Shown: positions 1 through 64,000 of the stretch, one piece after another
How positions within the stretch are numbered: the stretch's first letter is position 1
How the letters are laid out: every line of letters begins with the position of its first letter
DNA from: Microbulbifer elongatus
GTDB lineage: Bacteria; Pseudomonadota; Gammaproteobacteria; Pseudomonadales; Cellvibrionaceae
Length of the DNA stretch: 64,000 nt
NCBI RefSeq assembly: GCF_021165935.1
Contig: NZ_CP088953.1
Coordinates: forward strand, 3,395,501-3,459,500
Direction: 5' to 3'
The notes under the pieces: model-generated
Database searches by the model: none
Told to the model about the DNA's origin: nothing
Seen by the model: only the letters and a program-made list of their open reading frames with translations
Position numbers and translations under genes: made by a program

Positions 1-1172
1 AAACAATGCAGGGCACCGGGAATATGTCCGGCAGCGAACTCACCGGCCTCCCGCACGTCGAGGACCCGCTGGGATGGCAGCGCCTGCCTCAGGGATTGTG
101 GCGAGATCACCCCGCAACACCCCCAGGGCTGCCCACTATCGCGCCAGCCTGGGAAACCACCCTTGAGCCCGCCGACAACCCGGTCGAGGCCAATCCGCGC
201 CAGGTGCATTGCACCCTCGCGGATGTCTTCCTCGCGGTCGCACACCAGCAGAATCCTGTCCTGGGACTCCGCTACCCAACCACCAAACACCGGCAAACCC
301 TGGAGCCACACGCTGTAGCTGTTTTTGATATGCGCGGCGCAGTAGCCCTCGGGCTCCCGTGTATCGATCACCTTCGCATCGCGGGCAGCCTCAGCGAACC
401 TGTCTGGGGGCATCAAGGCCACCGCGTCCACAGAGGCCGATGGCTGCAACCCACCGTTGAGATTGACGAGCTCCATCCGTCGGAAATACGGAGGTCGAGG
501 TAGCTCCTCGCCACCTTTCTGCTGCGCAAATGCCGCCCTGTCTTTGACGAATACCGGGTTGACCCGACGCTCCCGCCCCAGGGTAGAGTGCGGAATGGCA
601 TGCATCCCACTGCCACAGACCGAGCCCGGACCATGGGCGGGAAACACCAGCACCTCGTCGTCCAGCCCCCCGAGTTTCTCGTGCACCGAGTCGTAGATAC
701 ACCCGGCATTTTCCACTGCACGCGCTTCGTCCGGCAGATCGCTGCGACCGGTATCCCCGTAGAAAAGCGTATCACCGGTAAACACGCCCCAGGGGCGGTC
801 ATTTTCCAGCCCGAACACCAGATAGCACACACTTTCCGGGGTATGCCCCGGGGTATGCAGGGCGACCAGCTTCAGCGCACCAACTTCAAACCCCTCGCGG
901 TCACCCAGTGCGATATCACCTCGCCCGAACAGCGCGTGCCCGGTATTCACCACTTTGGCCCCGGTTACCTCCGCCAGATAACGGGATCCCATCACGAAAT
1001 CTTCGTGTCGGTGTGTTTCCAGAATGTGGGTAATCCGGCACCCAAGATCACGGGCAGTCCGCAAATACACGTCCACGTCCCGCCTCGGGTCCACAATAGC
1101 CGCTACATCGCCGTCCGTAATCAGGTAAGCGAAATGCGAGATGACCGGAGTTTCGATCCGCACCAGTTGCAT
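1..1172 (-). CDS. MBL-fold hydrolase fused to rhodanese domains (partial)
   Basis: The minus-strand frame opens at the ATG at 1172-1170 (MQLVRIETPVISH) and stays open to the left edge, so the C-terminus is missing. The first ~250 residues are a metallo-beta-lactamase fold: a THRHED metal motif near residue 55, LHTPGHTPESV, and FTGDTLFYGDTGRSDLP. About residues 265-350 (VIDTREPEGYCAAHI) are a rhodanese-like domain, and a second one starts near the edge (VLDVREAGEFAAGHIPGA). Proteins with this layout act in sulfide/persulfide or thiosulfate metabolism. The canonical HxHxDH motif reads HxHxDF here, as in a known divergent branch of the family, so exact chemistry is uncertain. It is divergent from argD. 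Confidence 0.85.
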   Translation of the reverse strand, partial: MQLVRIETPVISHFAYLITDGDVAAIVDPRRDVDVYLRTARDLGCRITHILETHRHEDFVMGSRYLAEVTGAKVVNTGHALFGRGDIALGDREGFEVGALKLVALHTPGHTPESVCYLVFGLENDRPWGVFTGDTLFYGDTGRSDLPDEARAVENAGCIYDSVHEKLGGLDDEVLVFPAHGPGSVCGSGMHAIPHSTLGRERRVNPVFVKDRAAFAQQKGGEELPRPPYFRRMELVNLNGGLQPSASVDAVALMPPDRFAEAARDAKVIDTREPEGYCAAHIKNSYSVWLQGLPVFGGWVAESQDRILLVCDREEDIREGAMHLARIGLDRVVGGLKGGFPGWRDSGQPWGCCGVISPQSLRQALPSQRVLDVREAGEFAAGHIPGALHC

Positions 1173-1491
1173 AGTCGACTCCTCGCAATCGAATGCCAAA
1201 AACCTGCTCTGCCGCTTCCCCTTCCCGGCCCGAAAGTGGCTTTCAATGGTTACTACAGGTTAGGCACAGCCTGTGTCTTTAACGACTCCCGAGAAAACGA
1301 TAAACCGACAAAAAGCTGTGCTAGTATTGCCGGTTCCCCGGGGAAATTGCGGTCACGATACGCCCAAGGCGTATTTTCTGCGGTTTCCCTTTTACTTTGG
1401 GCCCTTTTGTCTCGCATTGCTTGTCGAAAGTTTGTCGATCGCTATCGCGAAAGCAGGCCCAACAGAGACCCACCCACAGAGGAGATATACG
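1173..1491. promoter_or_regulatory. Intergenic region between the MBL-rhodanese gene and argD
   Basis: About 320 bases separate two divergent genes and must hold both promoters. A possible -10 (TAGTAT, around 1323-1328) is visible for argD, but no convincing -35 partner at standard spacing. The argD reading frame is open far upstream (to 1273) but has no ribosome-binding site there. An AGAGGAG motif sits just before the GTG at 1492, which decides the start. Confidence 0.4.
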
Positions 1492-2679
1492 GTGGCTACT
1501 CCCGCACTGATGCAGAACTACGGCAACAGAACCCTGACCCTGGTCAGAGGTGAAGGTAACTACGTGTGGGATGACAATGGCCGACGATATCTCGACGCGC
1601 TCTCCGGGATCGCGGTGTGTGGCCTCGGCCACTGCCACCCGGCGGTTACGCTGGCGATCCAGGAACAGGCCAACACCCTGCTGCATGTCTCGAACCTGTA
1701 CAACATCCCGCCCCAGGAACAGCTGGCAGATAAACTGGTAAAGCTGTCGGGAATGGACAATGTGTTTTTCTCCAACTCCGGTGCCGAGGCCAACGAGGCA
1801 GCGATCAAGCTGGCACGCAAGCTCGGCAACGAGCGCGGCCTCGCCTGCCCCAAGATCGTGGTGACCGAAGGTGCATTCCACGGGCGTACCCTCGCCACCC
1901 TGACCGCCACCGGCAACCCCAAGGTGCAACAGGGCTTTGCGCCGCTGCCGGAAGGCTTTTTGCGGGTGCCGTATAACGATGTGGCAGCCATCGACGCGCT
2001 GGCCGATAGCCACGATGATATCGTGGCGATTCTGGTAGAGCCGGTACAAGGTGAAGGGGGCATCCGTATTCCGGACGCCGATTACCTGCTGCGCCTGCGC
2101 GCACTCTGCGACAACCGGGACTGGCTGCTGATGCTGGATGAAATCCAGACTGCCAACGGCCGTAGCGGCAAGCTGTTCGCCTATCAGCACACTGATGGCC
2201 TGCTGCCGGATGTGGTCACCACGGCCAAAGGCCTGGGTAACGGCGTGCCCATCGGCGCCTGCCTGGCGCGCGGTAAAGCCGCCGAACTATTTACTGCCGG
2301 CGCCCACGGCTCCACTTTTGGCGGCAATCCGCTGGCGTGCCGCGCTGGCCTGGCCGTGCTGGAGACCCTGGAGAGCGAGTGGCTGATCGAGAAAGCGGCA
2401 ACCCTCGGTACGCAACTGCTGGAGCAGCTCAGATCCGACCTGGCCGGCTGTGCGCACATCAAAGACATCCGCGGCCTGGGATTGCTAATCGGCATCGAGC
2501 TGGATCGCCCCTGCGCCGAACTGGTGGATCTGGCCCGGGCCCAGGGACTGCTGATCAACGTCACCGCCGGCAACGTGGTGCGCCTGCTGCCGCCACTGAC
2601 TCTGAACGATACGGAATGCCAACAGGTCGCCAGCACCGTCGCCGCACTGGTGCGGGACTTCGCGCAACAGGCCGCCTGA
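1492..2679 (+). CDS. argD: Acetylornithine aminotransferase
   Basis: Class III PLP-dependent aminotransferase, 395 residues from a GTG start ([20 protein letters not shown]) with AGAGGAG just upstream. It transfers an amino group from glutamate to N-acetylglutamate semialdehyde in cytoplasmic arginine biosynthesis, and can often also serve as succinyldiaminopimelate aminotransferase. Diagnostic segments are [17 protein letters not shown], the [23 protein letters not shown] block and TTAKGLGNG, whose Lys near residue 246 should bind PLP, followed by [13 protein letters not shown]. Length is normal for ArgD. argF follows after 28 bases, so the two are probably an operon. Confidence 0.93.
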
Positions 2680-2707
2680 CGACAAAGGAATTAAAGAGGA
2701 TACCAAT

Positions 2708-3622
2708 ATGGCAGTCAGACACTTTCTCACTCTGCTCGACCTGAATCGGGACGAATTGCGTTCAGTCGTCGAGCGCGCGATCGAGCTCAAGGCACTGCGT
2801 AACCAGGGCATTGCCAGCGAACCGTTTCGCAATAAAGTGCTGGGGATGATTTTTGAGAAATCGTCCACGCGCACCCGGGTTTCTTTTGAGGCGGGCATGG
2901 CGCAGATGGGCGGCAGTGCCCTGTTCCTGTCCCCCCGCGACACCCAGCTGGGACGCGGTGAACCGATTGAAGACAGTGCGCGAGTGATCTCGCGCATGGT
3001 CGACATGGTGATGATCCGCACCTTCGGCCACAACGTGCTGGAGCGCTTTGCGGAATACAGCAAGGTGCCGGTGATCAACGCCCTCTCCGACAGCTACCAC
3101 CCCTGTCAGCTGCTGGCAGACCTGCAGACCTACGTAGAACATCGCGGTAGCCCGGAAGGCAAAACCGTGGCCTGGGTAGGAGACGGCAACAACATGTGCC
3201 ACTCCTATATCAATGCCGCGCTGATGTACGACTTTGAACTGCGTATCGCCTGCCCGGAAGGCTACGATCCGGACGAAGCCATCCTCGCCCGTGCCAAAGA
3301 CCGGGTGCAGGTGGTGCGCACCCCAAAAGAAGCCGTCAGCGGCGCCGACTGGGTTGCCACCGATGTGTGGGCGTCCATGGGCCAGGAAACCGAGCAGCAG
3401 ATCCGCCTCAAGGCGTTCGACGGCTACCTGGTCGACCACGAGCTGATGAGCCACGCCAACCGGGATGCCATCTTTATGCACTGCCTCCCGGCGCACCGCG
3501 GCGAAGAAGTCAGTGGCGAACTGCTGGAAGATGAAAAAATCTCCGTAGTGTGGGGCGAAGCCGAAAACCGACTGCACGCACAGAAGGCGCTGATGGAATT
3601 TCTCCAGGACAACAGCAACTGA
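2708..3622 (+). CDS. argF: Ornithine carbamoyltransferase
   Basis: 304 residues, full length for anabolic OTCase. It converts ornithine and carbamoyl phosphate to citrulline in arginine biosynthesis. The carbamoyl-phosphate loop STRTRVSFE is near residue 52, the [11 protein letters not shown] motif is present, and the ornithine-binding [13 protein letters not shown] segment lies near the C-terminus. Start ATG is preceded by AAAGAGGA. It lies 28 bases downstream of argD on the same strand. The single-domain length and motif set separate it from aspartate carbamoyltransferase. Confidence 0.95.
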
Positions 3623-4542
3623 CCGGGTGATTCACCCACGGCAGGGTGCCGGCCTCTGACTTCCCGGAGGCTGGCGCCAGTACCTCCCCCCACTGCCCTG
3701 ATGCAATGGGAGTTGTCCACAGAATGAACACGCCCCGGACCGGCAGATCACCCGATCTGGCACCAGAATCATCTCGCAACACAATCGCGACAATCCCCGG
3801 AATGCCAGCCTCTGCCTGGCGCCCAAATTGACCTGCCAGTGCCGATTTGATCAGAGAATGCCCAACCGGGAATTGTTATTGCCGGGCTTAATTTGAGACG
3901 GGTTTACTATTAAAAAATATTCTTAAACTGTGGATTGCGCGCCATCCACTGTTTACTTTTTATACCCGCCCAGTAATGGCGGGCGTTGCCGGGGAATAGA
4001 ATTCAACCTCGCACCGCCTACCCACAAATTATCCACAAGTAACTCCGTGGTTATCCGCCTTGAATTACCCCCCCAACCGCATTATCTTGTTGCTCATTCG
4101 AGATCGGACCCCAATATATTGGGTTTAAGCACTAAGCAGCCCCCAGATGTAGCCCAGGCGGCATCGGGGAAAACGGCGCAATGTGACTTTCTGCGCCAGC
4201 AGATCAACCACAACATATAGTGTCTGTACTCTATCGCACCAACTAGCTGGCTTTTCAGGTTATCCACTTTTACAACCTTCCCTGTGAATGTGGCGCCAGA
4301 GGCAAATGCCCGGGCCAGACGCAGTATCAAAGCAGTACCCCACAAGAGTTACCCGAGCGAAGCCATGACTTCGCCGCCACTACTTGTGCCTGCGGAATCC
4401 TTACGATTCGCGCAAAAACTGTGCTGAATGGCGGAATACTGGTCGCGAGAACAAATTAAGGCCACAAGCCGACACACTGAAAAATCAGAGCAAAAACCCA
4501 GGCAGTCGACCCCGACGCGCACGAAAACTTACGGAGAAATTC
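3623..4542. promoter_or_regulatory. Long intergenic region upstream of nrdA with NrdR-like and DnaA-like boxes
   Basis: No credible gene is seen in these 920 bases. Two palindromic 16-mers resemble the NrdR box: CCCCAATATATTGGGT at 4109-4124 and CCACAACATATAGTGT at 4208-4223. A consensus DnaA box TTATCCACA lies at 4029-4037, with TTATCCACT at 4260-4268 and a weaker TTGTCCACA near 3714. NrdR repression of ribonucleotide reductase genes is widespread, and DnaA acts on nrdAB in E. coli. Here both are inferred from motif likeness. The two NrdR-like boxes are ~99 bp apart, wider than the usual ~31 bp centre-to-centre pair. The nrdA frame is open from 4384 but a Shine-Dalgarno (GGAG) is seen only before 4543. 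Confidence 0.5.
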
Positions 4543-7458
4543 ATGCACACAGAGACAGGGCGTTCCCAGTCTGTGCCTAATGGCACTACCAAGGATTCGG
4601 TAACAGACCAGGCCAGCAGCAACACCTCACTGGCTGCCACCGCCCCCGGTCAGATTCGCGTCATCAAGCGCAACGGCACCGTTGTGCCCTATGACGACAG
4701 CAAAATCTCCGTCGCTGTTACCAAGGCGTTCCTCGCCGTTGAGGGTGGCACCGCTGCCGCCTCCAGCCGTATCCACGAGCGTGTGGCGGACCTGGTTGCC
4801 CAGATCAGCGCCACCTTCAAGCGCCGCATGCCTTCCGGCGGCACCATTCATATCGAAGAAATTCAGGACCAGGTCGAGCTGGAACTGATGCGCGCCGGTG
4901 AACACAAGATCGCCCGCGATTACGTGCTGTACCGCGAAGAGCACGCGCGCCTGCGTGCCGAGAAAGACAAAGAAAAGGCCACCGCGGCGGTCCAGTCCAG
5001 CGATACCCATCCAAGCATTCGCGTGAAGATGGAAGACGGCTCACTGGTACCGCTGGATATGGAGCGCCTGCGCACCATCGTCAGCGAAGCCTGTGAAGGG
5101 CTGACCGATGTAGACGCCAGCCTGATCCTGAACGAAGCGCTGAAAAACCTGTACGACGGTGTCTCTGAAACTGACATCAACACCGCACTGGTGATCACCG
5201 CGCGCACCCTGGTTGAGCAGGAGCCCAACTACACCTACGCCACCGCTTTCCTGCTGCTGGACAAACTGCGCAGTGAGGCCCTGCGCTTCCTGAACGTGGC
5301 CGAGTCCGCCACCCAGAAAGAAATGGAAAGCCTGTACAAGCCGGCCCTGGCCGCCTACGTGGCCAAAGGTATCGAGCTGGAACTGCTGGACCCGGCGCTG
5401 GCCAACTTCGACCTGGAAAAACTCGGCGATGCGATCAAACCCGAGTGCGATCACCAGTTCACCTACCTCGGCCTGCAGACTCTGTACGACCGCTACTTCC
5501 TGCACTCCGATGAAGTCCGCTTCGAACTGCCGCAGCTGTTCTTCATGCGCGTGGCCATGGGCCTCGCCATCAATGAAGACAAGCCGAATGAGCGCGCCAT
5601 CGAGTTCTACGAACTGCTGAGCTCCTTCGACTACATGAGCTCCACCCCGACGCTGTTCAACGCCGGCACCCTGCGCCCACAGCTGTCCTCCTGCTACCTG
5701 ACCACCGTGCCGGACGACCTGCACGGCATCTACGGTGCCATCCAGGACAATGCCATGCTGTCCAAGTGGGCGGGCGGCTTGGGTAACGACTGGACGCCGG
5801 TGCGCTCTCTCGGCTCCTACATTAAAGGTACCAACGGTAAATCCCAGGGTGTTGTGCCCTTCCTGAAAGTGGCCAACGACACCGCGGTTGCGGTCAACCA
5901 GGGCGGCAAGCGCAAGGGCGCCGTGTGTGCGTATCTTGAAACCTGGCACCTGGACATCGAAGAATTCCTCGAGCTGCGCAAAAACACCGGTGACGACCGC
6001 CGCCGTACCCACGACATGAACACCGCCAACTGGGTGCCAGACCTGTTCATGAAGCGCGTGTTCGAAGACAAGGAGTGGACCCTCTTCTCCCCGGCGGACA
6101 CCCCGGACCTGCACGACCTGTTCGGCGACAAGTTTGAAGAGCGTTACAACCACTACGAACAGCTGGTTGCCGAAGGCAAACTGAAGCTGCACAAAAAAGT
6201 GCGCGCGGTGGACCTGTGGCGCAAGATGCTGGGCATGCTGTTTGAAACCGGCCACCCCTGGATCACCTTCAAGGACGCCTGTAACCTGCGCAGCCCGCAG
6301 CAGCACGCCGGTGTGGTACACAGCTCCAACCTGTGCACCGAGATCACCCTCAACACCAAGGCCAACGACGAAATCGCGGTATGTAACCTGGGCTCGGTCA
6401 ACCTGTCCCAGCACATTGGCGAAGACGGCAAGCTCGACATGAGCAAGCTGGAAAGCACCGTGAAAACCGCCGTGCGCATGCTCGATAACGTCATCGACAT
6501 CAACTACTACTCCGTGGAGACCGCGCGTCAGTCCAACATGCGCCACCGTCCGGTGGGCCTGGGTCTGATGGGCTTCCAGGACGCGCTGTACAAGGCCGGC
6601 ATCTCCTACTCCAGTGATGAAGCCGTACAGTTCGCCGACACCACCATGGAAGCGATCAGCTACTACGCCATCTCCACCTCCAGTGACCTGGCGGCAGAGC
6701 GCGGCAGCTATGGCAGCTACGAAGGCTCCCTGTGGAGCCAGGGCATCCTGCCGATCGACTCCATCGAAATTCTCGCCAAGAACCGCGGCGAGCAGTTTAT
6801 CGACCAGGACACCAGCAGCACCCTGGACTGGGATCTGGTGCGCGACAAGGTCGCAAGCCAGGGCATGCGTAACTCCAATGTGATGGCCATCGCCCCGACC
6901 GCGACCATCGCCAACATTACCGGCGTTTCCCAGTCCATCGAGCCCACGTACCAGAACCTGTACGTGAAATCGAACCTGTCTGGCGAATTCACCGTAGTGA
7001 ACCCCTATCTGGTACACGACCTGAAAGCCCGTGGCCTGTGGGACAAGGTGATGGTCAACGATCTCAAGTACTACGAAGGTTCTGTACAGAAGATCGACCG
7101 CGTACCGGCCGACCTGAAAGCCAAATACGCCACCGCGTTTGAAGTAGAGCCGCGCTGGATCGTAGACGCCGCCAGCCGCCGTCAGAAGTGGATCGATCAG
7201 GCCCAGTCCCTGAACCTCTACATCGCCGGCGCCAACGGCAAGAAGCTGGACCTGACCTACCGCATGGCCTGGTACCGCGGCTTGAAAACCACCTACTACC
7301 TGCGCGCCCTGGCCGCCACCACCACGGAAAAATCCACCGTGAACAGTGGCACCCTGAACGCCGTGAGCGCCGGTGGCGCCCCCGCTGCCAGCGCCGCACC
7401 GGCAGCCGTACCCGCGGCCTGCTCGCTGGACGATCCAGACTGCGAAGCCTGCCAATAA
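4543..7458 (+). CDS. nrdA: Class Ia ribonucleoside-diphosphate reductase, alpha subunit
   Basis: 971 residues from the ATG at 4543 (MHTETGRSQSV). NrdA reduces ribonucleoside diphosphates to deoxyribonucleotides with NrdB. After a ~35-residue leader come two successive ATP-cones (IRVIKRNGTVVPYDDSKI, then IRVKMEDGSLVPLDMERLR), the duplicated regulatory layout known from Pseudomonas. The catalytic barrel shows SSCYLTTVPDDL near residue 381, the NLCTEITL motif (Asn, Cys, Glu) near 595 and AVCNLGSVNLS. The C-terminal tail ends in DDPDCEACQ with the two shuttle cysteines. An alanine/proline-rich spacer precedes this tail. nrdB follows. Confidence 0.96.
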   Translation: MHTETGRSQSVPNGTTKDSVTDQASSNTSLAATAPGQIRVIKRNGTVVPYDDSKISVAVTKAFLAVEGGTAAASSRIHERVADLVAQISATFKRRMPSGGTIHIEEIQDQVELELMRAGEHKIARDYVLYREEHARLRAEKDKEKATAAVQSSDTHPSIRVKMEDGSLVPLDMERLRTIVSEACEGLTDVDASLILNEALKNLYDGVSETDINTALVITARTLVEQEPNYTYATAFLLLDKLRSEALRFLNVAESATQKEMESLYKPALAAYVAKGIELELLDPALANFDLEKLGDAIKPECDHQFTYLGLQTLYDRYFLHSDEVRFELPQLFFMRVAMGLAINEDKPNERAIEFYELLSSFDYMSSTPTLFNAGTLRPQLSSCYLTTVPDDLHGIYGAIQDNAMLSKWAGGLGNDWTPVRSLGSYIKGTNGKSQGVVPFLKVANDTAVAVNQGGKRKGAVCAYLETWHLDIEEFLELRKNTGDDRRRTHDMNTANWVPDLFMKRVFEDKEWTLFSPADTPDLHDLFGDKFEERYNHYEQLVAEGKLKLHKKVRAVDLWRKMLGMLFETGHPWITFKDACNLRSPQQHAGVVHSSNLCTEITLNTKANDEIAVCNLGSVNLSQHIGEDGKLDMSKLESTVKTAVRMLDNVIDINYYSVETARQSNMRHRPVGLGLMGFQDALYKAGISYSSDEAVQFADTTMEAISYYAISTSSDLAAERGSYGSYEGSLWSQGILPIDSIEILAKNRGEQFIDQDTSSTLDWDLVRDKVASQGMRNSNVMAIAPTATIANITGVSQSIEPTYQNLYVKSNLSGEFTVVNPYLVHDLKARGLWDKVMVNDLKYYEGSVQKIDRVPADLKAKYATAFEVEPRWIVDAASRRQKWIDQAQSLNLYIAGANGKKLDLTYRMAWYRGLKTTYYLRALAATTTEKSTVNSGTLNAVSAGGAPAASAAPAAVPAACSLDDPDCEACQ

Positions 7459-7675
7459 GCGCTCGTTACAAGCCAAAAGACTCTCGGGGGAGAGCACCGC
7501 GTGGAGCCGCTGGCAGCAGCGGCCCCCACGCAACCAAGACCATAAGCGCCGCCCCGGCACCGGGCAAAAACTCAACAAAAGAGTCAAACCCGGGCCGGGC
7601 GCAGGTCGCACACGACACACATTTTGGATACCCCATCACCGATGGGGCATCGCACGGAAAAGATAAGGGGAAGAC
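7459..7675. promoter_or_regulatory. nrdA-nrdB spacer
   Basis: About 217 bases without a gene. A small hairpin, CCCCATCACCGATGGGG, lies near 7631-7647, shortly before the nrdB Shine-Dalgarno AAGGGGAAG. No strong terminator with a T-run is seen, so the two subunits are probably co-transcribed, perhaps with differential expression set by the spacer. Confidence 0.35.
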
Positions 7676-8965
7676 ATGCTGAGCTGGGACGATATCGACA
7701 CACAAGCCAAGCCAGAGCCCAAGAAAGCCGAACCGCAACCGGTGCCGGGTGCACTGCAATCCGAGCAGCAGGCAGTCACCGAACCCAGCGCTAACTACCA
7801 GGTAGAGAGCGCCAGCAGTGCCCCGGCATCGACCGCGGCCCAAGCCGAGTCCACCTCCAAGGCCACGCCCTCTTCAGCGGTCGAAGCCGCGCGTGCCGCC
7901 GTAAACGATCTGGATCCGGCCCCGGGCCTCGAAGAACTGGAAATGGGCGCTGCCCGTATCCAGGTAGACGAAAAGCGCATCATCAACTGCCGCGCCGACC
8001 TCAACCAGCTGGTACCGTTCAAGTACGACTGGGCCTGGCAGAAATACCTCGACGGCTGTGCCAACCACTGGATGCCGCAGGAAGTAAACATGAACAAAGA
8101 CGTGTCCATGTGGAAAGACCCCAATGGTCTGACCGAAGACGAGCGTCGCATCGTGGAATACTCCCTGGGTTACTTCTCCACCGCCGACTCCCTGGTAGCC
8201 AACAACCTGGTGCTGGCCATCTACCGCCACATCACCAACCCGGAATGCCGCCAGTACATCCTGCGCCAGTCCTTTGAAGAAGCCATCCACACCCACGCCT
8301 ACCAGTACTGTGTAGAGTCCTTAGGCATGGACGAAGGCGAAGTCTTCAACATGTACCGCGAAGTCCCCAGCGTCGCCAAGAAAGCCGCCTGGAGCCTCGC
8401 GCACACCGGCTCCATCAGCGATCCCAACTTCAAGACCGGCACCGCAGAAACCGACCAGGAGCTGCTGCGCAACCTGATCGCCTTCTACGCGGTCACCGAA
8501 GGTATCTTCTTCTACTGCGGCTTCACCCAGATCCTGTCCATGGGTCGCCGCAACAAGATGACCGGCGTTGCCGAGCAGTTCCAGTACATCCTGCGCGACG
8601 AGTCCATGCACCTCAACTTCGGCATCGACGTGATCAACCAGATCAAACTGGAAAACCCGCACCTGTGGACCGAACAGTTCCAGCAGGAAGTCACCCAGAT
8701 GATCCTGGAAGGTATGGAACTGGAAGTGGCCTACGCCCGCGACACCATGCCCCGCGGCGTACTCGGCATGAACGCGGCCATGATGGAGGAATACCTCCAC
8801 TTCATCGCCAACCGTCGCCTGAGCCAGCTGGGTCTGAAAGAACAGTTCCCGGGTGCCCAGAACCCCTTCCCGTGGATGTCCGAGATCATGGACCTGCGCA
8901 AGGAGAAGAACTTCTTCGAAACACGGGTCATCGAATACCAGACCGGTGGTGCACTGCAGTGGTAA
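7676..8965 (+). CDS. nrdB: Class Ia ribonucleoside-diphosphate reductase, beta subunit
   Basis: 429 residues. NrdB carries the diiron-tyrosyl radical cofactor used by NrdA. The catalytic core starts near residue 88 ([20 protein letters not shown]). Carboxylate/His metal-binding signatures include [13 protein letters not shown] and [13 protein letters not shown]. The C-terminal [17 protein letters not shown] fits the NrdA-docking tail. Unusual is an ~85-residue N-terminal extension rich in Ala, Pro, Gln, Ser and Glu, so the protein is longer than E. coli NrdB (~376). Start ATG has AAGGGGAAG upstream. A strong terminator follows at 9040. Confidence 0.95.
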
Positions 8966-9025
8966 CGCACTGAGAACACATCGACTGTAGATAAGGAATA
9001 CCTACAAGAAAGAGTCGCTCACAGG

Positions 9026-9346
9026 ATGAGAGGTATTGAAGCGGGCGAAAGCCCGCTTTTTTTATATCTTGAGAAAAAGAGTGGAGAAAAGCGCAAAAAC
9101 ATCAAGTCTGATACAAAGTTGATCACGCTGCTGCGCCAGGCTATCGAAGCCACCAAGGACGACGATGGTTGGGCCGATCTCGGTGCTGTCGGCTCCAATA
9201 TCTCCAATGGGACTTCCTTCGACTGCCGAAACTATGGCTTCAAAAACCTGAGCAGCCTGCTAAGGGCTATCGATCTTTTCGAGCTAAAACGCAGTCAGGG
9301 TAAGTCATATTTGGTCAGGGACACTAAAAGAAATAAAAAGAGTTAA
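9026..9346 (+). pseudogene. Orphan OST-HTH/LOTUS domain fragment
   Basis: The 106-residue frame ends in a ~75-residue segment (LITLLRQAIEATKDDDGWAD, LGAVGSNISNG, CRNYGFKNLSSLLRAIDLF) that looks like the OST-HTH (LOTUS) RNA-binding domain, normally the C-terminal part of NYN-type PIN-like proteins. The nuclease part is absent, and the only ATG (9026) lies before the nrdB terminator, which the frame crosses. I read this as the 3' remnant of a larger gene. A short stand-alone protein from a non-ATG start cannot be excluded. Confidence 0.55.
9040..9063 (+). terminator. Rho-independent terminator after nrdB
   Basis: Stem AGCGGGC, loop GAAA, stem GCCCGCT followed by a T-run, 75 bases after the nrdB stop. 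It overlaps the 5' end of the open frame at 9026, so that frame's first residues are not likely to be real protein. Confidence 0.9.
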
Positions 9347-9372
9347 TTACCACTGCGCGCTGCTTAGCTAGA

Positions 9373-9672
9373 TTACTCTTGTCCTTTCCGCTTTCCCCGC
9401 ATTCCCTTGCGGGCCTGCTTCATTTCCTCTTCAGTTACAAAGCCGTCGCCGTCTTGACCTATGCGGGAAAACATTTCCTCAGGGTCGCCTCTTTTCGGCG
9501 AGAAAGCTGAGAACTCATCCACGGAAATTCGGCCATCGCCATCCGTGTCGAGCTTTGTCATCATATCGCCAAGGCGACCGCCCTTGCCCCCGGTAGAAGA
9601 TTCTTCCTGGGCAAAGCTGGTGGAGGTAACCAGCAGCATGCTGCTAATAAACAGAGCGTGGACATTCTTCAT
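9373..9672 (-). CDS. Small secreted EF-hand protein
   Basis: 99 residues with a signal peptide (MKNVHALFISSMLLVTSTSFAQ) and two EF-hand loops, DTDGDGRISVDEF near residue 42 and GQDGDGFVTEEE near 72, then a basic tail. It probably binds calcium in the periplasm; the role is unknown. AAGGA lies upstream of the ATG. No operon partner is obvious: the next minus-strand gene (frameshifted, 9746-10076) lies 74 bases upstream. Confidence 0.8.
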   Translation of the reverse strand: MKNVHALFISSMLLVTSTSFAQEESSTGGKGGRLGDMMTKLDTDGDGRISVDEFSAFSPKRGDPEEMFSRIGQDGDGFVTEEEMKQARKGMRGKRKGQE

Positions 9673-9745
9673 TGGTAGATTCCTTAATCAGAAAATTCCG
9701 TCATTCACATTCATCAAAAACCCCGGCGCAAGCACCGGATGCACC

Positions 9746-10076
9746 TTATCCGAAGGCAGCCCCCGGATTCTTTACCACCACATACGTTGCCGTCTTCGGC
9801 AGCCAGCGATAGTAGTTACCTTTTGCATAAAAATAGGGTTTACCGCTGACAATCACCTTGCGGTATCCCACTGGTAGCGCTTTTGCACGATATCCCACTG
9901 GGTACATTTTTTTTCACAACCACAACCGTTTTCTGTTGCGGTTTCGCGTGATGGTGGTGTGCACTGTGACGCTCGCTATAGCGTGGGCTCGCATCCGCAT
10001 AAGGGGCCGCAATACTTCCTGAAAACAGGACCAGTGTCATGGCAATGGCCATCAAGGGCTTCTGCAGATTTGGCAT
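9746..10076 (-). pseudogene. Small secreted protein gene frameshifted at an A8 run
   Basis: The frame starts at 10076 with a strong TAGGAGG site and a signal-peptide-like N-terminus (MPNLQKPLMAIAMTLVLFSG), then His-rich and TVVVVKK segments. At an eight-A run (forward T8 near 9906-9913) the frame continues into an unrelated tail stopping at 9840. Shifting one base gives YPVGYRAKALPVGYRKVIVS, GKPYFYAKGNYYRWLPKTA and TYVVVKNPGAAFG, stopping at 9746. These repeated P-x-GYR and PYFYxxGxYY segments look like a family of small periplasmic proteins (DUF6515-like, by memory). One extra A explains it: true mutation, slippage or sequencing error. Confidence 0.7.
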
Positions 10077-10222
10077 AGGTTTCCTCCTAAGTTTGCAGAT
10101 CCGGTTCAGTCGCGTACGGCGTTCGAGTACCGATGGAAGAATTCTATTCGCTGGCCAGTTAAGTGGGGTTTCTGCAAGCTAAAGAAATGTAAATAACCGT
10201 TTACCGCACTTTACCCACAAAA

Positions 10223-10254
10223 AAGGCCGCAGCAGGTAACCCCACTGCGGCCTT
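10223..10254 (-). terminator. Terminator after the GH5 gene at 10290
   Basis: Inverted repeat AAGGCCGCAG ... CTGCGGCCTT; read on the minus strand it is followed by a run of Ts (forward CACAAAAAA). It lies just downstream of the minus-strand stop at 10290. Confidence 0.85.
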
Positions 10255-10289
10255 GTTTTCCCCGGGGCATACCCGGGCTTGAGTTGGAT

Positions 10290-13200
10290 CTACTGATTCA
10301 GGGACTCGTAGTAAGAAGAACGATCGATCAACAAATCACAAACCGGTTTGTGCAGGTCGATATGAATCTTACTTCCCTCGGTGTTGGAGCCCGGGGCGCC
10401 GGTTTCCGTGAGGGTTGCTTCTTCCGCAGTCATCGCACAGTACATCTGGAAGCCATCGTTGTTGGATACCCAGCCGCCAGTGGGTTCACCGTAGGGGCCG
10501 GCGCACCATTGGCAACCATCCAGTGGCGTGTTGCCGTTGCCCCACTCCTTACCGGAGAGCTGCCAGGCGTGCATACCGCCAATGGCGTCCTTGTTCTGTT
10601 CCGCCTGCGCGTACCAGTCGACAAACTTCTGGTAACGCACGTTCAGGTCTTCGGCCACTGTCGCTTCCGAGGCCACCGGCCAGCTGAACTCACCGATATA
10701 GGTTGGCTTATTCAGTACCCGCCCTACTTCGGCGAGTTGGTCGATATTAGCCAGGGTTTCCGCGTCGGACATATTCCACCAGGTGGGATAAAGGTGCGCA
10801 CTGATTGCGTCGATAGTGGGCAAATCGTTGACCGTTCTGACGAAATTGAAGTCATCCCCGGTGCCATTATGGCCAAATGAGGACTCCGCACCGATCGATA
10901 CCAGATGACTGGGGGCGAGTGACTTGATCAGACTGGAAATATCGTCCACCCACGCTTTGAAAATTTGCACATTACAGCTGCTTTCACAGCGGGGTTCGTT
11001 GGCCAGCTCCCACATCATGATGGCCGGATCTTCCGCGTAGGTATAGCCGGTCAAGGGGTTCTGGTGCTGCAACAGTTCGGTGATAAAGCCTTTGAACTTG
11101 TCTACGGACGACGGCGTGGAGAAATGCGGCGAACCGTAAGAATCCAGGTTACCGAAGTAGTTCCAGTGATCCGCCAGTGACAACACCAGCTTGATGTCGT
11201 ACTGATGAGCCAGTGCCACATAGTTGTCGAACAGCTCGAAACTGCGATCCACAATGGCCTGCTCGGCAGCGGTGCGATTCGCTTTGGTCAGCAGGAAGTC
11301 TTCACCGGACTTCATGTTGATGCAGACACCATCATGGGTTTTGGTGTCGTTGCAGAACATCCAGGTGCGCACCGAGGTCATGCCGAGATGGTGCGCGCGC
11401 TGAAAGAAGTCTTCCGCCATAGCTTCCGGCTTGTACATCAGGTAGTACTGGTTGGAACCGTTAAAGTAGAACGGCTGGTTACCCAGAACAAACTGTGTGC
11501 CCAGGGTATCCACATAGAAGGGACCGGGGGCATTACCCACCTGCACCCTCAAAGCTTTTTTCAGGCTAGTGCCGGCAACTCCAAATTCCAGGTCGTAGAG
11601 ACCATCACCGCTGGTAGGAATTACCAGTGGGCTGTTACCAGCATATACCTGGGTGGCACCACCGTTAACGGAATACGTCAGGTCACCGGTGGCGTCCTTA
11701 TCGAAGTCCACGGTAATGTCCGCACCACTGCTCAAGTGGTCGAACGCCTGTGGGCTGTTGATTTCCAGGTTGCCGAGGAAGTTCACGCACAGGTTGTGTA
11801 CGCTGGCCCAGCCCCAATCGCCTTCGCGATTAATCATGCCGATGCGATGTACACCCGCACTCAGGTTGTGCACAAACTCCATGTCCTGGGGTGCTGAAAC
11901 GGGCGTATTCGGCCACACCATATTCGACAGGCCACCGTCGTCCAGCAGGTAGGACACATACTTGTCGCCGCCCTCGGTGCTATAGGTGAGCAGTACCTGA
12001 TACTGACCGGCCTTTTCCAGACTAAAAGTCCAGTAGGCGGCGCTGCCATTGGTGCCGGTGACCTTCGCGCGGTCACCTTCAATTACAGCACCTTCGGAAG
12101 TCACCGTGCTGATATCGAAGCAGTCACCGGTAAGCGCTTCCGTAGCGGTCACCAGGAAATCTGCCGAGGCACTGCCGTGATCACTGCTGCTGAACTGGGC
12201 GCTATAGCTGACGGTTTGCCCACTACTTAGGCTGGCCACGTGCGCTTCATTCAAGGTGAGTACACCGCTGCCGTAGCTGTAGTCACTGGCCTGCAGAGCG
12301 ACACCATCGGCGTTAACACCGGTAAAGGAGAAGGAACCGGAATCCAGGTTGAAGGCCAGCGCGGTGGGCGCATCTACATTGACGGTCTGGCTATCCGGAG
12401 AGACCGTTGGCATCACCACAGGCTCGCTGTCTACACGCAGCTCTACGGATACGGACTGGTTGCCCAGGTCGGCATCCTCGAAAGTAGCGGTCAGGGTATA
12501 ACTGCCCACCGCGAGTGTGCTGATATAGCCCGCTTCCAGGGTCAGGCTCGCCGCACTCACGCTGTAGTCGATGCCCTGCTGGAGCGTGGTACCGCCATTT
12601 CTGAGGCCGGTAAAAGTATAAGAGCCACTGCTCAGGCTGTAGCTGACGCTTTCACCGGAACCAACCTGTACGCTCTTGCTGGCCGGGCTCAGTGTGGGAT
12701 CTTCCGGCACTACTTCCGCCGGGATAACCCGCACGTCGCCCAACAGGATATAGCCCCAGTTACCACCGGTTCCATCCACGCCGATAACCTGTTCCCCGGC
12801 ACTCAGGTTCGCAGTTATGGAATAGGTCTCGGTACCGGTGGTGGCCGGTGTTGCAACCTGTTGCGTGCTGCCACCCACATAGAATGTATTGGTTTTTTCA
12901 CCGTGGGGGGACTGGTAATCAAACTCCACCACATATTCCCCGGACATGGGGGCGTAGTAGAGCCACTGCGCCTGGCCGTGATTGAGTTCAACAAAGCCGT
13001 CCACCAGTTCCGCGCCGTCGCTGAGCACGGCATCCTGCGGTGTCAGTGTCTGGGCTTCGTCGCTCACCTCCACCACATTGATATCGACCGCAAGTGGCGT
13101 GGCGCTGGCAAAATTTAGCTGGAAACTATAGTTTCCTGTGTCAAGGCTGCTCAGGTAGGCAGCACTGAAAGTGAGCTCGTAACCGTTCAGGCTGTAGGCA

Positions 13201-13637
13201 CTTTCACCCATGGACGTCGCCAGCGTGGTGTTGTCCACGGACACCAGAGTGTCGCCATCAGTATTCAAGGTAAAGACCACATCGCTGCCGCCATCGCTGT
13301 TGAAGGAGCGGGATTGTGGAGATACGACTGGCACCGGATCGGGATCGGGATCGGGATCGGGATCGGGATCGGGATCGGGATCGCCACCAGTCTCGCAGTC
13401 TTCAATAAATTCCCATGGCCCCCAACGCTCATTGCGATCGGGTGCAGTGCCTATCACCCACCATTTGGCTTTGAAGTGGGCGCTGTCATAGGTGACCAGT
13501 TCGTTACCTTTGTACTGGAAGGCGGTATCCCATTCCGGCGCGGTACAGGCGGCCGCCTGTGCACCAAGGGGAACGGCCATCATCGCGGCTATTGCCAGCG
13601 ACAGGCCTGTTTTTGCTTTTATCATTTCACTCACCAT
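10290..13637 (-). CDS. Secreted modular GH5 endo-mannanase
   Basis: 1115 residues (or 1111 from the second Met, MIKAKTGLSLAIAAMMAV, a better signal-peptide start). Order: signal peptide; CBM5/12-type module (~31-82: FKAKWWVIGTAPD, WGPWEFI); a DP-repeat linker; X2-like beta-domain; a carbohydrate-binding-like beta-sandwich (~200-315); two more X2-like domains; another sandwich (~505-625); an Ig-like domain; and a C-terminal GH5 catalytic domain (~710-1115). WELANEPR holds the acid/base Glu (~881) and YIGEFSWPV the nucleophile (~983). The sequence is GH5_7-like, i.e. endo-beta-1,4-mannanase, acting outside the cell. It lies downstream of a second GH5 gene on the same strand, 243 bases apart. 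Confidence 0.88.
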   Translation of the reverse strand: MVSEMIKAKTGLSLAIAAMMAVPLGAQAAACTAPEWDTAFQYKGNELVTYDSAHFKAKWWVIGTAPDRNERWGPWEFIEDCETGGDPDPDPDPDPDPDPDPVPVVSPQSRSFNSDGGSDVVFTLNTDGDTLVSVDNTTLATSMGESAYSLNGYELTFSAAYLSSLDTGNYSFQLNFASATPLAVDINVVEVSDEAQTLTPQDAVLSDGAELVDGFVELNHGQAQWLYYAPMSGEYVVEFDYQSPHGEKTNTFYVGGSTQQVATPATTGTETYSITANLSAGEQVIGVDGTGGNWGYILLGDVRVIPAEVVPEDPTLSPASKSVQVGSGESVSYSLSSGSYTFTGLRNGGTTLQQGIDYSVSAASLTLEAGYISTLAVGSYTLTATFEDADLGNQSVSVELRVDSEPVVMPTVSPDSQTVNVDAPTALAFNLDSGSFSFTGVNADGVALQASDYSYGSGVLTLNEAHVASLSSGQTVSYSAQFSSSDHGSASADFLVTATEALTGDCFDISTVTSEGAVIEGDRAKVTGTNGSAAYWTFSLEKAGQYQVLLTYSTEGGDKYVSYLLDDGGLSNMVWPNTPVSAPQDMEFVHNLSAGVHRIGMINREGDWGWASVHNLCVNFLGNLEINSPQAFDHLSSGADITVDFDKDATGDLTYSVNGGATQVYAGNSPLVIPTSGDGLYDLEFGVAGTSLKKALRVQVGNAPGPFYVDTLGTQFVLGNQPFYFNGSNQYYLMYKPEAMAEDFFQRAHHLGMTSVRTWMFCNDTKTHDGVCINMKSGEDFLLTKANRTAAEQAIVDRSFELFDNYVALAHQYDIKLVLSLADHWNYFGNLDSYGSPHFSTPSSVDKFKGFITELLQHQNPLTGYTYAEDPAIMMWELANEPRCESSCNVQIFKAWVDDISSLIKSLAPSHLVSIGAESSFGHNGTGDDFNFVRTVNDLPTIDAISAHLYPTWWNMSDAETLANIDQLAEVGRVLNKPTYIGEFSWPVASEATVAEDLNVRYQKFVDWYAQAEQNKDAIGGMHAWQLSGKEWGNGNTPLDGCQWCAGPYGEPTGGWVSNNDGFQMYCAMTAEEATLTETGAPGSNTEGSKIHIDLHKPVCDLLIDRSSYYESLNQ
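13334..13383. repeat. GGGATC hexanucleotide tandem array (DP linker)
   Basis: Near-perfect tandem hexamer GGGATC, about eight units, encoding Asp-Pro repeats between the CBM5/12 and X2-like modules of the GH5 protein. It is coding sequence and prone to slippage in multiples of two residues. Confidence 0.85.
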
Positions 13638-13880
13638 GCATTTTTTATTGGTGTTTCATTGGAGTGAGTTCGCCGTTAACTGCGACCAGTGTCGATACAG
13701 CGGACAACAGCGGCACAAGCAGAATCTGACTGCCCGGCAACTCTGCGGCCCGCGATACACGCACCGCACTTCACGGCAAAGGAACTGCCGTGCAATGACC
13801 AGCGCACCACGGTGCACCAGCCACTGTTCTTTGCCTATTGCCGGCACGCACCGGCAAATATCGGCGGTAATCACACCGCC

Positions 13881-16800
13881 TCAGGGCACCCTGCTGACAC
13901 AGGCGGATACATCACCCGGCCACTGATTCCACTGCCAGGCCCAGCCTCCTGCATAACCGAGGTCGTGCAGGCGCGCGCACAGATCGCGGCCATCTACCGG
14001 GTCATTGAGAACATTCAGGTCTTCAACATAAAACTCGCCAACCACAATGGGCTTGTCGACGCCCCAGTAGTCTGCTGAGTGATGGAAAGGAGACCAGGCC
14101 CCGTTCTTGCCTTCATTGTTGTAGTAGTGGGGCTGATAGAAATCGAGCACGGCCAGAGCGTCCCCGTCTGCGGCGGCGATCAGGCGATCGTCCCGGTACA
14201 GATTGGTTCCGCCGGCCACATCGGAGTTGTATTTACCCATGGATTTAGAGCCGGTGGTCACCAGTGCCTGCTGGCCGAGGTTCTGTGCTACCCGGTGAAT
14301 AGTCGCCGCCATTTTTGCCTGTACCCGCTGTAACTGGGCCAGGGTCGGCCGACGACCACCATCCGCGGCGAGCCAGGATTCCGTCATGTTTTCCGGTTCG
14401 TTGAACAGCTCCCAGGCCACGAGTTGTGGATGGCTGTTGAGCTGCTCCACCATCGGCGTGAGAGCGTTGTCCAGATAGGATTGCAATACCGCGTCCTGAG
14501 TCAGTAACCGGTAATTATCGAAGGTCGGCGGATTGCGCACGTCGTTGGCCCGCAACATATCGAAAGACCATAGGGAGGGGACAATGTACACGTCGTACTC
14601 CGCGGCAATATCCAGTGCCCGCTGCAGGTCCTGAATGAAGCTGCCACCAGGCCCGGTGACCACCTGCTCGCCATTTACATTGCCCCAGGCCGGGGTATAG
14701 GAACCGTCGGTGTGAATCCACCAGCGCAGGGTATTGCCGCCGGCATCCACCAGATCCTGCAAGGCACTGCGCAGGGAATTTTCATCCAGACCATTGCCAA
14801 TATCGTTGGCGAAATTGAACCAGGCGATATTGAAACCGTTCAGGTACAGGGGCTTGCCGTTGTACAGAATACGACTGTTGGCGGCAGCGGCTTCCACCGT
14901 GACGGTTTTACTGTGTTGATGGGATTTTCCGCTGTCATCAAGCACCGTCAGGGTCACGGTGTACTCCCCGGCACTGTAGCTGTGGTTTACCTGTGCACCG
15001 GTTGCACTACTACCATCGCCGAAGGTCCACTGATAGCTGACGATTTCCCCATCTCCATCGTAGGAGTTGGTCCCATCAAAGCTGATCTGTTCATCGGGTT
15101 GCGGTACACCCGGTGCGAACGTGAAGCGTGCCAGCGGTGTACCGTCATTAGCGACCGGCACGTTTTTCTGAGCGACGATCTGCGAGTAAGCACCAAACAC
15201 ATCACAGGCATCGTCGTACTGATACTCTGGATTACAGTAGATGGTAAAACGATCCCAGTCGTTATACAGACCGTCACAGGCCATGGCCGGTCCCGGTGTG
15301 GTATCGCAGTAAGGGCCGCCCATATTTTCTTCGCTGGGGATTTCCCAGAAATCCGTGTCGGACAGAATCCACATCAGCGCGCCATCGAGATCCTCGGCGT
15401 CGGCAATTGCCAGCCATTCCTCGAAAACACGTTTGCGCTCTGCCGGGGTAATACCGTCGCGGCCGTCCCAGTGCATCCACGGCTTCATGGTATTGGGGTC
15501 AAACTGCAGCATCCGGCCATATTCACCCATGTACACGGGCTTGCCCATGGCGCGCGCCTTGGCGATACGGCTGCGGGCAAACTCCTTGGCCTGCTCCTCA
15601 TCCAATCCCCACCAATCCGGGTACATATGGAAAGAGGCCGCATCGATATTCGGGAAACTGTGATCGGTGACGAAGTCGTTGCCGTCTTTGCCCTTCTGGT
15701 CTTCAGGTTCCCAGGGATTGTCCGCATCGAACCCTTCGGTGCCGGTGGACACCAGATGGCGCGGTGCGATGGATTTGATATGGGAGGAGATATCGTCAAT
15801 CCAGTCGTGGAAGTCGGCTTTCTGTTCCGGCGTACAGGTGATGCAGCGCGGCTCATTCGCCAGTTCCCACATCATGATGGTGGGGTCATCCTTGTAAGCA
15901 ACGCCACTGATGGTATTGACCCGATTCAGCAGGTAGGAAATGTATTCCTTGAAACGTGTGCGCGACCAGTCATCGCCGTAGTACTGGGCATTGGCTTCAG
16001 CGAGGAAAATATGATCTTCCTTCGCGACCATTTCCCCATCCACTTCCACCATCACCACCGGCGGTGTCACGCCCCGCTGGCGTTGTTCGGAGCGATAACA
16101 GGCTTCATAGTCCTGCGGTCCTTCCACACCGTCACCGTCGTTATCCACAATGATATTCGGCGACCAGTAGGCGTAATGGCACATACCGCCGAAACCACCC
16201 CAGTAGTTGGTCAGTGGCAGAATCAGTTTCAGGCCCGCTTTGCGTGCCTCTTCCACAACCCAGTCAAGGCGAGCGAAGGCGGCTTCATTAAAGCGCTCGG
16301 TAGCGCTGACCGAATCCGGGTTCTCTGGCTGGAAGCACATGATGTCGCCATCCAGGCCGGTATTGGCCAGGGTCCCGTAATACTCACCGTCGCAGAATGC
16401 CCAGGTACGGAAGCTGGTCATACCCAGGTTTTCCGCACTGGCAAACAGGTCCGTCACCATCTGCTCGTGCTTGTAGAACGGGATATAGCTGTTGGCGCCG
16501 TTGGTATAGAAATACTCGCCGTTAAGACCAAAGTGGCCGTCATCGGTGACGTAAACAAAGCCGTCTTCATAACTGCCTGCAGCCACAATGGAAATAGTGG
16601 AAGTGGCAGCATCCGATTGCGCGAATGTCACTTCCAAAACCAGCTGCTCACCAGCGGTGCGCCCGTGGAAAAGCTGCGAGGAAAGTGACAGCTGCGAGCC
16701 ACCGAGTGTGTAATCACTGCTGTTTAGCGGTTGCCCGGCGAGTGTCACAGTGCTGAGGGTGTCGCCATCCAGATTCAGTGTTAGCACCAGGTCCGCGCTA

Positions 16801-17492
16801 TCCCCTGCGGTGAAAGAAACCGTTGCCGGGGAAAGCGATGGCTCCGGGGTATCGGCCGTAACCAGCGCAATATTTGCACCCAGCACCTCGATATAGCCCC
16901 AGTTTGCCTGCGGGCGTCCATCCACCGAAAACTGGTGATTGCCACCTGACAGTGTGACATTGTCAAACACCACACTCTGAATGCCGGTATCCGCGGTGTT
17001 GGTCACCGCGCGACTTTCGCCAGCGGCGGTAAAGGTATTGGTTTTCGCACCATGGGGGGCAGCGATATCAAACGATACCCGGTATTGTCCCGGCTGACTG
17101 ATGGCATGTGTCCAGGTTACGAAGCCATGGGCCAGCGTAATACGCTCACCTTCAAGCACCGCGCCATCGCTGAGGGAGCCGGCCGCGGCGCTCAGGGTGT
17201 AATCCCCGCTGGGATCGGGATCGGGATCGGGATCGGGATCGGGATCGGGATCAGGGTCCACAGAGCCCTCACATTGCGTCAGGTACTCCCAGGGACCCCA
17301 TTGTTCACTGGGGTCAGGCGCCTGGCCTTTCACCCACCATTTCGCGCGGAACGCATCGCCCAGGTAGACGACTTCCTCGCCACCGGTGTATTGGGTATTC
17401 GCGGAATACGCAGGAGAATCACACCCGGCCGCAAGCACGGGCTGGCTGGCGGCGAATGATATCGCTGCCGCTAATTGCACTATTTTTTTCAT
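13881..17492 (-). CDS. Secreted enzyme with two GH catalytic domains (GH5 mannanase plus GH5-like)
   Basis: 1203 residues from MKKIVQLAAAISFAASQPVL at 17492; the frame is open to 17642 but the upstream part lacks a signal peptide. Order: signal; CBM5/12-like module (FRAKWWVKGQAPDP); DP linker; beta-sandwich (~105-228); X2-like domain; first GH5 domain (~323-770; WELANEPR acid/base, YMGEYGRML nucleophile; DNDGDG calcium-like loop); PKD domain (YDGDGEIVSYQWTFGDGS); and a second catalytic domain (~880-1203) with WELFNEPENM and IVVGEFYVED. The first is GH5_7-like. The second is clan GH-A, subfamily not placed, and nearly duplicates the next gene. Probably secreted mannan hydrolysis with two activities. 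Confidence 0.87.
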   Translation of the reverse strand: MKKIVQLAAAISFAASQPVLAAGCDSPAYSANTQYTGGEEVVYLGDAFRAKWWVKGQAPDPSEQWGPWEYLTQCEGSVDPDPDPDPDPDPDPDPSGDYTLSAAAGSLSDGAVLEGERITLAHGFVTWTHAISQPGQYRVSFDIAAPHGAKTNTFTAAGESRAVTNTADTGIQSVVFDNVTLSGGNHQFSVDGRPQANWGYIEVLGANIALVTADTPEPSLSPATVSFTAGDSADLVLTLNLDGDTLSTVTLAGQPLNSSDYTLGGSQLSLSSQLFHGRTAGEQLVLEVTFAQSDAATSTISIVAAGSYEDGFVYVTDDGHFGLNGEYFYTNGANSYIPFYKHEQMVTDLFASAENLGMTSFRTWAFCDGEYYGTLANTGLDGDIMCFQPENPDSVSATERFNEAAFARLDWVVEEARKAGLKLILPLTNYWGGFGGMCHYAYWSPNIIVDNDGDGVEGPQDYEACYRSEQRQRGVTPPVVMVEVDGEMVAKEDHIFLAEANAQYYGDDWSRTRFKEYISYLLNRVNTISGVAYKDDPTIMMWELANEPRCITCTPEQKADFHDWIDDISSHIKSIAPRHLVSTGTEGFDADNPWEPEDQKGKDGNDFVTDHSFPNIDAASFHMYPDWWGLDEEQAKEFARSRIAKARAMGKPVYMGEYGRMLQFDPNTMKPWMHWDGRDGITPAERKRVFEEWLAIADAEDLDGALMWILSDTDFWEIPSEENMGGPYCDTTPGPAMACDGLYNDWDRFTIYCNPEYQYDDACDVFGAYSQIVAQKNVPVANDGTPLARFTFAPGVPQPDEQISFDGTNSYDGDGEIVSYQWTFGDGSSATGAQVNHSYSAGEYTVTLTVLDDSGKSHQHSKTVTVEAAAANSRILYNGKPLYLNGFNIAWFNFANDIGNGLDENSLRSALQDLVDAGGNTLRWWIHTDGSYTPAWGNVNGEQVVTGPGGSFIQDLQRALDIAAEYDVYIVPSLWSFDMLRANDVRNPPTFDNYRLLTQDAVLQSYLDNALTPMVEQLNSHPQLVAWELFNEPENMTESWLAADGGRRPTLAQLQRVQAKMAATIHRVAQNLGQQALVTTGSKSMGKYNSDVAGGTNLYRDDRLIAAADGDALAVLDFYQPHYYNNEGKNGAWSPFHHSADYWGVDKPIVVGEFYVEDLNVLNDPVDGRDLCARLHDLGYAGGWAWQWNQWPGDVSACVSRVP
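17211..17258. repeat. GGGATC tandem array in the second GH5 gene
   Basis: The same GGGATC hexamer array as at 13334, encoding the DP linker after the CBM5/12 module. Shared N-terminal modules and linker in the two genes suggest duplication or module exchange. Confidence 0.85.
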
Positions 17493-17751
17493 CGCTATGG
17501 CTCTTACGTTTTTATTGTTCAGAGCACTGGATACAGCTGGATTCCAGTTTTCCTGGTTGTGAAAACCGATTGATTGAATGAATAAAAGAACTACTAATTT
17601 ATTGTTGTAACCACCGGCGGCCGGCCACGTTGAAATGCTCACTACCGGCGCAGAATACCCAGGCGGACACCCTCCTGGGGTACTTCGCGCAACGCGAGGT
17701 TTGCGTTGCGCAAAATTTGAGATGCGTCTGCTGAATTAACCCTTTCTCCCG

Positions 17752-18915
17752 TTAGGGAACATTCCGAACACAGGCAGCAACCTTGTCCGGCCACTGGTTC
17801 CACTGCCAACCCCAACCGCCCGCATAGCCGAGATCGTAAAGTCGCTTGCACAATTCACTGGCTAAAACCGGGTCTCCCATGAGGACAAGGTCTTCGATAT
17901 AGAATTCACCGATTACGATGGGCTTATCCAGGCCCCAGTGATCCGCCGAATGATGAAACGGGGACCAGGCTCCCTGCTTTCCTTCATTGTTGTAATAATG
18001 AGCCTGATAAAAATCGAGTACTGCCAGAGCGTCGTTATCCGCTGCAGCAATAAGCCGATCGTCGCGATACAGGTTTTCACCACCGGCAGCATCGGAGTTG
18101 TATTTGCCCAGTGATTTGGATCCCGTTGTAACCAGTGCAACTTGATCCTGCGACTGCGCTACCCGGTGAATTGTGGCCGCCATTTTTCCCTGGACCCGCT
18201 GAAGATCGGCAAGTGTGGGGCGTCGGCCACCATCCGCTTCAAACCAGGTTTCGGTCATATTTTCGGGTTCGTTAAACAGCTCCCAGGCAACCAGTTGTGG
18301 ATGCCCATTCAATGCTTGCACCATCGGTGACAGGGCCTGGTCCAGGTAGGACTGCAATACCGCGTCTTCGGTCAGCAGTCGATAGTTATCGGCCGTTGGA
18401 GGGTTTCGATAGCTGTTCGCCCTCAGCATGTCGAACGACCAAAGGGACGGGACGATATACACCCCGTACTCCGCCGCTATATCCAGCGCCCGCGCCAGAT
18501 CTTCAATAAAGGTACCGCCGGGACCACTAACCAGGCGCACTCCATCGACGTTTTCCCACGCCGGGGTGTAAGCGCCATCGGTATGCATCCACCAACGCAG
18601 TGTATTGCCGCCCGCATCAACAACGTCCTGTAGTGCCTTGCGCAGTTCGGGCTCAGCCAGCCCGCTGCCCACATCGTTGGCAAAATCAAACCAGGCAATA
18701 TTGAAACCGTTTAAATACAGCCTTTCGCCCTGATAGGTAATAAAGCCTTGGGCAACCCGCTGTGGTTCATCATCTTCAGAGCCGGGCGTAGTCGGTGGTG
18801 GATTGCTTCCCACATCACTATCCGAGATCGTTGAGTGAGAGTCGTCACCGGATGATCCACATCCAAACAGGATCAGGAGAATACATGTGGCGATCAGTTT
18901 CGTTACGAATTTCAT
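17752..18915 (-). CDS. Lipoprotein glycoside hydrolase, clan GH-A (GH5-like)
   Basis: 387 residues from MKFVTKLIATCILLILFGCG at 18915; LILFGC is a lipobox, so the protein should be lipid-anchored. A Ser/Pro/Asp-rich linker precedes a single catalytic domain (~60-387) with WELFNEPENM (acid/base) and IVIGEFYIED (nucleophile). Roughly four of five residues match the C-terminal domain of the gene at 13881, a clear duplication. Activity is probably on mannan or manno-oligosaccharides, inferred from context. The upstream frame to 18948 lacks support. It lies upstream of the 13881 gene on the same strand. Confidence 0.85.
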   Translation of the reverse strand: MKFVTKLIATCILLILFGCGSSGDDSHSTISDSDVGSNPPPTTPGSEDDEPQRVAQGFITYQGERLYLNGFNIAWFDFANDVGSGLAEPELRKALQDVVDAGGNTLRWWMHTDGAYTPAWENVDGVRLVSGPGGTFIEDLARALDIAAEYGVYIVPSLWSFDMLRANSYRNPPTADNYRLLTEDAVLQSYLDQALSPMVQALNGHPQLVAWELFNEPENMTETWFEADGGRRPTLADLQRVQGKMAATIHRVAQSQDQVALVTTGSKSLGKYNSDAAGGENLYRDDRLIAAADNDALAVLDFYQAHYYNNEGKQGAWSPFHHSADHWGLDKPIVIGEFYIEDLVLMGDPVLASELCKRLYDLGYAGGWGWQWNQWPDKVAACVRNVP

Positions 18916-19025
18916 CAAAGATCTAGTCACTACCTGAGGGTGAAACACTCTCCACGGAAGACATGAGAAACATCACCCGTGAAAGATAAAATTTTTACAA
19001 AAGGTATTATTGTTTTTTTAAAAAT

Positions 19026-19045
19026 GCCTCCGGCGAACCGGAGGC
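19026..19045 (-). terminator. Terminator after the first TonB receptor
   Basis: Perfect stem GCCTCCGG / CCGGAGGC with a CGAA loop; on the minus strand it is followed by ATTTTT. It separates the TonB receptor from the GH lipoprotein gene downstream. Confidence 0.85.
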
Positions 19046-19152
19046 CAATGTCGAGAGTCCGACAACTGCGGAAAGGAGAGTCAGGCCACGCCTCGCGTAG
19101 CCCCGAAAAAAACCATCCACGCCGCTCACACGCGGACGGTTTTGCACAACGA

Positions 19153-22053
19153 TCAGAACTTGGCGCGAACACCCAGCGTGTAACGCGGTTCATAGGCATT
19201 CTGCCAGGCCTTCTGATCTTCCCACTGGAGGTAGTACTCCTCCGTTTCTCCTGTGAGATTGGAGCCGTTCAGATAAACGGTGACGTCATCGTTGATGTCG
19301 TAGCTGACGGAAGCGTCGATATAGGTGGTCGGTGCCTGCATCAAAGTCAGACCTTCGGTGCCCCACACCTGGTTAAAGGCAACCACGCGCTCACTGCGGT
19401 AGTTGTAGGCCAGGCGTGCCTGCAAACGCTCACCTTCATACCAACCGACAAAGTTCGCCAGCTGCTCGGAGTTGTCTGCAAACGGCAGGTCATTCCCGTC
19501 AATGTCCACTTTGCCCGAATCACTGGGCGAGTAGGTGTAGTTCGCATCCACACCAAAGTTCGCCCAGACACCCGGAAGGAAGTCGAACGCCTGTTTGGCG
19601 GAAAGCTCAATGCCGGAGAGCTCACCACCATCGCCCTGAACATTGGTCTGAACATCGGTGGTGCGGCGCACTACGCCATCTTGGTCCGGCAGATCCATGG
19701 GTACAGAGCCACGCTCGATAAAGCTCTCGATTTCCACCAGGAACAGACCCGCACTGACCATACCGGAGCCAATGTAGTATTCGAGGGAGAGGTCGAAGTT
19801 GTCTGCGCGCCACGGGTCGAGATCCGGGTTACCGTTGGAATTGGCCGAAATCACTTCAAACACACCGGTGCTGGAATTGATCGCATAGGTAGGAGACAGA
19901 CCACCGCCCCACTGCTCTAGATTCAGCGGCGACATGGTTTTGGCATAGGCCGCGCGCAGTTTCAGGTCATCGCGGAGATCGAACGCCAGGTTCAGAGAGG
20001 GAAGCACGTCGGTGTAAGAGCGGCTGGTAACAAATTCGCCACCGTCTACTTCCGGCGCGCCGTAATCACGGGCACCGCCAACTACGCGCTGACCAACTTC
20101 CAGGTCGGTTTGTACTACGCGCACGCCGAAGTTACCGCTGACCGGAACGCCCATTTCGGCAGCAAAGTTGGCCTGCAGGTAAGCGGAAGTCTCCTGCAGG
20201 TTTACCGCATAAGACTGGCCGGGAATAATTCCGCGCTCATTGTTCGGGTACAGGGAGTTGTGGAAGGCCACCACATTGTCCATGGCTTCCGGATTCAGCG
20301 CGTACACTCCGGGAATACCGGTAGCGCCGCCAAAGTCGGTCACCCACTGCACATCACTACCGAAAGAAGACAGTGGAATCGGTTTGCCAGCGGTGTAGTA
20401 GGTTCCGTTGCCATCGCCAAAGGAACAGGCATTGCCCATCACAACGTCGGTCGCTTTCCAGCGCACCAGACAGCCGTTGTTCCCGATCGGTGCCAGTAAG
20501 TGGTACTGCTCATTTTCCGCGTCGCGATCGGAGTAGCGCACACCGCCGTCCACAGACTGAAAGAAACCACTATTGTCAAAGTTAAATGAGCCATCGAACC
20601 GTGCAATGGTCATCTCGCCTTCGCGGTCGTAGTTATTTTCGGATGAGAGCGCACCCACGGAATAACCATCGAGGTTATTCACCAGATCCGGCACCCCACT
20701 CCAGTGGGGGTCGTCACCGCGGTAATCTACAACAATGGACTGGTAGGGATCCGAATAGCCATTGGGGTTACTGGCTTTGGCACCGCCGGGATATTCAGGA
20801 TATTGCACGCCCCACTGGCTGCCGTCCGCCATATCCAGATCGATGTAGCTGTTCAGTTTGCTCTGTTCCGCACGACCGTGAACCAGGCGGGCACCACCGG
20901 TGAAGGCGCCACCATTGTCATAGTTCAGTTCGATATTGATGTTGCTGGACTCAGATACTGTTCCTTTGACTTCCGAGTAGGACTTCAGGCGGCGGCCGTC
21001 TGCCTGATACACCTGCACGGTGTGAATACCGTCAGCACCTTCGCTGGATTCCAGCGGAGCAGCCCAACCCCACTGTTGCCACTTATCGGAAATGGAAATA
21101 CCCGCGCGGCGATCTTTTTCATCCATGTCGGTGTAAAAAAAGTCGGCGGCCAGATCAAAACCTTTGCCGAGGTCGGCCTGGAATGAGCCGTTCAAACCAA
21201 AGCGTTCGCGTTCAGCAAACTGGTTATAGGCGGTGTGACCCTGATAGGCGATGTAGCGATCGTCGAGGTCGCCGTCGCCGTTCATGTCGTTGCCGTGATA
21301 ATTCCAGTTATCCGCATCACTGCCGGCTTCGGAAGGCATACCGGACCAGCCCGCATCCGAGCCACCCCCGGCCATGCCATTGTAATAGTTCGCAAGATTG
21401 ACATTGGCGAGCGAAGCAGAAAGCAGTACACCGACTTGCTCATTATTCCAGGCAAATAAGCCCGAAACAGCACTGTCGGTTTCACCGGAGTCGCGACCGG
21501 TCTGCCCTTCTGCGGCAAATGAGGTGGTCGTGCCACTATCGAAATCCATCGGGCGATGGGTACGCAGGTTCACCATGCCGGTAATACCACCAGACAACTT
21601 GGATGCGGTCGGCGATTTGTACACATCGGCACCGGCAAACAGCGGCGCGGGAATATCGTTGAAGTTGGGCTGCACCGTGGTCACGGAACCGGCTCCGAGG
21701 TAGGACTCACCATTGAGAGTGGTCATCACCTGTGGCATGCCGCGCACGTTGATGGTACTACCCTCGCCTGCGGTCCGGCGGATCTGCACACCGGTAATAC
21801 GCTGCAGCGAGTCAGAGATGGTGACGTCCGGCAGCTTGCCGATGTCTTCCGCCACAATCGAATCCACGATAGAGGTAGCGTTGCGCTTGGTGTTGATCGC
21901 AGTCTCCTGAGACATGCGAATCCCCTGCACCACTACCTCTTCAATTTCACCGGCCCCCTCCTGTGCGAACGCAACCGGTGCGCCTAACAGGCCATAGGCG
22001 GCAACACTTGTAGCCAGAATCGCTTGAGCAAACGGCAGTTGTTTTGCCAGCAT
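19153..22053 (-). CDS. TonB-dependent outer-membrane receptor 1 (manno-oligosaccharide uptake)
   Basis: 966 residues from the ATG at 22053 (MLAKQLPFAQAILATSVAAY), chosen because GAGGGA lies just upstream. A signal peptide is followed by a TonB-box-like EEVVVQG stretch, the plug (IGKLPDVTISDSLQRITGVQ, STINVRGMPQV) and a long beta-barrel ending in TLGVRAKF with terminal Phe. It belongs to the carbohydrate-type TonB receptors. Three operator palindromes lie upstream, in a region shared with divergent pgi. Substrate is inferred from the surrounding mannanases. Confidence 0.9.
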   Translation of the reverse strand: MLAKQLPFAQAILATSVAAYGLLGAPVAFAQEGAGEIEEVVVQGIRMSQETAINTKRNATSIVDSIVAEDIGKLPDVTISDSLQRITGVQIRRTAGEGSTINVRGMPQVMTTLNGESYLGAGSVTTVQPNFNDIPAPLFAGADVYKSPTASKLSGGITGMVNLRTHRPMDFDSGTTTSFAAEGQTGRDSGETDSAVSGLFAWNNEQVGVLLSASLANVNLANYYNGMAGGGSDAGWSGMPSEAGSDADNWNYHGNDMNGDGDLDDRYIAYQGHTAYNQFAERERFGLNGSFQADLGKGFDLAADFFYTDMDEKDRRAGISISDKWQQWGWAAPLESSEGADGIHTVQVYQADGRRLKSYSEVKGTVSESSNINIELNYDNGGAFTGGARLVHGRAEQSKLNSYIDLDMADGSQWGVQYPEYPGGAKASNPNGYSDPYQSIVVDYRGDDPHWSGVPDLVNNLDGYSVGALSSENNYDREGEMTIARFDGSFNFDNSGFFQSVDGGVRYSDRDAENEQYHLLAPIGNNGCLVRWKATDVVMGNACSFGDGNGTYYTAGKPIPLSSFGSDVQWVTDFGGATGIPGVYALNPEAMDNVVAFHNSLYPNNERGIIPGQSYAVNLQETSAYLQANFAAEMGVPVSGNFGVRVVQTDLEVGQRVVGGARDYGAPEVDGGEFVTSRSYTDVLPSLNLAFDLRDDLKLRAAYAKTMSPLNLEQWGGGLSPTYAINSSTGVFEVISANSNGNPDLDPWRADNFDLSLEYYIGSGMVSAGLFLVEIESFIERGSVPMDLPDQDGVVRRTTDVQTNVQGDGGELSGIELSAKQAFDFLPGVWANFGVDANYTYSPSDSGKVDIDGNDLPFADNSEQLANFVGWYEGERLQARLAYNYRSERVVAFNQVWGTEGLTLMQAPTTYIDASVSYDINDDVTVYLNGSNLTGETEEYYLQWEDQKAWQNAYEPRYTLGVRAKF

Positions 22054-22155
22054 TTTGTTTTCCCTCAATTATTATCGTGTAGAGACCGCGCGGATCTGGG
22101 CACGGCCGGGACGAAGACTTCGCCTCGCTTTCACTGCGGCTGGGACAAGCCCGCA

Positions 22156-22335
22156 TGTAACCGGTTACAATCGATGGGCAAAAAAATACCGAATCAGTAA
22201 CTCAGGCACTTTCTGCGCAACCGCATGTAACCGGTTCCATTTCGAGATTATTACAAGCACTACCCGAGTGCAAACTTTTTTACTATCGCACCACAAAAAG
22301 GCAAAAAATCACGCCATATGATGTAACCGGTTACA
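22156..22335. promoter_or_regulatory. Three LacI-type operators between TonB receptor 1 and pgi
   Basis: Palindromes at 22156-22169 (TGTAACCGGTTACA), 22226-22239 (TGTAACCGGTTCCA) and 22322-22335 (TGTAACCGGTTACA). They occupy the divergent promoter region. The central CG and AACCGGTT core are typical of LacI-family sites; the same sequence flanks the LacI-type gene at 35821, the likely binder. Confidence 0.8.
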
Positions 22336-22440
22336 CATTCTGGTTGAATAGCGGGATATCCCGCAGGAGATAGCGCGTCATTCCGCTCCCCCACAGGGTT
22401 TTCCATAAATTCAGCAACAAGAGATAGCAGCGAGGTGATC

Positions 22441-24114
22441 GTGAGCCCAACAGACATACCATCCCAGGAAAAACGCCTGTTAGTAGAACAAAAACGTCTT
22501 TCCAGGATACCGATGACAACCCTGTTCGAAGAGAACCCGGATCGTATGGAGAAGATGCACATCCAGGCCTCAGGGCTCGACCTCGACTATGCAAAAAACA
22601 GAATCGACCCACCGGCCATGGCGGCACTGTTACAGACCGCACGCGCCAGTGGACTTGAGGCGCGGCGGGATGCCCTGTTCCGCGGTGAACCCATCAATAC
22701 CACGGAGCAGCGCCAGGTACTACACCCCCTGCTGCGCGGTGCTCTACCCGAGCAGCACGCGCACCGCGCACAAGTGGATGAAACCCTCGCGCGCATACAG
22801 CAGTTTGTGGGCGATGTGCGCGGTGGCCAGCTCACCGGTGTGACCGGCAAGCCCTTCCGCACCGTTATCAATATTGGTATCGGCGGCTCCCACCTGGGTC
22901 CGGCCATGGCCTGCCGCGCCCTGACACCTTTCGCAAAACGCAATCTTGATGTTCGGTTTGTCTCCAACGTAGACGCCAGTGACCTCAGTGAAAAACTGCG
23001 CGACGCCGCCCCGGAAACCACGCTGTTTATCGTTGCCTCGAAAACATTTACCACGCAGGAAACTCTTGCCAACGCCCGCACAGCACGAAACTGGATGATT
23101 GAGAGAACCGGCCGCCTGGATGCCGTCGAGCGCCACTTCGCAGCCATCAGTACCGCTACTGACCGAATTGCAGAATTTGGGATTCAACCCGCATTTACAT
23201 TTCCTATGTGGGATTGGGTGGGCGGGCGCTATTCCGTGTGGTCGGCCATTGGCCTGCCACTGGCGCTATCGATCGGCTACGACCAGTTTGTGGAATTTCA
23301 TCGTGGCGCCGCGGAAATGGATCAGCATTTTCAACAATCGCCTTTAGAAGGAAATATGCCGGTAGTAATGGCATTGCTGAGCTTCTGGTATCAGCAATTC
23401 TGGGGCGCCAACACCCACGCGCTTCTCCCGTACGATCACTACCTGGGAGACTTTCCCAGTTACGTACAGCAACTCGACATGGAGAGCAACGGCAAGTCCG
23501 TCTCCTTACAAGGAGAACGTCTGTCGCACCCTACCTCCCCGATTATCTGGGGCGCCGAAGGCACCAACGGACAGCATTCATTTCATCAGTTGTTACACCA
23601 GGGCAATCTGCTGGTGCCGGCGGATTTCATACTACCGCTGCACTCCCACAACCCCATCAGCAATCATCAGGACCTTCTGGTGGCCAATTGTCTGGGACAG
23701 AGCCGAGCGCTCATGGTAGGCAAATCGCTGGAGCAGGCGCTCACGGAACTCACTGAAGCGGGAATGGATGCTGACGCTGCCGCCGCACTCGCTCCTCACA
23801 AAGCCATGCCCGGCAACCGCCCCAGCAACACCCTCACTATGGATGCGCTGACACCCGCAACGCTCGGCGCGCTGATCGCCCTGTACGAGCACAAGGTATT
23901 TGCGGTAAGTGTACTCCGAAACATCAATGCCTTCGACCAGTGGGGCGTCGAGCTGGGCAAGCAAATATGTAATTCCCTACTTCCGCACCTCACTGACGAC
24001 GCCGATTGCCAGGCATTTGATGGCAGCACCAACCGGCTGCTGAACCGCTATCGCACGGTAAAAGCAGAACGCGCCAGCCAACATACGGTCGCCAGTCACC
24101 AGAAAAATAACTGA
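22441..24114 (+). CDS. pgi: Glucose-6-phosphate isomerase
   Basis: About 557 residues; the GTG at 22441 (SPTDIPSQEKR) has GCGAGG upstream, while a start at 22435 is possible. It interconverts glucose-6-phosphate and fructose-6-phosphate. Signatures are INIGIGGSHLGPAM, VASKTFTTQETLANA, MWDWVGGRYSVWSAIGLPLA and the GVELGKQ motif near the C-terminus. Placed in the mannan locus behind the operators, it links mannose-derived fructose-6-phosphate and released glucose to central metabolism. The next GH5 gene starts 36 bases downstream. Confidence 0.94.
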   Translation: MSPTDIPSQEKRLLVEQKRLSRIPMTTLFEENPDRMEKMHIQASGLDLDYAKNRIDPPAMAALLQTARASGLEARRDALFRGEPINTTEQRQVLHPLLRGALPEQHAHRAQVDETLARIQQFVGDVRGGQLTGVTGKPFRTVINIGIGGSHLGPAMACRALTPFAKRNLDVRFVSNVDASDLSEKLRDAAPETTLFIVASKTFTTQETLANARTARNWMIERTGRLDAVERHFAAISTATDRIAEFGIQPAFTFPMWDWVGGRYSVWSAIGLPLALSIGYDQFVEFHRGAAEMDQHFQQSPLEGNMPVVMALLSFWYQQFWGANTHALLPYDHYLGDFPSYVQQLDMESNGKSVSLQGERLSHPTSPIIWGAEGTNGQHSFHQLLHQGNLLVPADFILPLHSHNPISNHQDLLVANCLGQSRALMVGKSLEQALTELTEAGMDADAAAALAPHKAMPGNRPSNTLTMDALTPATLGALIALYEHKVFAVSVLRNINAFDQWGVELGKQICNSLLPHLTDDADCQAFDGSTNRLLNRYRTVKAERASQHTVASHQKNN

Positions 24115-24150
24115 ATGCACCCAGTGCAGAAAATATGAGGATCCTCACCT

Positions 24151-25470
24151 ATGAAAACAATAAATACCCTCGCGCTCACGGTGGCGGTAGTCATCGCAGG
24201 CTGTGACCATAGACAGGCAACGGAGGCTGGTACCGCTACCGCGCCGGCAACGGCATTTGTACGCGTCCAGGACGGGCATTTCGAATTGAATGGCCGCCCC
24301 TACCACTTCACCGGTGCCAACTACTGGTACGGAGCTTACCTGGCGGCAACCGACCCGGAACGCCTCACCCGTGAGCTAGACCTGATGGCGGCCCAGGGCA
24401 TCGACAACCTGCGAGTGCTGGCACTTTCGGAGCAGAGCAGTCTGTCACGCAGTGTCAAACCTGCAGTGGTAAACGCCCCCGGACAACTGAATGAGACACT
24501 GCTGCAAGGGCTAGATCGGCTACTTGCTGAGATGCACGCACGGGATATGAAAGCGGTTTTGTACCTCACCAATTTTTGGCAGTGGTCCGGCGGAATGTCT
24601 CAGTATCTGGTATGGCATCAGAATGCCGCGCTGGACGACCCGGATGTGAGCGGCAAGTGGGATGAATACATCGAAAGCACCACGGACTTTTACCGCTGTG
24701 CGCCCTGCCAGAAACAGTACCTGGATACGGCGGCCACTCTTACACAGCGCCAAAACACCATTACAGGTACACCATACCGCGACGACCCCACCATCATGGC
24801 CTGGCAACTGGCCAACGAGCCACGCTCAGGTGGTGCAACCTACAATGCAACACGGGCCACAGACTATATCCGCTGGGTGCAGGACAGTGCCGAGACACTC
24901 GATCGACTGGCTCCCAACCAACTGGTCAGCACCGGCAGTGAAGGACTTGCCGGTACGCAACAACAGGCGGACGTGTATCTGCAAGCCCACGACACAGATG
25001 CCATTGACTACCTCACGGTGCACCTGTGGATCAAGAACTGGGGCTGGTTTGACAGCAGCAATCCGGAGAGCACCTACCCCGTCGCCGTCGACAAGGCGAC
25101 CGACTACTTGAGCCGCCATATTGCATTCGCGAAACAACAGGAAAAGCCTCTGGTACTGGAAGAATTTGGTGTCGAGCGCGACGGCGGCAGCTTCTCACCG
25201 GAAGCGAGTACCGAGTACCGGGACCGATTCCTGGCGCTGATCTACAAGACAATCGAGCAGAGCAGTCGCACCGGTGGCCCACTGGTAGGATCCAACATCT
25301 GGACATTCGGTGGCTATGGCCGTTCAAACAACCCAGAGTATCAGTGGCGACCCGGTAGCGATTTTCTGGGTGACCCACCCCAGGAACCGCAAGGCCTGAA
25401 TTCCGTGTTCGACACAGATACCAGCACCCTGGCCATCATTCGCAAACATTCCGACAGTCTGAAAAATTAA
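24151..25470 (+). CDS. GH5 mannanase lipoprotein
   Basis: 439 residues. VVIAGCDHR is a lipobox near residue 18, so the protein is probably attached to a membrane. The rest is one GH5 domain: FHFTGANYW-type start, WQLANEPRSGG with the acid/base Glu, and LVLEEFGVER with the nucleophile. It is GH5_7-like without carbohydrate-binding modules. A periplasm- or surface-facing lipoprotein of this type would cut manno-oligosaccharides from the secreted enzymes. It lies 36 bases after pgi, so an operon under the same operators is likely; a perfect hairpin follows. Confidence 0.88.
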   Translation: MKTINTLALTVAVVIAGCDHRQATEAGTATAPATAFVRVQDGHFELNGRPYHFTGANYWYGAYLAATDPERLTRELDLMAAQGIDNLRVLALSEQSSLSRSVKPAVVNAPGQLNETLLQGLDRLLAEMHARDMKAVLYLTNFWQWSGGMSQYLVWHQNAALDDPDVSGKWDEYIESTTDFYRCAPCQKQYLDTAATLTQRQNTITGTPYRDDPTIMAWQLANEPRSGGATYNATRATDYIRWVQDSAETLDRLAPNQLVSTGSEGLAGTQQQADVYLQAHDTDAIDYLTVHLWIKNWGWFDSSNPESTYPVAVDKATDYLSRHIAFAKQQEKPLVLEEFGVERDGGSFSPEASTEYRDRFLALIYKTIEQSSRTGGPLVGSNIWTFGGYGRSNNPEYQWRPGSDFLGDPPQEPQGLNSVFDTDTSTLAIIRKHSDSLKN

Positions 25471-25482
25471 CCAGAAACGTAC

Positions 25483-25513
25483 CCGATGCAGGCTGCCTGG
25501 CAGCCTGCATCGG
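25483..25513 (+). terminator. Perfect 15-bp hairpin after the GH5 lipoprotein gene
   Basis: CCGATGCAGGCTGCC paired to GGCAGCCTGCATCGG with a one-base loop. It has no T-run, so it may terminate weakly. It stands 20 bases from the 3' end of the group II intron. Confidence 0.6.
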
Positions 25514-25532
25514 CCACATTACTACCTCGAAA

Positions 25533-27456
25533 ATCGGGTAGGAGGCGCGGTCACCCGCGCCGTCCTCCCACACCACCGTACGTACGGATCCGTATACGGC
25601 GGTTCATGTTGTACTTAAGGGCCGGTGGTACTGAGCAACCACGGACATCAGACCAGCTCGAGCAAAGAAACGATTTGGCAGTGCATGTCGCAGGTGCATT
25701 GCGCCTGCATTCCACCAAGCTCCCCGGCCGTTCACTGAGCTTTTCCACGCACGCTCCACACTTAATCCCAACCGAACCAGCATCCGCATCCGGGTAGACG
25801 GACGTTTCCACTGACGCCATAGGATTTTGCGTATGTGGCGGCGTATCCAGATATCCAGTTCTCGCAAGATTCCTGTCACTCGCGTGTGGCGGTAGTAGTT
25901 CATCCAACCACGCAGCACTGGATTAAGGCTCTTCACCAGCTTCAGCAGGCTTAGCCCTCTTCCACGCCTGAACCGCTCTTTCAGGTTACCCTTGAGCCGC
26001 ACTATCGACTTCGGCGCAATCTTTAGCCGCGCGTTTGAGTTGCTCCCGTACACGGTGTACCCCAAGAAGGTACGTCGGCTCGGGCGCGCAACATCACTTT
26101 TGCTCGGGTTTATCTTGAGCTTCAGTCGGCGCGACAGAAAGCGACTGACAGACTCGAGCACCCTCTTACCTGCGCGTTCGCTTTTGACGTAGATATTGCA
26201 GTCATCAGCATAACGACAGAAGCGGTGCCCTCGGGCTTCCAGTTCCTGATCCAATTCATCCAGCAGGATATTGGATAGCAATGGAGAGAGAGGTCCGCCT
26301 TGAGGCATGCCCTGGTAGCGAGCGGTTTCCAGTCCGCCGATCATCATACCCGCCTCGAGATAACGGCGGATCAGTTTGAGCAGCCGCTTGTCCTTGATTC
26401 TCCGTGCCAGCCGCGACATCAAGATGTCGTGATTGACCCGGTCAAAGAACTTCTCGAGATCCAGATCCACGACCCAGCCACAGCCTGCGGCAATGTGTTT
26501 GCGCGCTTGCCTGACGGCGTCTCCGGCGCTGCGCCCCGGGCGATAGCCGTAGCTGTGCTCGGAGAACACTGGATCGTAGAGAGGGTTGAGCACTTGATGT
26601 ATGGCCTGCTGGATCAGCCGATCCATTACCGTGGGGATGCCCAGGGTTCTGGTTCCGCCATCGGGCTTGGGGATATCCACCGCCCTGATGGTCTGCGGCC
26701 GATAATCACCTGCCAATAAAGCTTCTCTGGTCTTTGGCCAATGTGTCTGTAGCTGAGCTTTCAGCTTGTCGACGGTTACACCGTCTACACCCGGAGCGCC
26801 TTTGTTGCGCATGACCCGTTTGTAGGCGGCGTGCATGTTGGCTCGCACCACCACGTCCGTCATCAGGTCACCGGTCTCTTCTGGAAACGGGTCTTCATCC
26901 ACCGTGACGTCTGGCACCACCGACGGCTTGCCCATCGGGTACCACCCTCTGGGATAGATGTCGGCAACAAGCTGTTCTTGTTTTGCGGTGTTTGCGTCCG
27001 TCATCGAGAACTCGGGGTTTCCAATTTCCAACATGTTCCGCCCTTCAACCTGCGGTGACAGATCTACTATGGCTTCTGCTGACTTCTGTCGTCCCATCCC
27101 GATACCTCACAGCATCGGTAGCCATTGGCAGGACGGCAGACCTCCCAGGGTAATGCGCGTGACCTTCACACTTATACCCGCCGCATTTACGTCCGCAGTG
27201 TTCGTGCAAGTATTGGGCTTTGAAGAATTGTGCCTTCTTACCCGCTGCGACCGCCTAATATGCGATTTCTGTTCGTCGGGTCAGTGTTTTGCCTTCGGCT
27301 TCCTTCAGATTCCACCTCGCGGTGGACACCCTTGCCGTTCAGCTAATCGTTCCCCTTGCCGGGCCGATAGTGGACTTTCACCACCAAGTCATCCGGCCAC
27401 CACCACGCGTACCGGAACAGCGCCAGTCACGGCGCTACGCGCCATGCCTGGCGCAC
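25533..27456 (-). mobile_element. Group II intron (class C type) with maturase gene
   Basis: On the minus strand the 5' end is GTGCGCCAGGCATGG (from 27456). The 3' part has a domain V hairpin (GTATACGGATCCGTACGTAC, ~25570-25600), then domain VI (GGCGCGG GTGA CCGCGCC with CCTAC branch-site context), ending near CCCGAT at 25533. Domains I-IV around 27100-27456 are non-coding. The element lies two bases behind the T-run of the sulfatase terminator, the habitual target of group IIC introns. The encoded maturase lacks an endonuclease domain, which also fits class C. Confidence 0.85.
25604..27097 (-). CDS. ltrA: Group II intron reverse transcriptase/maturase
   Basis: 497 residues. Reverse transcriptase blocks are clear: [64 protein letters not shown] and the catalytic [13 protein letters not shown] maturase (X) domain follows ([17 protein letters not shown]). 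No HNH endonuclease domain is present. The N-terminal ~70 residues are less conserved, and the Met at residue 22 ([11 protein letters not shown]) may be the real start. The product splices the intron and drives its mobility. Confidence 0.93.
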
Positions 27457-27458
27457 AC

Positions 27459-27491
27459 AAAAAAGCCGCTGTGGGTTTCCCCAACAGCGGC
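27459..27491 (-). terminator. Terminator after the sulfatase gene, intron target
   Basis: Read on the minus strand: GCCGCTGT ... ACAGCGGC stem followed by TTTTTT, 48 bases after the sulfatase stop. The group II intron starts two bases further on. Confidence 0.9.
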
Positions 27492-27538
27492 AACCGACGA
27501 GGTCGACGAGAAAGACCTCTACCACTCAACACAGATTT

Positions 27539-29416
27539 TCAGTCCGGCGTTACTGCCTCTAACTGCATAATCTGTGACTCGGGAGCTTTTACTTCTACAG
27601 AAACCAGATATAGTCTGCGGAAGGAATCAAAGCGCGCCCAGGGCGTCATACTTTCATTACCCTGGAGTTCAAAACGCAGGAATGCTTCACCGGCGGGGAG
27701 CTCGAATTCCCCAATCTGCTGAATGGCTTTTTCCTCCAATAAAAGAGGGACTTGCTGTCCCGCAAGAGACACGGAAAACCTGAGCCCTGCGCCCTGAAAC
27801 CCGGATTTATCCAGAAACAGGCGATAGCGCCCCGCCGCCTCGACGTGCAACCGGTATTCGGAAAAATCACCGGGTTCGGAAAACCCTTTCAGGTTGTGCG
27901 GGCCACTGACCACCTCGCCACCGGTACTGGCTGGGCCAAAAGCATTGATAACGTCCACCGGGCCGTGAACCGGGTAGACTGGCGTGCGCAAACTATCGGC
28001 ATCGATCATGATTTCCTGATACAGCTCGCGCATGGTTCTTTTCAGCTCTGAAGCCAATTGTGGCCGCTCGCGTAAGATATTCTCGCGCTCACCGGGATCT
28101 TTCTGCAGATCGAACAGCAGATAGCCGTCCACTGGTTCGGGGTAATCGGGCTCATCCAGAATCGGATTCAAGATCAGCTTATAAGGCCCCTGGCGCAATG
28201 CTAGCATCTGAGACTCAAACGGCATCTGTGCACGTGCCGCCGCGTCTACCGGGGTCCATTCATTGAAATGTTTCTTATGAGATACCAGATCGTGGCTCCC
28301 GATCAGAAATGGTTTTTGCCGCTGGTACTTGACATTGCCTTCCAGCGCGGCGAGAAAGCTTTCCCCATCGAGTGGTTTCTCCAGCTCCGCAGCGCCGCCT
28401 GTAACCTCCATTAGCAGGGGAAAAATATCGGTTACATGCACAAAGGCATTGGATGTTGCCGGCGCGAAGCGGGCCGGCCAATGCACAAATAGCGGCGACT
28501 TGACGCCGTTTTGCCAGTTGCGCCCTTTTTGCCCCAGCGACTTGTTGGGATTGCGCTGCCGCCATTCGTTGCGCAGCATCGGACCCGCGTTACTCGATCC
28601 GTACCAGGGACCGTTGTCGCTCATGAATATGACCAGTGTATTTTCCGCGAGTCCCGAGTCATCCAGATACTGTAAGAGCCGACCGATATGAAAGTCCATT
28701 TCGGACACCATACCGTACAGATTGGCGATGGCATCACGCTGCCCCTTTTCCCGGTAGGGCTGAACAAATTGCTCCGGCGCCTGCCAGGGTTCATGGGGAG
28801 CCAAATAACTCAAGTAGGCAAAAAAAGGCTGCTCTCGGTTGCGCTCGATAAAATCGATTGCGTAGTCGGTAACCACTTCAGATACCCAGGTGTCGTGCTC
28901 GACACGTTCGCCCTGCCGATATCCAAAACTGTTGTCGTGTACATACAGCTCCGCGTAGTAGGTATCGTCAAAACCACGCTCCCAAGGCAGGTAACCGCGG
29001 GTTTTTCCCAGATGCCACTTACCCCAGAGGCCAGTGGCGTAACCACGCTCTTTCAGTACTTCGGATATCAGCGTTTCATCCCGGCTCATATAGTCGCGGC
29101 CACCGTGTACTCCGGAAACACCCGCTTTATAGTGATGCCTTCCGGTCAACAGCGACGCACGGGTTGTGGAGCAGACCGGGGTCACGGTGAAATCACTGAA
29201 TTGGACGGACTCTGCTGCCAGTTGATCCAGACTTGGAGTCTCGATCACCGGATTGCCGTGCAGTGAAAGGTCGTCAAACCCAAGGTCATCTGCGGTAATC
29301 AACACGATATTCGGCCGCTCGGTCCCAGCGCGACTTTCAGGTGCGAGCAGCGCTGTCAGTACGACGGCAACAAAACAAAGAATTGCGGTCGTCCAAAGCC
29401 GATGTTGATTCGCCAT
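27539..29416 (-). CDS. Secreted sulfatase (S1 family)
   Basis: 625 residues with an N-terminal hydrophobic signal. Type I sulfatase fold: [16 protein letters not shown] metal site, [20 protein letters not shown] with the Cys to be converted to formylglycine, GKWHLG, and FMSDNGPW. The activation motif is C-S-T-T-R rather than CxPxR or CxAxR. A ~120-residue C-terminal beta-domain follows. It closes the symporter-GH130-epimerase-GH series, which suggests that the substrate may carry sulfate groups, such as a sulfated algal mannan; that is inference. A formylglycine-generating enzyme is not in the window. Confidence 0.88.
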
Positions 29417-29438
29417 AGTGCTCTCTCAATGCTGATTA

Positions 29439-31061
29439 TTATTGTGCGCAGTAGGTTTCTATATTGGAGGGTTCGGATTCCCCAGTTCCGTTAACGGCAG
29501 TCAGGCGGTACTGAAAACAGGCGTGTTGGGCACTGGTAACTTCACTGGTGTTATCCCTGCTTTTCAAAGAGTACAGATCCATTGTTTGCGGATCCCACCC
29601 ATTCGCACCATCGTTCAAGTCGTCCGCCACAAGCGCCCAGTCTTTGCCATCGTTTGCCGATGCGTAAAGCCGGTAGATAAGGGCAGTAGGCGCCCCCATC
29701 CAATTAACTCCGCCGGTATCCGAAATCGGGTGCAGTAGAGGTGCCTGCGGTACCGGCCAGGAAGTGGCAAATGTCTGTGTGCGCTCGTCGTTTGCGATTG
29801 CCGCCTGCGCAGAGCGGACCATGTGAATGACCGCACGCTCGTTGTTGCCGTCATTTGCCGCAAAACCCGGCAAGTGGTAGCTCATATACTCGCCGGACTC
29901 CTTGTGCCAGTAAAAACCACCTGCCTCGCGGTGCCCGCGGTATCCCCACACCAGGCCACCGGCAACCGCAGGTTCATCCATCCAGGCGTCGGTGACCGCT
30001 TGCAGGTTGTCCATGGGCTGCAAACCGTATTCGCCGATAAACAGCGGTTTATTAAATTTCTCCGCCAGAGCCGCCTGCAACCGCACCTCTTCCGCCGACA
30101 TATAAGGGCCGTAGAAATGGTTTGATTGCAGATCGACGTTGGAGTCGGTCAGCCCCAGGAATTCCCCCTGCTCGATACTCGCAGTACCCGCTGCGTTGAT
30201 ATAGTCCGCCTGCTGGTCACCGTCTATCACCAGCTGATTCGGAGCGAGCTGCTTAAACAGTGCTGCCGTCTCTGCAAGAAACGTCTTGTTGGTGCCACGT
30301 AGCTCGTTGCCGGTTTCCCAGGCCATGATGGCTTTCTCATTCCGGTACTCACGCCCGGTACAGGTATTCTTGCGGGTGACCAGCTGCTCAATAATATCCC
30401 GATAGGCTGCGTAGGTTTTACTCTGGGTATCGTAAAGCGGCCCGCTTTCCTTGGTATCCTCATTCGCCTCGCCCACCATCAACGCCAGCTCACGCTTACC
30501 TCCCCACCAGCTCCAGTGATCGATCACTGGGATAATGAGACGCAACCCAAGGGTATCGGCCAGGTAGACCATGCGGTCCATCACCTGCATGGCTTCTTCA
30601 TTGAGAGAAATCGCCCCGGTCTCGGCATTCTGCACAATATGCGCGGGCATATTCGCACGTACCGACGCGGGCAACGAAATATCATCGACCGACAGGGTAT
30701 AGATACGGGAAACCGTATGACCGCTGTAAACCAGGGCCTGAATCCAGTTGCTCTGCTCCCTCGCAGTGGGCCAGCGGAAATGGTCGGACTTTCCGATACT
30801 ACTATTGGCCGAAGCAACATCATCTTCAATCCGATGCAGCTCTGTGGCGTGCAAGCCAATAAAACGTAGCGGGCGCTCCCCTTCCAGCAATCGAATACCG
30901 TCGCGGGTCACGAATTCCTGGAACCCGGCAAATGGCGCCACATTGGGGTTTGGCTCAGGAACAACACAGTGCGCCGGCAGTGTGGTGGAATCGGCAATCT
31001 CGCAGCCCGCAAGTGCCAGAGCACCGACGGAGGCCATCAATATCTTATGCAGTAGCCGCAC
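29439..31061 (-). CDS. Clan GH-A (GH5-like) lipoprotein, probable mannosidase
   Basis: 540 residues from a GTG start overlapping the epimerase end by 17 bases. A lipobox (LALAGC) marks a lipoprotein. The catalytic barrel has WETGNELRG (acid/base Glu) and LFIGEYGLQ (nucleophile), typical of GH5_7-related enzymes, and RLIIPVIDHWSWWGG. The last ~100 residues resemble a fibronectin-III-like domain (FQYRLTAVNGTGESEPSN). It may act on manno-oligosaccharides in exo or endo mode; the mode cannot be read from sequence. It is translationally linked to the epimerase and 22 bases from the sulfatase gene. Confidence 0.82.
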   Translation of the reverse strand: MRLLHKILMASVGALALAGCEIADSTTLPAHCVVPEPNPNVAPFAGFQEFVTRDGIRLLEGERPLRFIGLHATELHRIEDDVASANSSIGKSDHFRWPTAREQSNWIQALVYSGHTVSRIYTLSVDDISLPASVRANMPAHIVQNAETGAISLNEEAMQVMDRMVYLADTLGLRLIIPVIDHWSWWGGKRELALMVGEANEDTKESGPLYDTQSKTYAAYRDIIEQLVTRKNTCTGREYRNEKAIMAWETGNELRGTNKTFLAETAALFKQLAPNQLVIDGDQQADYINAAGTASIEQGEFLGLTDSNVDLQSNHFYGPYMSAEEVRLQAALAEKFNKPLFIGEYGLQPMDNLQAVTDAWMDEPAVAGGLVWGYRGHREAGGFYWHKESGEYMSYHLPGFAANDGNNERAVIHMVRSAQAAIANDERTQTFATSWPVPQAPLLHPISDTGGVNWMGAPTALIYRLYASANDGKDWALVADDLNDGANGWDPQTMDLYSLKSRDNTSEVTSAQHACFQYRLTAVNGTGESEPSNIETYCAQ

Positions 31062-32388
31062 GTTCTTCTCGCTCCTGTATTTCGCTCATGGTCGCCTCAG
31101 CGATACTCTCGAGGCGGCGAATGACTTCCATCATCGCGCGCCCATTGTGGTAAGGCCCTTTCCAGAAACCGAGTTTGTATCCCTGGTCCGCCTTCATTCG
31201 ATCAATAGAAGCGTGGTACAGCCACTCACCGTGCTCCCAATCAATCTGGTGATTTTTGATAAAGGTCCACACATTTTCGAATGCTGTCTTGAACCGCGGA
31301 TCGCCAGTGCTCTGCCACATATTCAGAAACCCGACCAATGCCTCCGCCTGGACCCACCACTCCGAATCCAGGTGACGCGACTGGGTTGTGAAATCAAAGG
31401 TGTCCAGAACCTGACCGAGACCACCAATCCCCTCTTCCACGCAGGATCTTCCCAGAGCCTCCACCGTCGGCTGATATTTTTCGGAGTACGCCGGCTCATC
31501 CAGTACCTCCAGCGCTTCTGCCAGCAACCAGCTACCTTCGACATCGTGTCCGTAAGAGTAGCTTGCGGAAACATCCGTCCAGTCATGCTCCAGAAACAGC
31601 CGCAAGTGGCCGTTTTCCGCATTGCAGATATTTTCACAGAACCAATCGATGCTGTTCTTCAGGGCTAGCGCGACCTCTTCAGTGGGCGCTACACGATACA
31701 ACCCGGTGTACGCTTCAAGTACATGCAGGTGGTTGTTCATAGTCTTCGGTGCATTCAGGTCTTTATCGCTGAGCCGGTAATCCGTAACCGGGTGCCACTC
31801 TCGTGTCACCGCTTCCAGATAGCCCCCCAATTTTCGATCCACGCAATGCTGCTCAATCGAGCGGAAGTACGCCAGCGCTAAATCCAGCGCACGAGATTCG
31901 CCGCTCAAGCGGTAATAACTAGCATAGGCATAGATGCAGAACGCCTGCGCATAGGTCTGTTTCTTGCCCTCTTTCATTTTTCCGATGTAGTCCACACACC
32001 AGAATGCACCACCAAATTCCTCGTCATGAAAATGTGACGTCACATAATCGAAAGCACGGGCGGCCAACAACCGGTATTCCTCGATCGAATCACTGTCTGC
32101 ATCAGGGTCCTGTTGCAGGTGCAGACATAACTCACTGAAAAACCAGAGGATACGCGCGTTGAGCACAATACCTTTGTCGGCTTCTGGTGCCGGGTTGCAC
32201 GCCACACTCACTTCACCAAAAAAACCACCGTTATGCGTATCAACGGCATGGTTTTTCCACCACTGGCCAATATCCAGTAGTTGCCGGCGGAACTCAGGCA
32301 GATAGTTGGTCAGGCCCAGTTTTGGCTGGGATTTGCTAGTCGCTTGCATTGTATAGATGCCTTCCATGTTGTTTACCGCCAGCGCCAT
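31045..32388 (-). CDS. Mannobiose/cellobiose 2-epimerase (AGE family)
   Basis: 447 residues; internal Mets at residues 8 and 14 are alternative starts. The (alpha/alpha)6-barrel family is recognised by MNNHLHVLEAYTGLYR, YSYGHDVEGSWLLAEALEV, EWWVQAEALVGFLN and KGPYHNGRAMMEV, whose His residues are catalytic in cellobiose 2-epimerases. It should convert mannobiose to mannosyl-glucose, the substrate of the GH130 enzyme encoded immediately upstream. Its start overlaps the GH130 stop by one base (TAATG), a sign of translational coupling. Confidence 0.9.
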   Translation of the reverse strand: MALAVNNMEGIYTMQATSKSQPKLGLTNYLPEFRRQLLDIGQWWKNHAVDTHNGGFFGEVSVACNPAPEADKGIVLNARILWFFSELCLHLQQDPDADSDSIEEYRLLAARAFDYVTSHFHDEEFGGAFWCVDYIGKMKEGKKQTYAQAFCIYAYASYYRLSGESRALDLALAYFRSIEQHCVDRKLGGYLEAVTREWHPVTDYRLSDKDLNAPKTMNNHLHVLEAYTGLYRVAPTEEVALALKNSIDWFCENICNAENGHLRLFLEHDWTDVSASYSYGHDVEGSWLLAEALEVLDEPAYSEKYQPTVEALGRSCVEEGIGGLGQVLDTFDFTTQSRHLDSEWWVQAEALVGFLNMWQSTGDPRFKTAFENVWTFIKNHQIDWEHGEWLYHASIDRMKADQGYKLGFWKGPYHNGRAMMEVIRRLESIAEATMSEIQEREERAATA

Positions 32389-33563
32389 TACAGATCTCGG
32401 AGAACTGCAGCGTTGTTTTCAATCAACTGGATACGTGTAGCCACAGATACCGCCGAGCGCAGCCCGTCTTCCGGTGTGTTTACACAGTAATCCACCAGCT
32501 GTTCCACGGTAGAGGTGGCCACGTGCATTCGGGTATCGGAAGAGGCGTAGTAAATAAAAACGTTACCTTGATCTTCAATCCAGCCATTAGCAAAAGCCAC
32601 ATTCGATACATCACCCACGCGCTCGCTGCCTTCCGGCGCAATAAAGTGGCCACCCGGTAAATGGGTAATTTCCCACGGGCGCTCAAGGTGCGTCATGAAC
32701 ATGTAAAGTACGTAGCGCAGGCCGGCCGCGGTATTGCGCACACCGTGTGCCAGGTGCAGCCAGCCGCGATCGGTTTTGATGGGGGCCGGCCCTTGACCAT
32801 TCTTGACTTCCTTGATGGTGTGATACTCCTTGGTATCCACCAGCACCTCTTTCACTACCTCGGGATTTTCCATGGATTCCGTCAGCCCCCAACCAATGCC
32901 GCCGCCACTACCGACACTGATAAAGCCATCTTGTGGTCGGGTGTAAAGCGCATACTGGCCGTCAACAAATTCCGGGTGCAGCACCACGTTACGCTGCTGG
33001 CCACTGTGTGTGATCAGGTCCGGCAAGCGCTCCCAGGTTTCCAGATCGCGGGTGCGGGCAATGCCACACTGGGCCACTGCCGCTGTTGTATCGTTAGGAC
33101 GGGTATGATCCTTACGCTCGGTACAAAAAAGGCCGTAGATCCAACCGTCTTCGTGCTGAGTCAGGCGCATGTCATATACGTTGGTATCCGGATCTTCGGT
33201 TTCCGGCATCACCACCGGCTTGTCCCAAAAGCGGAAGTTATCCACACCGTTTTCGCTTTCGGCCACCGCAAAGAAAGACTTGCGGTCCACACCCTCCATG
33301 CGTACCACCAGCAGGAACTTTCCGTTCAGTTTGATCGCGCCGGAATTCAGCGTCGCATTCACGCCCAGCCGTTCCATCAGAAATGGATTGGTGGACTCAT
33401 TCAGATCATAACGCCATGCGACTGGCGCATGGTGACGGGTGATGATCGGATTCTGCCAACGCTGATAGATTCCATTACCACCGTCTGCCGGAGTATTCTT
33501 TTTCGCCAGCAGAGACTCTTGATTTACGATCAGTGCGCGTACTTTTTCCAGGTGACTAGACAT
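32388..33563 (-). CDS. GH130 4-O-beta-D-mannosyl-D-glucose phosphorylase
   Basis: 391 residues, a full five-bladed propeller enzyme. It phosphorolyses mannosyl-beta-1,4-glucose to mannose-1-phosphate and glucose in the cytoplasm. Matching segments: NPIITRHHAPVAWRYDLNES, VNATLNSGAIKLNGKFLLVV, RMEGVDRKSFFAVAES, ETEDPDTNVYDMRLTQHEDG (general acid Asp region), and GNGQGPAPIKT-like TRGWLHLAHGVR. Subfamily 1 is the best guess. It sits between symporter and epimerase genes in one minus-strand operon. Confidence 0.92.
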   Translation of the reverse strand: MSSHLEKVRALIVNQESLLAKKNTPADGGNGIYQRWQNPIITRHHAPVAWRYDLNESTNPFLMERLGVNATLNSGAIKLNGKFLLVVRMEGVDRKSFFAVAESENGVDNFRFWDKPVVMPETEDPDTNVYDMRLTQHEDGWIYGLFCTERKDHTRPNDTTAAVAQCGIARTRDLETWERLPDLITHSGQQRNVVLHPEFVDGQYALYTRPQDGFISVGSGGGIGWGLTESMENPEVVKEVLVDTKEYHTIKEVKNGQGPAPIKTDRGWLHLAHGVRNTAAGLRYVLYMFMTHLERPWEITHLPGGHFIAPEGSERVGDVSNVAFANGWIEDQGNVFIYYASSDTRMHVATSTVEQLVDYCVNTPEDGLRSAVSVATRIQLIENNAAVLRDL

Positions 33564-33652
33564 AATTCACTCGGCTAATGTTATTTTCGAAAGTGTTCTT
33601 TTGCGCGGCACCTCAGTGCCGCCATTTTCTGTTCAGTGCCCGTACAACCAGA

Positions 33653-35533
33653 TTAACCTGCGGCTGCAACCGGGCTCTGCCCTGAGCCCTGTTCAGGCTT
33701 TTTTATCTGTTCGCCCATTTCTGCATCCGGGTCATCCCGCATCAGGCGATACCAATTCTTCCAGAGCAGATAGCTGGTCAATGCAATGACACACATGGCA
33801 ATGGAGAATTCGGTCCAGCGCTGAATCACCATAAAGATGGGTGCTGCGGTAAGCGCGGTGTGCCAGACGAGACCAATCGCACAGTTGAAGAGGTCACGTT
33901 TACAATCGGTATTGCGCTTCAGCTCTGGATGCTCCACCAACAGGGCCTGGTGAATGGGCTTCCAGAATCCCCAGGGGCGCGTTTTGAAATAGAAGGTTTT
34001 GAGCGTTTCCATATCGTCTGCCTCGGTGAGCAGTGAGCCGGCGACACTCGCGGTGAGGCACAGTGCAAACATACCCGGGAACGCATACAACGGAGAGATA
34101 TCGGTAAACATCATCGGAATCGCGGCCAACAGCCCCGCAAGCATGCCGTAGAAATAACCAAAGCCATTCATACGCCACCAGTACCACTTGAGGATATTGG
34201 CTGCGGTGTAGCCACCGTACAGTGCGCTCACGATCCAGAGAATGATGGAATTGAGTGATGGTGCGAAAAGGCCGATACCAGTACCGAGAATCACAAAGGT
34301 GATTGAGACCAGGTAGCTCATACGCACATAGGTTTTCTCATCCGCATCCTTGTTGAAGTAGCGCTTGTAGATATCGTTGACCACATACGCCGGCGCCGAG
34401 TTGGTGGTAGCAGCAAAGGTCGACATAAAGGTCGCCAGCAATCCGGCGACTACCAGCCCGAGCAACCCGGCGGGGACATAGTTGGCGAGGGCAAACGGCA
34501 GAATCTGTTCAAAGTCCACACCCTCGCCCATCGCACGCAGGTCGTCGACAAAAAACACCAGGGCAAGAATTGTCAGACCGGTGATCATCATATAGCGAGG
34601 GAACAACAGCACCAGATTGACCAGCCAGCTCATCTTTGCCGCCTCTACCGGAGTACGCGCAGAAAGAATACGCTGCATGTCGTAGTTGGGTGCCGGGCCC
34701 GCCATGCTCTGAAGAATACCTTTCAGCAACACCAGCATGAAAAACACGGAGAACAGGGACCAGCCGTCGTCGACAATACGCTGATTGGCGCTATCGAGAA
34801 TACCGCTCCAGTCGAGATCAAGGGTGTGCCCGAAGCCCATACTGAACCAGCCCTCAGGAACAGCCGCGCGCAACATGTCTGGCGAGACCTGGTACATGGC
34901 AATCACACCAATCGCGATACAGGCCACTGTCATAATGACAAACTGCATGACCTCGGTGAGTACCACACCGAACATCCCACCTTTCACCACATACACGGCA
35001 GTGATCGCGGTGAGAATCAGGCCGTAAAAAATCTCATTGTTGTGAGGATCTGCCGAGAGCTGCCAGGGCATAAACGCGGCCGCGAACTTACCGATTCCCA
35101 CAAAGCCGTAGGCGAGATAGCCAAGTACCACCAATAACGCAAAACCGACAATGACCAGATGGGAAAGCTCCGCACCGCGGCCCTCTCCAAAACGGAAACG
35201 AATCCACGCGGCACCGGTCATCACGCCCGAGCGACGCAACCAGATCGACAGGAAAACCATCAGGAAAATCTGATTGAAGGCCGGCCAAAGCCAGGGAATA
35301 TAGATACTTTTCAGACCATAGATAAACAGCAGGTACACCATCCACATGGTGCCGGAAATATCGAATTGCCCGGATGCATTCGACAAGCCCAGGTAGTACC
35401 AGGGCAGCTTGTTGCCACCGAGAAAGTAACTCTGAATATTCTTCGATGCCTTGCGGGATACCCAGAACCCGATAAACAGCGACGCAAATAAATACAGTCC
35501 GATGACCATTAGGTCTATTGGTGCAAGGCTCAT
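33653..35533 (-). CDS. Sodium:solute symporter (probable mannobiose transporter)
   Basis: About 626 residues from the ATG at 35533 (MSLAPIDLMVIGLYLFASLF); a TTG at 35539 is possible. It is an SSS-family inner-membrane protein with about 13-14 hydrophobic segments and the family block FGEGRGAELSHLVIVGFALL. The C-terminal half has an added soluble stretch (TEADDMETLKTFYFKTRPWG) and further helices. First gene of the operon, 89 bases before GH130. In analogous loci such symporters bring manno-disaccharides into the cytoplasm. Confidence 0.88.
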   Translation of the reverse strand: MSLAPIDLMVIGLYLFASLFIGFWVSRKASKNIQSYFLGGNKLPWYYLGLSNASGQFDISGTMWMVYLLFIYGLKSIYIPWLWPAFNQIFLMVFLSIWLRRSGVMTGAAWIRFRFGEGRGAELSHLVIVGFALLVVLGYLAYGFVGIGKFAAAFMPWQLSADPHNNEIFYGLILTAITAVYVVKGGMFGVVLTEVMQFVIMTVACIAIGVIAMYQVSPDMLRAAVPEGWFSMGFGHTLDLDWSGILDSANQRIVDDGWSLFSVFFMLVLLKGILQSMAGPAPNYDMQRILSARTPVEAAKMSWLVNLVLLFPRYMMITGLTILALVFFVDDLRAMGEGVDFEQILPFALANYVPAGLLGLVVAGLLATFMSTFAATTNSAPAYVVNDIYKRYFNKDADEKTYVRMSYLVSITFVILGTGIGLFAPSLNSIILWIVSALYGGYTAANILKWYWWRMNGFGYFYGMLAGLLAAIPMMFTDISPLYAFPGMFALCLTASVAGSLLTEADDMETLKTFYFKTRPWGFWKPIHQALLVEHPELKRNTDCKRDLFNCAIGLVWHTALTAAPIFMVIQRWTEFSIAMCVIALTSYLLWKNWYRLMRDDPDAEMGEQIKKPEQGSGQSPVAAAG

Positions 35534-35820
35534 AGGCAACTCATCTCTCTATGATCGCTTGGCGCGGCGAAGGACCAGCGCTCTTTATTGTATTGAGGGC
35601 GACCCGAGGTAAACCCCCTTGTGAGGGGCCGCCAGAAACACCAATGTAACCGGTTACACACAAATTTGCTAGAGCTTTATGACAATTTCCGGTAACTTTT
35701 CAGCGCCTTCCAAGGTCACCAGCGCCTAGGAAGACCGCCGCCAATAACCCCCGGCGGTCATACCGCAGCCCTTGCCATCAACGGCAGTTGCGGCGAACCA
35801 GATACCGATGGCCAGTAATT
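35534..35820. promoter_or_regulatory. Divergent promoter region of symporter operon and LacI gene with operator
   Basis: Holds a perfect TGTAACCGGTTACA at 35645-35658, 112 bases upstream of the symporter start and 163 bases before the LacI gene. Autoregulation and control of the operon are both plausible. No other feature is seen. Confidence 0.75.
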
Positions 35821-36816
35821 ATGTCGAGCATTAGGGAAGTGTCGCGCGTAGCGGGCGTATCCATCGCCACCGTCTCCCGGGCACTCAGCACACCGGAAAA
35901 AGTCTCCAAGGAAGCACTGCGTAAAGTGCACGAAGCCGTGGAAAAGGTGGGGTACCGCCCGAACATGATGGCGCGCAATTTTCGCGCCGTACGCGCCTAC
36001 TCCATCGTGGTCCTGGTGCCGAACCTCTCGAACCTGTTCTTCGCCACTGTTATTCGCGGTATTGAAGATGCCGCTCAGCAGAAAGGCTACAGCGTTCTAC
36101 TGGGCGACACCCGCGATTCCAGCGCGCGCGAAGAGGAGTACACCCGCCTGGTGGAAACCCGCCAGGCCGATGGCATCCTGCAACTGCGACCGCATATTCC
36201 CGGCAAGTCTTTGCAGCCCAAGGCGGACATTCCAATTGTTTCCGCCGCCGGCTGTGAAAATACCCCCTACCCCTCGGTGCGTATCGACAATGCAGGTGCC
36301 GCTGAAGAAGTGGTCACCTACCTGATTGCCCAGGGCCACCAGCGCATCGGCGTGCTGGCCGGCCTGGCGGACAACCCCCACTCCCGCGATCGCCTGCGCG
36401 GCTACCGGACCAGCCTTGAGCGCGCCGGCATCCCATTTGACGAGGACCTGCTGGTCAATGGTGACTTCACCATGGGCTCCGGACTAATGGCCGCCAACCA
36501 TTTCGCACGTATGAAGAACCGCCCCACTGCCATCTTTTCAATGAACGACGAAATGGCCATTGGTTGTATGCAGGGGCTTAAAAGTGCGGGCATCAAGGTT
36601 CCCGAGGAAATGTCCATTACCGGCTTCGACGATATCGAGTTTGCCCGCTACAGTGACCCACCCCTGACCACAGTTTCCCAGCCCGCGGAGGCGCTGGGAC
36701 GAGCGAGCTTCAACACCCTGCTGGAGCTGATCGAAGGTAAAGAACTGCAGCAGACCGAAACCGTACTGCCCTACGATTTTGTGGTGCGCAAAAGCACACC
36801 ACCCCTTCCCCGCTAA
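35821..36816 (+). CDS. LacI-family transcriptional regulator
   Basis: 331 residues from MSSIREVSRVAGVSIATVSR at 35821; an in-frame extension to 35788 is unlikely because the HTH should start at the N-terminus. The DNA-binding domain covers residues 1-60 with hinge RPNMMARNFRAVR. The rest is a periplasmic-binding-protein-like effector domain (SIVVLVPNLSNLFFATVIRG, TAIFSMNDEMAIGCMQGL, TGFDDIEFARYSDPPLTTV). It probably represses the mannan genes through the TGTAACCGGTTACA sites and is released by a manno-sugar. It stands between two sets of these operators. Confidence 0.92.
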   Translation: MSSIREVSRVAGVSIATVSRALSTPEKVSKEALRKVHEAVEKVGYRPNMMARNFRAVRAYSIVVLVPNLSNLFFATVIRGIEDAAQQKGYSVLLGDTRDSSAREEEYTRLVETRQADGILQLRPHIPGKSLQPKADIPIVSAAGCENTPYPSVRIDNAGAAEEVVTYLIAQGHQRIGVLAGLADNPHSRDRLRGYRTSLERAGIPFDEDLLVNGDFTMGSGLMAANHFARMKNRPTAIFSMNDEMAIGCMQGLKSAGIKVPEEMSITGFDDIEFARYSDPPLTTVSQPAEALGRASFNTLLELIEGKELQQTETVLPYDFVVRKSTPPLPR

Positions 36817-36942
36817 TCCGCAGCGCAAGCGAGGCACTTCGCCGGCCTCGCAGGCCCCACTAACTCGCTGGCCCCACTAAATAGTACCTACAGATAGCGA
36901 TCGCCATTCGCCAAGCCGAACTGGCAACGCAAAAAGCACATT

Positions 36943-37022
36943 TGTAACCGGTTACACTACACTGCATAATAGCGGCCATAAAAAGTGGTGGCTGTACATT
37001 CAGGAAAATGTAACCGGTTACC
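36943..37022. promoter_or_regulatory. Two operators upstream of the mannose isomerase gene
   Basis: TGTAACCGGTTACA at 36943-36956 and TGTAACCGGTTACC at 37009-37022, centre-to-centre 66 bases, just before the start at 37055. The second probably overlaps the transcription start. Confidence 0.8.
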
Positions 37023-37054
37023 AACCCGACAAATCGCCAGAAAAGGCCAATTCG

Positions 37055-38242
37055 ATGTCTTTGAGTATCAATCACTGGGCACAGCAGCTGGAGCACTGGA
37101 TGACCAGCGCCGCCCTCCCCCTGTGGATGGAGCAGGGGTTTGACCGCGCCAGTGGCAGTGCCCACGAACGCCTCACCCCCGAAGGTCTCCCCGATACCGG
37201 CTGCCCAAAAAGGGTTCGGGTGCAGGCCCGGCAGATGTTTGTACTGGCCTGCGCAAGCCGACGGGGTTGGGTCGCAGGCGCCGAGGGAATCGTTGCCGAT
37301 CTCGATCGTTTCGTCACCCGCTATGCCCAGCACCCCAGTGCACCGCAGGTGTACGTACACGTGCTCAACAGCGAAAATGCAATACACGACCCGCGCCAGG
37401 ATCTGTACGACCTGGCATTCTTTCTACTGGCCAGTGCCTGGCGGTTTCGCGCGTTTAACGACAGTGCCGCGCTGCGCAAGGCAGAAGCGCTCATTCAACA
37501 CCTCGATGTATACATCAAGGGCCCCAGAGGAGGCTGGCTGGAAGGCGACTACAGCTCCGACATTCGCCGTCAGAACCCCCACATGCATCTGCTGGAGGCC
37601 TTTATCGCCCTCTACGATGCCACCAATGACGGGCGCTGGCTGGCGCGGGCGGGAGAAGTCTTCGCCCTGTTCGAAAACTGCTTCTACGACAGCAAAAACG
37701 GTGTACTGCTGGAATATTTCCACCACGACTGGCGTCCACTCAGCGACGACGAGGGACAGGAAGTGGAACCCGGACATATGCTCGAGTGGGTCTGGTTACT
37801 ACATCAGTACAGCCAGCGCAGTGGCGCGCCTGTAGGACGCTACACCAACACCCTGTACCAACGGGCACTGAAATTGGGCACAGAGCCGGGCACCGGCCTG
37901 CTGTATGACGCCGTCTCGATTCAGGGCAACGTCCTTAAAGCCAGCAAGCGCTGCTGGCCACTGACCGAGCTGATCAAAGCGAGCCTGTGTCAAGCAAACA
38001 GTGGCGATCGAGAAGCGGAAGCACACGCCGCCCGCGGGATTCAACTGCTATTCAAATATTACTTTGACGACAACGTTCCCGGACTCTACATCGACCAGCT
38101 CGATGCGGAAAACCGGGTCGCCAACAATCTGGCTCCCGCCAGTACGCTCTACCACCTGATGGTGGCCACCACCGAAGCGGCAGATTACGCCGCTGCCACC
38201 AAACTGAAAATGCGAGCAGAATATGAAGCCGTTTCCGGTTGA
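37055..38242 (+). CDS. AGE-family sugar isomerase, probable D-mannose isomerase
   Basis: 395 residues, N-acylglucosamine 2-epimerase superfamily. Family positions visible are KRVRVQARQMFVLA, RRQNPHMHLLEAFIALYDAT, EVEPGHMLEWVWLLHQYS and APASTLYHLMVATTEA with the expected catalytic His residues. It lacks the disaccharide-epimerase block of the gene at 31045 and is nearer to D-mannose isomerases and YihS-like enzymes. It would convert free mannose to fructose. The stop overlaps phosphomannomutase by 20 bases, so the genes are coupled. Confidence 0.82.
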   Translation: MSLSINHWAQQLEHWMTSAALPLWMEQGFDRASGSAHERLTPEGLPDTGCPKRVRVQARQMFVLACASRRGWVAGAEGIVADLDRFVTRYAQHPSAPQVYVHVLNSENAIHDPRQDLYDLAFFLLASAWRFRAFNDSAALRKAEALIQHLDVYIKGPRGGWLEGDYSSDIRRQNPHMHLLEAFIALYDATNDGRWLARAGEVFALFENCFYDSKNGVLLEYFHHDWRPLSDDEGQEVEPGHMLEWVWLLHQYSQRSGAPVGRYTNTLYQRALKLGTEPGTGLLYDAVSIQGNVLKASKRCWPLTELIKASLCQANSGDREAEAHAARGIQLLFKYYFDDNVPGLYIDQLDAENRVANNLAPASTLYHLMVATTEAADYAAATKLKMRAEYEAVSG

Positions 38243-39620
38243 TGCCTTCAAGGCCTATGACATTCGCGGCCGAGTGCCGGAACAACTGAATGAGTCCATC
38301 GCCTGGCGTGTGGGGTACGGCTTCGCCAAGCTGTTGAATGCGCGCAATCTGGTTGTCGGCCACGATATCCGTCTCAGCAGCCCGGCGCTTACGGACGCGG
38401 TAGTACGCGGTATTACCGCCGCCGGCTGTAACGCCTTAAATATCGGCCAGTGCGGGACCGAAGAAATCTACTACGCGACTTATGCCGGGGATAACAACGG
38501 TGCCGTGTTCGATGGCGGCCTGTGTATTACCGCCAGTCACAACCCCAAAGATTACAACGGCATCAAACTGGTACAACAAAGTGCCGCCCCGCTTTCTGGT
38601 CCGAGCAGCCTGGAAAACCTCAAGGCACTCGTCGCAACCGCCGATATGCCGCCGGTAACTCAGTCGGGCAAAGCCCAGCGCGGCAATTTCAAACCCCGGT
38701 ACACAGACTATCTTCTCGGCTGGGTGGACAGAGAAAAGCTGAAGCCACTGCGCATAGTTGTGAACCCGGGTAATGGCGGTGCGGGCGATATCGTCGAACG
38801 GCTGGAATCACATCTGCCATTTGAATTTATTCGCCTCAACTGTGACCCCGACGGCAACTTCCCCAAAGGGGTACCCAACCCGCTGCTCCCTGAAAACCGC
38901 GAGGAGACTGCAAACGCCGTCAAACAACACAATGCTGACCTCGGCATCGCCTGGGACGGCGACTTCGACCGCTGCTTTTTCTTTGATGAACACGGCAACT
39001 TTGTCGACGGCTACTATCTGGTCGGCCTGCTCGCACAGATTCTACTCAAGAAGCAACCCGGCGCGACCATCGTGCACGACCCGCGCCTCTACTGGAATAC
39101 CCATGCGGTTGTTGAGGCTGCCGGCGGACACTGCCAGGTCTCACGCACCGGTCACGCTTTCATCAAGCAGGTGATGCGTGAGCAAGACGCCATCTACGGT
39201 GGTGAAATGAGCGCGCACCACTACTTCCGCGACTTCGCCTATTGCGATAACGGCACCATTCCATGGCTTCTGATCTGTGAGCACCTGAGCAAATCGGGGC
39301 TTCGACTCTCGCAACTGGTGCAAGAGATGACCGAAAGCTACCCCTGCTCTGACGAACTAAATATCAGCGTGCACGACGCCGATGCAGTGATTGAAGATGT
39401 AACACGGGAGTTCGCCAAAGGTGCCGCGAGCACTGAAACCACCGATGGCCTCGGCATCAATTTCAAGAACTGGCGATTCAATATCCGTCGGTCCAATACG
39501 GAACCACTGCTCAGGATTAATCTCGAAGCGCGCGGTGATCGCAGCCTGATTGAGCGGAATGCCGAACGCCTGCTGGGTATTATTCTGAAAGAAGAAAAGA
39601 CCGGCGAGAAAGCAGACTAG
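38223..39620 (+). CDS. Phosphomannomutase (ManB/CpsG family)
   Basis: 465 residues of the alpha-D-phosphohexomutase family. Active-site pieces are in order: YDIRGRVPEQLNE, CITASHNPKDYNGIKLV with the phosphoserine, GIAWDGDFDRCFFFDE metal loop, IYGGEMSAHHYFRDFAYCDN sugar-binding loop and FNIRRSNTEPLLRINLEAR phosphate loop. It interconverts mannose-1-phosphate, the GH130 product, and mannose-6-phosphate. It overlaps the AGE gene and is followed by a terminator. Confidence 0.92.
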   Translation: MKPFPVDAFKAYDIRGRVPEQLNESIAWRVGYGFAKLLNARNLVVGHDIRLSSPALTDAVVRGITAAGCNALNIGQCGTEEIYYATYAGDNNGAVFDGGLCITASHNPKDYNGIKLVQQSAAPLSGPSSLENLKALVATADMPPVTQSGKAQRGNFKPRYTDYLLGWVDREKLKPLRIVVNPGNGGAGDIVERLESHLPFEFIRLNCDPDGNFPKGVPNPLLPENREETANAVKQHNADLGIAWDGDFDRCFFFDEHGNFVDGYYLVGLLAQILLKKQPGATIVHDPRLYWNTHAVVEAAGGHCQVSRTGHAFIKQVMREQDAIYGGEMSAHHYFRDFAYCDNGTIPWLLICEHLSKSGLRLSQLVQEMTESYPCSDELNISVHDADAVIEDVTREFAKGAASTETTDGLGINFKNWRFNIRRSNTEPLLRINLEARGDRSLIERNAERLLGIILKEEKTGEKAD

Positions 39621-39649
39621 CCAGGGTAGTATCCGACGGTAAGACCAAT

Positions 39650-39669
39650 AAGGGGGCTATTGCCCCCTT
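39650..39669 (+). terminator. Terminator after phosphomannomutase
   Basis: AAGGGGGC TATT GCCCCCTT followed by GTTAATT; short T-run but a strong stem, 30 bases after the stop codon. Confidence 0.8.
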
Positions 39670-39761
39670 GTTAATTACAGGTTTGGGTTACTGAATTGGA
39701 ATACCGGTCTTGGTAACAGGTAATAATTATACCTACCGCCAATTCAGTTTAAAAAACATAC

Positions 39762-40556
39762 CTATTTCAAAAGCTGTACAACTTCATCACCAAGCGCACT
39801 GGCAGACTGAGGGTTCTGACCGGTTACCAGGCGCTTATCAACTACTACATGCGACTTGAATGCCTCGCCACCAGAGAATGTGGCACCCTGCGCTTTCAGT
39901 GCATCTTCCAGTAAAAATGGTACGACCTCCGTCAATTCAATTGCGGCCTCTTCCTCGTTGGTAAAGCCGGTAACGGTTTTCCCCTGCACCAGTTTGCTGC
40001 CATCGGGGAGCGTCAGGCCCACCAGCGCAGCCGGGCCGTGACAGACGGCAGCGACAACGCCACCGCTGGCATAGATATTTCCCGCCACGCGACTGACTGC
40101 CTTATCCTCAGGAAAATCCCACACGGTACCGTGCCCACCAACAAATACGATGGCATCGTAGTCGGCCGGCTTTACGTGTTCGAGCTTTTTCGTATTTTCC
40201 ACCAGAGATTGCGCCTGTGCATCTTTTTGAAAGCGCTGATTGACTAGGTCTTGCTCATCGAGGCTACCAGGGTCCACTGGCGCCTTACCTCCGGCAATAC
40301 TAGCAACCTCTACGTTCAGTCCTGCATCCGTAAACTTGTAGTAAGGATGCGTGAATTCACCCAGCCAATAACCGGTACTTTTCCCGGTATCACCCAGTGC
40401 CGAATGGCTGGTTAACACCATTAGCACTTTGACATTTTTGGGCGTTGAATCCACATCACTCTGGCTACCACCAGGTTTAGCGCTGCCAGCAGCCAACGCA
40501 CCCAGTGAAAAACACAGGGCTGCGAATGACACCACAAAGACTTTGAACCTATGCAT
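39762..40556 (-). CDS. Exported DJ-1/PfpI-family protein
   Basis: 264 residues from MHRFKVFVVSFAALCFSLGA at 40556 with TAGGAG upstream; the longer frame to 40607 is unlikely. A signal peptide is followed by a DJ-1/PfpI fold: YDAIVFVGGHGTVWDFPED and VVAAVCHGPAALVGL with the elbow Cys. Similar Hsp31-type proteins act as glyoxalases, deglycases or chaperones; the exported form is less common. It is downstream of the VOC gene on the same strand and divergent from LysR. Confidence 0.85.
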   Translation of the reverse strand: MHRFKVFVVSFAALCFSLGALAAGSAKPGGSQSDVDSTPKNVKVLMVLTSHSALGDTGKSTGYWLGEFTHPYYKFTDAGLNVEVASIAGGKAPVDPGSLDEQDLVNQRFQKDAQAQSLVENTKKLEHVKPADYDAIVFVGGHGTVWDFPEDKAVSRVAGNIYASGGVVAAVCHGPAALVGLTLPDGSKLVQGKTVTGFTNEEEAAIELTEVVPFLLEDALKAQGATFSGGEAFKSHVVVDKRLVTGQNPQSASALGDEVVQLLK

Positions 40557-40593
40557 ACTGCAACTCCTACTTACTAATTTTTTGGACCAGTGT

Positions 40594-41100
40594 TTATTGA
40601 TAGGCACCGCTACCGTAGGTCAACTCATAACTGTGGCTGTATATTTCCAAAATATTGCCAAATGGGTCTTCCATATAAATCATCCGGTAAGGCTTTTCAC
40701 CCGGATAGTAGTAACGGGGCTCCTTCATTCGGCGCTTGCCGCCGGCAGCGACGATCTTATCCGCCAGCTCTTCAACATTCGGATCCTGTACACAAAAGTG
40801 GAAAATTCCCGTTTTCCAGTATTCAAAATTGTTTTCCGGGTTTTCTTGCTGCTTGAATTGGAAAAGTTCCACACCAATGCGATCACCGGTCGCCAGGTGC
40901 GCAATCTGAAATTCTTCCCAGCCGGGACCAAAAACATCGGTACACATAATGCCAACGGCGCTGTAATCCTCTTTGATCTTGGTCGGCGGCATTATTGTGT
41001 ACCAGCCCAAGACCTCCGTATAAAAGCGCATAGCGCGCTCCAGGTCTGGAACGGAAATACCAATGTGTGAAAAGGTTCTTGGATAGGGTGACTGACTCAT
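40594..41100 (-). CDS. VOC-superfamily (glyoxalase/dioxygenase-fold) protein
   Basis: 168 residues with GGAGG upstream. Two beta-alpha-beta-beta-beta halves: FSHIGISVPDLERAMRFYTE and GIFHFCVQDPNVEELADKIV, ending in YMEDPFGNILEIYSHSYEL. Metal ligands typical of the family (His near 12, Glu in ILEIYS) are present. Substrate unknown. Co-directional with the DJ-1 gene, 38 bases apart, suggesting joint handling of reactive carbonyls or a related small molecule; this is inference. Confidence 0.82.
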   Translation of the reverse strand: MSQSPYPRTFSHIGISVPDLERAMRFYTEVLGWYTIMPPTKIKEDYSAVGIMCTDVFGPGWEEFQIAHLATGDRIGVELFQFKQQENPENNFEYWKTGIFHFCVQDPNVEELADKIVAAGGKRRMKEPRYYYPGEKPYRMIYMEDPFGNILEIYSHSYELTYGSGAYQ

Positions 41101-41214
41101 CGTGACCTCCGTGGGGACTCCCCGCTGTTAAGGCTTCTCATTACGGGGACATGATAGCCACAGCCACACCAAACAAAAAATTATGAATTATAATAAATTG
41201 CATAATGTTACCTT

Positions 41215-42132
41215 ATGGACTTTACCGTGCTGAATCACCAATGGCTGAGGACCTTCCGCACACTGGCCGCTACCGGCCAGTTCACCAAAACCGCAACCGC
41301 GCTGCATATGACCCAACCCGGGGTAAGCCAGCACATCAGCAAGCTGGAAGCCCAGGTGGGCCATGAGCTTCTAGAGCGGGAGGGACGTCACTTCGACCTT
41401 ACTGAAGCTGGGAAAGCGGTACTCGCCTACGCTGAAAATATCGCTGCGCTGGAAGACAGCCTTCTTCGCAATCTCAGTGAGGACAGCCCGCATCGCGGCG
41501 AGTGCCGCATTGCCTGCTCCGGCAGCCTGGCTTTGTTGATGTACCCGAGCTTCTTGAAATACCAGCAACAGTACCCCGAGTTACAGTTGATACTTGAGGC
41601 AGCACCGAACCGCCGTATTCGAGAACTAATTCTTAACGACGAGATGGATATGGGCATAGTCACCAATCAGAGTAGCGACGCCGCCCTCGCCCAACATCCG
41701 ATTGGCAAGCAGGCACTTTGCTTGGTACTACCGGCCAGCACGAAATTGAGACGCGCACAGTCCCCGTCGATCGACGAGCTGCTCGAACTCGGCTATGTGG
41801 ATCACCCGGATTGCACACTTTATGCGGAGCAGGTGCTGGCATCTGTTTTCGGGAATCGCTACGAAGGCATTCAAGCGTTTCCCCGGCGCGGATCTATCAA
41901 TCAGATAACCCAGATTCTGTTGGCTGTTGCCGCAGGAACCGGTTTTACCGTTTTACCCGAGGCCGCTGTGCGCAGTTTCCCACATCCTGAAAAAATCTTG
42001 ACCGCGCGTTTTACCGGCGCAAAAAATCAAGCCCTTTTCGAAACCCTGTACCTGGTACAGAGAAGGCGCCACACTTTGCCCGCTCGCTATCAGTGGTTTA
42101 TTTCGTGCTTTCGCCAAGAGCTGGCGCAATAA
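41215..42132 (+). CDS. LysR-family transcriptional regulator
   Basis: 305 residues. The N-terminal winged helix reads WLRTFRTLAATGQFTKTATA, LHMTQPGVSQHISKLEAQVG; the remainder is a LysR substrate-binding domain with IACSGSLALLMYPSFL and AAGTGFTVLPEAAV. It is divergent from the VOC/DJ-1 pair with 114 bases between, the normal arrangement for a regulator of those genes. The IS4 element lies directly downstream. Confidence 0.9.
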   Translation: MDFTVLNHQWLRTFRTLAATGQFTKTATALHMTQPGVSQHISKLEAQVGHELLEREGRHFDLTEAGKAVLAYAENIAALEDSLLRNLSEDSPHRGECRIACSGSLALLMYPSFLKYQQQYPELQLILEAAPNRRIRELILNDEMDMGIVTNQSSDAALAQHPIGKQALCLVLPASTKLRRAQSPSIDELLELGYVDHPDCTLYAEQVLASVFGNRYEGIQAFPRRGSINQITQILLAVAAGTGFTVLPEAAVRSFPHPEKILTARFTGAKNQALFETLYLVQRRRHTLPARYQWFISCFRQELAQ

Positions 42133-42182
42133 AACGCCGATCTTTGAAAATGCGCCGCGTATAAAAAAGCCCGGTAAAACCG

Positions 42183-43604
42183 TAATGCTGTTCACTTAAG
42201 CATTGCAGCCTAAGGTGGGGCCCCGGAAAATCCGGTTTCCAGATCAGGAAACCGGATTTTTTTGTGTCTCTTCAGCAGTCTCTCTTCGATATTGATGCCC
42301 TCCAGTCCTTCTGTGACCTGAGTACCTTCACCCAGAACATTCCCGTTGAATGGGTGGATTCCGCTCTGCAGTTATCCTCGCAAGCCACTATTCGCCGCCG
42401 TCGACTTCCCGCCGATCAGGTACTCTGGCTCGTGCTGGGCATGGCCCTGTTCAGGAATGAACCGGTCTCAGAAGTTGCCCGCAGGCTCAATATCTGTGCT
42501 CAGGGGCTCGCGAACGATAGCCTGTTGGCCCCAAGCGGGGTATCAAAGGCGCGACAGCGTCTTGGTGCTAACCCCGTTCAGTGGCTATTTCAACGTACCG
42601 GGGTGCACTGGGGACATGAGCGTTACCCCGAAGATGAATGGCGAGGATTGCAAGTTCTCGCTGTCGATGGCGCGCTGTTGCGCACTCAAGATACTCCTGA
42701 GCTGCGAGATCATTTTGGCTCCGGTAACACGAGCACAAACCGGCAAACTCCGTACCCTCTTATGCGCCTGGTTGCTCTAATGAACGTACGTTCACATGTA
42801 CTTCTGAATGCAGAGCTAAGCCCTTACCGACGCAGCGAAATACGCCTGGCCGATGAGTTTATGAATCAGGTGCCGGAAGCCTCCGTAACCCTGTTTGATA
42901 AGGGTTTTTGGAGTGCAGACCTTTTGCTGCGGTGGGCGGATCAGAACACGCAACGCCACTGGCTGATCCCCGAACGCAAAGGCCTGGTCAGTGAGACAGT
43001 GGAGGTCTACAACAAAAATGATCGACTACTGCGAATGAAGGTCTCCCCCCAGGCTCGGAAGCGCAATCCGGCCCTTCCCGAGTACTGGGAAGTTCGAGCA
43101 GTGAGCTATAAGCATAATGGCAAAAACAAAACGGTATTTACCTCGCTACCAGCAGATACTTACGGCACTAAAGCCGTCGCGAAGCTCTACCAAGAGCGCT
43201 GGGAAATCGAAATCGGCTTCCGTGACATCAAAAGTTCCATGCAGCACAACGCCGTCACCCTACGTAGCAAGACCGTGGCACTGGTTTATCAGGAAGTGTG
43301 GGGGCTACTGTTGGCGTACAACGTGATACGTCGAGAGGCAAGCCAGGCAGCGGTCGCTCACGGGGGAAACCCAGCCAGGATACGCTTTAAGTTCGCATGC
43401 CAGTATATTGCTGCGCAGCTGATTGTCATGGCCGCGGCTCAGCCATTATCAAGGACTGGAGCGCGCTTATCGGAGCTTAGGGCGGGGATTGGGAACCTGT
43501 TTTTAGAGGACCGTCCTCGGCCTTCTAGGCCGAGGACGGTAAAGATCAGCAAAACCCGCTATCCGGTGAATCGTCGTGCTGCTCCGCTTAAGTGAACAGC
43601 ATTA
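42183..43604 (+). mobile_element. IS4-family insertion sequence in a terminator hairpin
   Basis: 1422 bp bounded by perfect 18-bp inverted repeats TAATGCTGTTCACTTAAG / CTTAAGTGAACAGCATTA. Flanking 11-bp direct repeats CGGTAAAACCG (42172-42182 and 43605-43615) are the target duplication, a length normal for IS4. Removing the element restores GCCCGGT AAAA CCGGGC, the hairpin that would terminate the TonB receptor gene on the minus strand. Confidence 0.95.
42264..43595 (+). CDS. IS4-family transposase
   Basis: 443 residues from a GTG. DDE transposase: VLAVDGALLRTQDTPELRDH (first Asp), TLFDKGFWSADLLLRWA (second Asp) and the IS4 signature YQERWEIEIGFRDIKSSM (Y-2-R-3-E-6-K pattern). The N-terminal domain (IPVEWVDSALQ, RRRRLPADQVLWLVLGMALF) is typical of IS4 transposases. 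It appears intact and fills the element between its inverted repeats. Confidence 0.95.
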   Translation: MSLQQSLFDIDALQSFCDLSTFTQNIPVEWVDSALQLSSQATIRRRRLPADQVLWLVLGMALFRNEPVSEVARRLNICAQGLANDSLLAPSGVSKARQRLGANPVQWLFQRTGVHWGHERYPEDEWRGLQVLAVDGALLRTQDTPELRDHFGSGNTSTNRQTPYPLMRLVALMNVRSHVLLNAELSPYRRSEIRLADEFMNQVPEASVTLFDKGFWSADLLLRWADQNTQRHWLIPERKGLVSETVEVYNKNDRLLRMKVSPQARKRNPALPEYWEVRAVSYKHNGKNKTVFTSLPADTYGTKAVAKLYQERWEIEIGFRDIKSSMQHNAVTLRSKTVALVYQEVWGLLLAYNVIRREASQAAVAHGGNPARIRFKFACQYIAAQLIVMAAAQPLSRTGARLSELRAGIGNLFLEDRPRPSRPRTVKISKTRYPVNRRAAPLK

Positions 43605-43710
43605 CGGTAAAACCGGGCGAACTATCAACGAAAGGACGAGAGAATCCTGTGAGAGATTTTTTGAGAAACTGGGACGGAATTCACCGCCCCTTGATCGCGA
43701 TTGCTGCCGA

Positions 43711-46700
43711 TCAGTAGCGTCCGATAATACCGAGCTGGAACACGCGATCCAGCTGCTGGAAGCTCAAACGACGCCCTTCGATTTCAACATAAGACTCCAG
43801 GTTTTCTTCTGTCAGGTTGAGGCCTTCGAGAGTCACCTTGAAGTTGTCGTTGATATCGTAGGCGAGGGAGAAATCCAGCTGACCGTAGTCCTTGCTGTAT
43901 TCTGAACGCCCACCGGAGCCACGTGCGGCCAGCAGCGCATCATCACGCCAGTTGTAGGCCAGACGCGCACCGAAGTCGCCTTTTTCGAAGAATACGATCG
44001 CGTTCGCACTGTGTTCTGACAGCTGCGGCACGGGCATACCGTCTGGTGTTTCACTATCCACGAAGGTGTAGTTCAACACAGAACCGAAACCTTCCAGCAT
44101 GCCCGTGTACATCTGCTGATACGACAGCTCTGCACCCTGCACCAGACCTTCATCGTTCACGGCCATACGGCCGTTGTACTGAACATCCTCGATCTCACCA
44201 GTATCCGGGTTCGGCGTTCGGCCGGGGCCCATAAAAGTCTGGCTGTAGTCGTGGGTGATGAAGCTTTCGATATCTTTGTAGAAGAGCGCTCCAGAAAGCA
44301 GCGAGCCTTCATTGAAGTACCATTCCAGCGAGGTATCAAACTGATTCGCACGGTACGGATCCAGATCCGGGTTGCCGATAATGCCGGTACGGGACGTAAT
44401 ACTGGTGATAAAAATACCAGATGTCAGATCTGTGAGATCGGGACGCGCCATGACTTTGGAGGCTGCGGTGCGCAACTTCAGATCGTCGGTTATATCCCAG
44501 TTGACCGTGACGCTCGGCAAGACATCCGTGTACTCACGGCTCAGGGTATTCGCCAGATAGTCTTGCTCATCGTAGATGGATACAAACAGGTACTGGGAGC
44601 TGGCACCTTCACGCACGGTGTAATTGGTGGAATCTGTTTCAGTCTGCACCAGACGAACGCCGAGGTTGCCACTGACGGTGCCACTGCCATTTTCAAAGTT
44701 CACCTTGGCATAGGCTGCCTGGGTGTCCTCTTCCACCAGATAGTCGTTTACCTTGTCTGAAACCGGGTAAATACCCCAGGTATCGTTCAGGTCACGCAGT
44801 GGGTCGCCGTAAATGGACGGATTGCCGGAAATCCATTGACGCGGCAGGTTGCCACCAACTTTTTCCAGGAAACTACCATCGTTTACAGTAACCGCATTCT
44901 GAATCTGGTGCGGCTGCACATAGATGGAGTTGGCATCCTCGACGCCAAGACGCTGATCGGTAACCACGGTACAGCTGTCATCGGTACACTCTGGCTGCCA
45001 GTGATCGCCGATACCGCGCTCTACACTGCGTTCATTGCTGCGGTTTGCCAGTCGCAGACCGAATTCAACCTGTGAGAAGTTCAACGCACCCAGGGTTTCA
45101 TCCAGGTTGTAATCGAAATCCAAAGCAACGGCGTCTTGCTCGGATACAAACTCGTCCTTCCACAGGCTGACAAATGCGATCGCATAACTGTAGGGGTCGG
45201 TCAGGTAGTTCGCATTGGGATCCATGGGGTTAGCCGCGGAGAGGTTCGGATCCAGCACAATGCTGCCCACATCCCCCTGGGTCAGGTCATACCCCCAACG
45301 CACTGCGTCGGCACATTCCACTTCCAGCCCCGTATTCGGGTCCACCGGGCGCGGGTCGCGCCAGGCACAGTTCACGTTGCCGTAACTGCCTTTCAGATCC
45401 TGGCGCAGCCAGATGCTGTCGAACTTGGAGCGGCCGCTGGACAGGTTTGCGGATACGGTCCAGTCATCGCTCCACCAGCTGCCACCGACGGAGATGTTGT
45501 GGTTCTGGACATCCCGGGATGCCGCCTGGCCACCCATACGGTGTGCATTGCCGTTATTGTTCCAGCTGATGGGCGTAAAACCACCGGAGAGCAGCGTCAC
45601 TTCGCCGTCAACCATATTGGGGTTGCCCGGTTCAATACCGGCAACTACGGGCGCATCGCTACCCTCGGTATATTGACCGAGCACAAACGGCATAATGGAT
45701 TCGTCGAGTATCACACCAGTGTTGGGGAAATCGATATCGCGAATACCGTAAGTGAGAATGGTGGCATGTTGCTGCTCTTCGTATTTGCTGGCAATCACGT
45801 CCGCGTACAGACTCATATTTTCCGTGGGATTCGCCTGCAGAGACAGGTTTACCCCGGTGCGGTCGCGATAGATTTCCTTCTGCTGCAGCTCCACTTCCTG
45901 CGGGGCGATCACCTGGCTGAGATTTCCGGTTTCCGGGTCCAGATACATCATGGTCGGCAGCCAGCCGCCATTTTCACCGGCTACGTTTGTGCCGGTACCG
46001 TCGTCACCCCAGCCCATATTGCGCCAGCAAAAGGGGGCGCAAACGGTGGCTGGATCCTGCTCCGCATCCCACCATACATTTTCATTCCAGGATTGCAGCG
46101 AGGACACGTTGGAATTCCAGTCTTCAAATACCAGACCATCCCAGTTGCGGTAGTCGATGGAATCGTTGCGGCTGACGCTTTCGCCCTGGGTAACATTCAG
46201 CAGCACGCCGAACTTATCGTCCCAGTTGTTGCCGATTAGAAAGGAGTAGCGCTCGGTCGGTTCGTCGGCCAGCTCGGAATAAGACGCTTTGCTGGAGCCC
46301 GCCACCTGGAAGCCGTCCTGATCCAATGGCTTGCGGGTTTTCATATTGACCGTTGCACCAATAGCACCTTCAATACGATCCGCAGTGGGCGACTTGATCA
46401 CCTCAATGCCGGAGAGTAGCTCCGCAGGAATATCTTCCAGGGTCGCATTGCGGCGCACACTTGAGCGGAAGCCAGGCTGTGAAGGCGTGCCCACGTAGGA
46501 GACACCGTTCATCTCCATATTGACCTGGGACATACCGCGCACTTGGATCTCAGAGCCTTCCCCATCACGGGTGGAGATCTGAACCCCAGTCACACGCTGC
46601 AGTGCGCGCGCTGCGTTTTCGTCTGGCAGTTTGCCGATATCTTCCGAAAAAATGACATCGACAATCACATTCGCATCGCGCTTCTGGTTTACCGCATCCC

Positions 46701-46872
46701 GCAGGGATTTGCGGATGCCGTAAACAGTAATTTCTTCGAGGGCGGCATCAAACTGCTGACCTGTCTCTTCTCCAGCGTCGCTTTGCGCCTGTGCCAAGGG
46801 CACCACCGCGCTCAGCGCCAGCGTGCTCACCAGCCCCAAAGGTAGAAATTTCGAGATTTCCCTCTTCATCAT
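43711..46872 (-). CDS. TonB-dependent outer-membrane receptor 2
   Basis: 1053 residues from the ATG at 46872 (MMKREISKFLPLGLVSTLAL), preceded by AAGG; the frame to 46932 lacks a signal. Signal peptide, TonB-box-like LEEITVYGIRKSL, plug (IGKLPDENAARALQRVTGVQ, SEIQVRGMSQVNMEMNG) and a large barrel ending RVFQLGIIGRY. It is of the carbohydrate receptor type. Two operator-like palindromes lie upstream. It likely imports larger manno-oligosaccharides; substrate is inferred from context. Confidence 0.9.
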   Translation of the reverse strand: MMKREISKFLPLGLVSTLALSAVVPLAQAQSDAGEETGQQFDAALEEITVYGIRKSLRDAVNQKRDANVIVDVIFSEDIGKLPDENAARALQRVTGVQISTRDGEGSEIQVRGMSQVNMEMNGVSYVGTPSQPGFRSSVRRNATLEDIPAELLSGIEVIKSPTADRIEGAIGATVNMKTRKPLDQDGFQVAGSSKASYSELADEPTERYSFLIGNNWDDKFGVLLNVTQGESVSRNDSIDYRNWDGLVFEDWNSNVSSLQSWNENVWWDAEQDPATVCAPFCWRNMGWGDDGTGTNVAGENGGWLPTMMYLDPETGNLSQVIAPQEVELQQKEIYRDRTGVNLSLQANPTENMSLYADVIASKYEEQQHATILTYGIRDIDFPNTGVILDESIMPFVLGQYTEGSDAPVVAGIEPGNPNMVDGEVTLLSGGFTPISWNNNGNAHRMGGQAASRDVQNHNISVGGSWWSDDWTVSANLSSGRSKFDSIWLRQDLKGSYGNVNCAWRDPRPVDPNTGLEVECADAVRWGYDLTQGDVGSIVLDPNLSAANPMDPNANYLTDPYSYAIAFVSLWKDEFVSEQDAVALDFDYNLDETLGALNFSQVEFGLRLANRSNERSVERGIGDHWQPECTDDSCTVVTDQRLGVEDANSIYVQPHQIQNAVTVNDGSFLEKVGGNLPRQWISGNPSIYGDPLRDLNDTWGIYPVSDKVNDYLVEEDTQAAYAKVNFENGSGTVSGNLGVRLVQTETDSTNYTVREGASSQYLFVSIYDEQDYLANTLSREYTDVLPSVTVNWDITDDLKLRTAASKVMARPDLTDLTSGIFITSITSRTGIIGNPDLDPYRANQFDTSLEWYFNEGSLLSGALFYKDIESFITHDYSQTFMGPGRTPNPDTGEIEDVQYNGRMAVNDEGLVQGAELSYQQMYTGMLEGFGSVLNYTFVDSETPDGMPVPQLSEHSANAIVFFEKGDFGARLAYNWRDDALLAARGSGGRSEYSKDYGQLDFSLAYDINDNFKVTLEGLNLTEENLESYVEIEGRRLSFQQLDRVFQLGIIGRY

Positions 46873-46965
46873 GAATACCTTGTTATCGTTATTTGACGAA
46901 TTGTGCGCCATATACCGCTGCAGCGCACCCACTTCCGATCAACATTTGAGCACCATCCGCACAAA

Positions 46966-47079
46966 TGTAACCGGTTTCATTGTAGATTCATAAAACGCCC
47001 CTCTCTGGGGGCTGAAGACTATGCTGCCAGCGGCCAATGCCCTGCGCAAGCGTTAATTACCACCATGTAACCGGAAACA
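46966..47079. promoter_or_regulatory. Two LacI-type operators upstream of TonB receptor 2
   Basis: TGTAACCGGTTTCA at 46966-46979 and TGTAACCGGAAACA at 47066-47079. Both keep the left half-site and core; the right halves are degenerate, so affinity may be lower than at the other promoters. Confidence 0.7.
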
Positions 47080-47117
47080 TTTCGCTATTTTCGGTGAAAA
47101 TGCGAGTTTCCACGCTT

Positions 47118-47702
47118 TCAGGCTTCCAATAGTCGAGAAATTTTAAGGTGTTGTAGCAACATGATGGTTTTTGCATCGCAAATCCCCCCGCTTCCGATCA
47201 TGGAAAACGCCTGCTCAAATGGCGTCTCCAGCACCTCAATGTATTCCTGTTCCGCATCCAACCCGCCCCCCCTGGTGAGCCGGTCTTCCTCGGAATAGCG
47301 TGCCAGGTAAAAGTGCAGTTTTTCCGTGACCGAGCCTGGCGACATGTACACCTCAAACACCTTCTCTAGTTGAGAAATTCTGTAACCGGTTTCTTCCCTG
47401 GCCTCGCGAATAACGCACAGCGTGGGATCCTCCCCCTCCAGCGCACCGGCACAGGCCTCTATCATCAGGCCCGACTTATTGCCATTAAGGAAAGTGGGCA
47501 GCCTGAACTGGCGGGTCAGCACTACCGTGCGGCGCTCCGGGTTATATAGCAGCACCACCGCACCGTCCCCGCGGTCGTAGACTTCCCGCTGCAGAACTTC
47601 CCACTGACCTTCCGGGTTTTTGAACTCGAACGTATATTTTTCAAACCGGGACCAGTCACTGGACAGGACCTGACTTTTCAGATTTCTGACCGCATCACTC
47701 AT
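47118..47702 (-). CDS. nudK: GDP-mannose pyrophosphatase (Nudix)
   Basis: 194 residues from MSDAVRNLKSQVLSSDWSRF at 47702, with GGAGG upstream; the frame to 47786 is not needed. It matches E. coli NudK along its length: REVYDRGDGAVVLLYNPERR, VVLTRQFRLPTFLNGNKSG and the Nudix box GALEGEDPTLCVIREAREET, then EVYMSPGSVTEKLHFYLARY. NudK hydrolyses GDP-mannose to GMP and mannose-1-phosphate. It sits beside the mannan region and could balance mannose-phosphate pools. Confidence 0.9.
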   Translation of the reverse strand: MSDAVRNLKSQVLSSDWSRFEKYTFEFKNPEGQWEVLQREVYDRGDGAVVLLYNPERRTVVLTRQFRLPTFLNGNKSGLMIEACAGALEGEDPTLCVIREAREETGYRISQLEKVFEVYMSPGSVTEKLHFYLARYSEEDRLTRGGGLDAEQEYIEVLETPFEQAFSMIGSGGICDAKTIMLLQHLKISRLLEA

Positions 47703-47992
47703 GGCAACCTCCACAATTTCATGACTGGCTATCGTCCGCAATACTCTGCCCTGGTGCAAGCCAAAGGCAACAAAAAGGTGCGGCACAAGGCCACCCCAAA
47801 TCGACGAGAGACGATGCTCCGAAGAGTTTTTAGAACCGGTAACTCATACTGGCTTTAACGGCGCGCAGGATGGCACTCGATCCCGATGGTGAATCCTGAT
47901 CGCGCACAGCAACGTATTGGCCGCTATCGGGAATCACGTCGCCTGCCTGTACAATAATCCCCCACCTCGGCATACAATGAACACTTTTCTGC
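47703..47992. other. Intergenic region between nudK and the YcxB-like gene
   Basis: About 290 bases separating divergent genes. No convincing gene or motif is seen besides the nudK Shine-Dalgarno. Confidence 0.4.
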
Positions 47993-48469
47993 ATGCAGCC
48001 TTTCAAAAAACAATTCACCCTATCAAGGGATTACCTGGCCGAATGTTTTGATCAGTCCCTACCTTATGGAAAAGGTGCCAAGCCCAACTACCTGTTCCCG
48101 GCCCTAATGCTGGCTGCCGGTGCAGGATCACTGATTTTTACCGATCAGCCCCGGGTACTGGGCTATATGCTCATCGCTTTCGCGATTCTGGAACTTCTGC
48201 ATATCCGGTTCCGACGCACCTGGTGGCTGGCGCGGCAGATGTGGGGAAAAAGCGCGGGTAGTGAAGTGACCGTCATTGTCGATGAACGCGGAATAGCCAC
48301 TCAGAGCGAGCACACACAGACTGCACTGCTATGGTCAGATATCCACGATGTCATTGAGACCGAGTTGGGGCTGATCATTGTGGCAACATCCGGTGGCAGA
48401 CACTACTTGTCCAAATCCCTGTTTACTGAAGATCTGGTCAGTGAAATTGTCGCCACCGCCAGGGGTTAG
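47993..48469 (+). CDS. YcxB-like membrane protein
   Basis: 158 residues with two adjacent membrane segments (~35-75: YLFPALMLAAGAGSLIF, VLGYMLIAFAILELLHI) and a soluble C-terminal part (VTVIVDERGIATQSEHTQTA, LLWSDIHDVIETELGLIIVA) in the pattern of YcxB-like C-terminal domains. Function unknown. It precedes the YugP-type gene by 95 bases. Confidence 0.75.
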   Translation: MQPFKKQFTLSRDYLAECFDQSLPYGKGAKPNYLFPALMLAAGAGSLIFTDQPRVLGYMLIAFAILELLHIRFRRTWWLARQMWGKSAGSEVTVIVDERGIATQSEHTQTALLWSDIHDVIETELGLIIVATSGGRHYLSKSLFTEDLVSEIVATARG

Positions 48470-48564
48470 TGTGCACTCACGCCTACGCGAAAGGCATTGC
48501 AAAAACAACCAGGTAAGAGCAACCTTTATAACGACTTTGCTCACCGTCTAATGAATCGTCCCGA

Positions 48565-49245
48565 ATGCCATACATACTCGCCACTCTGGCCATCACCGCC
48601 CTGATCGTAGGCCCGCAACTGTGGGTGCGTTACGTGTTATGGCGACACTCTACCGAGGTCGGCGATATGCCGGGGTCCGGCGCGGAACTGGCCGAGCACC
48701 TGATCGAGCGATTTCAACTCGACGGAGTCCAGGTGATCAGGGCCGGCAAAGACGAGAACTATTACTCACCGTCAGAGAAAATCGTCGCGCTCAGCCCGGA
48801 TGTTTACGATGGCAAATCGGTAACGGCGGTGGCGGTGGCTGCCCATGAGGTCGGCCATGCGATGCAGTTCTGCCGCGAAGAGCCCATCTCCCGACTGCGG
48901 GACAAATACCTGGGTCGGGCCGGGCAGATCCAGAAGATCGGCGGCACGATACTGGTCGCAGCTCCTGTTTTCACACTATTGATCAAATCTCCGATCGTCT
49001 TTCTGTGGATAGGTCTGATCGCGGTGATCACCATGCTGGCTTCCGTATTGATGTACGTGGCGATACTGCCGGAAGAGTACGATGCGAGCTTCAACAAGGC
49101 CCTGCCCATATTGCGGGAAGGCTACCTGCCGGAGCACCTGCTAAGTAAAGCCCACAGTGTGCTGAAAGCCTGTGCCCTCACCTACGTAGCGGGCGCACTG
49201 CTGGATGTGCTCAGGCTGTGGCGCTGGATACGATTTTTCCGATAA
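48565..49245 (+). CDS. YugP-type zinc metallopeptidase
   Basis: 226 residues. Zinc motif VAVAAHEVGHAMQF near residue 92 follows YYSPSEKIVALSPDVYDGKS; membrane segments lie at the N-terminus and around 125-165, with ILPEEYDASFNKALPIL afterwards. This matches the neutral zinc metallopeptidase family of B. subtilis YugP; substrates are unknown. Its stop is 22 bases before the next gene's start. Confidence 0.87.
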   Translation: MPYILATLAITALIVGPQLWVRYVLWRHSTEVGDMPGSGAELAEHLIERFQLDGVQVIRAGKDENYYSPSEKIVALSPDVYDGKSVTAVAVAAHEVGHAMQFCREEPISRLRDKYLGRAGQIQKIGGTILVAAPVFTLLIKSPIVFLWIGLIAVITMLASVLMYVAILPEEYDASFNKALPILREGYLPEHLLSKAHSVLKACALTYVAGALLDVLRLWRWIRFFR

Positions 49246-49267
49246 GTACTGCGGAGCCCGCTTTACC

Positions 49268-50314
49268 ATGAACACCACTGCCGAAATCAAAACCGCCATT
49301 ATCGGCTACGGTTTTTCTGCGACGACTTTTCACCTGCCGTTTATCCTGAACCTGCCGCTCTTCCGCTTCACGGCGGTCAGCACATCCAAGGGCGAGCAGG
49401 TGCAACAGCAGCACCCGGAGGTCGAGGTCTATGCCGATGCAGAGACATTGCTGACCCGATGCGATGCCGACCTGGTGATTATTACCGCCCCCAACGCCGC
49501 GCACTTTGCACTGGCCAAACTTTCCCTTGAGCAGGGCAAGCATGTGGTGCTGGAAAAGCCCTTCGTTACCCGCGTCGAGCAGGGTGAGGAGCTGATCGCG
49601 CTGGCAGAAAAACAGCAGCGTGTACTCAGCGTCTATCACAACCGACGCTGGGATGGTGACTTCCTGACGGTGCAGAAACTGATTACTGGTAATAGTCTGG
49701 GCCCTGTACGCTATTTCGAAAGTCACTTCGACCGCTTCCGCCCCGAAGTACGCAAGCGCTGGCGGGAGTCAGATGTGGAAGGTGGCGGAATACTGTTTGA
49801 CCTGGGGCCGCATTTGATTGATCAGGCGCTACAGTTGTTCGGCCCGCCCACAGCGATCACGGCGCAGGTACAGGCAATGCGGCCACGGTCCCAAGTGGAT
49901 GACTTCTTCCACATCACCCTGCACTACTCAGAACTCACCGCCGTTTTACGCAGCAGCCCCTACTGCGCCGCGCCGAACCTGCGCTTCGAGGTGCAGGGGG
50001 AGACTGGCAGCTATGTAAAGTACGGCCTGGACCCGCAGGAGGATCGCCTTAAGTCCGGCACACTGCCGGTAACGGCCGATTGGGCGCAGGAGAATACCGA
50101 GCAGTTTGGCCAGCTTTTCACGGCCGACAGCACCTATCCGGTTGCTACGGAATCCGGGGGCTATCAGCACTATTATCACCAGCTGGCGTCTGCCATTCAG
50201 AGAAATGGTGACGTCCCGGTAAGTGCCGAACAGGCGTTGTGGAGTATCCGCCTGATTCATCTGGCACGACAAAGCAGTGCCAGCGGCCAAACGCTCCAGG
50301 TTTCTCGCACCTGA
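49268..50314 (+). CDS. Gfo/Idh/MocA-family oxidoreductase
   Basis: 348 residues from MNTTAEIKTAIIGYGFSATT at 49268, in frame with an ORF open further upstream. Rossmann NAD(P) fold (IIGYGFSATTFHLPF), the conserved HVVLEKPFVTRVEQGEEL loop and the C-terminal GGGILFDLGPHLIDQALQLF motif are visible. It resembles YdgJ/YvaA-type dehydrogenases acting on sugars or inositols; the substrate cannot be assigned. Confidence 0.9.
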   Translation: MNTTAEIKTAIIGYGFSATTFHLPFILNLPLFRFTAVSTSKGEQVQQQHPEVEVYADAETLLTRCDADLVIITAPNAAHFALAKLSLEQGKHVVLEKPFVTRVEQGEELIALAEKQQRVLSVYHNRRWDGDFLTVQKLITGNSLGPVRYFESHFDRFRPEVRKRWRESDVEGGGILFDLGPHLIDQALQLFGPPTAITAQVQAMRPRSQVDDFFHITLHYSELTAVLRSSPYCAAPNLRFEVQGETGSYVKYGLDPQEDRLKSGTLPVTADWAQENTEQFGQLFTADSTYPVATESGGYQHYYHQLASAIQRNGDVPVSAEQALWSIRLIHLARQSSASGQTLQVSRT

Positions 50315-50503
50315 GATTCAGGGAACGAACCATGAAGAAATTAACCGGCCATTGCCCCCGATAAGACAAGCTTTCCAGCTCTCACGCAACTGTTCGCGAA
50401 ACGTGATACGACGAGTGAGACGTATGTGACCTACTTGGGTATCAATACTGACCCGGCAACCAGCGTCGTCGTTTACTACACTTCTCCCAAAGAGGTACCG
50501 TCG

Positions 50504-51562
50504 ATGCTGAAACTGAAGTTCTTACCCGTTTGTTACAGCCTGTTGCTGTGCTCCGTGCTTACCGCTACCTGGACCCAACCCACAGAGGCCTGTACCCGAA
50601 TTCTCTGGAACAACAACGACTTGGCCGTAGTTGTGAGCCGGACGATGGACTGGCCGGAATCGACCGAGCCGGTGTTAACGGTATTCCCCAGGGGAATGGA
50701 GCGCGATGGTGGACGCACCGGGGATACCATAACGGTCAAAGACAACCCGGCCCGATGGACCTCCAAATACGCCAGTCTCGTAACGACGATGTACGGCATC
50801 GGAACTGCAGACGGATTGAATGAGAAAGGCCTGAGTGGTCACTTGCTGTACTTGAATGACACCGACTTTGGGCCGCGAGATACCAAGCGACCCGGGGTTC
50901 AGGCCGGGCTGTGGCTGCAGTACCTGCTGGACAACGCGGCCAACGTGAAAGAAGCGTTGGCGCTGATGAAGCAGATTCAGATCGTAATGACGGAAGCCCA
51001 CGGGCACAAAGCCACGGTGCACTTGGCCATAGAAGATGCCAGCGGTGACTCTGCGGTACTCGAATATATCGATGGCAAGCCGGTGGTGCACCACGGCAAG
51101 CAGTATCGGGTGATGACCAATGATCCCACCTATGACGAGCAACTGGCGCTGCTGAAGAAGCAGGGTTATTCGAACCCCAGTAGTGACACACCGCTACCGG
51201 GAAATGTGAACCCAGTTGATCGCTTCCAGCGGGCCAGCTATTTTTCCGAAATCCTGCCGAAACCCAACACCGAACGTGAGGCGATTGCCGCAATACTCGC
51301 CATCGCGCGGAATGTTTCGGTTCCCTTTGGGGCCCCCTACAAAGGTTTCGGTATCTACAACACAGAATACCGTACAGCGATTAACCTGACCGACCGCCGC
51401 TACTTCTTCGAACTGACCACTAGCCCGAATGTTATATGGGCCGACCTGGACAGCTTTCAACTGGCCCCAGGCTCACCGATAATGCGGTTAGACCCGGACA
51501 GTATTTCCCTCTCGGGCGACGTATCAGAAAAATTTCGCCCAGCCAGCAAGCCACCATTCTGA
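50504..51562 (+). CDS. Exported linear-amide C-N hydrolase (choloylglycine hydrolase family)
   Basis: 352 residues from MLKLKFLPVCYSLLLCSVLT at 50504 with AGAGGT upstream. After the signal peptide, ...EACTRILWNN places Cys as the N-terminal nucleophile of an Ntn hydrolase. Other family positions are VVSRTMDWPESTEPVLTVFP, GLNEKGLSGHLLYLND and RYFFELTTSPNVIWADLD. Members include penicillin V acylase and bile-salt hydrolase; in marine bacteria they may cleave acyl-homoserine lactones or N-acyl amides. The substrate is not predictable. Confidence 0.87.
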   Translation: MLKLKFLPVCYSLLLCSVLTATWTQPTEACTRILWNNNDLAVVVSRTMDWPESTEPVLTVFPRGMERDGGRTGDTITVKDNPARWTSKYASLVTTMYGIGTADGLNEKGLSGHLLYLNDTDFGPRDTKRPGVQAGLWLQYLLDNAANVKEALALMKQIQIVMTEAHGHKATVHLAIEDASGDSAVLEYIDGKPVVHHGKQYRVMTNDPTYDEQLALLKKQGYSNPSSDTPLPGNVNPVDRFQRASYFSEILPKPNTEREAIAAILAIARNVSVPFGAPYKGFGIYNTEYRTAINLTDRRYFFELTTSPNVIWADLDSFQLAPGSPIMRLDPDSISLSGDVSEKFRPASKPPF

Positions 51563-51936
51563 ATGTGAATGATATATTACAGAACTGTATTCCCGGCATG
51601 ACCGGCTATCATCGTTAACGCATTGATTATTCGAATAGCCCGGCGAGCGACCGAGCACTCTTCGAATATATAAATGACAACGACGAACACCACCCCTCGA
51701 TGCGAAAACAGACAGCATCGACAGCCCAAATGCATATCTATCCTCTCGCCTTTCTGGCCTCGGTATTGCACAGATTCGTAAGATCGGTATTGTGGAATAC
51801 TGAACAGCGGAGTACCGATACCCGTCTCCTCGTCAACTATCAGAACGATTTTCTCTGTTTAAAACGTGGCTGGATACAACCGTCATAAGCTCAACTGCGA
51901 AGCGCCTACGCAATGGCGCCAAAGAGAACATAAATC
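51563..51936. other. Intergenic region before the S41-like gene
   Basis: About 370 bases. Only short open frames without Shine-Dalgarno sites are present; I see no RNA gene or regulatory palindrome. Confidence 0.4.
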
Positions 51937-53343
51937 ATGCGCACCCTGAAGAAAATTGTAATTGGCTACGTACTTTTCAACCTGGTCCTCGCCGGCCTGT
52001 TTCTGTCCGCTGGTGGGCTACAAATGCTCGCCAAACCCAAGATCCCACCAATAGAATCAACCACATCGCTCGCCGCCGACCTCAAGTATTTTCAACAGAT
52101 CGTCCTCGCAAACGAAAAAGGTATTACCCCACAGCAAGCGACTGAATTTACCCAGATTATAGAGCGTGCGTCTTCACCGCAGACAGTAGATGAGCTTACT
52201 CTGATCGTTTTACGAGCACTTTCCATTTTCGACAATGCGCATACCACCGCACTGACAACAAAAATGTACCGGCTTCCAGTACGCTTTCACTGGACAGCCA
52301 ATGGACTGATTATCGTAAAAGCACGCCCAGACTACAGCACACTCCTCGGGCACCGCATTGTGACACTCGGCGGAAAAACACCGGAAGCACTTCTGCCCAA
52401 AAGCGCCATTCTGACCGGTGGCGGCACCGAAAGCTGGCGCAAGTACCGCAGCGAGTTTCTGTTTTCCGCACCCAGTGCACTCGCGCTACTCGGATCCCGG
52501 ATTGATGACGGCGCCGTACAAATCCAAACTGAGAGCCCCGACAAGGTCCACACCACCATTCGGCTCCGTGCAGAGGCAGACCTGAAACCCGGAGACCCGT
52601 TCTGGGAATTTCGCAACGCCTTCCCTGAAGATGAACATTTTGAAACCGATGGCTGGGTATCAGCCCTGAGTAAAACCGAGGATCTCCCGCTCTATCTTCA
52701 GGAAACCGAGAAACTGCACCTGTTACGTGACATGCCTTCCCACGACGCAATCTATGTACGAATGAATGCCAGCTTCGCGGATAAAAACGAGTCCTTAGAG
52801 CACTTTGAACAGAGAATTATCGATCTAGCCAACGCCGACAACGCGAAGAATGTTATCGTAGATTTCAGATTTAACCGTGGAGGTGACTACACAAAGGCAT
52901 TACCAATTGTCCGCACCATCGCGGATACAGTACCGGCAAATGGTCGCATATACCTCATTGTCGGCCCCAATACATTTTCTGCAGGCATCATTGCGGCAAG
53001 CCAATTCAAGCACCTTGCACCTGAAAAGCTCGTAGTAGTCGGAAGCGAAGTAGGTGACAAATTACGCTTCCGCGCTGAAGGCTTCTACCCTAAATTACCA
53101 ACCTCCGGCGTTCAGCTGTATCTCACCAAAGGCTGGACAGACCTGGCTAACGGCTGTGGATGGTTTGACGATTGCTGGCCACCAAACAAACTACTAATCA
53201 GCGAAATTGGTCAACTAGAGATTGACATCCCCGCTGAAAACACCTGGGAATCCTACCTGGCAGGAGAGGATCTCGTTATTGAAGCTGTAATTGAGCATAT
53301 AGAAAATCAGCGCTCTCTTGCAAAGGTATCGGCGACGCTTTGA
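51937..53343 (+). CDS. S41-like peptidase family protein
   Basis: 468 residues with an N-terminal membrane anchor (IVIGYVLFNLVLAGLFLSAG). The C-terminal half resembles the S41 tail-specific protease core: NAKNVIVDFRFNRGGDYTKA and IYLIVGPNTFSAGIIAASQF, where the Ser of TFSAG fits the nucleophile. No PDZ domain is obvious. It may be a divergent, membrane-anchored peptidase. It is the last ordinary gene before the integron array. Confidence 0.75.
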   Translation: MRTLKKIVIGYVLFNLVLAGLFLSAGGLQMLAKPKIPPIESTTSLAADLKYFQQIVLANEKGITPQQATEFTQIIERASSPQTVDELTLIVLRALSIFDNAHTTALTTKMYRLPVRFHWTANGLIIVKARPDYSTLLGHRIVTLGGKTPEALLPKSAILTGGGTESWRKYRSEFLFSAPSALALLGSRIDDGAVQIQTESPDKVHTTIRLRAEADLKPGDPFWEFRNAFPEDEHFETDGWVSALSKTEDLPLYLQETEKLHLLRDMPSHDAIYVRMNASFADKNESLEHFEQRIIDLANADNAKNVIVDFRFNRGGDYTKALPIVRTIADTVPANGRIYLIVGPNTFSAGIIAASQFKHLAPEKLVVVGSEVGDKLRFRAEGFYPKLPTSGVQLYLTKGWTDLANGCGWFDDCWPPNKLLISEIGQLEIDIPAENTWESYLAGEDLVIEAVIEHIENQRSLAKVSATL

Positions 53344-53436
53344 TTAGATATGACGAGCTGCGACTACACCGACAATTTAGTTAAATAGAGGTGTGTGCAA
53401 AGGTGGGTTAGGTTCCCTCAGAGCCATAGTCACTTG
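53344..53436 (-). other. Distal end of the cassette array, degenerate attC
   Basis: The last cassette gene stops in CAGCTAAC, like an attC R'' box, but no matching R' partner (TAACG on the plus strand) or long inverted repeat is seen up to 53344. The terminal attC seems truncated, and the chromosome resumes here. Confidence 0.5.
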
Positions 53437-53877
53437 TTAGCTGCTTTGCTCGTGCTCGAACCAAATTTTATGCCTGCGGCTTAGCAAGCCAGAGCAGTGG
53501 ATGCATTTTTTAACAGGTAAGGCCATTGCGTTACTGTGTACCGCATGCGGATCTTCGCAGAATAGATAGAGATCCCATACTCCAGGCGTGCCAGATATTC
53601 CGCCCCTTTTATCACAGTGCTCGCAAATGACATCCTCAATGTGAACTCTATACCTTTCACCAGATACCCTTACGAAGCAGATTAACTGATAGCGCCCTCT
53701 CGCTCCCATTAGAGCGATTTCAACTCCAGTATATTCACGATACTCCTGTAGCGCCTGTGCAAGAATGTCATAGTGGAAAAGCGAAAATCCTTCAAACGAT
53801 TTTGTTTCCAGAATACTTGAAACGTCATCAGGACTTAAGAATATTAGATTCTGCCCATCTAAATTGACCTTATCCAC
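53437..53877 (-). CDS. Cassette-encoded protein with two CxxC pairs (unknown)
   Basis: 146 residues, not recognised. The N-terminal half (FLSPDDVSSILETKSFEGFS, YREYTGVEIALMGARGR) is soluble; the C-terminal half has ICEHCDKRGG and KKCIHCSGLLSRRHK, a likely zinc-binding pair. The stop TAA lies inside an R''-like CAGCTAAC, the usual stop position of integron cassette genes. Upstream (right) is MITE copy 1 in the neighbouring attC. Confidence 0.7.
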   Translation of the reverse strand: MDKVNLDGQNLIFLSPDDVSSILETKSFEGFSLFHYDILAQALQEYREYTGVEIALMGARGRYQLICFVRVSGERYRVHIEDVICEHCDKRGGISGTPGVWDLYLFCEDPHAVHSNAMALPVKKCIHCSGLLSRRHKIWFEHEQSS

Positions 53878-53904
53878 AGATCTATTCTCTTACGGCAGCT
53901 AACG

Positions 53905-54070
53905 AGGCTGTAGAAAAACTCCGGCCTTTACTTGCTGCTCATATTTCACCCAGAAAATCGCGTCTCTACGTGAATTCTGGATCTACTTTACATGGCGAAA
54001 AGCATTTCAGGGCACTCTCCGCACGAAAAATTTATCTACTAGAGAGAGGCTCGAGTTTTTCTACAGCCTG
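53905..54070 (+). mobile_element. MITE copy 1 in an attC R' box
   Basis: 166 bp with terminal inverted repeats AGGCTGTAGAAAAACTC / GAGTTTTTCTACAGCCT. Flanked by AACG on both sides (53901-53904, 54071-54074), the duplicated attC core. It differs from copies 2 and 3 at two bases seen by eye. It has no transposase gene. Confidence 0.9.
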
Positions 54071-54186
54071 AACGCCCAGCGCAGGCGCAGCCAGCGCGGA
54101 GCAGCTTTTGTGTTAATGTTTGAGCGCCAGCGAGTAACACAAAAGGTGCGTAGTGTTGGCTGTCGCTCTGCCGCTGATTGTTAACC
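54071..54186 (-). other. attC-A (R' end interrupted by MITE 1)
   Basis: From AACGCCCAGCGCAGGCGCAG to GATTGTTAACC. Internal inverted repeat includes CTTTTGTGTTA ... TAACACAAAAGG. Nearly identical to attC-G at 59672-59791. Confidence 0.85.
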
Positions 54187-54204
54187 TACCCGGATTCATA
54201 TACT

Positions 54205-55265
54205 AACCGCGACAAATTACCTAAAACTGGAGGTGATCTGCGATACTAGGGGCATTTTACTCCCGCCAAGAAGTGAATTGCACCAATGAAGTATCAACAG
54301 ATCACCAGAGAAGAAAGATACACGATTGCGGCCTACCGTGCACAAGGTCTTTCCGTCACCGATATCGCCGAGTTGACTGGGCGCCACAGGAGTACCCTCT
54401 ATAGGGAGTTCCAACGTAACAGCTGCCACCGAACCGATGGCGGTTATAGACCGAGTAAGGCCGACAGTCGTACTCGAGGGCGACGCAGACGATCACGTCG
54501 TAATAGGCACTATTCTGAACGCCACTTTAAGCTTGTGCGAGCGTTACTTCGGAAGAAGTACAGCCCAGAGCAAATAGTCGGTTACATACGCAGACATAAA
54601 TTGATGAAACGCCGGTTAAGCCACGAAACTATCTACCAGTATATCTGGAGAAATAAGAAGAATGGCGGCAACTTATGGACGCATTTACGCCAAGCCTCAA
54701 AACAGCGTCGAAAGCGCTACAAAGCCTATGACAGCAGGGGGAGACTTGCGGATAAGCGGCACATCACAGACCGACCTAAAAGTGTAGAGACCAGGCGTTA
54801 CAAGGGCCATTGGGAAATTGACACTGTTCACGGCCGGGGCAGCAACCACTGCATTGTTACATTGCTGGAGCGTAAAACGGGGTTTGTGATGATTGGGAAG
54901 CTCAAAAATAAATCAACCTATGAGCTGAACAAGAAAACAGTACGGTTAATTAATCGTGATCCGAGAAATATTAAAACTATAACCGCTGACAATGGTACTG
55001 AATTCCACCAATATAAGAAGATTGAGGACTGCTGTGCAGTAAAATTCTATTTTGCCACCCCGTACCACTCCTGGGAGCGAGGAAGCAATGAGCATGTCAA
55101 CGGGTTAATCAGGCAATACCTTCCGAAGGATCACAGCATGGAAGACATTACACAGCAGCAATGTGACGCTATTGCAATGAAATTAAATAGCCGCCCCAGA
55201 AAGCGGTTCGGCTACAAAACCCCAGAAGAGATGTACTATGGAAGATAACAGTTATTGTCGCGGTT
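54205..55265 (+). mobile_element. IS30-family insertion sequence inside a cassette
   Basis: About 1061 bp with 11-bp terminal inverted repeats AACCGCGACAA (54205-54215) and TTGTCGCGGTT (55255-55265). It lies between the gene at 55286 and its attC (attC-A), so it is inside the cassette. No clear target duplication is visible. Confidence 0.85.
54286..55248 (+). CDS. IS30-family transposase
   Basis: 320 residues. N-terminal HTH (MKYQQITREERYTIAAYRAQ, DIAELTGRHRSTLYREFQRN) and C-terminal DDE domain: HWEIDTVHGRGSNHCIVTLL (first Asp), ITADNGTEFHQYKKIE (second Asp) and SWERGSNEHVNGLIRQYLP (Glu). Length and motifs fit an intact IS30 transposase. It is on the opposite strand to the cassette genes. 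Confidence 0.95.
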   Translation: MKYQQITREERYTIAAYRAQGLSVTDIAELTGRHRSTLYREFQRNSCHRTDGGYRPSKADSRTRGRRRRSRRNRHYSERHFKLVRALLRKKYSPEQIVGYIRRHKLMKRRLSHETIYQYIWRNKKNGGNLWTHLRQASKQRRKRYKAYDSRGRLADKRHITDRPKSVETRRYKGHWEIDTVHGRGSNHCIVTLLERKTGFVMIGKLKNKSTYELNKKTVRLINRDPRNIKTITADNGTEFHQYKKIEDCCAVKFYFATPYHSWERGSNEHVNGLIRQYLPKDHSMEDITQQQCDAIAMKLNSRPRKRFGYKTPEEMYYGR

Positions 55266-55285
55266 CAAACTTGATACTAGGCAAC

Positions 55286-56236
55286 TTACTTGAATAGCGC
55301 CTTGAGGTCACGCTCTATATCCTTGCTTTCATCAATATTTATATACTTTATAGGTGTATCTTCATGCTGAGAGTTGAACTCTAGCAATTTTTTATGTGCA
55401 CTTGACGTAACATTGGCGTTACTAATAAGCACAACGGGCATTTTCATTTCTATAGCTACATGAATAAGTTTATTTATTACCCGCAGAGGCATAACCTCCG
55501 TTTCCGTATACTTCACCTCAACAGCAGTGTCTCTCCCCCCTTCCATTTTTATGATGAAATCTGCTGGCGTAGATGGAGGACAATATTCAACGTGATTGGG
55601 GCCCAAAGCAGATTTGAGCGTCTCGTAAATCTTACGCTCCATTATCATGCTCGTGTGGACTCTCCGTTTTAGTGACTCTTGTCGATTTTCAATTGTTTCT
55701 TCAATTTTAAACTCCTCTAGTTTTAGGTTTCTTGACCAGAGACTAGTTAAACCAAAGTAAGCAGCGATTGAACCTAAAATAGCCGAAACCCATGAAAGAA
55801 AATCAGCATATCGCGACAACGATTTTTCTTCATCAACTGGTTCTTCTAATGTAGGCTTTGGCAGCGACAGCCTTACAGAATCTAGCTTTTCAATTAGCGC
55901 CTTACGCTGCTCCAGGGGAATAAATTTATTTTCAAGAAATCGTTCCTGAACTTGAATCAGTAATTCCTCACTGGTAAAAGGGTATTTCATATTTCCAGAT
56001 AGCTCTTTTCCTCTTATAAGAGTGCGGATGTCCCCCGAGTCAATCTCATGGTTGTTGTAGACAAGCTCCTGAATCGACTCAATTAATGCCTCATGAGTAC
56101 TCTCAATTTTTTTTATCTCAATCTCTTCAACATAGTTTGGGACATAAAAGACCGCGAAGTAGACTGTTAACCCAATACCTACCATTGAGAATACATTCGA
56201 CAAATTATCTTTCAGTGCAATGAAAAATTCTTTCAC
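55286..56236 (-). CDS. Cassette-encoded membrane protein with PD-(D/E)XK nuclease-like domain
   Basis: 316 residues. A first membrane helix (VFSMVGIGLTVYFAVFYVPN), a helical middle region, a second membrane segment (FLSWVSAILGSIAAYFGLTS) and a C-terminal soluble domain (~200-316). There PADFIIKMEGGRDTAVEVKY fits the D...E-x-K core of restriction-endonuclease-like folds, followed by VVLISNANVTSSAHKKLLEF. Possibly a membrane-tethered nuclease or defence effector; this is inference. Its attC was separated from it by the IS30 element. Confidence 0.7.
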   Translation of the reverse strand: MKEFFIALKDNLSNVFSMVGIGLTVYFAVFYVPNYVEEIEIKKIESTHEALIESIQELVYNNHEIDSGDIRTLIRGKELSGNMKYPFTSEELLIQVQERFLENKFIPLEQRKALIEKLDSVRLSLPKPTLEEPVDEEKSLSRYADFLSWVSAILGSIAAYFGLTSLWSRNLKLEEFKIEETIENRQESLKRRVHTSMIMERKIYETLKSALGPNHVEYCPPSTPADFIIKMEGGRDTAVEVKYTETEVMPLRVINKLIHVAIEMKMPVVLISNANVTSSAHKKLLEFNSQHEDTPIKYINIDESKDIERDLKALFK

Positions 56237-56251
56237 CTTATCTCCGATCTA

Positions 56252-56506
56252 TCAGGTGTCTTTTCGCATAACGCCGCCAACAGGGGCGACCAACGTTGTG
56301 CGCCTTTTGCGCAATAATGGGAGCGCAGCGACCGCGCAAAAGGTGCACAGCGTTGGGCGTCCCGCGGAGGGCCGAAGGCCCGGAGCGAACTGCTTGGCCT
56401 TGTTATTGTTGACGCGCTTTAGACAGAAAATTACTACAGCGCACAAAACTATCAGCCGGAAAAAACAAACATACTTTGAGTGGCACTGTTGCATGCAACG
56501 CGCCAC
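56252..56506 (-). CDS. Possible small membrane protein of a short cassette (weak)
   Basis: The ~310-base cassette between attC-B and MITE 2 holds no strong gene. The best frame starts at 56506, has a hydrophobic stretch (YVCFFRLIVLCAVVIFCLK), and then runs through attC-B, so the last ~45 residues are attC sequence. The cassette may be non-coding. Confidence 0.25.
   Translation of the reverse strand: MARCMQQCHSKYVCFFRLIVLCAVVIFCLKRVNNNKAKQFAPGLRPSAGRPTLCTFCAVAALPLLRKRRTTLVAPVGGVMRKDT
56267..56408 (-). other. attC-B
   Basis: From CATAACGCCGCCAACAGGGG to CTTGTTATTG. Long imperfect palindrome: CCAACGTTGTGCGCCTTTTG ... CAAAAGGTGCACAGCGTTGG. Very close to attC-M at the right edge. Confidence 0.9.
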
Positions 56507-56725
56507 CCTCTTCTGATCTTGTTATTAGCCAGACCAGAACGCTCCACCATACTACCCCCGCCGCCTTCATCAAACTTTTAGAATGGATACCACTGAAGAC
56601 ACTTAAAATCGTCTCGTAAATCCATTGCTTGAGATCCAGCCTTTACGGAGCTGGATATTTTTATTTTGCCTGCCAAGCACACCGAAATTTATTTGGCGGC
56701 GGCTCTGCGGGCCAGAACAATAACG

Positions 56726-56891
56726 AGGCTGTAGAAAAACTCCGGCCTTTACTTACTGCTCATATTTCACCCAGAAAATCGCGTCTCTTCGTGAATTCTG
56801 GATCTACTTTACATGGCGAAAAGCATTTCAGGGCACTCTCCGCACGAAAAATTTATCTACTAGAGAGAGGCTCGAGTTTTTCTACAGCCTG
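56726..56891 (+). mobile_element. MITE copy 2 in an attC R' box
   Basis: 166 bp, same ends and orientation as copy 1, AACG at 56722-56725 and 56892-56895. By eye identical to copy 3. Confidence 0.92.
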
Positions 56892-56959
56892 AACGCCCGC
56901 AGCATGGGAAAAATTGGAGCGCAGCGGAAATTTTGTCCCAGTGCCTGCGATTGTTAGGC
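56892..56959 (-). other. attC-C (short, R' interrupted by MITE 2)
   Basis: From AACGCCCGCAGCATGGG to GATTGTTAGGC. Inverted repeat GGGAAAAATT ... AATTTTGTCCC. The stop codon of the 56954 gene lies in its R'' box. Confidence 0.85.
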
Positions 56960-57409
56960 ATTTGCACTCCGGATTAACTCAGAAATAGCTTTATCAATTT
57001 CAGGAGCCAATTTTTGCTCAGTATCAAGATGGGGCTTGCACTTCTCCATGCTTTCTCCATCATGGCCACCCTTACTACGGTGGATATCCGCAACCCAGAA
57101 ACATGCTTCGTAATACTTAGATATTTTTTCAGCCAGGCTTTTAGAAAGATATAACTTCGCATTTCTTGATGGGTAATAGAACTTGGAGACTTCAGAGAGC
57201 TCCGCGAACTCAGCTTTCTGCTGCATGTGCATCTTTAGCTCAAAGAACGCATCATAGATTTCCTTCTTGTGGCCAGATAGTGAGATTTCATTTGCTCTCT
57301 TTGCCTCTCGCCAAGCCCATCGTGCATACAAAGCTGACAAGCATGCCACAAGAGCAGCCAAAATAGCGATGATGTCGGATAAATCCATGTTGATTTGGCA
57401 CTCACTCAT
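56954..57409 (-). CDS. Cassette-encoded membrane-anchored protein (unknown)
   Basis: 151 residues. One N-terminal membrane segment (IIAILAALVACLSALYARWA) followed by a charged helical domain (KKEIYDAFFELKMHMQQKAE, KLYLSKSLAEKISKYYEACF). Not recognised. The start is 11 bases from attC-D and the stop TAA is in attC-C, the canonical cassette arrangement. The form resembles small single-helix proteins often found in defence or toxin cassettes, but no function can be assigned. Confidence 0.7.
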   Translation of the reverse strand: MSECQINMDLSDIIAILAALVACLSALYARWAWREAKRANEISLSGHKKEIYDAFFELKMHMQQKAEFAELSEVSKFYYPSRNAKLYLSKSLAEKISKYYEACFWVADIHRSKGGHDGESMEKCKPHLDTEQKLAPEIDKAISELIRSANA

Positions 57410-57419
57410 GATTTTGGTT

Positions 57420-57536
57420 GCCTAACGCCTTGCTCAGCGGCGGCTTACTTTGTGTGTATTTTGCGCAAGAATAGGAGCGCAGCGACTGCGCAAAAGACGC
57501 ATAAAGTAAGACGTCAGCTGCAGCAAATTGTTAAGT
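57420..57536 (-). other. attC-D
   Basis: GCCTAACG (57420) to GTTAAGT (57536), 117 bp. Inverted repeats CTTACTTTGTGTG ... ATAAAGTAAG and GCAGCTGACG-type ends. Confidence 0.92.
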
Positions 57537-58049
57537 TTTTCCATGGATTTCGTCTCGCATTGCTATGATCAAATCCCTGAAATTATTGCCGTCGTTATCC
57601 CACCAGACCTTTCTAGCTGATAGGTTATTGACTTCCGCACTGACATTTTTGCCAAAATATATATTAATCAACTGCATCGTTGATGAAAAATCTGCATTCA
57701 AATCTGACCGTTTTTCGCTTACTGCAAGCGCACTCTTTGTTCCATCAGGTTCTACGCAATCAGCTATTCCAGATGCCTTACATATTTTCAAGTCTGAAGC
57801 CAAGTCTGCTTGAAGATTTAGATAGTGTTGATAACCCTCATATTTTGAAGTCAAATTTGCCAGTTTTGAAACTCTTTCCAAGAGCTCGATTTTCTTTGTA
57901 AAAAGAATCCTTTCTCGTTCGACTTTTACCTGTCTTTCAAATATTTTTTCACTAGTCCAAGACGGGATTAACGCTCCGGCTAGAGCTCCCGAGAACCCAA
58001 GGATTGCTGAAAGAGCTGGCACAATGATATTTACTAAAATTCTACTCAT
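57531..58049 (-). CDS. Cassette-encoded membrane protein (unknown)
   Basis: 172 residues from MSRILVNIIVPALSAILGFS at 58049; an upstream Met at 58076 lies within attC-E and is rejected. The N-terminal segment is hydrophobic and glycine/alanine rich, followed by a coiled-coil-like part (SEKIFERQVKVERERILFTK, KIELLERVSKLANLTSKYEG). Function unknown. Stop TAA is in attC-D. Confidence 0.7.
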   Translation of the reverse strand: MSRILVNIIVPALSAILGFSGALAGALIPSWTSEKIFERQVKVERERILFTKKIELLERVSKLANLTSKYEGYQHYLNLQADLASDLKICKASGIADCVEPDGTKSALAVSEKRSDLNADFSSTMQLINIYFGKNVSAEVNNLSARKVWWDNDGNNFRDLIIAMRDEIHGKT

Positions 58050-58061
58050 GTGATCTACCAA

Positions 58062-58133
58062 ACTTAACGCTCGCATTTGCGGCTGGTTTGGAGCGCAGCG
58101 GAAAACCAGTCCGGCAACATGCGCTTGTTAAGC
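58062..58133 (-). other. attC-E (short)
   Basis: ACTTAACG (58062) to GTTAAGC (58133), 72 bp, with CTGGTTTGGAGC ... GAAAACCAG pairing. Contains the stop codon of the 58128 gene. Confidence 0.9.
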
Positions 58134-59225
58134 AATTTTCGTGAAAGAGCGTTCAATTTCATAGCCAATCTCTGAGCCCCGCTCACCAAACATGCTGACA
58201 TATTTCTTTAACTCAGCGGATCCTGCACCACCAAAAACTAGTTTATTAAGTGTAGCTCTTACACCGAATTGATTTTTTAAATTCTCCAGGGGATTGCCCT
58301 GCGTGGCAATCTTGAAGATTCCCATTCCTGCTTCCATTGTTACAGGTCTGTCTTTAGATCCAAATCCAATCTTTTTATCTATATATTGGTTTACTGAGTC
58401 AAGTTGCTTTCTGTACTCTAAAAGGCTCTTTGTATCGTCTGCACTCATTGCATTCTGGAACATTTTCAACCAATCACGAAGTGATTGAAAATCATCTCTC
58501 ATTTGTAATGCAGTACTAATCAATTGATTAGCAGAATTCGCTTCTTGAATGACTCTAATAGGTAATGCTGGAATATTAACGTAAGCAGAAAATAGTGAAT
58601 CATTACCATAAATCTTCTTTGTTACTTTTACTTTCTGGTCATCTAAAAACGTAGTGAGTTGATGAAGAGCATCGGCTGCAGGCAGCATGAACCCAGAATT
58701 CACAAATAGTCTTTTCCGTAAAGGGTGGGGTGTGTAGCCTTTTTCATAAACAAAGCCTCTAGCGCACATACCAGCGCCGCCCCATAAAGTTGCAGATAGA
58801 AGTGGATCTGGTGTTTGTTTGTTAGCATTCCAGCCATCGACATTCTTCTGATGAGAAACCCGCAAAGATTCCGTGGAGCAAATATGGTTTACGATCGATT
58901 CACGGGGGCCTGCAATTTTTTCAGGTTCAGATAAAAACGGATATGGTCGTACAACACCAAAACACTTTGCTTCTAGTATTGGGCTATGCACTTGCTCCCA
59001 TGCGTGCGTAAATTTTTCGTCTACCAATATTTCATCGCGGAGGATCAAATCAGAAGTGAAATCAAAGAGAGCCTCTGTTTGAATAATGGCGCTCGATATG
59101 GGCTGATAAGAATGCTCTTCGCCTTTTAAAACAATTTCACCAGCTACGTCACTCTCAAGCCCCCTAACAAATAGACTTGTTATGTCCTGTAACGACCAGT
59201 TGTCCGAGACTACGCCTTGAGCCAT
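58128..59225 (-). CDS. Large cassette-encoded protein of unknown function
   Basis: 365 residues, the largest cassette product in the window and soluble. No family is recognised. Visible features: WSLQDITSLFVRGLESDVAG, a WGGAGMCARGFVYEKGY segment, a helical stretch (SLLEYRKQLDSVNQYIDKKI) and a Gly-rich GFGSKDRPVTMEAGMGIFKI. Start is 14 bases from attC-F; stop lies in attC-E. The size and full opening suggest a functional gene recently captured by the integron. Confidence 0.7.
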   Translation of the reverse strand: MAQGVVSDNWSLQDITSLFVRGLESDVAGEIVLKGEEHSYQPISSAIIQTEALFDFTSDLILRDEILVDEKFTHAWEQVHSPILEAKCFGVVRPYPFLSEPEKIAGPRESIVNHICSTESLRVSHQKNVDGWNANKQTPDPLLSATLWGGAGMCARGFVYEKGYTPHPLRKRLFVNSGFMLPAADALHQLTTFLDDQKVKVTKKIYGNDSLFSAYVNIPALPIRVIQEANSANQLISTALQMRDDFQSLRDWLKMFQNAMSADDTKSLLEYRKQLDSVNQYIDKKIGFGSKDRPVTMEAGMGIFKIATQGNPLENLKNQFGVRATLNKLVFGGAGSAELKKYVSMFGERGSEIGYEIERSFTKIA

Positions 59226-59238
59226 TGTCTGTCCTTTT

Positions 59239-59382
59239 GCTTAACGCCCGCAGCAGGGGTGACCAATACTATGCACATTTTGTGCGAAACTGGGAGCGCA
59301 GCGACCCGCACAAAATGTGCATAGTGTTGGGCGTCCCGCGGAGGCCCGAAGGGCCGTAGCATACTGCCTGCGTTTGTTAAGG
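59239..59382 (-). other. attC-F
   Basis: GCTTAACG (59239) to GTTAAGG (59382), 144 bp. Extended palindrome CCAATACTATGCACATTTTG ... CAAAATGTGCATAGTGTTGG. Close to attC-K. Confidence 0.92.
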
Positions 59383-59383
59383 T

Positions 59384-59665
59384 TTAGTTGCTCCACTGCA
59401 ATGGCGAGCGAGCTATATGTACTGCCAAAATAGAGGGCGCAATGGGAAAAACTAGCCATAAAAACGCATTATTTTCAGAATAATATGCGATACCAACTAC
59501 TGCCCAGAATGGAACCAGCAGGTACAGAAAGAAGTAAAAACTGTACTTTATTGGTATGTAGCATTTAGCACCGCAGTTCCCGCAAAGCTTGGGAGACAAC
59601 CTGGTTGCCCAAAGCTTACGAAAAAAACTAAATTCCGCCTTCTTACATTTTGGGCACTGAAACAT
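59384..59665 (-). CDS. Cassette-encoded zinc-ribbon membrane protein
   Basis: 93 residues. N-terminal MFQCPKCKKAEFSFFRKLWA and LCGNCGAKCYIPIKYSF give two CxxC pairs (a zinc ribbon), followed by two membrane helices (FYFFLYLLVPFWAVVGIAYY, NAFLWLVFPIAPSILAVHIA). Similar small proteins are annotated as hypothetical; function unknown. Start lies just right of the R' of attC-G; stop is two bases from attC-F. Confidence 0.75.
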   Translation of the reverse strand: MFQCPKCKKAEFSFFRKLWATRLSPKLCGNCGAKCYIPIKYSFYFFLYLLVPFWAVVGIAYYSENNAFLWLVFPIAPSILAVHIARSPLQWSN

Positions 59666-59671
59666 CCGAAA

Positions 59672-59791
59672 CCTTAACGCCCAGCGCAGGCGCAGCCAGC
59701 GCGGAGCGCCTTTTGTGTTAATGTTTGAGCGCCAGCGAGTAACACAAAAAGTGCGTAGCGTTGGCTGTCGCTCTGCCGCTGATTGTTAGCT
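59672..59791 (-). other. attC-G
   Basis: CCTTAACG (59672) to GTTAGCT (59791), 120 bp; almost the same sequence as attC-A. Confidence 0.92.
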
Positions 59792-59944
59792 GGCGGGCTC
59801 ACAATGCACCTCAAACTGGCATTTTACCCCGGGCTGTCACTACCAAAATTTTTAATAGTTTAGAATGTGAAGTCCACTACAGAATTCCACCGCCTTCCAT
59901 TTAAAATTTTAAGTGTATCTACGGCTAAATTTTACAACGTGAAA

Positions 59945-60133
59945 TTATTCAAACCATTCATTTTTGTGGCTTGGCTGCACCCTTAATTGTTCTTCACTCT
60001 TTTTGTCAGAGATCTTAACACCGGCAGTAACTGCCGCTCCTTTAGCAAGAAAGGAAGCCAGTTTACCCATTTTCTTCGCCGCTCCTTTCGTTGCCGCATA
60101 GGCCTTTTCCGCGTCTTTCTTAATCTCGGACAT
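59945..60133 (-). CDS. Small Ala/Lys-rich cassette protein
   Basis: 62 residues: MSEIKKDAEKAYAATKGAAK then KMGKLASFLAKGAAVTAGVK, an amphipathic, Lys/Ala/Gly-rich helix. No family assigned. About 150 bases lie between its stop and attC-G, more than for its neighbours. The first part of the cassette (59792-59944) is otherwise empty. Confidence 0.55.
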   Translation of the reverse strand: MSEIKKDAEKAYAATKGAAKKMGKLASFLAKGAAVTAGVKISDKKSEEQLRVQPSHKNEWFE

Positions 60134-60180
60134 AAATATAACCTTAAATTTTTTGCGCCGTATTGCTTGCCAACGTAGAC

Positions 60181-60325
60181 AGCTAACGCCGCGAGCAGCG
60201 GCAGCTTACTTTGTGCGCTTTATTGCGCGAAAATGGGAGCGTAGCGACCGCGCAATAAAGTGGACAAAGTAAGCTGTCCGGTGGAGGCCCGCAGGGCCGG
60301 AACGAACTGCCTCGCCTTGTTAATG
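60181..60325 (-). other. attC-H
   Basis: AGCTAACG (60181) to GTTAATG (60325), 145 bp. Palindrome CTTACTTTGTGCGCTTTATT ... AATAAAGTGGACAAAGTAAG. Confidence 0.92.
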
Positions 60326-60345
60326 TTTGATGACCTGAAAGCAAT

Positions 60346-60543
60346 TTAATACTGAACAAGACCACCAAACTCAACGCCACAAAATTGCCAACATACTGCG
60401 AGCGGCACGATTGGCTGTACCATACCACGCTTTCCCTGGAGCGGCTTAAACGCCCAAAAGGAACACCCCTCCCGACTTCTTCCGCCGCCAGCGACAACCT
60501 TAACGAAGGGAAGCCTCTGAAGGCATTTCATATCAACCGTCAA
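60346..60543 (-). CDS. Possible 65-residue cassette protein (weak)
   Basis: The cassette between attC-H and MITE 3 has one minus-strand frame in the expected place and direction (MTVDMKCLQRLPFVKVVAGG to GLVQY, stop 21 bases from attC-H). No Shine-Dalgarno or family is evident; codon use is unremarkable. It could be non-coding. Confidence 0.3.
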   Translation of the reverse strand: MTVDMKCLQRLPFVKVVAGGGRSREGCSFWAFKPLQGKRGMVQPIVPLAVCWQFCGVEFGGLVQY

Positions 60544-60646
60544 TCCCTGCTAGCGATACTGCTTCTACAACGCTAGAGGCCGCCGAATCGCTCATCAAGT
60601 ACACTGCAATTTTCAGGCGGCGGCATGATGAACCTGAACATTAACG

Positions 60647-60812
60647 AGGCTGTAGAAAAACTCCGGCCTTTACTTACTGCTCATATTTCACCCAGAAAAT
60701 CGCGTCTCTTCGTGAATTCTGGATCTACTTTACATGGCGAAAAGCATTTCAGGGCACTCTCCGCACGAAAAATTTATCTACTAGAGAGAGGCTCGAGTTT
60801 TTCTACAGCCTG
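60647..60812 (+). mobile_element. MITE copy 3 in an attC R' box
   Basis: 166 bp, same ends, orientation and AACG duplication (60643-60646 and 60813-60816) as copies 1 and 2. Confidence 0.92.
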
Positions 60813-60952
60813 AACGCCCACAGCAGGGGCGGCTTAGTTTATGCGCGTTTTGCGCGAAAATGGGAGCAAAGCGACCGCGCAAAACGTGCATAAGGTAAGA
60901 CGTCCCGCGGAGGCCCGTAGGGCCGGAGCTTTACTGCCTGTGATTGTTAAGT
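60813..60952 (-). other. attC-I (R' interrupted by MITE 3)
   Basis: From AACGCCCACAGCAGGGGCGG to GTTAAGT (60952). Palindrome CTTAGTTTATGCGCGTTTTG ... CAAAACGTGCATAAGGTAAG. Confidence 0.9.
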
Positions 60953-61239
60953 TTTTGCTGCTCGCGATTTTGCCGGTACCCGTTTACGAAGCCCCACAAT
61001 GTGAAGAAGCCAAACACACCCGCGAAGAATGCGAGTGCATAGAAAAACAATGGATCATTAGCAATGGTCAACAACTGCTCTTGATACCTGAATCGTATTT
61101 TCTTTAGTAGAAATTTGCCATCTATCAGCAACCAAGGAATCAGTAAAAAAAAGATACTGAGTCCTACGGCCAGGTTGATGATTGGCGGTGTACGCGCCTT
61201 CCTAATTCCGCCGAAATCAAACATTGCTTTTATGTTCAT
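60931..61239 (-). CDS. Cassette-encoded two-helix membrane protein
   Basis: 102 residues from MNIKAMFDFGGIRKARTPPI at 61239; the upstream frame to 61329 is attC-J sequence and rejected. Two membrane helices (IINLAVGLSIFFLLIPWLLI and FFYALAFFAGVFGFFTLWGF). The last residues (NNHRQ) are encoded by attC-I itself, so cassette exchange of the attC would alter the C-terminus. Function unknown. Confidence 0.65.
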   Translation of the reverse strand: MNIKAMFDFGGIRKARTPPIINLAVGLSIFFLLIPWLLIDGKFLLKKIRFRYQEQLLTIANDPLFFYALAFFAGVFGFFTLWGFVNGYRQNREQQKLNNHRQ

Positions 61240-61243
61240 GAAA

Positions 61244-61361
61244 CTTAACGCCGCGCTCAGCCGCAGCTTACTTTGGGCGCTTTGTTGCGCGAAAATAGGA
61301 GCGTAGCGACTGCGCAACAAAGTGCTCAAAGTAAGATGTCGGCTGCAGCGCCTGGTTATGG
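61244..61361 (-). other. attC-J
   Basis: CTTAACG to GTTATGG, about 118 bp, with CTTACTTTGGGCGCTTTGTT ... AACAAAGTGCTCAAAGTAAG. Confidence 0.9.
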
Positions 61362-61507
61362 CTGACGCGCTCCGAAGTACCTACGGGCACCGAATGCGCC
61401 GAAGCTTCTTAAAAACGAGGAAAGAACTTCCAGCTTCCCCCCCAACCAATTATTCTCTTTTTGGCACTCCGCATTGTTGCAGCGGAGTTGCCGCGATTCC
61501 TACAGGC

Positions 61508-61633
61508 TTAAACGAAAGCACTAGGAACGAAGCTGCTTGATTTTATCATGGCAAATAGCCAAATACTGCGGGCCAAAACAGTGCTTTCAATTACACACTG
61601 GCACACACCATAAATTTTACGGCCCGGCACCAT
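61508..61633 (-). CDS. Possible 41-residue cassette ORF (weak)
   Basis: Between attC-J and attC-K (~270 bases) the only minus frame of note begins at the ATG in the R' box (MVPGRKIYGVCQCVIESTVL). No ribosome-binding site or family; the cassette may be promoter-only or non-coding. Confidence 0.2.
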   Translation of the reverse strand: MVPGRKIYGVCQCVIESTVLARSIWLFAMIKSSSFVPSAFV

Positions 61634-61773
61634 AACGCCCGCAACAGGGGCGACCAATGCTATGCACGTTTTGTGCGAAACTGGGAGCGCAGCGACCCGC
61701 ACAAAACGTGCATAGCGTTGGGCGTCCCGCGGAGGCCCGAAGGGCCGGAGCATACTGCTTGCGCTTGTTATGA
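61630..61773 (-). other. attC-K
   Basis: CCATAACG (61630) to GTTATGA (61773), 144 bp. Palindrome CAATGCTATGCACGTTTTGT ... CAAAACGTGCATAGCGTTGG. Confidence 0.92.
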
Positions 61774-61777
61774 GTTT

Positions 61778-62068
61778 TCAACGTGCGGAGTAGCTCCAAA
61801 TTGCATACGCAAGAAATGGTGTGCCGCAAAAGACTATAAAAAGTCCTGCATACTTTAACATTTGCAGTCTGTGCCGATTGCCCTCTTCCGTAAAAAAATG
61901 AGGGATAAATATACAAATTGGTATGTACTGCCCCCACCACATGTTTGGCTTAAAATGAGAAAGCAGACCAATCATGTGCCTCGCTGCTTGAAACCACAGA
62001 TAGAATCCTATGAGAAATAGTGGCACGCCGACAACGAATACAACTATTTCTGGGATATTTCCTGTCAT
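61778..62068 (-). CDS. Cassette-encoded multi-pass membrane protein
   Basis: 96 residues with about three hydrophobic segments (IVVFVVGVPLFLIGFYLWFQ, YIPICIFIPHFF, YAGLFIVFCGTPFLAYAIW). No recognised domain. Start is 14 bases from attC-L; stop is five bases from attC-K. Confidence 0.7.
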   Translation of the reverse strand: MTGNIPEIVVFVVGVPLFLIGFYLWFQAARHMIGLLSHFKPNMWWGQYIPICIFIPHFFTEEGNRHRLQMLKYAGLFIVFCGTPFLAYAIWSYSAR

Positions 62069-62082
62069 TGCTACTTACGACT

Positions 62083-62220
62083 CATAACGCCGCCGGCAGG
62101 GGCGGCTTACCTTATGCGCGTTTTGCGCGAAAATAGGAGCGTAGCGACCCGCGCAGGACGCGTATAAGGTAAGCCGTCCCACGGAGGGCCGAAGGCCCGG
62201 AGTATTTTGCCCGGCATTGT
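62083..62220 (-). other. attC-L, main part (R'' end split off by IS110 element)
   Basis: From CATAACGCCGCCGGCAGGGG to GGCATTGT. The R'' box lacks its last bases; joining 62220 to TAGCATC at 63404 restores GTTAGCA and the stop codon position of the 63403 gene. The IS therefore interrupts the R'' core. Confidence 0.8.
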
Positions 62221-62250
62221 ATGGTCAAATTCCCCAAATATTCGATAAAG

Positions 62251-63387
<1,137 letters not shown>

Positions 63388-63402
63388 CATCACAGTCGCT
63401 TG

Positions 63403-63855
63403 TTAGCATCTTCTTGGCACTAGAGCCTGACGAATACTGCGACGCTGCTCTGAGTTAAATGTAAAGTACGGGAACTCGATTTTACGACCAGACAGCCCGA
63501 GAATCACGAAATTTATTGATGGAAATATTTTCAAATTTACAGATTTTATATCTGACCGATCTAAATCGGTGACATCGCCAAAATCAGTGTACCTCACCTT
63601 ATCCTGGGTAATTTCGAGAGAGTGCTCGACAACCTTATCACCACCAGTATTAAATAAAACTAGCCAAGTAAATATGGCCATTTGAAATACGAAGAATCCG
63701 AAAGTATAAATTTTTAAATAAATTTCGTTAATCGGGAAATCCAAAAAAATTGAACCTGAGTAGCACGTAACCAGTAAAACTATCGCATAGATTGACGATT
63801 GAATTATCCGAGAAACAGCATCTTGCGTTCTTGACTGAAAAAATACTTTATTCAT
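63403..63855 (-). CDS. Cassette-encoded membrane protein (unknown)
   Basis: 150 residues: two membrane helices (IIQSSIYAIVLLVTCYSGSI, FGFFVFQMAIFTWLVLF) followed by a beta-rich C-terminal domain (LEITQDKVRYTDFGDVTDLD, INFVILGLSGRKIEFPYFTF) resembling PH-like membrane-proximal domains. Function unknown. The stop TAA lies in the R'' half of attC-L, now separated from the rest of that site by the IS110 element. Confidence 0.7.
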   Translation of the reverse strand: MNKVFFQSRTQDAVSRIIQSSIYAIVLLVTCYSGSIFLDFPINEIYLKIYTFGFFVFQMAIFTWLVLFNTGGDKVVEHSLEITQDKVRYTDFGDVTDLDRSDIKSVNLKIFPSINFVILGLSGRKIEFPYFTFNSEQRRSIRQALVPRRC

Positions 63856-63862
63856 TGGTTAT

Positions 63863-64000
63863 GCTAACGCCGCCAACAGGGGCGCCCAACGTTGTGCGCC
63901 TTTTGCGCAATAATGGGAGCGACAGCGACCGCGCAAAAGGTGCACAGCGTTGGGCGTCCCGCGGAGGGCCAAAGGCCCGGAGCAAACTGCTTGGCCTTGT
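63863..64000 (-). other. attC-M (continues past the window)
   Basis: From GCTAACGCCGCCAACAGGGG to the edge (CTTGT). Same palindrome as attC-B with few differences; the next cassette lies outside. Confidence 0.88.

What the first reader, a model, noticed from the sequence alone, without database searches (positions are those of the whole stretch)
53901..60816. A 166-bp MITE that inserts specifically into integron attC recombination cores
Three copies (53905-54070, 56726-56891, 60647-60812) with 17-bp terminal inverted repeats AGGCTGTAGAAAAACTC all sit at exactly the same place: between TAACG and AACGCC of an attC R' box, with a 4-bp AACG duplication, and all in the same orientation. On the canonical (minus) strand the target is CGTT, which contains the G/TT crossover point used by the integron integrase. 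Three of three insertions at one position is strong evidence of target choice for attC, perhaps for the folded attC hairpin. Copies 2 and 3 look identical, so movement is recent. The insertion breaks R' and should freeze the neighbouring cassette or couple it to the MITE.
Basis: partly seen in the sequence, partly recalled or inferred. Interest (0 to 1): 0.9.

Follow-up and report, generated by a model that had tools for sequence, protein, structure and literature searches.

The report
Tiny transposon family targeting integron sites
A 167-bp non-coding transposon and its full-length parent, a bacterial insertion sequence, insert mostly at one exact spot at the end of the recombination sites that integrons use to shuffle genes, and probably leave those sites usable.

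Summary
Confirmed and extended. The three window copies are real; the element is 167 bp and the duplicated target is GTT (3 bp, the integrase crossover triplet), not 4 bp. All 9 are at attC ends, in one orientation. Across the genus and other, mostly gammaproteobacterial genomes, 124 of 142 distinct insertion sites pass a hairpin or an L'/R' sequence test, against 13 of 327 background CGTT sites (partly circular for 55 of the 142). Right junctions coincide with natural cassette starts. Only 2 pairs among 80 insertions share a downstream cassette, so the copies are independent. A filled/empty pair shows clean insertion plus one GTT. More distant IS1182 groups insert elsewhere: attC targeting marks one clade. 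About a tenth of the sites are off attC or unrecognisable. That the insertion destroys R' and freezes the cassette is not supported. Whether folded attC or its linear L'/R' sequence is read is open. Six searches of the held library showed no report of such a group.

The parts
53904..54070 (-). MITE copy 1 (167 bp; left end, towards attC, at 54070)
   Evidence: 98.8% identical to copy 3 over the 165-bp core
53901..53903 (.). target duplication of copy 1, downstream side (AAC on +, GTT on the cassette strand)
   Evidence: 3-bp reading
54071..54073 (.). target duplication of copy 1, attC side (R' core triplet)
54071..54182 (-). attC upstream of copy 1 (R'' AAC at 54180-54182, R' GTT at 54071-54073)
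   Evidence: hairpin length 112; an unoccupied attC 96% identical over 117 nt lies at 59672-59788
53436..53444 (-). R'' of the cassette downstream of copy 1; its 9 nt are complementary to that cassette's first bases at 53895-53903, which shows that the natural cassette start lies right at the MITE
   Evidence: read; the same test over many sites
56725..56891 (-). MITE copy 2 (167 bp)
56722..56724 (.). target duplication of copy 2, downstream side
56892..56955 (-). attC upstream of copy 2, including its R' triplet 56892-56894
   Evidence: hairpin length 64
60646..60812 (-). MITE copy 3 (167 bp), identical to copy 2 over the core
60643..60645 (.). target duplication of copy 3, downstream side
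60813..60948 (-). attC upstream of copy 3, including its R' triplet 60813-60815
   Evidence: R'' at distance 134

Best explanation
The 167-bp element is a MITE moved in trans by a resident IS1182-family insertion sequence (1,783 bp, 518-aa DDE transposase). That IS belongs to one clade whose members insert at the 3' end of integron attC sites, next to L'-spacer-RGC, into the R' core, always in one orientation, with duplication of GTT, the triplet in which the integron integrase crosses over. Shown: positions, fixed orientation, shared ends, GTT duplication at one filled/empty pair, attC preference, one clade, independent insertions. Inferred: that this transposase moves the MITE; that the upstream attC stays usable, because R'', L'', L' and GTT are kept; that the element then travels as the 5' leader of the downstream cassette. 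Open: whether the transposase reads folded single-stranded attC or the L'/R' sequence in double-stranded DNA.
For: Own genome: 5 MITE and 4 IS copies, 9 of 9 at attC ends and in one orientation. Transposase: NCBIfam IS1182 272.2 bits against a cut-off of 270, Pfam DDE_Tnp_1_6, DUF772, DDE_Tnp_1. The first 18 nt of MITE and resident IS are identical, and in Microbulbifer both carry the terminal C. 124 of 142 distinct sites pass the hairpin or the L'/R' test against 13 of 327 background sites; 126 with the cassette-start test added (for the 55 scan loci the L'/R' matrix is partly circular, leave-one-out 38 of 48). Cassette-start test: 20 of 39 MITE, 25 of 46 genus IS, 27 of 61 other IS sites against 3.0, 3.1 and 2.2% for swapped starts. 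Logo of 51 scan loci: C -17 in 92%, T -13 in 82%, G -5 in 92%, C -4 in 100% (these 51 were selected for a left GTT). Empty site. Independence. Clade.
Against: 16 of 142 sites pass no test; clear off-attC insertions exist: L047, L221, and two of the five copies in G676 (L277, L278). Three of the ten genomes with MITEs (G001, G017, G022) have no IS at E<=1e-60, and G039 has only a MITE fragment and no IS. Transposition in trans was not observed. 3-bp GTT is not the 4-bp palindrome seen at other IS1182 elements. The tree is a quick one, with long-branch warnings.
Confidence: 0.86

Rival explanations
1. The element is an ORF-less integron cassette: the integron integrase inserts a unit TT...G at G|TT, and the inverted ends are incidental.
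For: Position and fixed orientation fit exactly. An integrase crossover at G|TT would give the same junctions as a GTT duplication, also at the empty-site pair. ORF-less cassettes are known (passages of PMC8876359).
Against: The only element right end scored as an attC (that of the IS before the MITE of L033) gets -21.8 on the L'/R' matrix, far below the 99th percentile of background, 3.99. The 17-bp ends are the most conserved part among 25 MITEs. A 1.78-kb IS with its own DDE transposase and the same ends behaves identically. L221 has ATT on both sides, whereas an integrase crossover would leave GTT on the right; this is one site.
Confidence: 0.05
2. Copies spread as one cassette-MITE unit shuffled or duplicated by the integron.
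For: Copies 2 and 3 are identical; one pair in G033 (L060, L062) has related downstream sequence, 75% identical over 126 nt, behind unrelated attCs.
Against: Only 2 pairs among 80 distinct insertions have related downstream starts, and one of these is an IS in G033 against MITE copy 1 here. In the own genome copies lie in the intI array and at 0.54, 1.36, 2.08 and 3.58 Mb.
Confidence: 0.02
3. The target is merely a short linear sequence such as CGTTA, and attC only looks preferred because insertions elsewhere are lost by selection.
For: Off-attC copies at ACGTTA and TGTTA exist. C before GTT is nearly invariant: 38 of 45 MITE, 42 of 43 genus IS and 52 of 55 scan loci read CGTT on the left.
Against: The window has 60 CGTTA in its first 52 kb, so thousands per genome if that density holds, yet 9 of 9 own copies are at attC. 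The L' box, 11 to 18 nt away, is conserved as well. MITEs in intergenic DNA would often be neutral, so selection alone is a weak explanation.
Confidence: 0.06

Closest known systems
IS1182 family, in particular IS1272 of Staphylococcus (abstract and passages of PMC5678879; passages of PMC4923244)
   Same: Same transposase family with terminal inverted repeats; IS1272 also targets stem-loop structures.
   Different: IS1272 is reported to replace the stem-loop and to give no target duplication; here the attC is kept and GTT duplicated. Other IS1182 elements sampled sit, by eye, mostly at GGCC/GGTC-like or CTAG sites.
IS1111-attC group, e.g. ISKpn4, ISPst6 (passages of PMC11187229; citations in PMC12444791; the original 2008 paper is not held)
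   Same: Insertion sequences that target one end of attC sites.
   Different: Different enzyme (DEDD, guided by a seekRNA, with subterminal inverted repeats); here a DDE transposase, terminal repeats, GTT duplication and a MITE.
Group IIC-attC introns (passages of PMC8876359 and PMC7923331)
   Same: Mobile elements that prefer attC and similar inverted repeats.
   Different: Retroelements; no Rfam intron match at the MITEs.
Integron mobilization unit and other integron-associated MITEs (passages of PMC13367494; citation in PMC8618304)
   Same: Short non-autonomous elements associated with integrons.
   Different: IMU is described as Tn3-derived and flanks and mobilises segments; attC targeting is not mentioned in the passages seen.

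Membership tests
IS1182 family (parent IS) | Transposase matching the IS1182 model above its cut-off | tested here: met
   NF033551 272.2 bits, cut-off 270: a narrow pass
IS1182 family (parent IS) | Terminal inverted repeats around one transposase gene | tested here: met
IS1182 family (parent IS) | Insertion at palindromes or stem-loops (some members, as cited in the papers seen) | tested here: inconclusive
   attC is an imperfect inverted repeat, but the duplicated GTT is not a palindrome and recognition of the fold was not tested
MITE of this IS | Short, non-coding, with the ends of an autonomous element of the same genome | tested here: met
   167 bp; first 18 nt identical to the resident IS
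MITE of this IS | Same target duplication and target preference as the autonomous element | tested here: met
MITE of this IS | Movement by the transposase in trans | not testable with these tools
   needs a transposition assay
IS1111-attC group | IS110/IS1111-type transposase | tested here: not met
IS1111-attC group | Insertion at attC | tested here: met
Integron gene cassette (ORF-less) | Own attC at its 3' end | tested here: not met
   the one element right end scored, in L033, gets -21.8 on the L'/R' matrix and passes no attC test
Group IIC-attC intron | Group II intron RNA domains | tested here: not met
   no Rfam match at the MITE coordinates at E<=1

The most novel reading that the evidence does not exclude
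A clade of DDE transposases that recognises the folded, single-stranded attC hairpin, as the integron integrase does, and inserts at its foot while regenerating the core triplet, so that the IS and its MITE become passengers and potential 5' regulatory leaders of gene cassettes: an IS lineage specialised on integrons as a renewable and non-essential landing platform.
Probability: 0.4. Interest if true: 0.88.

Novelty: new variant of a known kind. Interest (0 to 1): 0.74.

Why it matters
Integrons are a major natural gene-shuffling platform of bacteria. A second attC-hunting IS group, with a DDE enzyme unrelated to the RNA-guided IS1111 type and with its own MITE, would show that different kinds of mobile DNA converged on attC. 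It offers a natural system for asking how a DDE transposase selects a structured site and fixes its orientation. Because the insertion keeps the core triplet, it predicts cassettes that carry a mobile 5' leader, which can be tested directly.

Tried and rejected
Considered and rejected: ORF-less cassette moved by the integrase (kept as a rival at 0.05); spread as one cassette-MITE unit; an IS1111/IS110-type element; a group II intron. I first held the 4-bp CGTT duplication and dropped it after the terminal-base comparison and the empty site.

Led nowhere: the MITE has no match in the plasmid collection; phage and E. coli collections were not searched. The transposase matches 2 of 72,556 plasmid records at 44-45% identity: one (L245) has the typical ends at a GCGTT/CGTTA site, for the other (L246) no reliable ends were found. 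No promoter-like site of the scan lies in the three MITEs. The fold of 25 MITEs shows the end-to-end stem, with little interior covariation: 5 of 33 pairs with a double change, covariation term -0.86. My first hairpin scores were insensitive, several unoccupied attCs of the array failing them, and were replaced by combined tests. No Infernal attC model was built. No solved structure matches the transposase profile at E<=1. The structure prediction was unfinished at eight collections; none is used. For one off-attC copy of G676 no empty site was found in the 7 genomes searched.

Rows dropped before counts: MITE alignments under 60 bases; truncated MITEs, sites with under 60 nt of left flank and repeated flanks; sites without GTT on the right or with under 400 nt downstream; of the 80 loci, nine (L157-L164, L166, from two strains already in the genus set) were not put into; one search returned only the best 80 of 283; L181, L221 and L229 were skipped in the logo (the left ends found for L181 and L229 are probably wrong); own-genome loci L263 and L274 were left out. 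One of the 65 'other' loci and of the 55 (L177) bears a Microbulbifer title.
Full report
WHAT IS THERE. The three copies exist as described: six exact 17-bp ends and one stray 3-mismatch site, against 0.16 expected. On the cassette strand (minus) each reads ...GGCGTT-C-AGGCTGTAGAAAAACTC...GAGTTTTTCTACAGCCT-C-GTTA.... The window lies in a 4,196,952-bp single-contig genome. The array reads leftwards from an intI 2.4 kb beyond the window end, the only intI of that genome at E<=1e-60; the copies at 0.54, 1.36, 2.08 and 3.58 Mb therefore lie at attC-bearing places without an intI nearby.

THE PARENT. A search for the end sequence in the own genome gave four further single ends. They are left ends of a 1,783-bp insertion sequence with a matching right end, in the same setting: GCGTT-C-[IS]-C-GTTA. 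Its 518-aa transposase passes the NCBIfam IS1182 model (272.2 bits, cut-off 270) and matches three Pfam transposase domains. Five MITEs and four IS copies, 9 of 9, are at attC ends in one orientation; each passes at least one attC test.

GENUS. MITE relatives occur in 10 of 48 genus genomes (one, G039, only a 52-bp piece) and in none of the 48 genomes of other genera in the same search. The IS occurs in 18 of 48 at E<=1e-60; six genomes have both. Of 47 distinct MITE places 33 read exactly CGTTC|CGTTA; of 45 IS places 30 do, 2 read CGTTG|CGTTA, and for 13 only the left side was read (12 CGTTC, 1 TGTTC).

OTHER GENERA. A scan of one genome per GTDB species found 283 loci with relatives and returned the best 80; I examined the junctions of 71. 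Elements of mostly 1.75-1.85 kb in Marinobacter, Halomonas, Gilvimarinus, Marinimicrobium, Zhongshania, Spongiibacter, Pseudohongiella, Oceanospirillum and others nearly all read GCGTT|GAGGCTGTAG...CTACAGCCTC|GTTA. Here the two ends are symmetrical, which shows that the base between GTT and AGGCTG belongs to the element: G in 61 of 65 scan loci, C in 49 of 51 Microbulbifer IS rows (not fully freed of duplicates) and 43 of 45 MITEs. MITE and IS of Microbulbifer thus share a derived end. Among 390 genomes of the order an exact end pattern found two MITE-like elements outside the genus: one in G409 at an attC, one in G198 at a degenerate site, the latter sharing the interior motif AGAATTCACG.

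IS IT attC? Three tests. (a) The sequence before GTT folds as R''...R'. (b) A matrix of positions -20 to -5, trained on 48 scan loci, none titled Microbulbifer. (c) The sequence right of the element (GTTANNNN) should start the next cassette and so be complementary to that cassette's own R''. By (a) or (b), 38 of 45 MITE, 39 of 42 genus IS and 47 of 55 scan loci pass (124 of 142), against 13 of 327 background CGTT sites from window 1-52000; adding (c) gives 39, 40 and 47. For the scan loci (b) is partly circular: leave-one-out 38 of 48, and (a) alone 24 of 55. By (c) alone 20 of 39 MITE, 25 of 46 genus IS and 27 of 61 scan loci match, against 3.0, 3.1 and 2.2% when starts are swapped between sites. 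At copy 1 in the window the match is 9 nt (read). The logo of 51 scan loci, selected for a left GTT, shows an L' box and an R' box at fixed spacing: C -17 92%, T -13 82%, A -11 66%, G -5 92%, C -4 100%; right of the element GTTA. The names R', R'', L', L'' and their consensus are recalled, not from a call.

EXCEPTIONS. 16 of 142 sites pass no test. Some look degenerate (L070, L067, L044), have mis-set left ends (L181, L229), follow an IS end (L033) or look like attC by eye (L151, L204). Clear off-attC insertions are L047, L221 and, outside that count, two of the five copies in G676 (L277, L278). The preference is strong, not absolute.

TARGET DUPLICATION. The off-attC MITE L047 of G033 has an empty counterpart in G022: GACCGATGTT|ACCCGC against GACCGATGTT[C...C]GTTACCCGC (the joined flanks match 157 of 157 positions at 96%). 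Exactly GTT is added besides the element; the base before it is T, so a 4-bp CGTT duplication is excluded there. An integrase crossover at G|TT would leave the same letters. L221 has ATT on both sides, which fits a duplication of the target and not a GTT carried by the element; this rests on one site without an empty counterpart.

INDEPENDENCE. Among 80 distinct insertions with both flanks only two pairs have related downstream starts; one is an IS in G033 against MITE copy 1 here. An attC can be hit again: L281 shows IS-GTT followed by the start of another copy behind an attC-like hairpin, L033 an IS end followed by a MITE.

PLACE IN THE FAMILY. Of 274 Gammaproteobacterial genomes 24 have an IS1182 match at E<=1e-60. 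Of the 28 loci examined, 8 have GTT[GAGGCTG...]GTT-type ends and are 40-63% identical to the query; 20 are 21-27% identical, and 16 of these sit, by eye, at GGCC/GGTC-like or CTAG sites. In a quick tree of 67 rows the 46 GTT elements and L246 (ends unknown) are one side of a long branch (SH-aLRT 100); the program warns of long branches. IS1272, another IS1182 member, is reported to target and delete stem-loops without duplication (PMC5678879: abstract and passages; PMC4923244: passages). A change from replacing hairpins to inserting at the foot of one kind of hairpin is an attractive, untested idea.

HOW IT MOST LIKELY WORKS. The transposase binds the ends of IS or MITE, captures attC through L' and R', folded or double-stranded, and joins the element within the R' core with the left end towards attC; repair duplicates GTT. 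The upstream attC keeps R'', L'', L' and GTT and loses only the outer R' letters, which in an array come from the next cassette anyway. The element becomes the 5' part of the downstream cassette. This paragraph is inference from the anatomy.

NOVELTY. Six searches of the held library were run on this point: IS1182 with attC (4 papers), MITE with integron, attC and insertion site (4), attC with insertion sequences and group IIC (4), IS1182 with integron and cassette (30, 15 listed), attC with miniature inverted-repeat (22, 15 listed), attC with insertion sequences, cassette array and others (20, 12 listed). I saw titles and abstract starts, and passages of some; none names an attC-targeting IS1182 group. 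One survey of plant-microbiome cassettes reports many IS5-family transposases in cassettes (49% in its phyllosphere set) and names only the IS1111 group as attC-targeting (PMC11089894, passages). Most subscription papers and ISfinder are not held, so an earlier record cannot be excluded. Some homologues are named 'ISMac1 family' by a source.

Noticed in passing
window 62215-63405: An IS110-family transposase (62425-63387, NF033542 224.6 bits, cut-off 140) lies in an element that, by eye, splits an attC after its R'' end: a second kind of IS inside attC in the same array.
   Followed up: partly
window 54286-55248: An IS30-family transposase (NF033563) lies in the array next to MITE copy 1.
   Followed up: no
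window 25533-27326: A group II intron with reverse transcriptase/maturase (Rfam RF02001, RF01998, RF00029; TIGR04416), outside the array.
   Followed up: no
window 42264-43595: An IS4-family transposase (NF033592).
   Followed up: no
L063 (G016:C74) 669-911: A MITE copy that seems to contain an internal duplication: two overlapping partial matches head to tail.
   Followed up: no
MITE interior, alignment A2: The non-coding interior is conserved across divergent copies (for example CAGAATTCACG), also in a relative of another genus; its function is unknown and no clear conserved RNA structure was seen.
   Followed up: partly
L239 (G198), L240 (G409): Elements of 165 and 174 bp between the outer TIR letters, with the same ends, in other genera of the order.
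   Followed up: partly
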